From contig NC_049994.1 in assembly GCF_000003815.2 (NCBI RefSeq), positions 5,194,257-5,258,256 on the forward strand: a stretch of DNA of 64,000 bases, given 5' to 3'. Below are positions 1 through 64,000 of this stretch, in pieces (within the stretch, counting starts at the first letter, position 1; every line of letters starts with the position of its first letter). The notes under the pieces were generated by a model. It was not told the origin of the DNA and did not search any database. It saw only the letters and a list, made by a program, of their open reading frames with translations. The position numbers and the translations under genes are program-made. Source of the DNA: Branchiostoma floridae. Its lineage: Eukaryota; Chordata; Leptocardii; Amphioxiformes; Branchiostomatidae.

Positions 1-174
1 TACTTGTACCAGCATTACGTAATGATGATTCTTTAAAGTTACACATTGTACAAAGTTCAGCCTACATCACGGTAACCGTTCTGAGTTTGGACTGGCTGTC
101 AATGGAAGAAACAAAATAGAACACAGGCTAGTAGGCCAGTGAAAATGGATTCTGAAACAAAAACCAGTTTGTAC

Positions 175-3100
175 CAGTCAGAGCGGCCACGCTGGTCTCG
201 TCCAGTTTCATGGCGTTCCTGTAACACTTGACTGCCTCCCTGATCTTCCCCTGGAGTAGGAACTCATACCCCAGCTCGGTGGCGATCTCTGCACTGTTCT
301 GTGCCATGCCCAGTGCACGGTCCACCAGGGTGAAGGTCTGCTGTAGGACCTGGATGTTACGTCCTGCCTACATGCCAGATGAGAATAACACTTAAACATC
401 AACACAGGAAAACAGGCTTTTAACCAAGCATGCGCCATGCGATTTAAAAACCGGTGAAATGGCCGAGTGGGTAGAGTGTTTGCCTTGCATTCGGTAGGTC
501 CTGACTTCGATCCCCGGCCGAGTCATACCAAAGACTCTAAAAATGGTACATGCTGCTTTCTCTGCTTAGCACTCAGCACTAATGAGGAAGAGTATGGGAG
601 TTAAACACACATCACTACCAGCGGACCAGCCCCCTGCTGTAATGACTCTTCAAAATTGGGTATACTTTTTTAGGGATGTCCCTGTAGCAACCAAACATTA
701 AAGCTCCTGATTCTAATTATTTGTTATCTAATTGTTGGTAATTATTAATGCTCTGGGAGACCCTGGTTCAATTCTGGGAGGGACATCTTGGTTGGGGCTG
801 CACCAGTCTTTCAGAAGGAATGTAAAAGGAGGTCCCAAATTCGAGAAGGTGCTTTAAGCATGTTAAAGATGAATGGCAAGAAAAGCATCCCTGTAAAGAT
901 AAAGCCTGCATACTAAGGGACCGTACGGCGTTTAGTGAGGGGGGAGGGCCGGTCGCCAGAGGGTCGGGTCAAAAAATTTTTGCATGGCCCTCCCCCCAGG
1001 TAATTTTTTTTTTGCTAGGCCCTCCCCTCAAGACAAAATATTTTTGCTTGGCCCTCCCCCCTCCTATCAACTTTGAAAAAAAATATTCAAGACGCCAATA
1101 AAACACTGCGTTCCCGCATTTGGAAATGTGCTTTGCGTCATACTTTTTCATGATTTTCATCGAGAAGCAGATCTCTCACCCCTAGTAAAAAAAGGAAAAC
1201 AGAATGGCTCAAAATATCTGCTTAATAGAGGGATAAATATCTGCTTCATAGAGGCATAAATATTTGCTTTATAGAAGCTATTTCATTGTTTTGATATTAA
1301 AACAACACCTAAAAATGCATTTGTACCTGGATTTCTAGTAGATTTGCGCCACGAAGCGGCGCGCGCCCCGCTCCCTAATGTAACGTATTGCAAGTTCGCG
1401 GGCCTGAGCGGCTTGACGGAAACTATTTTCAATTTACATATATTTTGGACTTTTTCTTGGTTCTGTGGTGTAATAACTTACGGTAAATCGGGGGGGGGGG
1501 GGGTGGCGGAATGAAAACCAAAACGACAGCACGATTCGACTTCCAAAACTGTAGTGGGGAGGGGGGCGCCGACGCGTGACGCTGATTTTCCCACGGCGGG
1601 GTAAGACCGGTCGCCTCTCTCTAGCCGCCGGCGGGCGTGAGACCGCAGACTTGCAGGAGAAATTATCTGTTAGAAATGCCACGCTTTTTTTGCCACGATT
1701 TCCTGCATTGCTTTTTTATGGGAAAATTTGCTGGTTAGATGACATTTCTATGAAAAAAAAATAAAATACGAGGGTTTCAAGTTTTTGAGAACGACGTTCC
1801 GAACACCATGTTCGGCACCAAAGGCACGAAGAATCGCAAGGTAGGTCCGGGAGAATTTTGAAATCTTGACCCTCTTAAAAGCTATTTCCTTCAGTTTGAG
1901 GAGATATTTTGCTGACAAACAAAGCTAACTTTAATAGCATTTCAATTTAGAAATACAAAATTAAATCCCCCCCAAACACATTATCACGATGTCGGTCATC
2001 AAAGGCGCGAGGCCGGTCACGTCAAAAGGGATCCAGGGAAATTTGCAAATATTCACCCTCGAGCTTTGAACGCCATTTCTTACATTTTGAGGGCAATAAG
2101 ACAGGGGTAAATTTTGCTGGCAGACTAATCTAGAGTTTAATAACATTTCTGTACGTGAAGAAGGTTTTCGAGGGCGTCATGCATAAGCCCCGCCCCCTTC
2201 CTTTCGCATTTTCACTGTATTCCGAGCGCCAACCTCGGGCGATCCCTTGCAGAGGTCCAGAAAAATTTTGAAATCTTGACCCTCTGAAACGCCGTTTCTT
2301 GGATTTTAAGGGACATATTTTGCTGGCAGACCAAGCTATTTTTTTTTTGCTTGGCCCTCCCCCCAAGTAAAAAAAAAATTGCTAGGCCCTCCCCCTGGCA
2401 AAATATTTTTTTGCTTGGCCCTCCCCCCCCTGGCGACCGGCCCTCCCCCCTCGCTAAATGCCGTACGGTCCCTAAAACAGCAAGGAAACTTGCTGTCTTT
2501 TGTGCCACTAGGCACTACAAGGGTCTGAACGAACGTCTGGTTTTCTTACCAGTCTACAGAAGGCCTGGGACATGTCCATGTACAGGTATGGGTTCTGGGG
2601 CTCAAACCTGTCCAAGTACTGTATCAGCTCTCCCAGCTTGTTACTGGCCTGCATGGGAAAACAGGAAAACATTTCAGCACTTCAACCAAACATACATGTA
2701 CTATACAAGGTCATATTTGTGTACACAACTACAAGGATGGCACCTTGTCTATAGTTATTGAATGTTGTGTCAGAAAAGATATTATATTCATTAGACAAAA
2801 CTGAACATGTTGTTCAAGGTCATGTTTGTGTATATAATGATGATATGTTTCCACACATCATAGGACTAGTCCATTCAAAGTGTATGGGAGGGTGATCTAA
2901 AAAAATTATTTCCTAATACTTCTGCCAATGTACTGTGAGTACAAATGTAGATCCTTCTGTTTTTTTATCTCTTCTTCCCAGTGACTGAAAATCTTTAAAT
3001 ATGACTGGATTCCCCATCACACTGTTGGAATGGACTTGTCCTGAAAAACTGCACCAGTACAGTATTCACCTTTCTCATACAAAGGCCTTGATAGTTACAT

Positions 3101-6100
3101 GTGTAGAAGACGAGGTTAATGAGGCAAACAGACAAAACTTATTTCTAAAATTGGCTCCCATTTAGTTTTCCCCCAAACCACACAAATGTTCAAAATATAA
3201 GACCTTATAATAAATATTATAACTAGTGTTATGCACCAATAGATATTAGCAATTCTAGAGTAGCATAGACTGATCCCATAGTCCCTTAAGAGATGCAAAA
3301 TAAATATAAGTATAATAATGCAAGTATTTGACGGACATGTAGCAATTCTGTTAGTAGTCTATTTTCTGATTTCCATGCTATCATTGGTAATTAGCTACAA
3401 ATGTACTTAGCAACTACTAATTATGATGGTCTTTTGTTTGCCTCATCAAACTCGTTTTAGATCTATCATGGCCACCGCATGAGAAAGTTGTAATATTAAG
3501 TCATTCCACACCTCACTATAGCTTCCCTCCCTACACAGCATGTGTAGCACCAGCATACGGTGGGCCTCCAGGCAGTGGGAGTCCTTAGCCTGAATTCTGT
3601 AGTACAAGAGCACAAGTGTGTTATTTTGATGAACCATGCAGACATAGCTTAGCATATCTACAGCATTTGCGCTTTTGACTTAGCCACATTTGGGATTGTA
3701 TTCTTGCCACAAAAGTGCAACATATATCAGCTACATGTAGCGGCAAGAGGCAGAACTCTAGTTGAGGAACATGTCTAATACTAGGCATCGAAACGTCAGC
3801 AGGTTTATTAACCGGTTGTATAAAAGAAAACTCTACTTCCGATATCCAGTGTACAAGGTAGTAGAACACAGTTTTTTGTCTATGGGGATTTACATTCTTA
3901 AGGAAGCCAAAGTGAGGATGTTCGATGCCTCAAAATTTATAGCAGGGTTCAAAAGTTGAAATTCAGGGTAGAATCTACAAAATATGTGAAAATGAGCTCA
4001 AGTTTGTCTGCTTGTTCTCTTATAAAATCCACTTTTATTTGACCCCCCGCGGAAGTCACCATACTCAAGCCAACACACGGAAGTAGCGGGAACAGGATTC
4101 ATGCGCAAAATTCTACCTAACCAAACAAACATTGTAATCCAAAGTCATAGTCTCATACAGCCTCAAAACTGACATATTCCTCTACTATCCATCACAGTTT
4201 CCGACTCGCTGACGCGCACAAAATATTTCAATGGCTCTTTCAAGAATGGTGATGCACTAGTTTGTGCCCAAACTACTATTGACTATGGGGGTTGCCCATA
4301 CATACGGTGTTATGCGACCACAACATAGTTTGCAACTATGCCCCCCTCCCACATGTCTGACCTCTGTGCAGTTTCTATGGTCTGTTCCCAGTCCTGTAGT
4401 GCCAGCTGGACCCTCATCTTCTCCACCAGGGCAGGCAGGAAGCTGGGGAAGGCAACGATAGCCTGGTTCACGACCTCCAGAGCGCCGCTGTAGTTGTGCC
4501 GCATCCCGTAGTACTCCGCCTTTCCCAGGAGAGCAAAGGCATCCTGGGAACTCCTGAAAGGTTGTCACAAAATACAGGGTCAATGGAGAACTGTAAATCG
4601 TGAACTTTTTGCAATCATGTTTAATTTCATGAAATTCATGTTTTTTTTGTGTGACCTCTCTATCGCAATTGATGACACTGAAAACATCTTTTTTTACTAC
4701 TGTACTACAGAACATATTTACAACTGCAAGACTGAAACATAGCAAAAAAACTCATTTTTTCTTCTACTGCAAACTAGTACCACAATAAAGAAGAGGAATT
4801 TAACAGTACCTTGAAGTAAAAAGTTAAAATTTCTGATAAATACAATATGTGCACTTTTATGATCTTACATTGTATGATGTAAGAGGTAAAAAAATTTGTT
4901 GTTGAGAAAAAAAGTATTTCACTCCATTACTCAAATCTTTTGTCTACATGTACATGTAGATTAGTACACAGTTGGCGTCTACAGGTATACCGTACAACTG
5001 TCATGTAGTCTATACTATACACATGTAGCTCAACCTGAATAAGACCAACACATTTGTTTGTACTTACGACATGCCCTCATCAAAGTACTTGGCAGCCTTC
5101 TTGACATACTGGTCCCTGCCACATGTTAGGTCTATCCAGCCTCGGAGGATCAGGCCCTATGTGAAAAATTATGTCACAATCATAGCAAATTAAGATAAAT
5201 TCATGCAAAAATGGATGACAACTTCCATACTAGTTTGTTTGTCAACTTTGTTTCCTCTATGCTTAGAAAATATAGGCAAATGTTCTTTTTTCTTGCAATT
5301 GATACTTCAAAGTGGAATTAAAGCAAGATTCCAACATGAAAACAGAGGTCTGAGAAGAAAACATGAATCTGACAACACACAGAAACTGTGACTACCAATA
5401 TCAAGATATATATATATATTTTCTAAAATTGCATAGCTAAATTGGTGTTACAATTATAGTACAGTAGCTTAAGTTGACCAATCAGAGAGGAATGACAGAA
5501 TGTGACTGTAGCTGACCAATCTGATTCAGAAGTGTTGACACAGACGACACAGAGAGTTGCGACGGTGTGTGACTGTATTTGACCAATCAGAAGTATGAAA
5601 GGGAAGAGGTTTCACAGAATGTGACTAAAGCTGACCAATAAGAAGCTTACACACAGACAAGAGGTGTGACAGTGTGTGACTGCAGTTGACCAATCAGAAG
5701 TATGAAAGGGAAGAGGTATCACAGAATGTGACTGAAGCTGACCAATCAGAAGTGTGGAGAAAGAGACCGAGATGTGACTGTAGCTAACCAATGAGAAGTG
5801 AAGTCACATAGGAAGGTGGTTACAGGAAGCCTTACATCTTTGGCCCCGTTGGATATCTTGAGCATCCTGTCGATGTACTCTCTAGCCTTGTCATGTCTGC
5901 CTGTGTGCCACAGGAATAATCCAGCAAAGTACAGGGCCTGGGGAAGGGAAAAAAACAGTTACAAAATCTTCATATTTATCAGAATTTATAAATACACGTG
6001 TGTCAACATCTTAATAAGTTTTCCTTCCACATACTAAAAACCAACAACATCATCAACAATACAGTACTAGTATACAGCTAACAATAGTCATATACAAGTA

Positions 6101-8462
6101 CCAAAGGTACATGTATTTTAAGAACTGTATTTACAACTCAGATTATACTTAGTACCATAAGTGTGGAAGAAGAAAAAGCTCACTGGAATCTTGGGGGAGT
6201 ACCCACAAGAAATTGTCCATCAGTATGGGAGTCTAAGTTACAATGCACATGGAATTTGTATTATAAGTACATTTTACGAGCTCCTGAAATATGAACCTGA
6301 ATCACAGAATCCACATATCGACAGAACAATGTCTTTGTTTTCATGTTCAAAATACATTGTGGTAGAACTTAGCACCAGTACTATACCTTTTCCCCAGCTT
6401 GCTTCCTCTCATCTTTCAGCTTTGCATCCAATTCTGCTACTGCTTCACGATCTGGGAACAATCAATCATTGATGATCAGTTCACCATGTTGCATGTCTAC
6501 ATAGAGCAAACCTTTATAACTGACTGTCTTCAAATTTACATCTCCAGTTCATTAGGTCAATGACCTGGGCCAGACAGCTGTCACCATGGTTACCAGTAAA
6601 GTAGCAGGCACCCTGTGGTTTTTGGTTACATGATGTAGCAGATGTCTTGAACAGAGCTAGAGGGGCTCAGGTCACTAAATTTAGAAATGTGTTAGAATAA
6701 GAGTAAACAAAACAGTTGTCAGTATTAGACTATGACATGTGAAGGTAAACATTATATGTTTGCTTACAAATGTTACCTTTCTAGTTTTGACATATATACA
6801 GAATGTAGTATTCCGCTTCTCAGACTGCTTTGAATGTTTGCAAAAGTTTGAATTTTTGTACCTCTCATGATCAAACAGAATGGCATTTTATACAGAATTT
6901 TGTACAACTGTCTCTTTTGTGAACAGCAAGATTGTTTGCACGTACTTTACAATGTTTTTTTTTCTATCTTTCCCAGTAATATCTACGATTGTACAGGTAC
7001 TTACCAACAGTCTTGCACTTCTTGTGTGCATACATCAGTGCCAAGGTGGAACATAAGTTCACATCCCGCTTGTCCTTGATGGCCTCAAGTTCTCGCATGG
7101 CTTCCTGCAGGCGATCTGAAGTATGGGTGTGCAACAAAACTTCATTACAACCAACAAAGTTGGTGACATGTGAAATGATTAAGAACAAGAGGTGGACAAA
7201 CATAAACATTCATTCCAAGAGAATCTGTAATATTAAGGCTATCTTATGTTATACCTGTGACACAAAAACGTTCGATACGGGTGTTCCGGACCGGGCCGTA
7301 CGTTTCCGTATCCGCACAGGTTCGAAAGGCATATCACACAGGCTCCATTCAAATAAATCAAACTGTTTCGAGCGGGCCATTCGAATACCTGATTCGGACG
7401 TTGGAACATTGCTGTTGCAACACTTATTGTTCGAGGGCACCAAATTTGTTCAACTTCTGGCGCATTTCGCATCAAAACATGGGTTTTCTCAGGTGGGTAT
7501 GACATAAATAAGATACAACACGGTGTATTCCGCATCACCCTCGGTCTCAGCCCTTCCGCGGGTCGGATCACCCTCCGGCCTTCGGGCGATCCGACCCGCG
7601 TCGGGCTGATACCTTGGGCGATACGGAATACACCGTGTTGTATTCTATATATACGTTACCTTCTAGGAGGATGCCGTAAGCCTTGAAGAAGATGAGCACG
7701 GGATCGTTGCCGTACTTCTTCAGTCCCTCCATGGAAGTTTTCTGCATGGTTCTGAACAGCCTCTCACGGCAGTAGTAATTAAGAGTTGCCTGTGAAAGAT
7801 GTAGAACAAAATCAACTTTAGGGTTGGACAAGTCCCCTAGCCCTGTTGTCCAGGGCAAATAAAATTTGCTGATCAGGCAAGCGCATGTCCTACCCCACTT
7901 GTCTGATCGGGCAAGTAAGATTTTTCCATTGAGTGAGATTTATATATATTTGTTATTTTTTTTCAGTCATGACAAAAAGCAATGGTGAATTTTAGAAAAC
8001 TTGTCCAACCCTGTTAATGCACCCTTGCTTCCATACAATGTATTTTATGATGCTATATTATTGAAGCAGAGAATTAAAGAGGTACCAAACTATGCGAGCT
8101 TTTACGATCCAGACGTGCTATCTTAACTTGTGGTGTGTATTTTTTTTTTTTTTTCTGTCCGACAATAAAAGATGGCAGCTGCACAAACTGCTACGGTTTT
8201 AAAAGTTAAAACAAGGTAAGTTACACAAAAAACTGAAAATCACCATGACAATATATTAGGTAAGGTCAATATTTAGTTGTTGCCTATGATTGGTACTTCC
8301 AAGATCGTTGCAGAGAGCCAAAATTAACCACAACAAAGTTCTGGGAAAGGCATGACTTTTTATTCTTTGGTGCAAACAAATTTGAAGTGACAACGTAAAA
8401 CTGTAACACACGTAATTTGGTAAAATGTAACTTACCAAGGTGGTTGCGTCTTCGTCCGCCAT
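175..8462 (-). CDS. TTC21B: TTC21B / IFT139 tetratricopeptide protein, N-terminal quarter (partial)
   Basis: Intraflagellar transport complex A subunit (IFT139), needed for retrograde transport in cilia. Ten coding exons were resolved on the minus strand, all with GT/AG borders and matching phase: 8436-8462, 7660-7789, 7005-7115, 6387-6451, 5836-5937, 5068-5156, 4362-4553, 3512-3596, 2550-2648 and 175-367. They encode 364 full codons starting MADEDATTL; vertebrate TTC21B has about 1,316 residues, so the gene continues beyond the left edge. Segments that match the family in order are NYYCRER (residue ~13), [32 protein letters not shown] (from residue 112), [35 protein letters not shown] and [17 protein letters not shown] (a TPR helix pair in exon 10). 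The start fits because exon 1 has a clean ATG and a GTAAGT donor. A TTC21A-type paralogue cannot be fully excluded. Introns carry several mobile elements. Confidence 0.95.
452..665 (+). mobile_element. tRNA-derived SINE, family A copy 1
   Basis: The head resembles a tRNA gene: an A-box-like tggccgagtgg at 460-470 and a B-box-like gacttcgatcc at 503-513, followed by an unrelated body. A second copy lies at 38526-38745 in the opposite orientation and shares the body (for example atgctgctttctctgcttag). It sits in the TTC21B intron between exons 9 and 10. It is not a working tRNA, because the acceptor stem does not close. Confidence 0.8.
672..905 (+). mobile_element. SINE-like element, family B copy 1 (diverged)
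   Basis: Begins gggatgtccctgtagc and shares blocks in order with 20515-20760 (gggatgtccctgtagc, ggctgcacc.gtctttt.gaagg, aaca/ggcaagaaaa). It lacks the intact A box of the other copy, so it is older or damaged. It follows directly after the family A SINE. Confidence 0.6.
916..2473. mobile_element. 1.56-kb element with 42-bp terminal inverted repeats
   Basis: Positions 916-957 and 2432-2473 are inverted copies differing at two of 42 bases; both begin agggaccgtacggc reading inwards. Just inside each end lie runs of ggccctcccccc separated by A/T tracts. The interior (about 1800-2340) contains three diverged head-to-tail units, each with tttgaaatcttgaccctc-like and atattttgctgacaa-like blocks. 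No transposase reading frame is seen, so it looks non-autonomous. No clear target duplication was found. Located in a TTC21B intron. Confidence 0.75.
3859..4320 (+). repeat. Dispersed repeat, copy 1 (pair with 60746-61340)
   Basis: Shares a collinear series of blocks with 60746-61340 on the same strand: gaacacagtttttt, ctatggggatttt, tttatagcaggg, gatctacaaaat, tcatttgacccc, cacacggaagtag, ggattcatgcgc, ttctacc.a.ccaaacaaac, actgac.tattcctctacta and the end tatg.gacc. It ends about 40 bp from TTC21B exon 7. No coding function is visible. Confidence 0.7.
5476..5800 (+). repeat. CCAAT-rich tandem repeat in a TTC21B intron
   Basis: Seven copies of (g/a)accaatcagaag-like sequence start at 5476, 5514, 5581, 5633, 5688, 5740 and 5787, each preceded by tgtgactg(t/c/a)ag-like sequence. 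The central part repeats as a 107-bp dimer (5581 to 5688, 5633 to 5740). It lies immediately downstream of exon 5 in genomic terms, between exons 5 and 6. Confidence 0.8.
7249..7512. other. Intronic stretch of unexplained GC-richer DNA
   Basis: Sequence between TTC21B exons 2 and 3 that is rich in CpG (gttcgatacggg, ccgtatccgcacagg) and differs in composition from the surrounding AT-rich intron. Several short open frames cross it but none matches a known family. It probably belongs to an inserted element together with the adjacent foldback. Confidence 0.3.
7513..7643. mobile_element. Foldback (MITE-like) hairpin
   Basis: The 20-bp ends 7513-7532 and 7624-7643 are perfect inverted copies (atacaacacggtgtattccg). 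Inner arms about 7549-7570 and 7587-7607 (gatccgacccgcg and its complement) are also inverted, so the whole 131 bp can fold back. It lies 16 bp from the donor of TTC21B exon 2 (exon end 7660). Confidence 0.8.
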
Positions 8463-9064
8463 TTTTCTTCGCAGCTTTCAGATGACAGACAGTAAAACTT
8501 GAACCATTAACAGTCTTTAAAAAGAAATCCACCAGTGAGTTTTGAGAAGGGGAGGGGGGCGCTGCAAACAACCGGCAGGTCCACCGTTTGGTCTCCAAGG
8601 AAACGACGCGTCGACGCAAGGCATATATTCAAATATCTTCACGGAAAAAAATTGTTTACTAGTGGGAAAGCCCTAGTATCACCAAATCTTCGGAATTACA
8701 AAAATATGAGCATTCTGACTCCGCCTAGGAACTCCCTAAACGGCAAAACTCAAACCTCGGAAAAATTTTGTATTTCGGAATCTCATCCAAAGCGCATGCG
8801 TTATCCTTAGTGGTTCTGGGTACTCATTTTTAGGGGTGCAAAGGGAAAATTGACTTTAATAAACCTATCAAATGAGCTTAGATTTACTAAATATTACCTT
8901 TTATGACAATAATAATAAATTTTAGTAAATATAATTATTTGTTGTATTGATAAATAATTTACTTCTATAATATATAACGAATTACTTCTCACCCCTTTCT
9001 TTTAATAGAACATTCTCAATAACTTATCGACCAACATATGACCTATGACCCAGAGTGAGAAAAC
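8463..9064. promoter_or_regulatory. Head-to-head promoter region of TTC21B and TMEM101
   Basis: Only 602 bp separate the TTC21B start codon (minus strand, 8462) from the TMEM101 start codon (plus strand, 9065). The part nearest TTC21B has several CpGs (acgacgcgtcgacgc around 8603); the middle is AT-rich. No TATA box could be assigned. A shared bidirectional promoter is inferred from the arrangement only. Confidence 0.55.
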
Positions 9065-10428
9065 ATGGCCGCCTCTAACATGAAAATGGACCGAAAGCAG
9101 CTTCTTTCGACCTGTTTACGGGTCGCCGGCTTCGTCGTGACCAGATATCCCTTCTGGCATGCTCTGGTGCTGATCATGAACTTTGCAGAGCGCTCAAAAT
9201 CCAAAAAGTAAGTCTTTGTTCGGCAAAGTTATGACCATTTTACTGTAGCCCCGCCCATGGCGCCCAGTACATAATTTTGCCATGCTTGCATGTGGATGTT
9301 CACAAAATTTTCATATGTGTAGAAGGCATTCTTCCGAAGACGACTATGCATCCATTAATCGACCTTCTTCTTCTACTCCTTGGATAGCCCTAGATGACCC
9401 AATCAGGGGCAAAGTTAGGGGTAATATGACGTAATAACATTGATTCCTGAAATACATTTTTCCCCCACAATGCAATGATAGACTTTATTACAAGGTTGTA
9501 ATTGCCTACATGTTGCTATAACATAGAAACTTTATTGACAAGAGTTTGAAGGTCTTTTCTCTTCTATGTCTTGTTTAAATTTCAGTTCATCGTTTGTGTG
9601 TCAATTGTACTCTCCTGAAGCAGAGGATAGGCTCTGGCTTTTTTCAACGTTTTAAAGTCGTTTTTATCTGCCTTTTCATTTTTTACTGTTTTCTTGATGT
9701 CTTGCGAGCCGGAGCCTAACCTCTGCTTGGAGAGTATGTCAATTGACCTGTCTGACCTTCTATATGAATCTCGTTTTCTTTTATCTTCCAGATATCCTGA
9801 CTTGGAGATTCCATGGGTGTATGCAGACCTCGGAGCCTATGTCCTGCTGGCGTCTTTCACCTCCTTCAACATTAAACGCCGCTGGTTTGCTATCGCTACC
9901 GCCGTACAGCTAGCCATCAGTATAACCCTCTCTCTCACCAGCCAACATGCTCCGTACTCTGAGTGGCTGTCTATCCGAATCTCCTCCAAAAGCCTCGCTA
10001 TCATCGGAAGCTACCTGACAATCGGAAGCGGCATCGGGGAGATGTATCGGCGGAAGCCACGCGACCGATCAACCCAGCAAATCTCCCTAATGTTCACGGG
10101 CCTCCATCTTGTGTGCCAAGCATACGCACTGTTCTACAGTAGAGAGGACAAGCAAGCGTTTCTTGAACACATTTTTGGCGGTCAGCCTATGCTGTCTATC
10201 TTCACGTTTCTCCACGTGGCGTTAGGACTAGCGTTTCTTTCCGGATATGAACCCAAACTTTTATCCCGAGCTCTGATGGTCATTCTGTTTGTTACGGCCA
10301 CTTTTCTGGACACGGACATCAACTATTGGACGAGGGGTAGACATGTGGAATTTTGGGTACAAGTACGACTACTCACAGATAATTTGTGTATCTTTGCAGG
10401 CTTGTCCATGATGGCTATAGATGGGTAG
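9065..10428 (+). CDS. TMEM101: TMEM101 multi-pass transmembrane protein
   Basis: Complete two-exon gene: 9065-9207 and 9792-10428, GTAAGT donor and ttccag acceptor, joining in frame inside a lysine codon. The product has 259 residues against 257 in human TMEM101. Matching blocks occur in order: TRYPFWHALVL, YADLGAYVLLASF, IKRRWFAIATAVQLAIS, AIIGSYLTIGSGIGEMYRRK, LAFLSGYEP, HVEFWVQVRLL and a final MAIDG where human ends ILATDG. Several hydrophobic segments fit a polytopic membrane protein. Its molecular function is poorly known; the human protein was reported as an NF-kappa-B activator in overexpression screens. The start codon is chosen because exon 1 is open only from there and aligns with the family start. 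An upstream in-frame stretch from 9694 is intronic. Confidence 0.95.
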
Positions 10429-12999
10429 AGGCTTGAATACTGTACTAGGCAGGCTTTTAGCCAGGCATGCATCCAGGCGTCATTTGGACGCGCTTTTCTT
10501 AAAATAACAAGAAATTGGACGCACTATATACCCTTACACTGGGGGAGCAGATCCTCTGACAAGCATGAAATTTTTATTGACCAGGGATGCCACCAGGTCA
10601 TTTGTGGTTGAAGTCTTCTACTGTGACCTCTTTCACGGTATATTTGCCCTTCAGGATACCTTGGAATGCATCATTTTACCTTGAGATTCTCCAAAACTCT
10701 GCAACATGGAAGGTGGATGCCCAAAGAACCCGCTACAATAGTCAATTACTGCGACTCCCCAAGATAATTGGACCCCCTAGAATAAAATCTAAGCTAAAAG
10801 CCTGCTTGAATACTGTACAAGGAAAATGCTAGCTGTAGTTATCTGTAGTTACTGGTAATTGTAAGCTGTGAATTCAAAACCACCGCAAAAAGTTTTCTTC
10901 TGTCTTTTGTCACTCTACGCCCTTGTTCCAACTGCAAAGTTAGAACCACCGCAAGCACTCCATTTTTTCCCTGCCGCAAAATTAAATTCCTACAAACATT
11001 TCCCCTCTTATAGTATGTATTCTTACCATTTATGGTACCAAGGAGGTACTATTCTAACCTCCTTGATTGTACCAAAATCAAAACTTGAGGAAAGCAAAAT
11101 CACATCAGTAGTTTTTATTGTTGCAAGTCGACATGTAGTTAAGATGAAGCCTATGGCCTAAATAGTTTCTGAAAAATACTGTGTCTGTTGGAAAAGCAAT
11201 TATTAGTGGATCTCTAGTGGACTTTCTAGCTACCTTGAAATATTTCCTGTAAATTGTATACAGTAGAATAGATACATCTACATGTATAACGTTACAAAGA
11301 CTAGCAGCTGGTTTTGCATCCATGTAAGACTGTATTATGTATGTTAACATTAAGCTAGTTCTGTTTCTCATGAATTGTTGTCAAAGCAAAATATTAACAT
11401 TTATTTTATACTTTTTGTGTTAGTTATGACACAAAATGGCTTGTACTCTTTGTCACCATATGATCTTTGCACTGATTTACGTATACATGGAACCTGTTCC
11501 TTGTGTTCTTTCTGATGATTCAACCTTAAGAGTAATACTAACTTAAAGTAGAATGGACTCATTCCTCAAGCTACCAACATCTTTTGCACCACAGTCATCC
11601 CTCGGTGATTTACATCTGGAGCCACATAGTTCCCGTTTGGAACTTTTCTTCAGACTTGGTCACCCAGACCAGGTTTTGTTGCGTACAACTTCTTCTGTGG
11701 CTATAGGCATAATGAAAAAATGACATGAAGTTGGCATTTATAAATCTTTCCAGTGCATACTTGATATCATGTATGCATAGTATGCTGCAGCAGGTATATA
11801 GCGTTAAGTGCAAACTTCAATATTTGTGTCATTAAGCCTCTAGCCACTGAAAAATGTTGGTAGCTTGAGTAGGTGGGTAGATCACCATACCACTGTACTT
11901 TGGATAATGTAAACTTAAGACACTTTCACAACCAAGGAACACATAATGTTTTCAAAGTCAGGATCTTTCATGTGCAATCATTAAGATGACATACATGAAA
12001 AGACCAGAAGTTGTTGATTTGATTTTATTGATTTATTTGACTGTGTAGAGAAAGATACAGCCAGGGCTACCCAACTAGCCAGAGGCTATTATCAAGGGCT
12101 AGTCCTGGTAACTGTAGAATATACAAGCTTTACGTTTATCAATACATGAGCTGTTGTTTTTTAACAAGGTTATACAGACGACGCAAGATACGGATAACTT
12201 TATATACGGAGACAATCTGTGTTTACTAGCTAGGCTAGACATCGTACTATCTGTGAAACTCATCTATGATAGCTTTCGTACTTTCTGTGATATTCTATCA
12301 GAATATGTTTATTCAGAATGGCTGCCATAATGCTGTTAGATTAAAAAAATCATGAAATATCTTAATCTTTTTTTCATACTGCTAGCCTTGCGTGTATATG
12401 TGTGATTTACTAGTTGTGTCCTAAAGTACACAATCCATGTACTCTATGAATTGCAATGTTGTGAAATAGATATTTAAGAAGTCGATGAAAGTTGTTGCTG
12501 TTATGAGTAGTTGATGTCATAATTTTGCAATGGGATTTTAATCCACAATTTCTGAAGGATAACATGGGTATGGTTATAATTAAAGGCAACCATCTTTGTA
12601 AGGTTTTGGCACGAACATAGCCGTAAAAATAGTACTTACGTTGTTAATTCTCCATATGGATGAACAACATCCTATCATTGCAGTCAAAACAGAGACAAAA
12701 TGGCAGTTGAAAAGTGTCATAACCCAAATAATGGTGTTCCAGAACGGTCCTACAGTGCTTTGAAAGGTCTTAAGTTTACCGATTTGTGACGAGTTTCATT
12801 CTGACGTAACAAATGATTTTTGTAACAAAGGGGCAACAAACAATAACGAGGAAATTGTTTGGCAACAATGTTGTGTTATCTTTAATCTTATTTGGAAATG
12901 AAGACGCTAAAGGTGTTGCTATGTGGCAACTCTTCCAGAAGATGGTAACTGAACGTCTAACTGACAGCGGACCATTTTCATGCCAAGTCAGGTTTTGCA
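10429..12999. other. Non-coding stretch downstream of TMEM101
   Basis: Presumed TMEM101 3' UTR then intergenic DNA. A candidate polyadenylation signal aataaa lies at 10781-10786, about 350 bp after the stop. Positions about 10869-10985 contain a diverged, partial copy of the ccaccgcaaaa/ccgcaaaattaa repeat seen complete at 34709-34911. Positions 12013-12120 hold a retroelement-tail-like block (cagccagggctacccaacta) repeated at 48533. No further gene is seen. Confidence 0.5.
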
Positions 13000-14923
13000 A
13001 TGTCCACGACAGAAAAGTCCACAAATGGCCAACATGTTGACAGAACAACAGGACCTGGTAACTCTGCGAAGGATGGTGGTCCAAGTACAGAAGTCCCGCC
13101 ACCACAAGGAAAACAAGAGACGGAACGGGAATGTACTGGTAACGATTTTATAGAAAGTTTTATTGCACATTCTTGCCCGTTGGCAGGTAACGTGAAAGGG
13201 GTACAAACAGTGTAAAAACAATATTAGCAAGTGTCTACTCTAGTCTAAAAGCTAACTCTAGATTCTTGGTCATTCGGTTCTACTTTTTCCGAAGCCAGAG
13301 GAAAAAGAAAGATCCCACATTTTTATTATGTGTAGGTTTTGTGATGTTACATGTATATTTATATAGGAGTTATATTGTTTTCTTTTTGTCAGTTAACGTG
13401 GAGTAATTTGGGTAGAGTTTGGCGGCCTATTCAAACAGCTCATATTTCCAATTCGTGATCGTAGAGAGAAGAATTTAAAATAAAATGTGTTTTATTCTTC
13501 CACCATTTTTGACGTGCATTGTTTGCAAGTTCTTTCACACACAGGTAGCTTGTTGCATCGCTCTTTCTCCATTTCAATAGAGTGGGCACTAATTCGAATT
13601 TTGCTGGTTGCCGAGCGTAGATCAAAATTATCTAGATCTACTTCTAAGTATTTTTCCATAGTATGTGCGGTTTTGCAGGTCTTATAAAACCTAAGCTTAC
13701 CGGCATCAATACTCAAGTTATGACTAAAAGTTCAAATATTATACATAGAGATTCTAAATCTTATCATGGTACATATGGAATTGTTATCACTAAATGAATA
13801 GAACAGGTATGGATGACCACTACAATCTAATTTTTCCTAAATCCTTCACTTTATAGGATCTTCAACAAGCCGCCGGAAGACCGTTCTGTTCAACTACGTT
13901 CCAAGACACCACAGTCCCGGCAAGAGCACGGAAGACGCCCGATGTCTTCTGCGACAGAAAGAAGAACCGTCTAACGTCTGTAAAGTGTCGGCAAGTAGTG
14001 TTGTTGAGAAGACGACAGTCACTACAGAATGTTTGCTCCAAGGAGTACACCCAGAGCGTCCTGAAGTAGGGGTGCCGGTTGAAAAATCGTCTGATTGTGA
14101 CCAAAAACGTCTCAAAAAAGGCGGGAAAGAACTGGAGATGCCAAGCGTGAGTACCAGTGATGATCATGACAGAAACGAGGCTAGGGGCGTGTTCCCTCTG
14201 GACGCTCTCTCCCTATTGGCCGATGTGGGCGTTTCTATGCGGAAAATTCCACGTGCCGGTTGCCATGGCAACATACCCTGTTCCGTATCAGACGACACTG
14301 GAGTCATCGAGACATTCGTGAAGACGACTGAAGAAGGGCGGGATCAGGATAAGTACGTTATCAGTAGCAAACACGGTGTTTCTAAGACAGCAATTGCAAC
14401 AGGCATTCAAGTGTCTCACTGTACACGAAATGCAACACAAGATACAAGAGATTACGCGTACACGGACTCTAAGAGATACTATCAACAACAGCTTACAAGG
14501 CTTTCAACACCGACGTCCAACCCGCCAAACCCAACCTTCCTGATCCAGCCTCAGCCGAGGACAATAACGACCTTGTCTCAACGAAAGGAGAGTGACAAAA
14601 AGCAAGGAACATCAGCAAAACGCAAAGGTCTTTCCTACCAACAGTCAACCACGGCAGGTAAAAAACAAAAGACGGCAGCAACGAGCAAGACCACAACAAA
14701 AGAGGAGGCACAAAATGTTGTAAACAAGGCTTGCCCTGTTGTAAGCACTGAGAGAGTTGAAACAAAGGCTGGGGTTGTTGATAGCCCTCAAGTTAGCGAA
14801 ACCAGGCCGGCCAATGATCGTCACAGGATGGTTATTATTCTCTATACTCCTCAAAGTCGCTCTGAAGCTCCCACTGTCACGACGACCCAGCAGGTACAAG
14901 ACGAAGATTTACAGCTAGACTGA
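13000..14923 (+). CDS. Hypothetical protein of about 401 aa, function unknown
   Basis: The last exon, 13857-14923, is well supported: 355 open codons after a tttatag acceptor, ending in a stop after LQLD. It is richer in GC and CpG than its surroundings. The protein is hydrophilic and low in complexity, with K/T/Q/S-rich tracts (KGLSYQQSTTAGKKQKTAAT) and proline-rich TSNPPNPTFLIQPQPRT; FNYVPRHH lies near the exon start. No domain was recognised; nuclear-protein-like basic patches are only suggestive. An upstream exon 13000-13138 (start MSTTEKSTNGQH, donor GTAACG) joins in the right phase, but another frame is also open there and more exons may exist. The gene faces the NHL gene tail to tail. 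Confidence 0.5.
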
Positions 14924-15104
14924 AGAAGACTATAATGATTTGTGATTTCAACACGCCCATGTAGTATTAATGTTGTGTGAAATATAATGTGCACTTCTCA
15001 ATCTCACGATGCAGCGACTTTTATTGCCGTCTGTCATAACTCATTGATATGTATGTAAAAACATATACAATTGCTGGCTTGACCCTCGAGCTCGTAATTA
15101 CCTC

Positions 15105-15151
15105 GAACACACACACACACATACACACTTGCAAACACACATACACACGCA

Positions 15152-15194
<43 letters not shown>

Positions 15195-15258
15195 GTTGCA
15201 AACACACACACACTTGCAAAAACACACAGCCTGTACACACAGACACACACACACACGA
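15105..15258 (+). repeat. (CA)n microsatellite
   Basis: Imperfect CA/ACAC repeat of about 150 bp with ttgcaaac interruptions. Open reading frames across it are artefacts of the repeat. Confidence 0.95.
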
Positions 15259-15299
15259 CATGCATATACTCGGAGAGTTGTTTCCAACAATCATTGTTT

Positions 15300-16380
15300 A
15301 TTGAAATTTTCAAACACCTTTAAATAGCCCCATTCATATCTTACAAACTGTTTTTCAAGGGCACCCAGTCAACACAAACACATAAAACCACCAACATATG
15401 CAGAATACAAATGCACAAAGGTTGTAGTATGAGTAAGAAACGGTGTTGTGCCTAGGTAACATAAACATGTAGCACTTGAAGGTTGAACATTCAATTCTTA
15501 TTCCAAGCTCATGTCCGTTTCCTGGATGAATTTTGGAGGTTAGAAGTTCAAGTTACTTGATCCTAGGTCTCGTGCTTGGCATCCCAACACACAATAAAGC
15601 AGTTACCACATTCAGTACACTAATATATAGTCATATTGGTTTCAATCCATATTATTAAAGACATCAGAATCTACATTATTAAAATATCGACTGTATTATG
15701 AACACAAAAGCTGAAACTATTTGCAGTATCTGTAGAAGCTAAGTCCATATATTATAATTCGGATTCTTTCAATCCCGTCCACATTTAGATAATCATAAAA
15801 TTCTCTAAACAGATTTTTCGGTCGGGAAGCAAGTAGTGGTCGGGATTTATTTAGTGAAGGAATGCAAACGTACAAAGAAGTCCAGATCACTACCGCCCCC
15901 AGCGAAATCTATGCTTGGAAAATATCGATCTGTTGTATGATCTTTATTCTATATAAACACGACGTATAACATAACCAGCAACCACGACACTCAAGCTGGC
16001 CATTGAAATGTTTTAGGAGTATGCATCGTCACAACAACAAATATATCTTACGTTGAAATACTTCTACTTATGACTATTTTTGGAAACATGCAGAAAAGTT
16101 CACGACTGGTTGGCTATCAGTTCCTTTCAACAAGGTATATAAAAACCTAACCAATCCCTACTTGACAGCAGTGTAACGCATACTACTAAAAACATATACA
16201 TATACATTATACATGTACATGTCAACTACAAAATTATGCCACGTCGAGCACTCTCCAAGTCTAAGTTACTTGAGTCTTGAAATATTTCAGAAATACTTCC
16301 ATGAACAGTTTCATCAGGTTGGCAAGTCACTAGATAACAAAGTGCTTTGTATACGACCAAAAGTTTAATTCAAATCTACA
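15300..16380. other. AT-rich stretch, probably 3' region of the NHL gene
   Basis: No coding potential was recognised. On the minus strand an aataaa at about 15297-15302 could end the NHL transcript, giving a long 3' UTR of about 1.3 kb; this is a weak suggestion only. Confidence 0.3.
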
Positions 16381-16409
16381 TTTTGGTGACAGTCTGTCAC
16401 CTTCCTCAG
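16381..16409 (-). ncRNA. Hammerhead-ribozyme-like motif, copy D (core damaged)
   Basis: On the minus strand ctgagga, a, then a perfect stem ggtgaca/tgtcacc, but the following gaaa has become aaaa. It is in the sense orientation just downstream of the NHL gene stop codon. Confidence 0.25.
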
Positions 16410-16604
16410 GGCAATTCTGACTGGTTCTATTACGCACTGCAGGCAGGTGTCGCTGCTAACACATGCGGCCACAAACGTATTATAAAGTGTTTACACATAT
16501 ACACTTTACGTTTGGGACCGCATCTGTTAACAGCGACCCCTACTTGCAGTGCGTAACAGAAGCAATCAGAATAGCACTGAGGAAGGCGACAGGTGGTCAC
16601 CGAA
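16381..16604. mobile_element. Foldback element with hammerhead-like ends
   Basis: Arms 16381-16461 and 16526-16604 are inverted repeats (ttgcagtgcgtaac against gttctattacgcactgca, and gttaacagcgacc against ggtgtcgctgctaac). Each end carries a ctgaggaagg...stem...(g/a)aaa motif: plus strand 16577-16610 and minus strand 16381-16409. An aataaa follows the right end at about 16616. It abuts the stop codon of the NHL gene (16631). Confidence 0.75.
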
Positions 16605-16610
16605 ACGTCG
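16577..16610 (+). ncRNA. Hammerhead-ribozyme-like motif, copy A
   Basis: Reads ctgagga, then a, then a stem ggcgac/gtcacc (one mismatch) closed by a short loop, then gaaac. This matches the CUGANGA...GAAA core of hammerhead ribozymes except for one extra A before stem II. Activity is not established. Confidence 0.3.
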
Positions 16611-16630
16611 GTTTGAATAAAACAAAAAAC

Positions 16631-19600
16631 TTAAGGAAAAACTGTTTTGCTGGGAAAGATGGTTACGGTATTGTCATGTTCAGTCACCACCAACTGTCCA
16701 TCCGATCCTACAGCGATACCATCCGGGAGGGTGATGTTGACGACCGTTCGGACAAACTCCCCGCGGCTTGTGAACATGTCCACCCGCCCGTATCCCTGGT
16801 TCGCCACGATGATGTTACCAAAACTGTCGACATAAATGCCTCGGGGTTTCACCAATTTACCGTCTCCAACCGTACCAAATTTGAACAGGTGGTGACCAGA
16901 GTGATTATACACATGGACACTAGAGAATGACACATCCGAAACAAAAACATTTCCTTCATCATCTAATGCGATGTACGTAATTTGTAAACCGTCGTCCTTT
17001 CCAAAGCTGCGAACCAACGATCCGTTCGGTTGGAATATCAATATTTCATTTAAAGCTTGTACAATGATTACGTTATTTCTCATGTCCAGGGCAATTTTAG
17101 GGTACCAACCCATGCGCTGTACGTTAATCTTAGCCACTGCCTGACCACTTTTACTATACTGCACTGCACATACAGGGCTTGACCATACCCCGTATCGCCC
17201 CACTACCCACACACTACCGTTGCGTTCGACAGCAATACCACAGGGGTACATTTTATGTCCGTTTTCACCAGGTACCACCGTTGGAAAGAGGCGGAGATTG
17301 ACCCCACTCATGCTGTAGACTTGAATTCGTTTGTTCAGCGAATCAGTAACGAATATCTCATCGTCAGGAGATACGGCCACCCCACACGGATCCTTAAATT
17401 TGCCAGGATCTGATCCCTCCCCGCCAAATGTTATCTTCTCCAGTTTGGGGATCCGTGTCAGTGTCTGCGATGTTTTTACAAAAGAGCCGATGGTAGATCT
17501 TTTCTGTAATAGAATTGATAATTGCTATTTACTACAGTAGTCAACGATTTTTTTTACATTCAGCCAATCACAAATAACATGAAAACATAATCAATTTTAA
17601 TAATCTTTGCTATGTTGATTGGCAGGGTATCTTTTGACCAAAGGTTCTCCGCGAAAGAATGTTATTATACAATTAAGATTTGAAACATTTTACAGTTCCT
17701 CACTCGAGACGGGGGTCGATACCAACAGCCTTGTACATTTGACCGTTGCTGACATCACACTTCCGTTCCGGATCACGTGACATTTTACTTGAGAAGGATC
17801 AGCGGATTGAGTGAAAGCTTCATGGTAAGAGCTTCTACTTTTGTGTACGGAAGTAGCATGTAAAATGATTTTTCTATCCTGAGATGCTTATGTCCCTGTT
17901 ATGTAGACAAATCACAGAGAACATAGAATACATGCACCTCACCGTTGACAAGGCCGTGGAGTCAGCCATCATTGTCTGACCCGAAGTGCAGCAGGAAGTA
18001 TGGCCAGGGGAAGTGGTATTTCCCAAGGTTGATATCGGCTGTAAACAAGTTATGATAACGAAAAATTAAAGATCCCATTCCTCCATGAAATAACTAGGTT
18101 TGGGAATGTATCCATTGTTGTGAATCTCTTGTTGATTCTGCCTCTAGATTTATCTACCAGCCTATGGGAACAAATTTGGACCCGAGCCAAGCCAACCTTC
18201 CAATCCTGCCAGTCTAATGTTACACCATTCTCCTATCCGTCTCACATCCTCTCAATCTACAATATTGAAATATCTACGGACACACACTAGGACAAATAGG
18301 TTTTGCACCTACATATGTCATAAGCCATGTAATTTCTACACCCATGATATAGCTGCGTGACATCCATGCTTTACATGCTAGACATCCCTGCTTTACCTGC
18401 GAAACATCCATGCTTTAGCTGCGCGACGCCCCTGCCTTACAGAATTGTACTAATCGGTCACTGTATGGCAGTAACTGGGATCAGAAAATATCACCACAAG
18501 CCCGAAAAGACGCCGGCCTACCTTTTCTGCATCATTCGCAGCGGTGTTTAAATATAACCCGGCAAAGGTTCCAAAGAAAATCACTGACGCGAGAACGATG
18601 GACGTAATTGTCATTATGATGCACACCCGGTGATATGTGCATCCTGGAAAACCAACCGTCAGTAAATTAGGATATTTTAATCATCACTAGTAAAGTTGGT
18701 ATCTCATTGTACTGCGCCAAGGTACGCTAGGGAATTGCGCTAACTTTGCAAATTTGTGGTAATTTTCTCTTGCGGTACGTGTATGAAGCCAAAATGAGCA
18801 AATTATTAGAAATTGACATGTTGCCACTGAATTTAAAACCGTCAACATTTTTTTAATGATAAAAATACATTATAAAGAGATTGCAGTGATAAAGGCATTG
18901 ATTACTTATGATACCTGACACAGCATCATATATGGCCTCCTTCGGTCAATATTGACCATGGTAAAAATCCGAAATATCAGCCCTACAGCGTCGACTGTGG
19001 CTAAACAGTCTTATACGGGACAAAGCATAGGTAAGGAATTATTGGATAGTATGTAGATGTTATAAGTAGTACATGTATGTGTTGTCTGCCATACGTTGTA
19101 CCTGGTACTATCGTTATGCATGCAATAAACTTGACTAATAGTATGTAAATTTCACGCACAATTTTGCGCATTCCAGTGACACACCCGCTTGAATGAAATT
19201 GTTCCAATTCTGACATGAAAATTTGCCCAAGAGTTCTGGTTCCCACAGTCTATTGTTCGGGACCTTTTTCTTCTTTGACACATTTAAAGATGATATCTCA
19301 CTGCACTTGGGGCACCGATGCGGCACTGCGGGGTTCGAAAGATTACTCAACGAATTTCAGAGATATAGAACGAATTTTCTTACGTTTTAAGTATTTTGTA
19401 GTCTTCTAAGTCATACATTTACGTATTACGCAATATCTAAATTATACAAAATAGGCGAAAATAACACAACAGTGCCACAGTGAACGAACCCCGCAGTGCC
19501 GCACCGGTTTCCAAGTGCAGTGAGATACCGACAAACCTAGCCTACATATATGTGTAACATGACGTGTAGATCTTACCAAGAACGTCCTCTTGGCGAGCGT

Positions 19601-19889
19601 TTGGCGCGAACGTCGGATTCGGGCACAGGGCGTTTTCTACGTACATCGGATTTGGATCCAGTGAATGTCGGAGATGTTGGAAATGTCGATCCTTGTGTAT
19701 GTTGCCATCATTCTTGACAAACGCGGGAGTGTCATCATTGTTCATGGCAGGGGAGCATTTTGTTACGTTGGTGGAAATGTCATTGTTTCTACTTGTAATC
19801 ATTTTTGTTTGTGTTTCTGCCGAATGTTTTGTGTCTTCTTGATGCAAGTACGCAACTGCATACGGTTGGAGATCGTCGTCACCAGTCAT
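16631..19889 (-). CDS. Type II membrane protein with extracellular NHL-repeat propeller
   Basis: Four minus-strand coding exons join in phase with GT/AG borders: 19577-19889, 18522-18643, 17943-18038 and 16631-17503, giving 467 residues. Residues 1-104 are hydrophilic and contain the NP motif pair NPMYVENALCPNPTFAP. Exon 2 encodes a single hydrophobic span of about 22 residues (IIMTITSIVLASVIFFGTF). Then comes a Ser/Thr-rich linker (exon 3) and, in the last exon, about 270 residues of NHL-type beta-propeller blades (DEIFVTDSLNKRIQVYS; PRGIYVDSFGNIIVANQGYG; PDGIAVGSDGQLVVTEHDNT). There is no RING or B-box, so it is not a TRIM protein. NHL propellers bind protein or RNA; an outward-facing one suggests adhesion or recognition. 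The ATG may not be the first: the exon is open upstream to an acceptor-like site near 19913, and a possible exon lies near 20830-20945. Confidence 0.8.
19292..19528. mobile_element. Foldback (MITE-like) element in NHL gene intron 1
   Basis: Left arm around 19292-19342 (gatatctcactgcacttgg, gcggcactgcggggttcg) is inverted relative to right arm around 19481-19528 (cgaaccccgcagtgccgc, ccaagtgcagtgagata). About 140 bp of AT-rich sequence separates the arms. Confidence 0.75.
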
Positions 19890-19929
19890 AGTTAATTCAT
19901 AAGCTCCAAGTTCTAGAGGAAGTCAAATT

Positions 19930-20514
19930 AAAAAAAAAATCATTAAAACAACAACTGCCAGACAATTTTCAGTACTTCAGAGTAATTGAACACTGAACTC
20001 AAAGCAATTAGAGTGAGTGAAATGTTATGTATTCATTTTTCATTTTGAGTGTTTGGATAAAATAATGAACAGTGGGTCAAACCATCGCGGCCAAGGGGAA
20101 TCTGTCAGAATATCGTTTAACAAAACTTGTCATTGTCCATACTTAGTATTTGCTGTAATACAGTATAGTGATAGTACATGTACCTATCTTTGTACGTTCC
20201 CATAAAAGTAACGAGATCATCTATATTTGTAAGTTCCTAGAAATGATTTAGGTACGAAGAAATGGTCATACGACAAGCTAAAAAGTTTACCTCACACCTT
20301 TCTCTGTATGGCTTCAGACATGAAAGTGTAACAGTTTTTGTCTGCAATCTGAACCGAATTGTACACGCTATGTGCAGTTTATTAATTACTTTGAAATTTG
20401 TCAAAATATTGTTTACGCTAGTAAGCAATCCAATAAATAAATAAGGTGGTATCATATACAAAGGAAATAAGTTAGCTTTGGACGAAATTGATAAGAATTA
20501 TGCTGTATGAAATA
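19930..20514. other. Upstream flank of the NHL gene
   Basis: AT-rich DNA with no recognised coding exon; it may hold 5' introns or promoter of the NHL gene. Confidence 0.3.
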
Positions 20515-20760
20515 GGGGATGTCCCTGTAGCTCAACTGGTAGCATCCTCACAGTTGAGCTCCTGGTTCCATTTAGTTAGTAACTGGAAGTCCTCGTTTCA
20601 TTTCCTGTAAAGGGTATCCAGGTTTAGGCTGCACCCGTCTTTTGGAAGGGACGTAAAGTGGGGGGTCTTGTGTTCGATTACGATAAAGGAGAAGAGTTAG
20701 CAGCTGCTCCTTACAAAAGTATGCCCTATTACATAAACAGCAAGAAAACATTGTACTGCT
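20515..20760 (+). mobile_element. SINE-like element, family B copy 2
   Basis: Begins ggggatgtccctgtagctca with an A-box-like tagctcaactggtag, followed by a body shared with 672-905. The tRNA-like head suggests a Pol III origin. It is not a functional tRNA because no closing stem follows. Confidence 0.65.
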
Positions 20761-21199
20761 CTATGTGACGCTAGGGACTACGGGGCTTCGTGGAATGATT
20801 CGAAGGAGTCGAAGGAGTTTCCTACTTACAGCATGAAGTCAATGTAGGCGGTACGCACCTATAATTGTTGTCGCTGTTGTAATAAGTAGTTAAATGATAG
20901 TTAAGAGAAGGCACGGCTCCAGACTCGTTTGGTTTTGTCATGCTAAATGAGATCCGACGACGATGGCGTAATAATGACGACGAGGTGTGATTGGTTAGGT
21001 TTGATTTTAAATGAATCATCTGATGCTTGGAACGACCCATTTCTTTCTCGGGGTGCAAACCTGCATCATATTTTCATGTACTATTATGGCTCACGTAGTA
21101 GTAGTAGTAGCTGTGTATTGATTATTTGTACGTATATGCTTCTGTGGAATAATGCCCCACTTAACAGTGTCTGCACATAAGGTCATATATCATTTTTTT

Positions 21200-21960
21200 A
21201 CCTGCATGTATGCAGGTATGGTTTTCAGGGGCGTGGGAACTTTTGGAAGCTGGGGATTTAGGGCGCTGTATCTCGAGAACGGATGGTGCGAGCACAACGA
21301 TTTTTGGTACGTGGGTTGGGGGTGGTAGCTTGACACTCAGGTTTGATTTTGGGCCTCCTGGCGCTTGAACTTGACATTGAAGGTGGCATTTTTGTGTTTT
21401 TTGGGCACTTTTGGCGCTGTGTGTCCGAAACGATACGCGCCATTGCGACGATTTTTGGTGCGTGGGTGGGGAGCTATTGCCTGTTGCCTAGGATTGACTT
21501 TGGGCCTTGTCGCGTTTGAACTTGACGCGGCAGGTCGAATTTTGTGTCCGGGAGGGGGTTTTCCGGAGTTATATCTTCTGAACGGTTGGTGCGGGCGCGA
21601 TGATATTTGGCACATGTGTTGGCGGTGGCTGAATAATTCTCAATTTTGATTTTGGCGCCCTTGGTGCTTGAACTTGACATTCCAGGTTACCTTTTGTGCG
21701 GGCACTGCGCGTGCGCTGTATCTCCGGAACGCAAGGTGCCATCGTGTTGCTTTTGTTACGTGGGTTGTTGCTGGTGTCCTGGTGGTCAGGTTTGATTTTG
21801 GGCCTCCTAGTGCTTGAAATTGATACTGTAGGTTGGGCAATATCTGCTTTGTTGTAAAAACAGGTGACAGTTGGGTTTGATAGGTCTTTAAGCTTACGTG
21901 TAGAACCGTCATCTGTTTTTGCACTGGCTTCTACCACCTTCAATGTATCAGGTTACTTTG
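21200..21960 (+). repeat. Decayed tandem array, unit about 150 bp
   Basis: Four diverged units share landmarks near 21270 (tatctcgagaacgg), 21419 (gtgtccgaaacg), 21569 (tatcttctgaacgg) and 21718 (tatctccggaacg), each followed by ggtgcg...cgat.tttgg and later ttttgggcctcctgg and gcttgaacttgacatt. The spacing is 149-150 bp. Open frames on both strands follow from the repeat and are not genes. Confidence 0.75.
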
Positions 21961-24900
21961 TATCAACAGTGTTTCCAGCCAGATGATGTACTAGTTCAGT
22001 TCAGTTTGTACTAGTATCTGTTGCTGTTAGGTACAATTTGAGTTTGCTTCTTAGTCTTTGTGGTGTTTTGAGAGCTGAGAGTTTAAAGTTCTGGTACAAG
22101 TTCCTTTACCCTGTTTGGCAATCAGAAGAAGATACAACTTTCTAAAGTGGAGAAGAAATGTATAGAGCTTGAGTGTAAGAGAAAGGTATGTATATTATCT
22201 TCCTGTGTTTCTTGTTGTTACTTTGGGGATGCCATTTCCCTATTGTATGCAGGTAATTTGTAGTTTGGGGCTAGTCATGTTCGCTTGGTTTTTGGGCCTG
22301 CTTAATCTATAGTACATACAGGGTTAAGTGGTAGAAGCTTTGTTCTGTTTTAAATTTGGTATCGTTTGTTGCATTTTGTCACTGCAAGAATATGATGAAA
22401 TTGTTTTCCCCCTCTAAGCAACTGCTAATTGATTTTGGGGGGTTGTTTGCTGGGTGTTTACTCTGACTACAACAGCTTTCTGAACATTTCAAAGTTGCCA
22501 GCAGCTTGCCATCTATGAATGGGAATGACAAGGACATTTTGAATAGTAAATTTTGCTGTTAAATTTGGCTTAGGTACTTCAAGAAATTTAGGTTTAAGTT
22601 GGATGGATTGAATAAAAATATCATACCACCCTGGGGACTAACTGTTGTTGCTGGATGGGGGCTACCACTATTCATGTTGTCTATGGAACTACTGTAAAAA
22701 CTTAATTGGTCAAATTATGCAAATAACCTTCCAGTGTCAAGTGTTATAGCACTCCAGAAATAAATATTTCTCTTCGCCAATTGCGATAGAGTATGATTTT
22801 GCCGACTTGGGTCTGCATGTAGGTCAACAACATATAAGTCGAGAAATTGTGGATGGAACATTTTGATTTTTTGTAGGTGTGTAGCGGTTGTCAAGAGGCA
22901 TGCCTAGTTTGAAAATGGTTTACCTGGCGTTTTCCTACGGTACAGGAGCGAGCTTTGTATTTTTTCGAGTTTTGTTTCGGGAAGCATAAGTCAAAATGCA
23001 GCCGGGCGATTTCTACGATATTTGGTAGGTGTGTAGCAGTTGTGTAAAGGATTGTCATGTGCGAGAATGGTTTTGCTAGCTTTTACCTATGGTGCTGTAG
23101 CTGGCTTTGTATGTAAGTGCGTTTGTCTGTATGCAAGATAACTCAAGATGTTCTTGATGAATGCTAATGATATTTTGTTGATAGGTAGGGGACACAAAAA
23201 GGAAGGTCAAGTTCGATAATGGGCCTCCTGGCGGCTTGTTTTAGTACTGCAAGTGAGCGTCAAAGCTTGCGCCTAAATTTTCCAGATGTGCCAGGTTCAT
23301 AATGTTTTAGTGGTGGATAGCTGTTGGCACTAGGAGTAAATGGTGTAATTTTGGGCCCCCTGGCAGCTTGTTTGGAACTGCAGTGGGTCTTATAGTTCGT
23401 AACATTTAAGAAGGATAATTCCAGAGGGGATTGATGGATACTTCTTGCTTTTGGTAGGTAGGTACTTTGGGTGATTATCAACATAATAAGATGCTAATTA
23501 TGTAAATCGCGGTCTATTTTGTCTATTTAATGTAATTACTTTAACTTATCCTGGAGAAGAACATCCCTTACAAAAGTGTCACCCTAGCCCCTCAGACTGT
23601 AGCAGAAGCCTGATCTCCTTCCCATGACAAGAGCCAGTCACACCAAATTAACCCCCTGCCCTCACTCTTCCCGGCCTTAGCACAGAGATGACCTCTCAAT
23701 TCAAAGACAAATCAAAGGTCGAGCAGAACTAATCGCCTTGGCATACCGTGGCCGGGAAGTCAGTCCCCAGTAATTGGAGATGCCTTGAATTTACAAGTTT
23801 GGATCTTTGGTAAAATAAAAAAGCTGTTCATAGAATTTAGTTCTGAATAGCTTGGTGAGCATGACATAACTTTCAGACAATCTAATATAAGGAACTTATT
23901 CCTCAATGTACTTTAGAAGATTGCTTCTGTTACCAATCTAATCAGAGATGTGATTAACAGATTAGCCTGATGATACACATGTCATTGACCTGTTAATTGT
24001 TTGCAGGGGAGAGAAGCATGAACAAGTGTCTCTAGGCTTAGGGCTTTATATTCAAACCAAATAAGCTCATTAGAAGTCTTTCTGCTGGGAGAAAAATATA
24101 TTTCTGGTAACATTAAGATATGAGCCAGTGGTCAAGTGGCATTTTCAATCAAGGCTGGGAAGATCAGCAGTGTTAATAGGCCATCAAACAGGCATTCCTT
24201 CTTATCATTATTATCCACATGCTATGGTATTGGTAGCACATTTGTTGTTAGTAGCTTGAGAGCATGACACTAGTACTTTTTTGAGAGTCCAAATACCCAG
24301 GTCTAACAGTCAGTCAGTCAATCAGTCGAGGACATCAGACATCAACTCGGGAAGCTTGCTGGACCCTTATAACAGTGATCCATTCATTATACTCCAAAAA
24401 GGCTCTGAGCGTCTAGAGATTTTTTTTATGTTTGCGCATAGAGAAATGTCTCGGTACCAGAGTGATGCATGCTAGTTCTAAGAGCTTGGCCAAGTTTTAT
24501 AGCAGATGAGAGGAGTTACATACCATACATTGATCTAAATAAAACTTAGGCGCACTTTACACTTAGGGTCGCTTTAACCATCCTGTGTCAGTTAACCGTC
24601 ATATGATGCTTAACCATCACCTGTCTAAAGAGGGAATAAAGGGCGTATGATGGCGTTTCCACAAACCGTCCTAAGCCACCTCCGGACCTTGTCCTGGTTC
24701 GGTTTAGTGGGGGGTCGTGACGGTTTCTCTCGTGTGTAAAGAGAAACCATCAAAGGTGACGGTAATATGAGGCTGTGAATCATATGCTAATGATGTGCTA
24801 ACGAGCCCGTAGCAATGGAAACATGTTTTTCCTCATTCTAATAGTTTGAGACATTGAGAGTCGTCAAATGTTCCAAGTGGAATGGCTATTTTCCTTTGGT

Positions 24901-25239
24901 ACTGCAGTAGAATGTATGTGTGTTTGTAAAAAAACAATACCCGGGGTCAGATGGGATGGATAAATGGAATTTTCAACTACTACAAACACACGTTTATGCA
25001 GTCATTTGCTTTTGGGGTAGGTGCTCTTTAGTACTACATGAATGAGACCAAGGAGTGTGTTTTTAACCTCCTTGATGAGACCTAATAGTCTTGAACAAAG
25101 GCATGATTATTTGGCAAAGAGATGTGTTCGTGGAACTCTAGTTGGAAAATTATTCTTGGCATGTTTGGTATGTTTTGGTAGGGTTTACGTTTGAGTGCCC
25201 ACCGGCGGAGTAATACCGGAACGAGACCTTAATCTTCAT
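21961..25239. other. Non-coding stretch with faint repeat echoes
   Basis: Contains two further decayed units (near 22850-22975 and 23020-23120, both with ttggtaggtgtgtagc/ttgtaggtgtgtagc and taccta(t/c)ggt blocks) and two ttttgggcc(c/t)cctggc.gcttg echoes near 23218 and 23350. The rest is unique-looking AT-rich DNA. No upstream epoxide hydrolase exons were found here although the next feature would need them. Confidence 0.4.
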
Positions 25240-25326
25240 CTTCTGTTCTCCTCCCCAGGATACCTTGACCAATATTCTGTTCTCCTCCCCAGGATACCTT
25301 GACCGATATTCTGTTCTCCTCCCCAG
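25240..25326 (+). repeat. Three tandem 3' splice-site-like units
   Basis: The sequence ttctgttctcctccccagga occurs three times with AG at 25257-25258, 25291-25292 and 25325-25326, a 34-bp period. The third copy is the acceptor of the exon at 25327. Confidence 0.9.
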
Positions 25327-25993
25327 GATGAGTTGCTGACCAGTGTGATGATATACTGGGTAACAGGAACCATCCCTTCATCCATGAGGTTCTACAAGGA
25401 GGCGTTTGCTGGAAAAGCACTCGTGGCCATCGGGTGCGTACAATGTACCCATCATTTTGAGTGGACAAGGAAGTTATAGGATAATTGCTTCCTAAAAACT
25501 CCTTTCAGTAGGGTGATTATCTAATAATGCACTTTCTATACCAACTGTTAAGACCTTAAGGCTATAAGAGAGTGAGTTATTGTTTTTTGCTTTTCTGAGT
25601 GTGTGTGTGTGTGTTTATGCGTGTCTGTGTGTGTTTCTGTAATTCCCCACATGTCGAATGGGAACCAAAAAAAAAAAAAAGAAAAATGAAGTAAGAACCA
25701 AGAAAATAAATTTGTTTGGAATTGGATCAATGAAGAATTTTCTCCTCCATGTTTTCTCCAGGCTACCAGTGACAGTACCATCAGGTGTGGTAGCATTTCC
25801 TCATGAGATCATTAGCCACGTGCCTGAGTCCTTTTGCTACTGGGGCTACCCTAATCTGGTCCACTACACCACCATGCCCACCGGCGGGCATTTCCCGGCC
25901 TTCGAACAGCCTGCTTTACTAGCGGAGGATATCCGAGCATTTGCAAGGAAAGTAGAGGCTCTGGATACTCCCAAAGAAAAGACACCCCAGTAG
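25327..25993 (+). pseudogene. Orphan last two exons of an epoxide hydrolase gene
   Basis: Two exons, 25327-25433 and 25762-25993, copy the last two exons of the gene at 29545-36753 (35973-36079 and 36525-36753). They keep the reading frame, the splice borders (donor GTGCGT, acceptor tctccag), the acid residue context FPHE, the catalytic histidine in GGHFPAFE and the stop; the second exon is one codon longer (HEIISH for YELSH). No exons for the N-terminal cap, HGWP motif or nucleophile are present in the preceding 5 kb. It is probably a partial segmental duplication without function. An alternative is the 3' end of a real paralogue whose other exons were lost in assembly. The flanking DNA is duplicated too (25994-26700 resembles 36754-37630). 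Confidence 0.75.
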
Positions 25994-26700
25994 TGTTATT
26001 CTAATACAACTCAATATTTTAATACAACTCAATATGAGCAAGGAGGTTAAACAAAACTCCTTGATATGAGATTTACTTCTGGACGTTTAAAGTGACATCC
26101 ATCATTCTTCTTCAACGCCGCTAGAAATAATTGCCAGAACAATTCAACACAAGTATGGCTAACCAGAAAAATTGCTTGAACATGTCAATTCACTAATTCC
26201 TAAGGATTGTATGCAAATGTCACTCAAATATAAATCATGTTTGGATAGTTCGCTATGGTAAGACAATACCATAGGAAAAGTTATCGTCCTTTGTGATGCA
26301 AAATGGAGAGGCATGTAAAGGAGAGTAGTGTTGATTCCAGTATATGAGTAATTTATGTGAAGTATGCACAATAATTAAAAGTCTTACAGATTAACATATG
26401 GTAAGTGTAAAGCTGTATAGACCAATCCAGACTGTCCAATCACAATTAGCAGTTCACCCAATGACAGTACAGCAATTAGGGATTTGACCAATGAGAGAGT
26501 AGCTGCAAATATCTGCATTTTATGGCTTTAATGGACACCCTATATTTTTATTTAAGGAAGTGGCCTTATGGGATCAGTCTATTGCATAGAGTACCTGGGA
26601 TACTGTAGTGCAGCACTTGATCAAGTATATTTGAAAGTGTATACTTAGAAGATCTAGAAGTGTACACACAGTGTACACACAGTTAGTATACACTGCTTAT
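25994..26700 (+). repeat. 3' flank duplicated with 36754-37630
   Basis: Collinear with the DNA after the functional epoxide hydrolase stop codon: gtgtt.tt.taatacaactca, gagcaaggaggttaaacaa, gagatttacttctggacgtt, ttgcttgaacatgtcaattc, ggcatgta.aggagagtagtg and a pair of accaatga-containing blocks. Marks the extent of the segmental duplication. Confidence 0.85.
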
Positions 26701-26769
26701 AGCTAATATAGAAACATGGATGTAATTAAAATAATCTGTTCCAGATGTAGACTATAGATTTTAATTACA

Positions 26770-27050
26770 TATATTATGATGTCTGTGACCATGTTTGTAA
26801 ATTTTGCTCTTTTTCTTAAATGGATATTTGTTACTTTGGTGGGGGCTTTGTATTTGTAAGGTTCACTAATTAGCATATATGCTAATGAAATAAACATACT
26901 TCTCCAGTCAAGGGTCACATATGTTACAGAGTGGAAGGAATTCTATTGTACTGTGTCGAATTTTATAAGCCAACGGTGTGATTGGATAAAAGAATTAAAC
27001 TAATTTGATATAAAAATAATTCAACATTTTGTCATTATTTCCTTTATCTG
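26770..27050 (+). repeat. Dispersed repeat (pair with 49060-49282)
   Basis: Shares gtaaattttgctcttttt, cactaattagcat, acttctccagtcaagggtca, catatgttacaga, caacggtgtgattggataaa and the final ttatttcctt with 49060-49282 on the same strand. Confidence 0.8.
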
Positions 27051-27104
27051 TAGATTGTCTTTTTTATGGTGTAAGGATGATCCAATCTGGGCCATCTTAT
27101 GTCA

Positions 27105-27482
27105 TTACCTCCATGAAGTATTATGGAGGTTATATTTTCACTGGCATTTGTGTGCCTGTCTGTCTGTCAACATAACTAAAAATCCACTGGAAGTACATGG
27201 TTTCATACTTGGTGTGTTGGTGGGGTGTGACAAAACTGGCCTGTAAAAAACATGCAAAATGAGGACTGATTTGCATAATTAATGCAAAAATGGCAAAAGC
27301 GCTTAATTATAAATTATAATTTTTTAACTTGTGACATGTGTAAGCTAATCATTGATGAACATCGCCATGCATAGATTATGTCAATGCGTATGTCATTTGC
27401 ATAACATCTACCAAAGTCAAAGTCAAAGTCAAAAGCACTAAATATTTCATGGAGGTATGAGGTCGCCGAACTCTAGTTGGAT
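27105..27482 (+). mobile_element. Short repeat with tacctccatga ends and gaactctag terminus
   Basis: Starts tacctccatgaagtattatg-gaggtt followed by tgtctgtctgtcaacataac and ends atggaggtatgaggtc..cgaactctagtt. The same end modules occur near 54636-54668 and 57780-57806 (inverted) and at 25117-25145 and 49918-49946. No reading frame of interest. Confidence 0.6.
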
Positions 27483-29542
27483 ATGGTACGCCCCTGCTCT
27501 CTCGGTGGGATCGCCCAGTTTTAAGCTTCACTGCGCACGCTTCTCTCTCCTTGCACCTGTCAATAACATAATCATTCCCCACTATTGACAGGACCATCCT
27601 ATCAATGGCCACACTTCCCTGACATAATGGTATCATTAAATGTAAATTAAAGATGTCGTTCACATCTGGTATCATTTTAATAATTTGATGTCATTTAACG
27701 ATATGTAACATGGTGTGTTTAGGTGTGTAATTAGTGAACCACTGTACTCTGTGCTAAAGGTGGGGCAAGCTACGCAAACATTTAAACCTGAGGTAAATAG
27801 GCCACTAAGGGCAAAGGTCAACGGCCGATAGGTCCAACACACCCACTGCTGCATTCACATACCGGAACTGCATGCACAAACTTGCTCGTACGACCAAGGT
27901 ACGACCTACTACACGAACTCGGACAACCCCTGGACATCTCAATATCATGATCAGGTACGCTATTATAAGTTCCTCTTCTTTCTTAATAAAACCTCTGTGA
28001 CATTCAATATATGTACGGGTGTGGTATAGTGTGCACGAGAGGGGAGGGGCAGTGTAGTTGTATTCAGTGGTGTACTGTTGTACCTTTATACATCCTCTGA
28101 TGTTCCTTCCTTTTCTGTTAGTAAATGCATAAAACATAAACCTGCATGAGCATACAAAATGTCATGAGAAAACGGACGTATACTGTCAAGAATTTTCATT
28201 TAACTTTTGTCGGTCACAACCGCTGTGACATAACACTTTACTGCTAGCGTAGATATAAAAATGGCTGGAAAATGGCTGCGTACGTTCAATTTTGCCCATT
28301 CAGTCGTAGATCCGGGCTATTATGCAACGGTTCTTCACACTTCTACATGAGTTGTAGGTCACCAATAGAAATTCAAGATTGCTGTTGAATCATGTTCGTC
28401 TTGTGCCGTGAGCATGTGTAATTATGATCTACAAATCTGGCAATGAATGTGACGGTGTGTTCGTCCAACGACGAAAAAGATACTGAAAACTTTTCGCCTT
28501 GTTGTCTTGGAATGCATTGTAATCGATGCTTTGTAAATGATGTATTGGACACCTAGATGTCTGAAGTGTCATGTGCACACCTTAGAAATAACTAGTGTTG
28601 CATGTGTAGATCTCTTAAATTCAATTATTTTGTATCGGTCGGTATACTTAGTCTTACGGCCGGTATTATGCCAATGCATGTTAACTATCAACGATTTTAA
28701 GAGGGAACTTTCACAGACAAACAGAATTGTCTGTGAAAGTGGCGAAGTTGGGATATGTTCCCTAAACAAAAGGGATTCTTTCGGTTTGGAAATATGATAC
28801 TGCTTATGATGCAAGGAAGCCCTCCAGCGGTCGACGCGGCTATCACATAATCAGCTTTGGCGCCGATCAGTATTATAATACTGTATCACTGACCATATCG
28901 CAACTGTTGTAAAGGATAATGAATAGGCCTTCAAATAAATGTAACGTTATATACAACAAAATGTTCAGTTGAAAAAGAACAAGAGAGATAGCCTAGTTTT
29001 AAAACTTATTTAGTTGAATGGATGCAAAGGTGGGGGCACATATGCGTATATATTCTAGTCCGTTTGATGTGCGTACAACGCTCTTAGTCTCTACCAGGCT
29101 CCACAGGTCGCGGGAAAAATAGTACAAATTGGACAAATCTATTTATTTATTTATTTATTGACTATGTAACAACTCATTACACGGATCTGCCTAGGCAGCT
29201 TTGGGCTGGTAGCGGCAGATCCACAGAGATACAGACGAACATACATCATCGGTTAACGTGATCGTGATACATAATATATATAGATACATAACATGCCAGA
29301 TGAGTTAGCTGACCGAGAAGCATGGTTAGTGACCCAGCTAACTCGTCTGACATGTTACCTGTTTACGTTTGTTCAGTGTCTATTATTTTTCCAACGTAAC
29401 GACCTGTGTAGCCTGGTGGAGGCAAATCGCGCCTCATACGGACTTAAACATATACGCAGGTGTGACCCCACCTTAACGTTATGTATCAGAGGTGTACGTT
29501 ATCATTTTACAATAAGGTGACCTTTTTTTCATTTCTTCACAG
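27483..29542. other. Upstream region of the epoxide hydrolase gene
   Basis: No coding exon was recognised. Because the first coding exon is preceded by a consensus acceptor (ttcttcacag at 29533-29542), a 5' untranslated exon and the promoter should lie here. A tataaaa-containing, CpG-bearing stretch near 28250-28310 is a possible promoter, weakly supported. A retroelement-tail-like block (tttatttatttatt) lies near 29135. Confidence 0.4.
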
Positions 29543-29544
29543 TC

Positions 29545-32500
29545 ATGGGTTGGAAGATCACCACCTTGATCGTCTTGGTTGCCGTGGCGACCGGGCTCAT
29601 CCTTAGCGGAGTCCTCAACACGCCACCAGAACCCCTCGAGTTCCAAGACAACTACTGGGGGAGGGGGGCAAAACCAACATCCCTACCAAAAGATCACGAC
29701 AAGATACAACAAATTTCTATAAACATACCGGACGCAACACTAGTAGATCTCAACGACCGTCTGAAAAACGTACGCTTGTTCGAAGCTCTGGAAGATGTAG
29801 AGTTTCAATATGGCACCCGTGTCGACTACATGAAAGATGTTATCACGTACTGGAGGGACACATACGATTGGAGAAAACAAGAGGCATACTTAAACACGTT
29901 ACCCCACTATAAGACAAACATTGAGGGAATTGATCTACACTTTATTCACGCTAAACCCAAACTGAAGCCAGGTCAAAGCGCTAAACCCATATTGATAGTT
30001 CACGGTTGGCCAGGTTCGGTTTTTGAGTTTTATAAGATGATCCCGATGTTGGTAGATCCCACTAGTCACGGGGGGAGTGAGGATGATGTGTTCGAGGTCA
30101 TTGCCCCCTCCATCCCCGGTTATGGCTTCTCTGAGATTCCTCATAAAAAGGGTGAGTAATGAAAAAGTCTTATTTAATATTTTAAGGTTTCCTGCCTGGC
30201 TNNNNNNNNNNNNNNNNNNNNNNNNNNNNNNNNNNNNNNNNNNNNNNNNNNNNNNNNNNNNNNNNNNNNNNNNNNNNNNNNNNNNNNNNNNNNNNNNNNN
30301 NNNNNNNNNNNNNNNNNNNNNNNNNNNNNNNNNNNNNNNNNNNNNNNNNNNNNNNNNNNNNNNNNNNNNNNNNNNNNNNNNNNNNNNNNNNNNNNNNNNN
30401 NNNNNNNNNNNNNNNNNNNNNNNNNNNNNNNNNNNNNNNNNNNNNNNNNNNNNNNNNNNNNNNNNNNNNNNNNNNNNNNNNNNNNNNNNNNNNNNNNNNN
30501 NNNNNNNNNNNNNNNNNNNNNNNNNNNNNNNNNNNNNNNNNNNNNNNNNNNNNNNNNNNNNNNNNNNNNNNNNNNNNNNNNNNNNNNNNNNNNNNNNNNN
30601 NNNNNNNNNNNNNNNNNNNNNNNNNNNNNNNNNNNNNNNNNNNNNNNNNNNNNNNNNNNNNNNNNNNNNNNNNNNNNNNNNNNNNNNNNNNNNNNNNNNN
30701 NNNNNNNNNNNNNNNNNNNNNNNNNNNNNNNNNNNNNNNCTTTGCTTGAATGTATCATAGAACCTTGTCAGTTACCTTTTTGTTTATTTAGAACTTTGTT
30801 TAGAACACCTCAATAGTTACCTGTATTGTTTATTTTAGAACTCATTAGCCGTTACCTTTTTTGTTTATTTAGAACATAGAATTATTCTTTGTTCCGAGAA
30901 ATTGTTTGTCTTCATTTTTATTTCACTGAGGAAGGAAGATGGACGTCTTCCGAAACGTCTGATTAAAAATATTGATATTATCCAGTAGAAGAGTTTGAAC
31001 TTCATCTAATTAAATGCCGATATATTATGGGCATTAAAGAATTCTAATTATGATTTTTGGGGCCATATGGATGATGTCATCAGGTTTTATTGCCCCTAAT
31101 ATTATTTTTTTCTATGACTCAATATTTCAGAAAATTCTTAGGTACAAGCCAATGAAGCTATATGTTCATCAGGGCTCGAAAAACCTTTTTCTGCATACCT
31201 GCACTGGTTTTTTTAGAAATTACCTGCACCAGAAAAATTTTACCTGCACCACTCTGGATTTAGGAAGTATGGATCACAGTACAATTGTTCAGAAACCATT
31301 ACTATTTTTTCTTTCATGCTTCATAGGTGATAACAGTCAATGCCGCTAATAACAATCCATATACACCTACATGATAGGACATTAATGTATAAAACCCAGT
31401 ACATGGACCAGTGCAGGTTAGGTGCAGGTAGACACCAGAAATACCTGTACAGCTCCAATGTTACATGCACAAACCTGCATATGCAGGTGGTATTTCAAGC
31501 CCTGTTCATGTACATAGTGATGAAAGCTACAAACGTTCGCGAATCTTGATATCACCTAATAATCTGTAGTTATTAGAAAATGATCGTTTTCATCTAATCA
31601 AAAAGCGTCTGACCATTTCCAAAGTCACATCAAGTCGCTTGATGAGTAACTGTTTTGTGGCGTATGTTATTACCTGGATGTCTAACCTTCACTTACACAT
31701 TCTGAAGAAGCTTAAAGCTTTAACTATGAATTTTTTAAAAACTTTTCTGTACAGGTTTTGACGAGATTGCTGCAGCCCAGATGTTCCATAAGCTGATGGA
31801 AAGGCTGGGTTTTGAGAAGTTCTATGTACAGGGAGGAGACTGGGGCTCGATGATCACACGGAACATGGCTGTCTTGAAGCCAAGGTACATTCAGGATCAG
31901 AATTCATAATCGTATAGTAAAGTTCTTAAAACACAACCAAACAGTACTCACTTCCAACGTTTCGGTGTCCATCAGGCACCTTCATCAGGGTAGAATGGCT
32001 GGATCTACTCCTCGCTGCAATTAGCTTATAGCCAATGTAGGTGGCGCTGCAGTAGTGAGAATGCCGTCCCAAATGTGACTCAGTTTGTATCCCCCCTCGT
32101 CTCTGTTCGTAGCAGTGATCATTGAGGGTTGTGTTGGAAGAACTTTACTATATGACTATTAATGCCAATGGTAATAAGGGATATGTTCAAGAGTAAAATG
32201 GGTATTGTACAATTGTGTATAATGGAAAAAAATCTTTATGTATGATTATACATAACTATATATTATCATGTATCATTATACCATAGTTATGTATAACTTA
32301 ACTCATCCCTCGGGACCTATTAATGCCTTCCGCCTGATATTTGTCACTCCCTGCTATGTACTCAATAAGAAATTAACTTGATTTGGTAAAGCATTTTTAA
32401 GTTGTTGACCTAGAGTCTGGAATTAAATTATTTTTCTGGAATTAGATTACGTATTGTTAATAACATTTTCGAAAAAATAAAGCGTTGCCATTAAAGCTAT

Positions 32501-35500
32501 GCTACGTAATATTTGGACAATACAAAAAGTAGATTTTCCTGCCATTTCTTTACATAGTAAGCTAAGTCTACCCTTTAGCATTGAATACCAAGGCTCAGTG
32601 AGAGAAGTTGCAACATCAGTGCATCAAACAAACATGTCAGATGATGTCTACAAACTGTGATCTTCCTACATGGACTTCCATGCTTCCTAGGGAAACACGC
32701 CCACATCTGGCTTATCAGTGTCTTGTGTGCCTGACTGCACAGTGGGGTGTCTGATGACAGTTGCACCAGAGTTTTTGAAAAACGTAATCTTTGCAAGATT
32801 GCTTGCAGTTTTGAAGGGAATGTAACCTCAGCTTATTGATACCCTACAAAATAGACTAAGTGCATGATTATATCCTATTCTGAACTGGAAAAAAATTGAG
32901 TGTTTGAAAAGAAGAAGATCTTCCCCTGTAGCCAGCTGAAATGTGATAAACTCATTAGCCCACCCCCTAGGGTGCCTACTGGAGGCCTGGAAGTTGTTAC
33001 TTACAGCCAAGAGGGTCTAACTTGGGGGGACACAAAGATAATTACGTAGCATACCTTTAAAGTAAATCTAAGTGATTTTGATCCAATTGATTGAAATCAA
33101 ATTCCATTTGTTGTCCGAAGTGATTTCTTCATCCAACTCTGTTCTTTCTGTTTTTTAGCGTTATTAAGGGACTTCATACGAACATGCCGAACGTAGAAAT
33201 GGGCGGTGCGTATGTGTTCTATATGATGCTGGGCAGTGTGGCTCCCTCATTGGCTGGACTAACAGAAGAGGACTACAAAAGGGTGTGTTTTCAAATCCAT
33301 TGTAATAAAGACAGTCACTGTAGAACAGTACAAGATTAGACTAATATAATCCTAAAGTAGAAATGTTCAATACACAGACTGAGTGTGAACATTGGACAGT
33401 TCCGGCTGTCAATCACTTAGCAATTTGGCCAATAAGAGAACAGAATTTTCTCATGTGACCACCGTTATGCCTGTTGTACAATTTTGTCAGTCAATTTACT
33501 CATGATAGACCAAATTGTAAAGGGAGGGTCATCAAAAATAGTCAAAGTTCGTGCAATGATGCAGAAGTTGAGCAAAATCTTGTAAATCAATATTCTTTTT
33601 ATATAAATTAAGTATTTTATTTTTAAATGTGTTTTTAATTGCATGTATCTGTATATTTATGTGTTTTTCTGTCTGTCTGTCTGTCTGTGGACAGCATAAC
33701 TCTAAATCTATTTATTTTATTATTTAGGTATGTCGGTAGGTAGACAAAAGGAAGAAATTTGGTAACCCTAGCAGCTTTCTATGGAATTGCAGCAAAACTT
33801 CCGGTCTTATCCCTTTGTCCCGTGGACAAGCAAGCTATGATTATTATTATTATTTTTTTTTTCCTTTTAGGTGTATCCTGTAAGTAGACAGCTTCTTTTC
33901 ACACTACAGGAGTCTGGTTATTTCCACCTACAGGCATCAAAACCGGACACTGTAGGTATGGCACCTCAAATTATGGTTACACTGGGGGAGGGGGATCTAG
34001 CAATTAGGCTTAATGGTCAAAAGGTCCGGCAATGCTGAACCATGAATTTAGGAAAACAGAAAAACCAAACCAAACACTCCTATATATATGTACACTGCTG
34101 CCACTGCCACCAGATTGGATTAAAATTGTTTTAAAAAAACGAGTCTGTGAACGGTCACAGGGGTCACAGGCACAACAGGACAAAAAATGTCAGTAACTAC
34201 GAATTCTGGAGATCAAGCAACATAGAATCCAAATGACCAATAATACTTCAACAAATAATTCGTTGACAAAGCTTTACGATGAATTAGAGACTGGCCAGCT
34301 GAGTTGAGTTTATTGTGATACCCTTTAGCTCATTGAGCTAATCTTCCATGGCTCATTAAAAAACACAGTATATACATTGTACAAGTAGATGGACAGAAAT
34401 CATACACTCAAAACAGATACAGTACATATTTTATGTACATAAAGTCAAGAAGTCTTGAGGTCAGAGGGTTAATATACAATAAAACCATTATGATCCGTAG
34501 AAATTGTCTATCATCTTCTTTGACAAGCTTGTATCGGAGACAATCTTGAAATCTCTGGGAAGCAGATTCCACAGTTTAACTGATCTGTAATTAAATGTTC
34601 TCCCGCTGTTGTTCCTTGCATTCGGTAACCTATAGTGACTGTCATGCAATGACTGCCTAGTAGAGTGACTATGACATTCATTAAATGGCACAAGAGATGT
34701 ATACAAAATACTGTAAATGCAGAAATGTTTGCGGTGGATTAATGTTCGCGGTTTTCGCGGCGGCCGCGAATTTAAAACCAACGTGAACATTTTCCATAAC
34801 AGTAAGAGACTACAGTGCATGGTGCTACCGCGAAATTAAAACCACCGCGAAAAGTCCATTTTCCCGCTACCGCGAAATTAAATCCCCGCGAACTTAAATG
34901 CAGTTACAGTACCTCCTGTGGCTCACATAGCTATGACTGAAACGTAACAGTCACAACACCTAAAAGGAAAACTTCAAATGGCATGCTTCTATCATGTAAA
35001 AGAAACAATGGCCCATACATCATTTTCTATGGAGAGACAACTCGAGAAGGGGTCACTTGAGATGATGGAGCGAGTGTCTCTCTATGTGCACGTGGAATGA
35101 GCAATGAGCAGAAATGGGAGTTCTAACATCACCTGCTAGACGGAGGAAGACACCTTCCAGAGTCACTCCTCTAACGCCGTGAGAAGTCTTCCCTACTTGA
35201 TATAATTGTATTGTGTACACTTTTGTTTCAGGTTTTGCCCTGAATGACTCCCCTGTGGGCCTAGCCGCCTACATTCTAGAGAAATTCTCCACTTGGACAA
35301 ACCCAGCAAACAGGGACTTGGCTGATGGGGGGCTGGAGAAACATTACACCAAGGTACAGGCCCTGGGGTAGAACATGCTTATTTGGTCATATTCATAGAA
35401 TGAAAGAGTAGGGTCTAGGTGGTCAATGGATCAAATCAAGAAGTAGTAGGCCCATTAAAGGACTTTTAATCAACCACTAAGTAGTCTGTACAGAGAGATA

Positions 35501-36753
35501 CAAAGGAAAATAAATGAGCTATTTGAAGAATCTTCCCCAGATATTACCGCAGTATTCGTTTCAACCTCTAAGTTGTCATCTTTTTTTAGACTCCTTCCCT
35601 ATCCCAGGATACCTCGAGCAACTGTTCTCGTTTCCAGTGTTACCTTTATCTGTATGTTCTCCTTCCCATGATATTCTGATCATTATTTCTTTCTTACAAC
35701 CTTAGTGTAAACTTTATATGTGAGTTTTCCTCCCCATGATATTCTGATCAATATTTAGTTCTTCTTCCCAGTGGAAACTTCATCTGGGAGTTTTCTTCTC
35801 ATGATGTTCTGATCAATATGTAGTTCCCCTTCCTGGTATAAACTTTATCTGCATGTCTGTTCTCCATCCCAGGATACCCTGAGCTATATTCCCTTCTCCT
35901 TCCCAGTGTAGCCTCCATCTGTGTGTTCTCTTTCCCAGAATACCTTGATCACTATTTTGCTCTCCTCCCCAGGATGAGTTGCTGACCAGTGTGATGATGT
36001 ACTGGGTAACAGGAACCATCCCTTCATCCATGAGGTTCTACAAGGAGACGTTTGCTGGAAAAGCACTCGTGACCATCGGGTATGTACAATGTACAGAGGA
36101 TCATTTTGAGTGGAAAAGGACATTATATGGTACAAATGCTTTCTCAAAAATTAACCTCCTTGGAATACGGTGCTATTCCACCCTAACCCTATCCCTAAAC
36201 CTAACCCCTAAACCTAACCCTAACCCAACCTTAACCCAAACCTAAATCTAAACCTAACCCTAAACCTAACCCCTACCCTAACTCTAACCAGAACATCGAT
36301 GTGTCAAAACTTTGGGCTAGCAGAACATAGGGGTGTCTGAAGTTAGCTAGGGCCCCACAAAATATCTCATTCAACCTTAAATACACGTCATGTCCCCCCC
36401 CCCTAAAAAACAGAAAATGAAGTACATGTAGTAAATGTATAATAAGAACCAAGAGCTAAATTTGATCATTTGATCATTTTGATCACCCTTAAATCAATCA
36501 TTTTCTCCTCCATTTGTTCTCCAGGCATCCAGTGACAGTACCGTCAGGTGTGGCAGCATTTCCATACGAGTTGTCCCACGTACCTGAATCTTGGTGCCCC
36601 TGGAGCTACGCTAACCTGGTCCACTACACCACTATGTCCACCGGCGGGCATTTCCCGGCCTTCGAACAGCCTGCTTTACTAGCGGAGGATATCCGAGCGT
36701 TCGCAAGGAAAGTAGAGGCTCTGGATACTCCCAAAGAAAAGACACCCCAGTAG
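29545..36753 (+). CDS. EPHX1: Microsomal-type epoxide hydrolase (EPHX1 family)
   Basis: Hydrolyses epoxides to diols at the endoplasmic reticulum membrane. Seven coding exons in phase: 29545-30151, 31755-31884, 33159-33282, 33871-33955, 35232-35353, 35973-36079, 36525-36753; 467 residues against 455 in human EPHX1. Residues 5-22 form the N-terminal signal anchor; the EHN domain follows; HGWPGS is at 153-158. The nucleophile is Asp231 in GGDWGS, the acid Glu407 in FPYE, and the base His434 in GGHFPAFE. Tyrosines in ESGYFHLQ and RFYKE correspond to the oxyanion-hole pair (human Tyr299 and Tyr374). All catalytic parts are present, so it should be active. The acceptor just before the ATG implies a non-coding first exon. 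Intron 1 contains an assembly gap. The C-terminal end, TPKEKTPQ, extends beyond the mammalian protein. A juvenile-hormone-type hydrolase name is possible for the same family. Confidence 0.95.
30202..30739. other. Assembly gap (538 N)
   Basis: Run of N in the first coding intron of the epoxide hydrolase gene. Open frames drawn through it are meaningless. Confidence 1.
30926..30960 (+). ncRNA. Hammerhead-ribozyme-like motif, copy B
   Basis: ctgagga, a, stem ggaagat/gtcttcc (one wobble pair) with loop ggac, then gaaacgtc. The stem sequence differs from copies A and C while pairing is kept. Located in epoxide hydrolase intron 1. Confidence 0.35.
31170..31504. mobile_element. MITE with cagggctcgaaa ends
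   Basis: Left end cagggctcgaaa and right end tttcaagccctg are inverted copies, with ctgcatacctgcac and cctgcatatgcagg just inside. The 335-bp element is flanked by ttcat on both sides (31165-31169, 31505-31509). It lies in epoxide hydrolase intron 1. Confidence 0.75.
31954..31988 (-). ncRNA. Hammerhead-ribozyme-like motif, copy C
   Basis: On the minus strand: ctgatga, a, stem ggtg-cc/gg-a-cacc with one bulge, then gaaacgtt. It has the consensus CUGAUGA form of the core. Located in the second coding intron of the epoxide hydrolase gene. Confidence 0.35.
34295..34708 (-). pseudogene. LINE reverse-transcriptase 3' fragment
   Basis: The minus strand between 34690 and 34488 encodes a typical end of a non-LTR retrotransposon polymerase (YRLPNARNNSGRTFNYRSVK then LWNLLPRDF, ending at a stop after NFYGS). 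An aataaa-type tail lies further along at about 34309. It is truncated and interrupted on its 5' side by the MITE at 34709. Lies in the fourth coding intron of the epoxide hydrolase gene. Confidence 0.75.
34709..34911. mobile_element. MITE with tactgtaaatgca ends, copy 1
   Basis: Ends tactgtaaatgca and tgcagttacagta are inverted copies. The interior alternates cgcggt, accgcgaa and aaattaaa(a/t)cc blocks. A copy of nearly the same length is at 40165-40369, and a decayed piece at about 10869-10985. It is inserted next to the LINE fragment. Confidence 0.85.
35598..35972 (+). repeat. Tandem array of 3' splice-site-like sequence
   Basis: About six degenerate units of roughly 60 bp, each with two polypyrimidine-CAG-like segments (ttctccttcccag followed by gataccctga, and ttctccttcccag followed by tgtaaactttatctg). 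Some have decayed to ccatgatattctgatca. The last segment is the true acceptor of epoxide hydrolase exon 6 (AG at 35971-35972). Confidence 0.8.
36180..36293 (+). repeat. Interstitial telomere-like repeat
   Basis: Degenerate run of ccctaa, ccctaaa and cctaacc units over about 110 bp in the last intron of the epoxide hydrolase gene. The equivalent intron of the orphan copy (25434-25761) has no such run. Confidence 0.85.
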
Positions 36754-37630
36754 TGTTGTTTTAATACAACTCAATATGAGCAAGGAGGTTAAACAAGACT
36801 ATGAGATTTACTTCTGGACGTTTCAAGTGATACCCATCACTCTTCTTCAGCATCACAATTCAACACAAGTACAGCTAACTAGAAAATTGCTTGAACATGT
36901 CAATTCACTAACTCCTAAGGATCGTATGCAAAATTCACTCAAATGTAAATCATGTTTGCATAGTTCGCTATGGTAAGACAATACCATAGGAAAAGTTAAT
37001 GTCCTTTGTGATGCTAAGTGGAGAGGCATGTACTGGAGAGTAGTGTTGGTTCCAGTATATGAGTAATTTATGTGAAGTGTGCACAATAATTAAAGGTGTT
37101 ACAGATTAACATATGGTAAGTGTAAAGCTGTATAGACCAATCCCGACTGTCCATCATAATTAGAAGTTCAACCAATGAGATCATGGCAATTAGAGATTTG
37201 ACCAATGAGAGAGTAGCTGCAAATATCTGGCCTTTTTTACATGACAGGCACAATTATTCTGCAGTATTTTCAAGTTAGAGGGGCAAAACTACAACTGAAG
37301 ATGGCCTACCTATACTAGAGCACTAACTATCATAAATGCTTTCAATCATGGCCAGGCTAGCTTCATTTTGGTGCAATGACCAGGAATTGCCCCAGGAAAT
37401 CCAAAATGGCCGCCGTAACTGGAATCAAGCATATTGTCATGTGAGTTGATCGTAATTGGGTCTCAATCCAATCAAATAGTCTTGAACTAAGGTTTTGTCA
37501 GTTGATCTCTCTGTAACTTTTGAAGTGTATAGACTGTAGTACAATTGACCAAGTATGTTTGAAACTGTAAATTTTGAACATCTAGATGTGTATAGCTAAT
37601 ATACAATCTAGTACATAATCATCTATTCCA
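36754..37630 (+). repeat. 3' flank duplicated with 25994-26700
   Basis: Partner of the duplicated flank of the orphan exons. Here the copy includes two accaatgag blocks at about 37173 and 37200. The epoxide hydrolase 3' UTR is probably in its first part. Confidence 0.8.
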
Positions 37631-37660
37631 GATATATAGTCAGATGTACACTATAAATGT

Positions 37661-37960
37661 ATGATTATATTTGTGACTATATTTAACACATTCTCAACTA
37701 AAACGAGAAATTCTCCATACAATATCTGCAGATTGCTGTCACCTATCTGCAGACTGCATATACCTATCTGCACACTGCAGTCACCTATCTGCACATTGCA
37801 GTCACCTATCTGCACATTGCAGTCACCTATCTGCACATTGCAGTCACCTATCTGCAGGTGCAGATAGGTATCTGCAGATAGCAGATACTTCACTGCAGAC
37901 TGCAGTCACCTATCTGCACACTACAGTAAATGTGTGAAGACTGCATACACCTATCTGTAG
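37661..37960 (-). repeat. 21-bp minisatellite block, copy 1 (inverted relative to 48800-49080)
   Basis: Units of cacctatctgcacattgcagt recur every 21 bp between about 37755 and 37855, followed by a fold-back into gcagataggtatctgcagat. The flank aacgagaaattctccatac is the reverse complement of that at 49036-49055. Confidence 0.85.
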
Positions 37961-37982
37961 ACTATATGGATATAGTCTGTAT

Positions 37983-38415
37983 TAGGGCTGGGTATCGGTA
38001 CAGCGTACCAGTACAAAATCGTTTTTTCTTATTGGACCGGTCCAGAAAAAACGGACCTGAAAAAATTAGGTGAACTGGATGTTGGACCGATTAGAAAATT
38101 AACAGATTATTTTATCAGGCATTCACACGCTTTGGCGCTTGCAGGTGGAAGAAAATAACAAGAGTGAAGTACAGTAGAGTTTATAGTAATTTCTACCAAG
38201 TTTTGCAGCCAATCGTACAGGTGCAGTTAGCGTTGTAGGATTTTAAAACGCCAGTGTGAGTTTTATACTCTACTAAACAGATTTCTTTTGAGTGAAATGG
38301 ACCATTGGTATGAGTCATACTGAATCAGGTCCAGGTTCAGGTCTGGACCTGGACCTGATCCTCTGGACCTGAACCAGACCTGGACCTGAATTTTCTGTAC
38401 CGGTACCCACCCCTA
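37983..38415. mobile_element. hAT-like MITE with 8-bp target duplication
   Basis: The 433-bp element begins tagggctgggtatcggtac; its inverted right end reads taggggtgggtaccggtac. It is flanked by the perfect 8-bp direct repeat gtctgtat at 37975-37982 and 38416-38423. Eight-bp duplications are typical of the hAT superfamily. The interior contains repeated ggacctg blocks. Confidence 0.9.
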
Positions 38416-38525
38416 GTCTGTATACTAGTTCAAAATGTACCTTAAATCATTAATTTAATGATTAAAAGTCCTTCCCACGCATGATGGTGCATAGGGCAGT
38501 AACCATCTCCATTTCAGTAGCCCTT

Positions 38526-38745
38526 GGGCCACACAATGCAATCACTACAGCAGGGGGCTAGTCCACTGGTAGTGGTGTGTGTTCAACTTCCATACTCTTT
38601 CCCGAATGCTGAGTGCTAAGCAGAGAAAGCAGCATGTACCATTTTAAAAGTTGGTATGACTCGGCCAGGCCAGGGATCAAACTCATGACCTACCGAATGC
38701 AAGGCAAACACTCTACCCACTACCCACTAGGCCATTGCACCTGAG
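38526..38745 (-). mobile_element. tRNA-derived SINE, family A copy 2
   Basis: Reverse-complement copy of the element at 452-665, with the tRNA-like head at its right end. The A-box region carries a short tandem duplication (tgggtag twice). Confidence 0.85.
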
Positions 38746-40164
38746 TGAGTTACAACTTAATGTTTACTATGAAAATAATAGAACACAGAGGCCTATTAAC
38801 CTGCAACAGATCTGTCATAACTGACCTTTCATCAGTGTAATTAGTACAGTTACTCAGCAGCTCGGGTGCTGAAGGCTCAAGACTTTCTTAGTTACCAACT
38901 TATCATTATCATGATTCCTATATTTTGCCAGGCTCATTTCAAACTTTCAATCAAAGGGCTTATTGTAATTTTGACGCAAACACTTTGTCCACTGCTCATA
39001 TAACAATGTCCAGTAATTTATAAGAACCATTTTATGGCATCTCTCTTAGTCCCATCATGATAGGATATTTTCAGGAGTCAGTAATGCCTAATGACCAACC
39101 CGTACATGTATGGCTGAGAGCGAGTCAGAAAATCAGATCAGAGTAGACTTTGAATAACATAATGAAGGAATAAATGAACAGATGAATGATCGGTTACAAC
39201 TGTTGCAAGGGTCTGGAGTGTCTGCCATTCGGCGCTAACTCAAGTGACTTCAATATGACAGCAATTGCCCAGGTGCCCGTGCGGCCATAGGACTTCCCAG
39301 TGTAGTGGTTTTGAACCACTTACACTGGGAAGGACCCTTAGTCTTTTCAATAAGTACGGCACATTCTTTAAGTTGTGAAAAAAAGTTCATTCAAAAGGTT
39401 TATTAATAATGTTTATTGCAAATTCATGCCCATTGGGCTAATTGCAAGAGAAGAAAGACTAAATACATGAAATGAATGAATGTAGTCTAAGAACATGTAG
39501 ATAAACTAAATTCTAACATACAAATATTAAGTGGTTGAATGTACAAATGATACAGAATAGGGTACTAAGTCTATGTGGCTATTACGGGGTTTGACTTCTT
39601 CTTTGAAGACAGTTGAAAATGAAATGCCCCATGTATTCTATAATAGACTGGTTAATTCACAAAAGTCCTATAGCTAAGTGGACTCTTTCCTTTTCTCCAC
39701 TGACTTCAAGTCTTGTCATTCACCAGTAGCTGACACCCCTGCTGGTTTAGCTGCTGCTTGGATTTACTTAAGGATTAGCGTGTAACATGGCATGGCTGAT
39801 AGATTTGTATCAGTCCCATGTGGGTGGTAATGGGACCCCACTTAGCCTCTGACAGAGAAAATATTGCAGAAAACTGTCAGGCTGGTGGATGTACTTGTAG
39901 ACTCAAAAGTCATCACAAAACTACCTTATTGTTTTCTTATTGAAGAGTTGAACTTAAGCCCCTTTTGTCCTCATACACATAAAGTTGCCTTTTAATAACA
40001 GCATGTACACATGTACATGTATGCACACCTTGTACCATAGAGAAACAAGAAATCTGTTATTTTCATTAGTATCTTTGGTCTGCCTCTAAATAGGCTGAAG
40101 TGACCATTGAGTTTGATCTTTTACTATTTGTCATAGTTGTCAGTCTGGCTGAAGATTGTTGAAC
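38746..40164. other. Non-coding stretch
   Basis: No gene recognised. Positions about 39405-39610 hold a minus-oriented retroelement tail (tttattgcaaattcatgccc, gggctaattgca) that recurs at 43915-44130 and about 60300-60470. A short hairpin (cccagtgtagtggttttgaaccacttacactggg, seen as arms 39296-39309 and 39316-39330) is also present. Confidence 0.5.
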
Positions 40165-40369
40165 TACTGTAAATGCATTTAATTTCGCGGGGATTTAAGT
40201 TAGCGGCAGAAAGGACTGTCCGTGGTGGATTTAAGTTCGCGGTAACACCATAGACTGCAGTCTAATACTATAGTAGAAAAATGTTCCGGTGGTTTTAAGT
40301 TCGCGGTGAAATGGTCACCGCAGAAACCGCGAACATTAATCCACCGCAAACATTTCTGCATTTACAGTA
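40165..40369. mobile_element. MITE with tactgtaaatgca ends, copy 2
   Basis: Starts tactgtaaatgcatttaatt and ends tctgcatttacagta. The interior has the same ttcgcggt/accgcgaac blocks as 34709-34911. Confidence 0.85.
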
Positions 40370-42388
40370 CCTACAATAGATGGAGCTGTGTACTGTCGCT
40401 ATTACATCTGTTTTGTGTTGACTGTCCAGTGGTCCAGGCCTGCTTCAACCATTCCACAAGGAAATATGATACAGTTCAGACCAGGTCAAAGGGTCTTTTT
40501 TAAACCTAAGGAAAGCAAACAGGTCAGAAAAAGGTCAACAACACAGTTTTTAACCCTCAAAAATTATATTTTATTACAAATATACGAAGTAGAACATACT
40601 TCTTGCAAATGTTGAATTCATGACATTGAAATGGTTTCTAAGAAGCAGAGTTGATTTACAAAATGTATGTTTCAAGAAAGTTGGTTTGGAAGAAATGTCA
40701 AAATGAGCTTTTTGTGTACACTTCCATGGTCATTGTTCTTCCTATAAAAGTATTCTTGTCATGTTTTAAAACCTTGAGTTAGGATGTACTAAAAGTTTTT
40801 TCCCTGGCTATAATCCCTTTCTATGGTGCACATCCTTGGTTGAGCCAAACCATGTATAATTGATCTGGCTGCATGTCACTTTCCACAGGGAAACTTTAGT
40901 GGAGAAAGGTGATCACAGAAAGAGAGTCGGCAAGGGGTAATTGTTTTGTGTCTCTTGTCATGTCACTGTCAGTGAAACTTTTCGAATACTGCAAGCGTAA
41001 TTCATATGAATTGTACGTGAAGCGTAATCAAAATTTCATTTATTAAACTTAAACTTTTTAACTTAACTTGTCTACAGACAAACTTTACCCGTGAAAATGC
41101 AGGAAATTGTGCCCCTTCAGCACTGGACATGAGGAAAATATTTGCGGAAGCGTCACCCCAAAAACCATTACTTTCAAGGTATATTGGAAGCCCAGGGGCT
41201 GAAAGACTATAACGAGTAGAGTATAGATGTCTTTGGTCTATAGTCTATAAGTATAAGTATGTATTATTGAATTTGTTGTTACCTTTGCCAGGATTGACAT
41301 ACTTATATCACCAAAAGCTTATCCTGCCTGGGAGCCAGACAGGACCGGGTAGCTAGCGAGTTTTGTTCGGGGAGCCAAGACAGTCAGGCCCGCTCCGGGG
41401 AGTTTTAGCCTGAAGGAGTTATCAGTAGACCTTTTTAGTTATCAGACTCCCCAGGACGCTAATAGGAGATCTATGGTGCTGACTGTCTTGGGCCATTATA
41501 AACTGTCCTAGCTGCCCTATCCCCGCTGACCCCCAGGGTACCTGGGCAACCTCAAGGAGTTCTGCTCAGACGATGCATTTATGCAGATAGTATTATTGTT
41601 TTGTGAAAGGAAATTCTTGTTAAAAGAAAAATGTCATTTTAAACAAAAATACTGTACAAGTTATCTAAGTCAGACACATGTTTGAACCAAGGCTCCTTGT
41701 TTGAACAAACTGAGGGCACCTGTACTGAAATATGATATGGTCACATGTGTTCACCTTTCTGTGACCTCAGATTAATGCCCACTGCCTGGCAAGCATGGCT
41801 CAGAAAGTGCCGGCATGTGGGAGAAACCCACACCTCCCAGTGGGATGGGTCAGTGTAAGTGTCTTTGTTCTTCAGGAAAGGCTGGTGGTGACTTCTCCCT
41901 TTCATAGATTGAAGAAAAAGATACTGCATGAGAGCTGCACAGTGCACCTTGAATAGAATTATATAGAATTTACATTTTATCCATCACTTTGGACAAAAAT
42001 TGAAGGCAAAATTGTTTTAACAGATTTCCACAGATTATAACTCAAACCCTAACGTTATATTATAGCTGACTTTTAGATGGATTCTTAACACCTCATCAAG
42101 AAAGAGAGAAAAAAGAAATTTTCCTTTGGAATGAAGAACATTTGCACCTCCTTTGTAATATGTTGCCCTTGCACTTCATACTTGTAGCAATTTTCTAGTC
42201 TTCCTCATGATTATAATACGTTCCGTAATCTTTAGAGTCTACGTTATGAAGATTCCCTAAATGTAAGTGGAAGTCTTTTTCATGTTTAGCTAAACATGTC
42301 AGTGACCAGTCCTACGTATGTTTGCCCTACTTTGTACCAGTTTTACAAATGTTGTGCAATTGACTTTGAATTGACTTGACCTGTTATC

Positions 42389-42561
42389 TAGTCTCCAAGC
42401 AGACCCAACGGTGCCTTAGAGATAGTATCAAAGCTGGCAAAGGAGTATAGCTGGCCAAAGGGAGATATCCGGCTAAGGGAGTCAAACAGGCGCCGCTATA
42501 CCAAGTCCCTTGCCAGCTTTGATACTATTTCTAAGGCACCGTAGGGTCTGCTTGGAGACTA
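42389..42561. mobile_element. Foldback MITE with tagtctccaagcagac ends
   Basis: Left arm 42389-42440 and right arm about 42508-42561 are inverted repeats (tagtctccaagcagac; gatagtatcaaagctgg). Flanks ctgttatc and ttgttatc match at seven of eight bases, suggesting a target duplication. Related ends occur at 60545-60651. Confidence 0.8.
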
Positions 42562-43914
42562 TTGTTATCCAGTATCCACCTTTTTTAGCTCCTATGCAGT
42601 CCTGGAGCAGAAAGAAGTTAAATTTATCTCCAAAAAGTCCAATCCTTGGAAGAAAGATTATAATAAGATGGCAATGTTTTTTGATCTGCATCTAGGTTTT
42701 CTGACAGTCCTTCTTTCCAAGTTGGGGTAGTGGTTTACATAGAAACTTCCAGAAGACTTATGAGGACATGCAACATTTGTCTAGCCCAACATCTGCTTAG
42801 AGATTAGATCCTAGATGTCAGCAAGATAACCTGATGTCCTGTGCCCTAGTGACATCAGGGTCTACTGCCAAATCTATACAATCACGTCATGTACTCTAAC
42901 TTGAAAATCTGTAGAACTGAAGCAAACAAAACAAAGCATTGAATGTTGTTTGGTACACAGTAGTGAGTGAATAAACTTTTAATCTGAAGTTCCACCTAAG
43001 GCCACAGCAAGTAAATTTTGTGGATGGCATCCCCTGCAGACTGCAAAAGTGATAGAAGTCTAATTGTATAGGGAAAAAAACAAAATGACTAAAAAAACAT
43101 TAGATGGCTGAATCTTCAAAATAGACACCATAAATGTCAGTCTACAACTACAGTCATGGCCACATCCCTAGTGTCACTTGTAAGTACAACCATTAGGCTA
43201 CAACCCAACATAAAGTACTTGTTATGGCCTAATGTACAGAGTAGGTGTGTCAGCTTACACTTTTTACAGTCTTGGAGATGAAAGCTGCATCTTTCAACCA
43301 TTTCCAGTCAGAAGTGTTGGGAATATCATGTTGGGCCAGGGAAAATCTACCATTAAGGCCTTCACATAACTTCCCCCATGAGGTTCTGAGATCAGCCTCC
43401 AGAGAACATTGTTTACGTAAGAGAGCAGCCTGATATCATGGCCAATTGCTCAAAGATAACAGACCTAAGGAGCATCTTCACAGTTGGTAGCCTGCCCAGT
43501 CAGTTTTTGTGTACAAATCTATCTTTAGGCATCGATCTTCTGTATGTCTACTAGCTAGGAAGAAAAGAAATATCTATTTCTTAAGACACATATAGGAGAT
43601 GACAAGCTACATGTACATGGTACAAAGTCACCTAGACACAGGGTCTTGCAAGAACATGACTTCAGCACACTCCTCTGGCTCTTACTCCCGCATTCCCATC
43701 GGTCTTTACGCATAACCAAAATGTTGCATAACATTAACAAGGCCTACCCAGGGCGTTGGTAATACTCATCCTATGGAGCTGGATCGGAACTTATTGAGTC
43801 AAAACTCAGAGGCACCCAAACTACCTATTATTCTGGGTGCTGACGGTAAACTTAGGAACCAAAATTCAATGAAAAGTCAACTAATATTGGCCTATCCCCT
43901 GTGATTCTAATGTA

Positions 43915-44130
43915 GAAAGTTTTATTTGCAAGTTCTTGCCTGAAGGCTAATTGCAACACGAAACATACAGAATATATAGTAAACATACTGAAAATAAAAG
44001 ACTTTGGTATAGATAACAATGGTGACAAGTAAAAACAAGTGGCTATTCTAGAAATAATCTCGACTGCTGAGAGCTACAATGTAAGCTTTGGGGGTTATAT
44101 TGACTTCTTTTCTGGAAGCAGTGGAAGACT
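43915..44130 (-). repeat. Retroelement 3' tail-like repeat
   Basis: Shares, in order with 39405-39610: ttt(a)ttgca.attc.tgcc, ggctaattgca, gtggctatt and gggg.tt..attgacttctt. The tttatt near its left end is an aataaa on the minus strand. Confidence 0.55.
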
Positions 44131-45453
44131 GTGGAAGTGTCCCACTGTGACGTTAACAGGGTTATAGTTCAAAGAATTTTGAAATTGATCCAAGTAGCAC
44201 TTAGCAGTTCCTGGAGTGCCACCAACTGACCTGTGCATCTGGTGCTGCAGTCCAATCCTGGGAGTTAGAAACTGTTTCTACTCGCCTCTAGTGTTTCAGT
44301 GATTGCACTCTGACCCTGTGAGTAATGGCAAAGTATGCCGGACAGGAATATCAAACTCGGAGATTCGAGGATGAATCTAAAAAAGAAAAGGGGTGGAGTG
44401 TAACAGTGGTGTTCAAGTGCCACCAATTAAACCAGTTGGCCTAGTGGCAATAGTGTTGGGGGGCCCATGTACAAATTCCAGGAGCCAGGGGAGGATTTTT
44501 CTTCTCTCCTGCCTGTCTTTCAAGAAGGGTCAAGAATGGGAGAAAGTCCTGACTTTTAAATCCCCCGCGAGACATTAGGCCAGGACAATGATGAATAGAA
44601 TGCTCAACAGTTGCCTGACTTTCAGACCAGTTCGTAAGAATCTGATGAAGTAGCAAATACGCCGGGATTGTCTCAAACACATTTCAAGGCAGTATTCACT
44701 AATGTTAAATATTTACAAATTCCTTCTGTAATAGCAAAATGGTTACAGTATCTTAATCAAAGCTTGTGTCGGGTACTTGCAGAGTAGAGTACTAATGTCT
44801 TTTCCCTCAAGATTCAATGGTACATCAAAATCCTAGTTCCTGTAATGTGAGGCCAAACATGACTAATCTGGTCCAGATGAAGTTCCACATGCATGTTGTC
44901 CTCAACACAGAGAAGGTTGTATTACTATTACACACATGTTGACACTTGATGTAACACTTTCAAATTTCAATCCCTAGATTACTCTGTACGTGTGTGCATC
45001 TTTAATAGGACAGGGTCTACTCTACTCTACAAAAGTATGTGTACATGCACACACTGTACATGTACATTGTATCTTGCTCTTTTTTTCAAAATCTGAAATG
45101 AGCTTGACAACCAAACAATAAATTAATATTTACCTGTTTTGTCTGTAATTTCATTATCAGGTTGCCTTTTGTACATTGTGTTTGGCTTTGTTTAATAGAA
45201 AAATAGAAAGGGAACTTAGAAAAGTCAGAATTGATAAGTACACAATCATTTGTATTATGATATACATGTAAAACATACCTTTACATACAATTAAATTAAT
45301 TTTTCGGGGAGTCTGATTGTCCAGTATATATAGCTAGACCTCTCACCTAGCTATCATAGCTAGACATCAAAATCTAATTGTAAAGGATAGATCAACTCTA
45401 CTCATATCATTGTCTTGGAGCTAGCTCCTCTGTCTCTCACTGGGCCAAATGTA

Positions 45454-46286
45454 CAGTCAAACCTGCCCAAGTCGACCACCCGGGGGACCGGGAAAAAGCG
45501 GTCGATTTGGACAGGTGGTCGCTGAGAAGAGTATCGACTCAAAACATGCCCGACGCATAGCATAAATGGTTTCCGTTGTGTTTAATGGCAAGTAGCAAGC
45601 ACACGCACGCAAAGAAGTAAGTAAGCGAGGTCTTTAATGTCAAATACAACACGCACATGCACGCGAAAGGTACACGGTAGTTATTTCAGATACGGCGATC
45701 AAGAACACAGCGACGCATAAAGGCTTGTATGGTAACTGACAGAATCAAAGTTCCCCTACTGTCTAAAACGTTAGTGTACAAATATTGAGACGATCGTAGA
45801 CGCAGGAATGCAACATGGACAGATCTTTCTTAAAAAGGTATGAGCTACACAGATCTTTCTTAAAAAGGTATGAGGCTATATACGTTTCAGCATTTGTTCA
45901 CTTTATGATAGAGATTTAAAAAAAAAAACTTCTGTAACAACAAAATTTGGATTTTCTTACAACGAAATTTCCTCCCATATTACAGTAGACTGCCCCATTG
46001 ACCGCCGCCATCTTTATTCTAAACATTACATCGACGTAAACTGGCCGATTTCGGCACAAAATGGCGCTAGTTATCATCAAAGATCGATGATAACCTCAAG
46101 GTTGAAAATGACGCGACCGTTATGGGTCCCATGTTTGGCCGGTCGCGGTCGCGTTGGCCAGGTGGTCGTTGAGGAAAGGTCGCTTAATGCTTACGTCAAT
46201 GGGAGAAAAAATCGGGACCGAGAAAAAACGGTCGAAATGGCCAGGTGGTCGCTGAGAAGAGGTGGTCGCTCGGGCAGGTTTGACTG
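45454..46286. mobile_element. 833-bp element with cagtcaaacctgccc ends
   Basis: Ends cagtcaaacctgccc and gggcaggtttgactg are perfect inverted copies, each flanked by TA. Unusually, a subterminal block (gggaccg.gaaaaa.cggtcg ... caggtggtcgctgagaagag) appears as a direct repeat at 45484-45535 and 46212-46262, with a third partial copy near 46139-46180. No transposase is seen. Confidence 0.8.
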
Positions 46287-47829
46287 TACATGCTACAGGC
46301 CACAAAGACAAAGAAGTTGTGTGAGTCTGTTTTCCAAGCGCCTGGTCTGTATTACCCCCTAAGGGATCAGGCAGGACAGCATTTCCTTGGCCTGGAACTG
46401 ACCACATCTGGAATATAGGGGACATAGCCCCTTGAGTCCCTTCTAAATTGAGGTCCTAAGATTGATTCTATACTTAAACCTTGTTGAGCAATGTCAAAAA
46501 GTAATCTTTTGCTAAAAAAAATATGATGATGTTTGCCCAGAAAATTTAGGGCTGGGAGGGATTATGTTGAATATCAAGTTGACTCTTGCATTCTTTTTAG
46601 ATTCCAAACACCTCATAGACAGAGGAGAATGTAATGAAACATCTGTAGAATTTTCTCAAAATAGTGCTAGTCTACAGTTTCTGGAGAGTAGAATCTTTCT
46701 GTGGGAAGCCTTTTTCCCATATACTTTCAGCAGCTTAAGGCAATCTTGGACAAGACAAAAGCTAGACCTGATGGCAGATCTTGTGTTGAAAGATCGTACT
46801 ATTTTTAAAATTTTGAGCAGCAAAAGTGGCTGTCAGAGGAACCTCTTCTGGTCAGAAAACATCATATATTTTCCCAAACATCTGCTTGAAGTATAGATCT
46901 TGAAGCAAGGACACCTGATACATCCTGTCCAGTATGTCAGTGCCCTGCATGCCCCAACATCTGCTACCCATCTATTCTAAACAATGAGGGTATAATATGG
47001 TATATGTGTATTGTGTTCCTTGGAATTTGAAAACTATCATAAGGCACAACAAAAATTTTGAATTGTTGGATATGGCTTGTGCACTAACTTGTAGTGAACT
47101 TGATGAAGGAACTTTGAATTTCGACCTAGTGGTACACATAAGTGTGTCAGCTTTTACATTGTATAGTACAAACAGTTACAGTGCTGGTGCTGGGAATATA
47201 TCATGCTGCCTCTGAGACAGATTTCAAGATACCCCACCCCCAGAGAACATTGTTGACTTAAGTCATTTCATGGCCAATTAATGATGACACCACTAACATG
47301 GGCCTGAGGAATATATCCCCTAGCCTGTCCAAACCAGCTTGGATCTTGGAAGAAACAAAATCTTTCTTTTAGAGCACTTAATTCTCTGAAAAGAAAGCAA
47401 CAATGAAGTATTCCACATCATTTTTCAATGCTGTAATGTTATGGATGTTAACACAACTTTCATATCTGTTCCAATCTCTTTTGCTTTCTATTCATCTTTT
47501 CAAAGGGACTTGACTCGAGAAGGGAGTGTTATCTTCAACAGATTATGTATCAAATAATATATTGTATAAACACCTGAATTTTTGCAGCATTCCGCAGCAT
47601 GTGTGTTTGTAAAATAATGACATTAATGATTAAATAAACCCATGCAGACCCTACCCAGGCATTTCCTATATGTATAGACACTTGGTATTCTTTCATAATG
47701 AATATTTTTGGCATAAATGAGGGGCAATATGCACACCAAGAAGGCCAATTCTTCACAAGACATTAAGGAACATATAACAAGGGTTTTCATGTCGCCCCTC
47801 AAAAATTGCCTTTATTTGTAAGACTAAGG
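46287..47829. other. Non-coding stretch
   Basis: A 110-codon open frame at 46564-46896 has no recognisable features. Positions 46860-47345 share a collinear series of blocks with 42750-43520. Confidence 0.4.
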
Positions 47830-47936
47830 TAGCCTGAGTATCATCCGTATTCTACCGGGGCTCCTTACTGTGCCTCGTTATCCTTTAGGGAAGTGTGTGT
47901 AAGGAGCCCCGGTAGAAATAGGATGGTACCCAGGCA
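47830..47936. mobile_element. Foldback MITE with 10-bp target duplication
   Basis: Arms tagcctgagtatcatcc and ggatggtacccaggca, plus a longer inner inverted match ctaccggggctccttac, fold the 107 bp back on itself. It is flanked by the perfect direct repeat aagactaagg at 47820-47829 and 47937-47946. Confidence 0.9.
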
Positions 47937-48484
47937 AAGACTAAGGGTCTGCCTAAACACTTAAAATGAACTCAAACTTTCAAAGAGCCAAAAAATAAAC
48001 ACCTGCATAGACTTGTGTGTTTAGCGGTGAGAAATAAATCCCCCTTTGCCAGCGGAACTAATCTCAAAAGTTAGATTGGTGAAAGCTTGTTTGTAACTGA
48101 AGAAATTAGCAGGTAAAGTTTTGCAGCCGTGCGGTAAGTCGCAGGTATACAGTGCTAGCCGCCTGGGTTCTGAGTGGTGCGGTTCTACAATAGCAGGGAA
48201 AAAGAGCCTTTTGTGGGGATTTACTAATCATAAAAAAAAAAGAACTTGACCTATGTATAGTTGACGTTGGCAATTTTTTGGGTATAGGGTAAATGTGCTC
48301 AACAAAGAATGCAAAATCTGCTGAAATTTCGCATAGCTTCATTTTGAACGCGCCCAAGTAAACCACGAATTATAACATAGAAGTCTATGGGAAGAAAAAA
48401 ACTCATCAATGAGACCTTAGGTGTCCAAATTACAATAACCCCTTTAAAACAAGCATAGCAATTACAAAATACAGGAAAGCCATT

Positions 48485-48600
48485 ATTTATTTATTTATTT
48501 ATCTATTTATTGGTTTGGCTGCACCGAACACACAGCCAGGGCTGCCCAACTAGCCTATGGCTATTACAAAGGGCTAGCCCTAGAGATTTCCACCAGAAGT
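48485..48600 (-). repeat. LINE 3' tail-like repeat
   Basis: tttatttatttatt (aataaa on the minus strand) followed by cagccagggctgcccaacta and ggctattacaaagggctag, also found near 12063-12110. Confidence 0.6.
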
Positions 48601-48799
48601 CACTTTGGCTGCTTGTCAGTAACTGTAATTAGAAGTCAGGTATGACAGATCTGATGCAGGTTAACAGGGCTCTATGTTCTCTTATTTTCGTAAGTAAACA
48701 TTAACTTGACAATTTAACATACTACTTTTGATGTACATATACAGCCTACAGACTGAACTGATTACATTCACCTGTGTGTATGGAGATTGCAGAAATCTG

Positions 48800-49058
48800 A
48801 TATGTAACTGCAATCTACAGATAAGTGTATGCAGTCTTATAAATTTACTGTGGTGTGCAGATAGGTGACTGTAGTCTGCAGTCAGGTATCTGCTATCTGC
48901 AGATACCTATCTGCACCTGCAGATAGGTGACTGCAATGTGCAGATAGGTGACTGCAGTGTGCAGATAGGTGACTGCAGTGTGCAGATAGGTATATGCAGT
49001 CTGCAGATAGGTGACAGCAATCTGCAGATATCGTATGGAGAATTTCTCGTTTTAGTTG
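48800..49058 (+). repeat. 21-bp minisatellite block, copy 2
   Basis: Repeats of gcagataggtgactgcagtgt with 21-bp spacing at about 48918-48995, flanked by gtatggagaatttctcgttt. It is the inverted counterpart of 37661-37960. Confidence 0.85.
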
Positions 49059-49059
49059 A

Positions 49060-49282
49060 GAATGTGTTATTTGTAAATTTTGCTCTTTTTATTAAGGTTA
49101 TGTTGCTTTGGTGGAGGCCACTAATTAGCATACATACTTCTCCAGTCAAGGGTCACATATGTTACAGAATGGAAAGAATTCTATTGTGTTGTGTCAAATT
49201 TTCCAACGGTGTGATTGGATAAAGGAATAAAACTGATTTAATATAAAAAGAATTTGACGTTTTGTAATTATTATTTCCTTAA
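49060..49282 (+). repeat. Dispersed repeat (pair with 26770-27050)
   Basis: Collinear with 26770-27050 (see there). Directly follows the 21-bp minisatellite. Confidence 0.8.
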
Positions 49283-49296
49283 CCTGTATATTTATG

Positions 49297-49534
49297 CCCG
49301 TTTTGGGCCCAAAATGGCATTTTTGCAAAGGCGCGGACATGCGGAAAGTTTTCGGGGTCCAAAAATGGAATTTCCCCAGACCGGCCGAGATGGCCCGTTT
49401 TGGGCCCAAAATGGCATTTTTGCAAAGGCGCGGACCTGCGGAAAGTTTTCGGGGTCCAAAAATGGAATTTCCCCAGACCGGCCGAGATGGCCCGTTTTGG
49501 GCCCAAAATGGCATTTTTGCAAAGGCACGGATCT
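49297..49534 (+). repeat. 97-bp tandem repeat, about 2.4 copies
   Basis: Units start cccgttttgggcccaaaatg at 49297, 49394 and 49491. The copies are almost identical, so the array is recent. Because 97 is not a multiple of 3 and few stops occur, several frames stay open on both strands; none is a credible gene. Confidence 0.95.
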
Positions 49535-49559
49535 GTAGATAGTCTTTTTTTGAGAAAGA

Positions 49560-49946
49560 GAAATATGTTGATGGGTAAATAATGTGCAAATAAAGACCCA
49601 ATTCGCATAATTAATGAGAAAATGCTATTATGATAATCCCACTGGTAAATGACTGGAATTTCTCACTTGTGGCATTTGGAAGTTTAATGTACAGGTGGGC
49701 ATCATTAAACATAAAATATGCAAATGAAGACCTCATTTGCATGAATTATCAAAATGCTATTAAAGCCTTCTTTCTGAGCAGATTGTGTACATCTGTTATT
49801 TGGGTGGAGAATCAACCAATATAATTTATGCATAATGGAGATCAAAGGATATAATCTATACATCATTTATGGAAATTAACTTATTTGCATAATTGATGAC
49901 AATGAATACATCATTTGGCGAAGGTATGAGTTCGTGGAACTCTAGT
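49560..49946 (+). repeat. Repeat ending in a gagttc-gtg-gaactc hairpin
   Basis: AT-rich segment with several tttgcat(g)aatta blocks that ends gagttcgtggaactctagtt. The same terminal motif, more or less intact, is at 25117-25145 and 27460-27480 and inverted near 54636-54655. Confidence 0.5.
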
Positions 49947-50304
49947 TAATGAATATCATTGCCACACTAAGGAGATTTAGCAGCTGCATTAGGTCAGTAC
50001 ATTGAAATAGGAAGATATCAGTACTGAATAAATCATACGTGACAGAATAACTACAAGGGCCATCTGAGACAAAAAAAGGTAGGAAAAGTCGTCTCAACAA
50101 CTTCAAGGTACTGTGGTTGGTTACATGCTTAAGAAATCCAAAATAAGTAATGTTCATCCATGCCCAAACTTACACACTCCGAAAATGGAATTTTAGACTT
50201 TTGCATGGTGCACAACCAACACGGTAAAAAAACACTTTTCCAACCACGCAACCACGGACAAAAGGAAAAAAATACACAATATGTCTACAGACACCCAATA
50301 CATT

Positions 50305-50712
50305 TCATTTCATTTCCTTTATTGATTCACAACATAACAGACATACACATTGTGGTAGCCTGAATGGCGTTGGAATGTACAACAAACATATGGCCTGATC
50401 CGTCCGCATATATACATAAGAACAATATAAAATTACACAAAAAAATATACAACTCTAACAATTGAGTGCCATCATTACCACCATCATTACAAGCTAAGTG
50501 TCTATAGTCTTATTGTACAACTTGATGGCTTTGTGCAGGAAGGAGTTCTGGAGTCTTTTAGTTCTAGCTGGGGGGATGGAGATAGTGTTTTTGTTTCTTA
50601 GTGATCGTCCCGTAGCAGTTGATCTGGAAGCTGGGACCAGGTCATGTAGTGGATGCTCAGCATCCAACATTTGTCTGAATAGTTTGACAGCTGCATCCTC
50701 GCGTCGCGACAC
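50305..50712 (-). pseudogene. LINE reverse-transcriptase 3' fragment
   Basis: The minus strand from 50712 to 50494 encodes the end of a non-LTR polymerase (EHPLHDLVP, TGRSLRNKNTISIPPARTKR, NSFLHKAIKLYNK, stop). A tail with aataaa on the minus strand lies at about 50318-50325. Heavily 5' truncated. Confidence 0.75.
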
Positions 50713-50865
50713 AGGATTTCATGCAGGCCTGAGGTCTACGAACTCTTGTCGTTTCTGTGTTGATCTCCAGAGTCCTCTCCCGAAAGTCCACCCCTATGGT
50801 GGCCTCTGTTTTATCAAGAAACTTCCCACCACAGGCAAATATACAAAAGTAACGGTCTCCTCTGT

Positions 50866-51094
50866 CAGCACTGGAACACCAGTGCTGAAGTGGTCGTCAG
50901 CACTGGAAGTCCAGTGCTGAGCCGGCGTCAGCACTGGAAATCCAGTGCCGAGGCAGCTTCAGCACTCGAAGCCCTCCTGTCAGCACTGGAAACCGAGTGC
51001 TGAGACTACAATCAGCACTGGATTTCCAGTGCTGAGGACATTTCAGCTCTGGAAATCCAGTGCTGACAAATATTCTACACTGGAAACCGAGTAT
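50866..51094. repeat. Regularly spaced array of short palindromes
   Basis: Near-perfect 22-bp palindromes (cagcactgga, two bases, tccagtgctg) start at 50866, 50898, 50929, 50981, 51013 and 51044, with a half copy at 50960 and a decayed one at about 51076. Spacing is 31-32 bp apart from the half copy. Spacers of about 9-10 bp differ from each other. Confidence 0.9.
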
Positions 51095-51165
51095 AAAATG
51101 TATAAAGTTGGTGAAAAGAACTTACATTCTGTAACAAAATATAAATGGACAACTGTATTATACAA

Positions 51166-51590
51166 TGTTTTTTAAATGATGCTTCTTTGCCGCACAAGCC
51201 GGAATGTGTCGTCCACCTGTAACTACCTATTCTTTGTAAAAAAAAAAACAAGCAATCTCTTTACCACACAGATAGACCAACTGTTAGTTGTCTAACTCTG
51301 ACTACCTATTGTTTTTTAAATGATGCTACTTTGCCGCACAAGCAGAATGTGTCGTCCACCTGTAACTACCTATTCTTTGTAAAAAAACAAACAAGCGATC
51401 TCTTTACCACACAGATAGACCAACTGTTAGTTGTCTAACTCTGACTACCTATTGTTTTTTAAATGATGTTACTTTGCCGCACAAGCAGAATGTGTCGTCC
51501 ACCTGTAACTACCTATTCTTTGTAAAAAAAACAAGCGATCTCTTTACCACACAGATAGACCAACTGTTAGTTGTCTACCTCTGACTAAAA
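51166..51590 (+). repeat. 143-bp tandem repeat, three copies
   Basis: Copies start tgttttttaaatgatg at 51166, 51310 and 51453, each containing tttgccgcacaagc, tgtcgtccacctgtaactac and cacacagatagaccaactgt. Near identical, hence recent. Confidence 0.95.
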
Positions 51591-51849
51591 AGACACTACT
51601 TTGCCACAAGTATAGAATATGTGATTTGTTGATTTAAAATTTTCGTATCAATTGACCAAAAGAAAAGAAACTTGAGTGCCATTAACTGTATACACAATTA
51701 ACAATATCACAAGTGTCTACTCTAGTCTAAAGCTAGTGCCACGCAAGATCTGCTTGGAGATTAAATAACACACATAGATATACCTAAGTCTAAAGGAAAT
51801 AACTGAGATAGCCGTACGGACGCATGCTACTAGTACACGATATTACGTT

Positions 51850-51932
51850 CAGCACTGGAACGTTCCAGTGCTTTATAAACGTCAGCACTGGAAGCCCAGA
51901 GCTGAAGTTTTTACAGCACTGGTCTTCCATTG
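51850..51932. repeat. Second stretch of the palindrome array
   Basis: Further copies at 51850-51872, 51883-51904 and a half copy at about 51913, again about 31-33 bp apart. The array appears interrupted by the sequence between 51095 and 51849. Confidence 0.85.
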
Positions 51933-51943
51933 AATAATTCATT

Positions 51944-52034
51944 ACACTCACTCACTCACTCACTCACTCACTCACTTACTCACTCACTCGATCACTCACT
52001 CAATCACTCATTCATTCACTCAATCAATCACTCA
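51944..52034 (+). repeat. (CACT)n microsatellite
   Basis: Imperfect tetranucleotide run cactcactcactcact drifting into caatcactcattc, immediately before the retrotransposon. Confidence 0.95.
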
Positions 52035-52048
52035 GAGAGAGAGCCGGG

Positions 52049-54060
52049 ATGGAAGATGAACCTGTTGGGACAGATAGAATGGAAACGACCAGGGTCCGAA
52101 GCGGCCTCCAAACGGCAATCGACAAGAGAAAAGTGGTGATGAGGACTTGCAGCTGCGGATGGAAGAAAGACACCACCTATAGGGGCCTGCGTATTCACCA
52201 GGGGAAAACGAACTGCCAGGGTAAGAGGCAACACACCCGCACAGTGTCAACTGGTCAGACGGAAGAGGACATGGGGCAGGTGTCTACCCACAGAACCCAA
52301 GACCTCACCAGTGAAGCACCAAGCCAGGGCAGTAGTAGTACCCCCCTGGCGTCTGCAGATGAAGTTAGAGAGCGGACAGTGCCGGAACCTAGAGTAGAGC
52401 CAGTCTCACAGCAGGAAGTAGTAGCAGGGACAACTCCCTGTCCACAAGAACCAGCTCCAGAGAGGAGAGAGAAGATTAAGTGGCCAGAGCGAATAACAAA
52501 GAATGGGAGAAGTTAGATTACGATTTACATCAGATCCTCGAGCAGGGGCTGAAAGGCGACGTAGATAGGAAACTTAACCAGTTCGACAATTTAGTGTACA
52601 GCTACTGCAGCGAAAGGTTCGGCACATAGAAGAAGGCGGGAAAAGAGGCCCGTGAAAAGCAGACGAGTCGCAGAGAGAGAGAGATTGCAACATTGGTCCG
52701 CAGACGTCGCCAGTTGAGGAAGAGATGGCGAAAAGCAAAGCAAGAAGAGAAGGAAGGTCTAGAGACGTTATGGGAAGAAATCAAATCGAAGTTGAAAAGC
52801 CTTAGGAGAGCCGAGAGACTAGGAAGAAAGCGGAAAAGGAAAGCCAAAGAGAGAAACCAATTCTTCAAAAACCCATACAAGTTTGCCAGAAACTTGCTTG
52901 AGGAAAAGAAAGGATCGAGGCTCTCTTCAGATTTCTAGGGAAGATTTGGAGTTGCATCTCAAACAAACGTACAGCGATCCCCAGAGAGATTAAGAGTTGG
53001 GGTCCCCAGGGTATGTGCCCAGACCAACTGAACCCGAAACACCATTTGATGTATCCCTCTCCAGGTGGAGTGAGTTGGAGACAGCTATCAAGAAAGCGAG
53101 GGCTGGTTCAGCACCAGGACCAAACGGTGTGTCCTATCAGATATACAAGAAGTGTCCAAAGATTGGGAGACTGCTCTGGAAGCTATTTAGAGTTGCGTGG
53201 AAGAAACAGTTTATCCCCTAGTGCTTGGAGAAGAGCAGGAGGAGTACTAATCCCGAAAGAGAAAGTTTCCACAGACATCAAGCAGTTCCGAAATATATCA
53301 CTTTTGAATGTAGAGGGAAAGCTGTTTTTCTCCATCTTAACAAAGCGGATGATAACCTACCTGCTCGCCAACAGTTAACAGTTACATTGACACTGAAGTC
53401 CAGAAGGCAGGGGTGCCAGGCTTCCCTGGATGTATTGAACACGCAAGCACGATATGGCAACAGATTCAGATGGCAAGACGCCAAAAGGAGGACCTGCACG
53501 TAGTGTGGTTAGATCTCACCAATGCATATGGGGCAGTACCGCACAGCGTAATCCACTAGGCACTGAACTTCTTCTGGGTGCCAGAGACCATTAGAACCAT
53601 GATTCAGAACTACTTCCAGGACTTCAGAGTTAGTGTAACCACACCACAGTTCACTACAGGATGGCAACAGTTGGAAAAGGGAATAGCAATGGGGTTGCAC
53701 CATCTCACCTCTCCTTTTTGTTCTGGGTTTTGAAATATTCCTCATAGGTGCAAGAAAAGTCACGTGGCAGGTGGAATAAAACTGCCTTCAGGACAAAGAC
53801 TTCCGCCACTCAGGGCTTTCGTGGACGATGTGACCAGCATTCTCAGGAGTGCCCCGTGTACCAGACGGGTGCTGCAGAGGTTAGAAGAGTTAATAGAGTG
53901 GGCGCAGATGCGATTTAAGCCCAGCAAATCCAGAAGTCTGTCATTAAGGAAAGGGAAAATCAGCAGCAGAGTTTTCTCAATAAATAACCAAGACATTCCC
54001 ACAATCCAACAGGAACCTGTAAAAAGCCTGGGACGGCTTTACACATATGCATGTGACTAT
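52049..54060 (+). pseudogene. Decayed non-LTR retrotransposon with zinc-knuckle and reverse transcriptase
   Basis: The first open frame (52049-52516) carries a zinc-finger-like CSCGWKKDTTYRGLRIHQ, then C, typical of the head of one LINE polymerase family. Later pieces lie in different frames: a basic region LRRAERLGRKRKRKAKER (about 52800), SAPGPNGVSYQIYKKCPK (about 53110), ISLLNVEGKLFFSI (about 53300), VWLDLTNAYGAVPHS (about 53510) and the catalytic box in RAFVDDVTSI (about 53815). At least three frameshifts and several stops (for example at 52514-52516, 52936-52938 and 53219-53221) break it, and similarity ends near 54045, so it is 3' truncated. It cannot make an active enzyme. Confidence 0.9.
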
Positions 54061-54635
54061 AAATGTAATCTGCTACTGAACCATGGACTTATTTGAAGGG
54101 GGTTGAATCGCACAAAGTATGAAACAAACAGTTATCGCAAAAGCACACCAATATTAAAGAGAAACACTACTACACTAGTCAATAATTGTTGATTTCGAAG
54201 ACTTTTTTTCACAGATGACAAACAAACTAACAAACCTATTTCGACAAGACCTTAACCCGACGCTTCGACACTATTTTCTCTGTTATGAAAAGGAAATGAC
54301 GCATACCTGTTTCAGGTTGGTCACCAAGGACGGACTGTACCATGGGGGTAAATATTACATAAATCACGTTTGAAAGCCCAGAGACGTAATTTATGACATC
54401 ACGGGATTCACCCCCCCCCCTCAACCTTTAATTTGTTTTGCAATCAATCTTGCAGTCATTGACGAGATTATTTATAGGGGTTGTACATTATACATATGGG
54501 ATACACAATGTGGAAGAATGTTTGTAGCAATCAACAAGTAGCCAATGTTGCCTTGTATTGTCGAAGTCGCACACCATACGTATGGGGGGTGTACAAAAAC
54601 TACATTGCACTTTTTCTTGGTCAAATGATTAAAAA
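54061..54635. other. Non-coding stretch after the retrotransposon
   Basis: No gene or clear repeat recognised. A run of cccccccccc-like sequence lies near 54410. Confidence 0.4.
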
Positions 54636-57600
54636 AACTAGAGTTCGGGGACCTCATACCTCCATGAAATATTTATTGCTTTTTTGTGGATGGTATGTAT
54701 GTTTATAGTTGGTTGTATTTGAGAATAAAAGTTATATATGTTATGGGAAAGAAGTGGTGTAATTATTTAAATATCGCAAACGGGAACAAAATATAGGTGC
54801 GAATACCACAGACAGTAACCACTCATTTTCCAAGACAGGCATTATGTTCTACATACTGGGTAAAATCGCAACTGTATGCTTTGTCATAATATGACAATTA
54901 TGACAAATTCAATAATGAAATACAAGAAATACAATACAGGATACAAACACATCATCAACACAACCAAAAGGACATGAAATATCCGACAACCAATACCTAC
55001 ATGTAGGATACGGGGACAAGTTGATGCCCGATATATAATAATGCAAGTACTTACCAACACAACATCAGCATAAGCCACGCGGAGCACAAAATCTAACAGC
55101 GCAAACGAGGTATAACACACCAGGTCCCCAAAGGCACAAGTGGCTAAATACAAAGTTATTTATCATATTCAAATTGCCCAGCATCGGGAAACAGTTGCTT
55201 TAAGGAGTTAAATGTTACATTACCCTAACCAGTTGCTATACGCAACAACTTTTCAGATAAGGGATTACCTAACACATCCACATATTAGATATGTAATACA
55301 TCCAATTACATACTAACGAAACGTCCGCGTAACGCAAGGCGCACACAAAACATCTAACAACACAAACGAAATATAACATACTGTGTCCCCAAACGCACAA
55401 GTACATACATGCAATTTATTATCACAATCAAAATTGTCCGCCTCCCAAAACAGATGTTCTAAAATGTTGGGCTGGGCAAACAGCGGGTCTAATGTGCCAA
55501 CTGTTACAAATATTTCAAACAGTCCTAAGCAGACATAAATAAAACTACTGGGGGTTCCCCAAACAGCTGTCATAGAAATCACCTCACTATCTGCTTGCAG
55601 CTAAGCCCATTAACAAACACATAAAGCACGATGCTTGTTCCAATATATCTCAAATATAGGGGTGATTTCTGATATTATTACATCAATTATAACGACAGAT
55701 ACGGCTCCCAAAATCTTATCGATTCGAGCTTTCATCACACCCCACCAACACAACAAGTATGAAACCAATCCATCCAGCCGTTCTTGAGTAATCTTGTACA
55801 CAGAGACACATAACACACCCCATCAACACAACAAGTATGAAACTAATCCACCCAGCCGTTTTTGAGTAATCTTGTACACAGACAGCCAAAACTCGGGATT
55901 CCCCAAACAGCTGTCATAGAAATGACCTCACTATCTGCTTGGAGCTAAGCCCATTAACAAACACTTAAAGCACGATGCCTGTTCCAGTATATTACAATTA
56001 TAGGGGTGATTTCTGATACGTGCATCGTTTCACGACTGTGTACAGGCACACCAAACCGTATGCGAATATCGCAAACGGGACGTCAACTATAGTTGCGATA
56101 ATCACAGACAGTAACGACTCATTTTCCAGGACAAGCAATATGTCATACATATTAGGTAAAACCGCAACTGTATGCTTTGTCATAATATCACATACGAGAA
56201 AACCAAGGGACCAACGTGCATCGTAGGACGACTGTGAACACCGGGCACACCAAACCATATATCAATATCGCAAACGGGAACAAAATATAGGTGCGAAAAC
56301 CACAGACAGTAACCACTCATTTTCCAACACAGGCATTATGTTCTACATACTGGGATAAATCGCAACTGTATGATTTGTCATAATATGACATATGACAAAA
56401 ACACTACTGACATACAAGAAATACAATACAGGATACAAACACATCATCAACACAACCAAAAGGACATGAAATATCCGACAACCATGTAGGATACGGGGAC
56501 AAGTTGATGCCCGATATATAATAATGCAAGTACTTACCAACACACAATCAGCATAAGCCACACGGACCACAAAATCTAACAGCGCAAACAAAGTATAACA
56601 CACCAGGTCCCCAAAGGCACAAGTGGCTAAATACAAAGTTATTTATCATATTCAAATTGTCCAGCATCGGGAAACAGTTGCCCAGCATCGGGAAACAGTT
56701 GCCCAGCATACTAACGAAACTTCCGGGTTACGCAGCCAAAAACAGATGTTCTGATCTTGATCTTGATTGGGTACTGGACAACGCCCCTCAGTTGGGGCAA
56801 AGCGTCCAGGGGGAGTGCTGCGCCTTAATGTTCCCTGAGGCGTTGGAGAACTGCCTCCTTGAACTTTGGAGCGTCTGTGATCTCCGTGACCTCGTACGGT
56901 AGAGAGTTCCAATCTCTCACGGTTTGTGGGAAGAAGGAATGTTTGTAGCAGTCTTTGTGAAAAGGTAGAGCCTTGTAAGAATTTGGGTTTGAGTGTCGCG
57001 ATTGGCGCGGTACAGGCTTTAGATGAGTTTCGACCGGTAGGGCTACTTTATGGTGTCTTGCTTTCTGTAAAATCGTTAATCTATTTGCTGTCCTTCTGTT
57101 GCGTAAGGTGTCCCACCCCAAATCAGAGACAAGTTTGGTGACACTATCATAACTATGATACGAATTTGTGACAAATCTGGCCGCTCTTTTTTGAACGGAC
57201 TCTAACTTAGCAATGTGCTCTTTGTGGTATGGATCCCAGGCAGCGCTGGAATACTCTAAATGCGGTCTAACAAGGGATGTATATGCATTTGTTTTGACTG
57301 ATTTGGGGCAGTTATAAAGATTGCGTCTCACAAAGCCTAACGTCTTGTTAGCCTTGGAAGCACTGTACTGTATGTGTTGTGACCAAGAGAGCTGGTTGTT
57401 GACTTGATCTAGAATGTTGGGATGGGCAAACAGCGGGTCTAATGTGCCAACTGTTACAAATATTTGAAACGGTCCTAAGCAGACATAAATAAAACTAATG
57501 GGGGTTCCCCATACAGCTGTCATAGAAATCACCTCACCATCTGCTTGCAGCTAAGCCCATTAACAAACACATAAAGCACGATGCCTGTACCAATATATCT

Positions 57601-57806
57601 CAAATATAGGGGTGATTTCTGACATTATTACATCGATTATAACGACAGATACGGCTTCCAAAATCTCATTGTTTCAAGCTTTCATCACACCGCACCAACA
57701 CAACAAGTATGAAACCAATCCATCCAGCCGTTCTTGAGTAAACATCTACACAGACAGAGACACCTAACAGAAAATATAACCTCCATTCCATGACATTTCA
57801 TGGAGG
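54636..57806 (-). repeat. Duplicated block with membrane-protein-like pseudo-exons
   Basis: Bounded by aactagagttcggggacctc-atacctccatga at the left and cctccattccatga...catggaggta at the right. Two collinear halves are seen: 54780-55180 matches 56270-56650, and 55456-55860 matches 57411-57760. On the minus strand an 89-bp exon-like unit with acceptor and GTAAGT donor is present twice, at 55055-55143 and 56538-56626, both open and hydrophobic (TCAFGDLVCYTSFALLDF). Another unit at about 56000-56240 is open (LGFLVCDIMTKHTVAVLPNM), but its copies at 54800-54890 and 56290-56400 carry a stop. The family was not recognised. Confidence 0.6.
56753..57410 (-). pseudogene. 5'-truncated LINE (CR1/jockey-like) inserted in one duplicate
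   Basis: The minus strand encodes the C-terminal part of a non-LTR polymerase (NNQLSWSQHI, KANKTLGFVRRNLYNCP, LVRPHLEYSSAAWDPYHKE, LESVQKRAARFVTN, WNSLPYEVTEITDAPKF) and stops at 56825. Its 3' end is a short tandem tail, (atcaag)n on the minus strand. The flanks are joined without it in the other half (around 55455), which defines its borders. Confidence 0.85.
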
Positions 57807-58190
57807 TAAAAATATGATGGGAAACATGTACACCCCATCATGTATAATCAAGGAGGTTCAACCTCCTTGCTATAATGTACAATCCCTGTAAAATATAGCA
57901 ACGATTGGACAGTAACTTCTGGTCTATAATTTGCTCTTACCTGAGTATGTTTTCTGCTATCTGATGAATTATCTGTTGTTGTCAAAATGTAGTTGACACT
58001 GGGCAAGGCAAATAATTCTAAATGATAGCAAGCTGGGCGTGCGATTCAATCCGGAGCACTTCATATGGAAATATCCCAAAGAATCACGTGCCTTTTTTTC
58101 AGCCAATCAACTTTGATTTGGGATACTAATGGCTAATTCAAAACGCGCTATCTAATTGGATTATGGAGGAAAATACCTTAATCGGTGAAC
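57807..58190. other. Non-coding stretch
   Basis: Contains a small inverted repeat caaggaggtt-caacctccttg (57848-57868). Otherwise nothing recognised. Confidence 0.4.
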
Positions 58191-58202
58191 AATGGCAGAC
58201 GT

Positions 58203-58596
58203 CGTTAATATTCATCTGCATCTGCATAGGATACCCCCAAATGACCCCGCGAGGGGCAAAAGTAGGGGGGGGGGAGCTGAGGCTCCCGGGTTAGGGCGGG
58301 CAGGCCGCCTGCCTGGCACGGAAGTGCTCAACGTTGGGAGCGCTTACAACCGTGCCAGGCAGGGCATTCCACTCGGGAATTGTGCGTGGGAAAAAAGAAT
58401 GTTTGTAGATATCGGTGCGTGCAAATATGTGTTGATATTTGAAGTCGTGACTACCCCGGGTGCGCCCTTGGGCAGGCTTCAGAATATTGCTGGCGTCTAT
58501 GTTAATATTATTGTTGACTACTTTATAGAAAAAGGTGAGGCGGGCGTTCCTCCTCCTTTCGGAGAGAGGGCGCCACTGCAGGTCTGAAAGCAACAT
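58203..58596 (-). pseudogene. LINE reverse-transcriptase 3' fragment
   Basis: Minus-strand frame from 58596 to 58291 encodes LQWRPLSERRRNARLTFFYK and YKHSFFPRTIPEWNALP, the usual end of a non-LTR polymerase. A 3' tail (gcagat)n on the minus strand ends near 58210. The plus strand has a poly-G run at about 58266. Confidence 0.8.
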
Positions 58597-58599
58597 GGC

Positions 58600-59312
58600 T
58601 AAGCTACTGAGCGTTCCTCTTCGCTGATTGGCTGCAGTTTAATAATCAAATTATCAAATATCACGTGCAGGAAGATACATTGTCAATAACAGTGCTTGTC
58701 AAGGAATTTGGTTGCCTTGTTCGTTCTTCGCCGTATTATTCGTCGTTTGGGATTGATTCCGCGCAGGATATTCTACGGAACATTGCGGGACTGGTCACCT
58801 GGTGCTACACACATGTTTGAGGTGGGTAGCCTCCTCGTTACAATTTGCTAAATACCAACTGTAGCGCCCCTGCCCTTGAGGAGCTAGCCCCCCCCCCCCC
58901 CAAACATAACAAACAAAAGCAAAAAGCGACCACTGCGTCTTAAACCAAAAGACCCTCGTCCCAATCCGTGTCCTGAGCTTAGTCTTCAACCAAATGAAGT
59001 TGGACATGTATATGGAAGAAGAAATGGGCAATTAACATTGATGATAACACATTCGTTCCAGGCGTTAGCTAACGTTAGGCCATGTTGATTTGAATATATG
59101 GATGACATCCACGAGAGCATCACTTTTCGGTCTTTTCCAAAAATTAATTTAAAATGTTTTCAACCATACATCGTAAATCACACAAGGCAGCTTCAGAATA
59201 AGCAAATTGATGCTGTGGAATACAGAACTATCATGCAATTTCTAAAAAACATTTTGCAGAATTTAAACGATATGAATGTAGGACGATACTACTACACTAC
59301 AGTATGTTAACG
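58600..59312. other. Stretch with one short unassigned open frame
   Basis: A 70-codon open frame at 59098-59310 (MDDIHESITFRSFPKINLKC...) is hydrophilic and could be part of an exon, but nothing in it was recognised. A 15-base C run lies near 58890. Confidence 0.25.
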
Positions 59313-59321
59313 TTATGTGTA

Positions 59322-59390
<69 letters not shown>

Positions 59391-59471
59391 GTGTGTGTGT
59401 GCGTGTGTGTGTGTGTGTGTGTATGTGTGCGTGTGTGTGCGTGCTTGCGTGCGTGTGTGTGCGTGTGTTGC
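59313..59471 (+). repeat. (GT)n microsatellite
   Basis: Long gtgtgt run with scattered gc and at variants. Reading frames across it are artefacts. Confidence 0.95.
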
Positions 59472-59651
59472 TTACTTCACAGCGCCATAACCCCGACACA
59501 AAAATGTCTGACCTGAAGATGTTTAGCGTATATATCCTGTCTCTGTCTATATTCTATTTTTTCTATACAACTCTAGTACAGTTTCGTCATGTGTTGAGTC
59601 AACGACGGTCATTTTACCATATATGGTGAAACACTGGGACGCAGCGGGGCT

Positions 59652-59772
59652 NNNNNNNNNNNNNNNNNNNNNNNNNNNNNNNNNNNNNNNNNNNNNNNNN
59701 NNNNNNNNNNNNNNNNNNNNNNNNNNNNNNNNNNNNNNNNNNNNNNNNNNNNNNNNNNNNNNNNNNNNNNNN
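59652..59772. other. Assembly gap (121 N)
   Basis: Run of N. Confidence 1.
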
Positions 59773-60544
59773 CGCTATTAGTACTTTATAATACAAAGCC
59801 ATACGTAGGAAAACGGACATGTCTAATTTCATATAGATCTGCTAGCTATTTACAATCCAATTTTCATGCAGGCAGTTGAACTCAGTGATCATCGCTAATG
59901 GTGTGGGGTTATGGCGCGGTCACATAGGCTGCGCGTCATCGTACGATCGCTAAATTCGTCGCGGCATTTTGGACAACAATCTTGTTCGTCTCTTCCAAAA
60001 GTTCAACTATTTCGGTACCCGAAATACTGTTTTAAATCCATATCGGTGGTTGGTTCTGTCACAGCCTGCTAGAAAATCCTTTATCAATCGTCAACCTATG
60101 TGCCCTAACATACAGGGATATTTTGGGTGCACAAAGCACGTTTGGGCCTTCGTAGTTTTAAGACCAGGCCCACTCGCTCCTAGATCTGTACTCCATTACT
60201 ACCCAAACCAGTTAAGATCGCAGGGTACAGTATATGGTCGCAGAACACAGTATTTCTGGGCGACCCCCGTAGGTCGGGCACAAAATAGTATATGTATATG
60301 ATAATCTTTATTGCATATTCATGCCCAAGGGCTAAATGCACAAAAGGACCACATATGGTCTTATGGATGCAGAGGAAAAACTAAACTTATACAATGATTT
60401 TAAACTAGTCTAAATAGTACGTGGCAGTTCTTGAAAATCCATAGAATTTTTTCTGTGCGCGTCATCGAGTCGGAAACTGTAAGTTTTAATGCTGTATAAC
60501 TTGGGTTACGATGTTTGTTTCTTGGCTGAGAAGACATAGCAAGA
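59773..60544. other. Non-coding stretch with a retroelement tail
   Basis: An open frame of 110 codons at 59969-60298 has no recognisable features. At 60298-60470 is a third copy of the tail ctttattgcatattcatgcc also seen at 39405 and 43915. Confidence 0.35.
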
Positions 60545-60651
60545 TAATCTCCAAGCAGATTGGTGGCAAAATTTTACCCCTCTGTCGACTGAAGTCCTTT
60601 CCCAACTTATGTTAATGTTTTATGCCACCGGAGGAATCTGCTTGGAGATTA
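60545..60651. mobile_element. MITE with taatctccaagcagat ends
   Basis: A 107-bp element with perfect 16-bp inverted ends (taatctccaagcagat). The 9-bp atagcaaga occurs directly on both sides (60536-60544 and 60652-60660), consistent with a target duplication. Related to 42389-42561; an isolated end (gatctgcttggagatta) lies near 51748. Confidence 0.85.
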
Positions 60652-60745
60652 ATAGCAAGATACTTCAGGTTTGAATTGTACTTGTGAGCCTTCGTGCTTT
60701 TTACGCCACGCCCGAGGCTTCCTGTGTTTGCGCTTCAGTTAAATC

Positions 60746-61340
60746 GTAGGGGAACACAGTTTTTCGCCTATGGGGATTTTCATTATTGTTAAGGACACCG
60801 AAGTGAGGGGGTTCGAGGGCTAAAAGTTTATAGCAGGGTGCAAAGTAATTAAAAGAATTGAATATGTTGAGGTTCAGGGTAGGATCTACAAAATAGACTC
60901 GGCGCAAAAAGTTTGGCATATCAACTTTGGTTGATTAATATATTGCTGATGTTTCTGCATCACTTTCAATGTATTAAATATCAATTTAAAGCTGGTATGA
61001 TTATATTTTCAATGGTATCAAACTCATCATTTTTGCCGAGTTTAAATTAGAATGAGGTTAGGTTTTTCTGCCCCTTCTCCTTAAAAACACTTTCATTTGA
61101 CCCCCAGCGGAGGTCACTATAATGCAGCCGTCACACGGAAGTAGGGAACCGGATTCATGCGCGAAATTCTACCCAGCCAAACAAACATCGTAACCCAAGT
61201 CACACTACATCAAAACTGACCTATTCCTCTACTACCAACCACAGTTTAACTTTCGACTCGCTGAATGCACACTCTATTTCAAGACCTGCGACACCCAAAC
61301 TACCACAGGGATTCGCCCAGAAATATTGTGCTATGTGACC
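60746..61340 (+). repeat. Dispersed repeat, copy 2 (pair with 3859-4320)
   Basis: Collinear with 3859-4320 but longer, with an AT-rich insertion at about 60900-61070. It ends gctatgtgacc 44 bp before the satellite array. Confidence 0.7.
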
Positions 61341-61383
61341 TTCAAAAATACCGCCGGGTCAGAGGTCAAATCTGACCGGAGCC

Positions 61384-64000
61384 TTACGCGTGCATATACG
61401 CCTGAGATTCCGCAATCTTAAAAGTTATTCGGGAGGGTCGAACTTGGTATCGTTGGAAGGGTCCCTTGGTAGGGAATTATAACCCACAAACCGCAAAATT
61501 ATATTGTACATTGTTGCCGAGATATTCTCGGAGATAGGTCCACTTTAGCTTACCGCTACATGTACGTAACCCTTACGCGTGCATATACGCCTGAGATTCC
61601 GCAATCTTAAAAGTTATTCGGGAGGGTCGAACTTGGTATCGTTGGAAAGGTCCCTTGGTAGGGAATTATAACCCACAAACCGCAAAATTATATTGTACAT
61701 TGTTGCCGAGATATTCTCGGAGATAGGTCCACTTTAGCTTACCGCTACGTAACCCTTACGCGTGCATATACGCCTGAGATTCCGCAATCTTAAAAGTTAT
61801 TCGGGAGGGTCGAACTTGGTATCGTTGGAAAGGTCCCTTGGTAGGGAATTATAACCCACAAACCGCAAAATTATATTGTACATTGTTGCCGAGATATTCT
61901 CGGAGATAGGTCCACTTTAGCTTACCGCTACATGTACGTAACCCTTACGCGTGCATATACGCCTGAGATTCCGCAATCTTAAAAGTTATTCGGGAGGGTC
62001 GAACTTGGTATCGTTGGAAAGGTCCCTTGGTAGGGAATTATAACCCACAAACCGCAAAATTATATTGTACATTGTTGCCGAGATATTCTCGGAGATAGGT
62101 CCACTTTAGCTTACCGCTACGTAACCCTTACGCGTGCATATACGCCTGAGATTCCGCAATCATAAAAGTTATTCGGGAGGGTCGAACTTGGTATCGTTGG
62201 AAAGGTCCCTTGGTAGGGAATTATAACCCACAAACCGCAAAATGATATTGTACATTGTTGCCGAGATATTCTCGGAGATAGGTCCACTTTAGGTTACCGC
62301 TACGTAACCCTTACGCGTGCATATACGCCTGAGATTCCGCAATCTTAAAAGTTATTCGGGAGGGTCGAACTTGGTATCGTTGGAAAGGTCCCTTGGTAGG
62401 GAATTATAACCCACAAACCGCAAAATAACATTGTACATTGTTGCCGAGATATTCTCGGAGATAGGTCCACTTTAGCTTACCGCTACGTAACCCTTACGCG
62501 TGCATATACGCCTGAGATTCCGCAATCTTAAAAGTTATTCGGGAGGGTCGAACTTGGTATCGTTGGAAAGGTCCCTTGGTAGGGAATTATAAGCCACAAA
62601 CCGCAAAATTATATTGTACATTGTTGCCGAGATATTCTCGGAGATAGGTCCACTTTAGCTTACCGCTACGTAACCCTTACGCGTGCATATACGCCTGAGA
62701 TTCCGCAATCTTAAAAGTTATTCGGGAGGGTCGAACTTGGTATCGTTGGAAAGGTCCCTTGGTAGGGAATTATAACCCACAAACCGCAAAATTATATTGT
62801 ACATTGTTGCCGAGATATTCTCGGAGATAGGTCCACTTTAGCTTACCGCTACGTAACCCTTACGCGTGCATATACGCCTGAGATTCCGCAATCTTAAAAG
62901 TTATTCGGGAGGGTCGAACTTGGTATCGTTGGAAAGGTCCCTTGGTAGGGAATTATAACCCACAAACCGCAAAATTATATTGTACATTGTTGCCGAGATA
63001 TTCTCGGAGATAGGTCCACTTTAGCTTACCGCTACGTAACCCTTACGCGTGCATATACGCCTGAGATTCCGCAATCTTAAAAGTTATTCGGGAGGGTCGA
63101 ACTTGGTATCGTTGGAAAGGTCCCTTGGTAGGGAATTATAACCCACAAACCGCAAAATTATATTGTACATTGTTGCCGAGATATTCTCGGAGATAGGTCC
63201 ACTTTAGCTTACCGCTACGTAACCCTTACGCGTGCATATACGCCTGAGATTCCGCAATCTTAAAAGTTATTCGGGAGGGTCGAACTTGGTATCGTTGGAA
63301 AGGTCCCTTGGTAGGGAATTATAATCCACAAACCGCAAAATTATATTGTACATTGTTGCCGAGATATTCTCGGAGATAGGTCCAATTTAGCTTACCGCTA
63401 CGTAACCCTTACGCGTGCATATACGCCTGAGATTCCGCAATCTTAAAGGTTATTCGGGAGGGTCGAACTTGGTATCGTTGGAAAGGTACCTTGGTAGGGA
63501 ATTATAACCCACAAACCGCAAAATTATATTGTACATTGTTGCCGAGATATTCTCGGAGATAGGTCCACTTTAGCTTACCGCTACGTAACCCTTACGCGTG
63601 CATATACGCCTGAGATTCCGCAATCATAAAAGTTATTCGGGAGGGTCGAACTTGGTATCGTTGGAAAGGTCCCTTGGTAGGGAATTATAACCCACAAACC
63701 GCAAAATTATATTGTACATTGTTGCCGAGATACTCTCGGAGATAGGTCCACTTTAGCTTACCGCTACGTAACCCTTACGCGTGCATATACGCCTGAGATT
63801 CCGCAATCTTAAAAGTTATTCGGGAGGGTCGAACTTGGTATCGTTGGAAAGGTCCCTTGGTAGGGAATTATAACCCACAAACCGCAAAATTATATTGTAC
63901 ATTGTTGCCGAGATATTCTCGGAGATAGGTCCACTTTAGCTAACCGCTACGTAACCCTTACGCGTGCATATACGCCTAAGATTCCGCAATCTAAAAGTAT
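61384..64000 (+). repeat. 183-bp satellite array (14 units plus a partial one)
   Basis: Units beginning ttacgcgtgcatatacgcc start at 61384, 61573, 61756, 61945, 62128, 62311, 62494, 62677, 62860, 63043, 63226, 63409, 63592, 63775 and 63958. The period is 183 bp, or 189 bp where catgta is inserted (first and third units). Units differ by only a few bases. Each contains tatcgttggaaaggtccc and the small inverted repeat cgaga-tat-tctcg. The array continues past the window end. Confidence 0.98.

Follow-up and report, generated by a model that had tools for sequence, protein, structure and literature searches.

The window analysed here is a 64,000-nucleotide stretch of the Branchiostoma floridae genome, in which two clusters of short palindromes (array I, eight units; array II, three units) lie among tandem repeats, a Rab33-like coding fragment, and broken open reading frames (ORFs) that may derive from a reverse transcriptase (RT). 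The features at the locus are as follows.

50738..50833, minus strand: Rab33-like coding fragment adjoining array I (PDB chain search)
50865..50888, no strand: u1, 24-bp palindrome with 10 of 11 arm pairs (pattern scan and alignment)
50897..50920, no strand: u2, complete palindrome
50928..50951, no strand: u3, palindrome with one right-arm change
50959..50970, no strand: u4, reduced to a left half-site with one mismatch, its right half missing; 21 bp to the next unit
50980..51003, no strand: u5, palindrome with two right-arm changes
51012..51035, no strand: u6, complete palindrome
51043..51066, no strand: u7, palindrome with one left-arm change
51074..51097, no strand: u8, decayed, in register
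51166..51587, no strand: three 143-bp tandem repeats (96% matches) between the arrays (Tandem Repeats Finder)
51849..51874, no strand: IIa, palindrome with a 4-bp centre
51882..51905, no strand: IIb, dyad 32 bp after that of IIa
51913..51936, no strand: IIc, decayed, with two left-arm and four right-arm mismatches; dyad 31 bp after that of IIb
51945..52034, no strand: (CACT)n microsatellite between array II and the ORF (Tandem Repeats Finder)
52049..54093, plus strand: broken ORF pieces, read as a putative RT relic (ORFs, Pfam, and protein search)

The Rab33-like fragment matched Rab-33B best among PDB chains (E = 4.3e-7), with a Pfam Ras match below cut-off (E = 0.16). Because a search of the window for other Rab33 exons with a Rab33B query gave a next match of only E = 3.3 among the matches listed, it looks like an isolated fragment. 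The assignment of the broken ORFs downstream to an RT relic is weak: pieces matched RVT_1 below the Pfam cut-off (E = 0.23 and 0.052) and an R2 retrotransposon protein at E = 0.057, two further searches with pieces of this type returned nothing relevant, and the first ORF, zinc-finger-like by eye, contained no zinc finger by Pfam. Minus-strand open frames at 50494-50715 and 56825-57547, which we took to be the tails of LINE reverse transcriptases, had no reverse transcriptase match in Pfam. Three of the ten larger ORFs had Pfam matches above cut-off (TMEM101, NHL-type repeats, and epoxide hydrolase). Across the whole window, Rfam gave no match at gathering score and ARAGORN no tRNA gene; a bacterial-type promoter scan found 4 promoters, with 2.7 expected.

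Other repeats in the window include a 183-bp satellite reaching the window end (61382-63998; 14.2 copies, 98% matches), a 97-bp tandem repeat (49296-49535; 2.5 copies, 97% matches), and a palindrome-rich 21-bp minisatellite (21 bp being two helical turns) at 37684-37963 and, in opposite orientation, at 48799-49069, the two copies being 89% alike over 278 bp that include some flank. A dispersed repeat links 25729-26515 with 36492-37229 (787 aligned columns, 85% identical), and a second repeat common to these regions lies nearby (25238-25498 and 35886-36149). A 38-bp stretch at 13217-13254 is 92% alike to 51700-51735, with flanks unlike by eye.

Palindromes in array I had been placed by the preliminary description at 50866, 50898, 50929, 50981, 51013, and 51044, and each was recovered with at most two mismatches to CAGCACTGGA-NN-TCCAGTGCTG (chance expectation for array I palindromes, mean 0.00 over 100 shuffles). 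They had also been called perfect, which does not hold: only two of the six match these arms exactly, all ten arm pairs being intact at 50898 and 51013, nine of ten at 50866, 50929, and 51044, and eight of ten at 50981. The left half-site at 50960 is present with one mismatch, and the decayed unit reported near 51076 corresponds to u8. Several features had been overlooked. The true palindrome is 24 bp long, TCAGCACTGGA-NN-TCCAGTGCTGA, its outer T and A being retained in all eight units aligned (8 of 11; u4, IIa, and IIc left out), and u4 has lost about 10 bp along with its right arm.

Also overlooked was the second cluster, array II, whose three units occupy 51849-51936, about 750 bp past array I. 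The centre of IIa is 2 bp wider, yet its dyad is still 32 bp from that of IIb. The 12-bp half-site, with at most two mismatches, occurs in 25 stretches of the window, of which 16 lie in the two arrays and nine are scattered elsewhere in the window without forming an array; five shuffles preserving base composition only gave 0 to 6 stretches. Under the same kind of shuffling (five shuffles), the window held 111 near-palindromes against 39 to 51. Near-palindromes form clusters of at least four at only two places in the window, one of four at 38282-38348 and one of seven dyads at array I (one of the seven lying between units), the largest cluster in the five shuffles having two or three. Exact pattern scans of virus contigs (two patterns) and prokaryote contigs (one pattern), collections that hold no animal genomes and say little on animal repeats, returned no match, and a literature search with the 10-base half-site string gave, among the matches listed, none apparently about repeats. 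The arrays are known from this single locus, a point against the preferred explanation given below, and from it we infer their function.

Among six array I units (u4, u8, and array II left out), pairwise identity was 88.6% for sites and 25.6% for spacers, against a random-letter null at window composition of 25.9% (sd 4.4); eight spacers, including two from array II and leaving out that of u4, gave 26.0%. The 2-bp centres vary, as do the spacers. Site and spacer boundaries were drawn after the conserved columns had been viewed, which makes the permutation P value of the split partly circular, and we therefore rely more on the spacers being no more alike than random letters. Earlier it had been proposed that half-sites and pitch are maintained and spacers are not, and that spacers as conserved as the palindromes would speak against this; the proposal held in the tests run, with spacer letters at random level beside sites that are kept.

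These values bear on one alternative, an ordinary minisatellite of about 31 bp after neutral decay. Tandem Repeats Finder does report two period-31 arrays (83% and 73% matches). In an ordinary minisatellite the whole unit, spacer included, would be similarly conserved, which is not what was found, and uniform decay, simulated 16,000 times (eight divergence levels of 2,000 each; star-like uniform substitution without indels), never reproduced both the site and the spacer identity. We consider this alternative very unlikely. On present evidence the arrays are real, non-random, and other than an ordinary minisatellite. A coding repeat was ruled out on sequence, as the 31-32 bp pitch shifts the reading frame.

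Centre-to-centre distances are 32, 31, 31, 21, 32, 31, and 31 bp in array I and 32 and 31 bp in array II. The fixed pitch of 31-32 bp first described is therefore kept in eight of nine within-array intervals, the ninth being 21 bp because u4 lost about one helical turn; this loss is a single case and proves nothing. Every within-array interval lies no more than 0.5 bp from a multiple of 10.5, and the dyads of the eight array I units are in phase (R = 0.967 at 10.5 bp per turn, with a nominal dyad for u4, whose right half is lost), in agreement with the earlier suggestion that all sites face the same side of the DNA. The value depends on the helical repeat assumed (0.97 at 10.4-10.5, 0.57 at 10.2, and 0.0 at 10.0). 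Phasing between the arrays is poorer: they are 776 bp apart, 1.0 bp off phase, and R falls to 0.888 over all 11 units. We attach no probability to the phasing, because the intervals are non-independent if the array grew through duplication, and growth of this kind could yield an even pitch without selection. Spacers measure 7-8 bp in eight of nine cases and about 9 bp after the broken u4 (bounds approximate). Since their length is even although their letters are random, spacer length would appear to be under constraint.

The arms do not decay equally, a feature that the preliminary description had also overlooked. Left arms carry 5 mismatches and right arms 18, of 110 positions each (Fisher P = 0.007; u4 left out), and among the eight better units (u4, u8, and IIc dropped as decayed) the counts are 1 and 8, of 88 each (P = 0.034). 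Such an excess in the right arms is not expected if constraint is strictly symmetric, and it is the chief result opposing a dimer-site reading. The preliminary description had favoured an operator array for a dimeric protein or an array able to extrude cruciforms. Of these the operator array is the better supported, as half-sites kept, spacers free, and phase constant are what such an array would display and what was found here; a plain symmetric operator fits less well, the right arms being less kept.

Cruciform extrusion fits the data less well. Two arms of the same unit show 82.7% identity, little more than arms taken from different units (80.4%; permutation P = 0.18, u4 left out), and across 8 of the 11 units 87.5% of cells are paired and 11 of 88 are uncompensated. 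The arms thus share a common consensus, and there is no clear sign that one arm of a unit is corrected against the other. Both values also weigh against a related explanation, in which the arrays would be a palindromic minisatellite that no protein binds, its arms protected or corrected by hairpins at replication while single-stranded loops and spacers mutate fast. Several observations do suit this process: the centres and the spacers are both variable, the window has two copies of a further minisatellite rich in palindromes, the 21-bp one described above, two changes are two-sided (both in the decayed u8, a count reached by 20 of 500 shuffles), and the folded single strand is far more stable than shuffles (z = -10.7), as must be expected of any array like this. 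Protection of arms alone, in turn, would probably not hold spacers at 7-8 bp while their letters are random. Upkeep of the arms by hairpins is possible and not favoured, and we regard the palindromic minisatellite without a bound protein as rather doubtful.

Our preferred explanation, to which we give about an even chance, is that the locus holds two clusters (eight and three) of putative dimer-binding sites that are likely the cis-element of a dead mobile element, now decaying. Each site would consist of two 11-bp half-sites in inverted orientation, to be occupied by a dimeric DNA-binding protein, and the spacing of three helical turns would put neighbouring dimers on the same face of the helix, touching or bridged, so that several dimers could bind cooperatively side by side. 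Both clusters would belong to a subterminal or 5' regulatory cis-element and would now be decaying. A mobile element is the likely owner because apparent mobile-element debris surrounds the arrays, among weak RT matches, tandem repeats, and an isolated gene fragment.

Within this preferred explanation, the owner could equally be the downstream RT element, with the arrays as its 5' regulatory region. Some LINEs carry promoter monomers, and array II ends 113 bp upstream of the ORF start. The (CACT)n tract between array and ORF could, however, be the point at which the element was inserted. The 5' end of the element would have to be drawn from one copy, and its identity is tentative, the matches being weak. 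Taken by itself, this sub-case, in which the arrays would be the 5' promoter or regulatory region of an RT element with its first ORF from 52049, seems unlikely.

A different kind of cis-element may also be considered. Tyrosine-recombinase crossover sites have fixed arms and a fixed spacer length, with free spacer letters. The 7-8 bp spacers between inverted 11-bp arms could in that case make the arrays a collection of recombinase sites whose spacers are incompatible with one another, carried by an animal mobile element; we find this most improbable, and no recombinase appeared among the Pfam matches of the 20 ORFs submitted.

If binding to the putative dimer sites were demonstrated, the locus would be a natural example, in an animal genome, of an array of phased sites for several dimers, and its spacers would provide an internal neutral clock to set beside the constrained sites. 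One could then ask which protein of host or element reads the array and whether the pitch itself is selected.

Four known systems resemble the arrays in part, as far as the passages cited describe them. Amphioxus "mirages", reported in lancelets, are minisatellite-like arrays that lie next to exons (PMC3087553), and array I likewise lies next to the Rab33-like coding fragment; mirages as described duplicate an exon-intron boundary. A self comparison of the window (E 1e-4), insensitive for units so short, linked no array unit to the Rab33-like fragment at 50738-50833. A mirage origin of the arrays is not supported and was weakly tested.

The family of repeats to which EBNA1 dimers bind in the plasmid origin of a herpesvirus (PMC5923364) shares with the arrays palindromic dimer sites in tandem about 30 bp apart. 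As described, it differs in its 18-bp site, 12-bp AT-rich spacer, and twenty units; we draw an analogy of layout and claim no relation. The left end of piggyBat has three imperfect palindromes bound by transposase dimer domains (PMC11707139), and resembles the arrays in having imperfect palindromes at a fixed pitch. The pitch given there is 44 bp, however, with an extra GCGGGA motif in each unit, and no piggyBac family match was found among the Pfam matches of the 20 ORFs.

The nearest layout found, within the passages cited, is that of soybean CACTA (En/Spm) Tgmt*, whose subterminal repeats can form 12 palindromes at one end and 2 at the other and are proposed sites for an element-encoded DNA-binding protein (PMC2613891). 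Common to both are a short motif repeated in direct and inverted orientation, many short palindromes, and unequal ends (12 and 2 in Tgmt*, 8 and 3 here); the motif is another one, and Tgmt* is a plant element with wider spacing (24 repeats in 732 bp). The two palindrome clusters at the present locus would correspond to subterminal repeats only if they lay near both ends of an element, in both orientations. No CACT[AG], the start of a CACTA-type end (CACTA or CACTG), occurs in 50301-50870. Inverted ends of 14 bp with at most two mismatches (starts in 50300-50869, ends in 51925-52699) gave two pairs without a target duplication, one of them consisting of array units; three shuffles yielded 1, 2, and 0 pairs. 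A CACTA terminal inverted repeat was thus not found within the ranges tried, and we do not assign the arrays to CACTA because inverted ends were not above shuffles. Among the Pfam matches of 20 ORF translations there was no TNP2-type transposase; short CACTA elements often lack a transposase. If owned by a mobile element, the two arrays would provide an animal case of palindromic control-region arrays, beside those described for plant CACTA and bat piggyBac-type elements in the passages cited.
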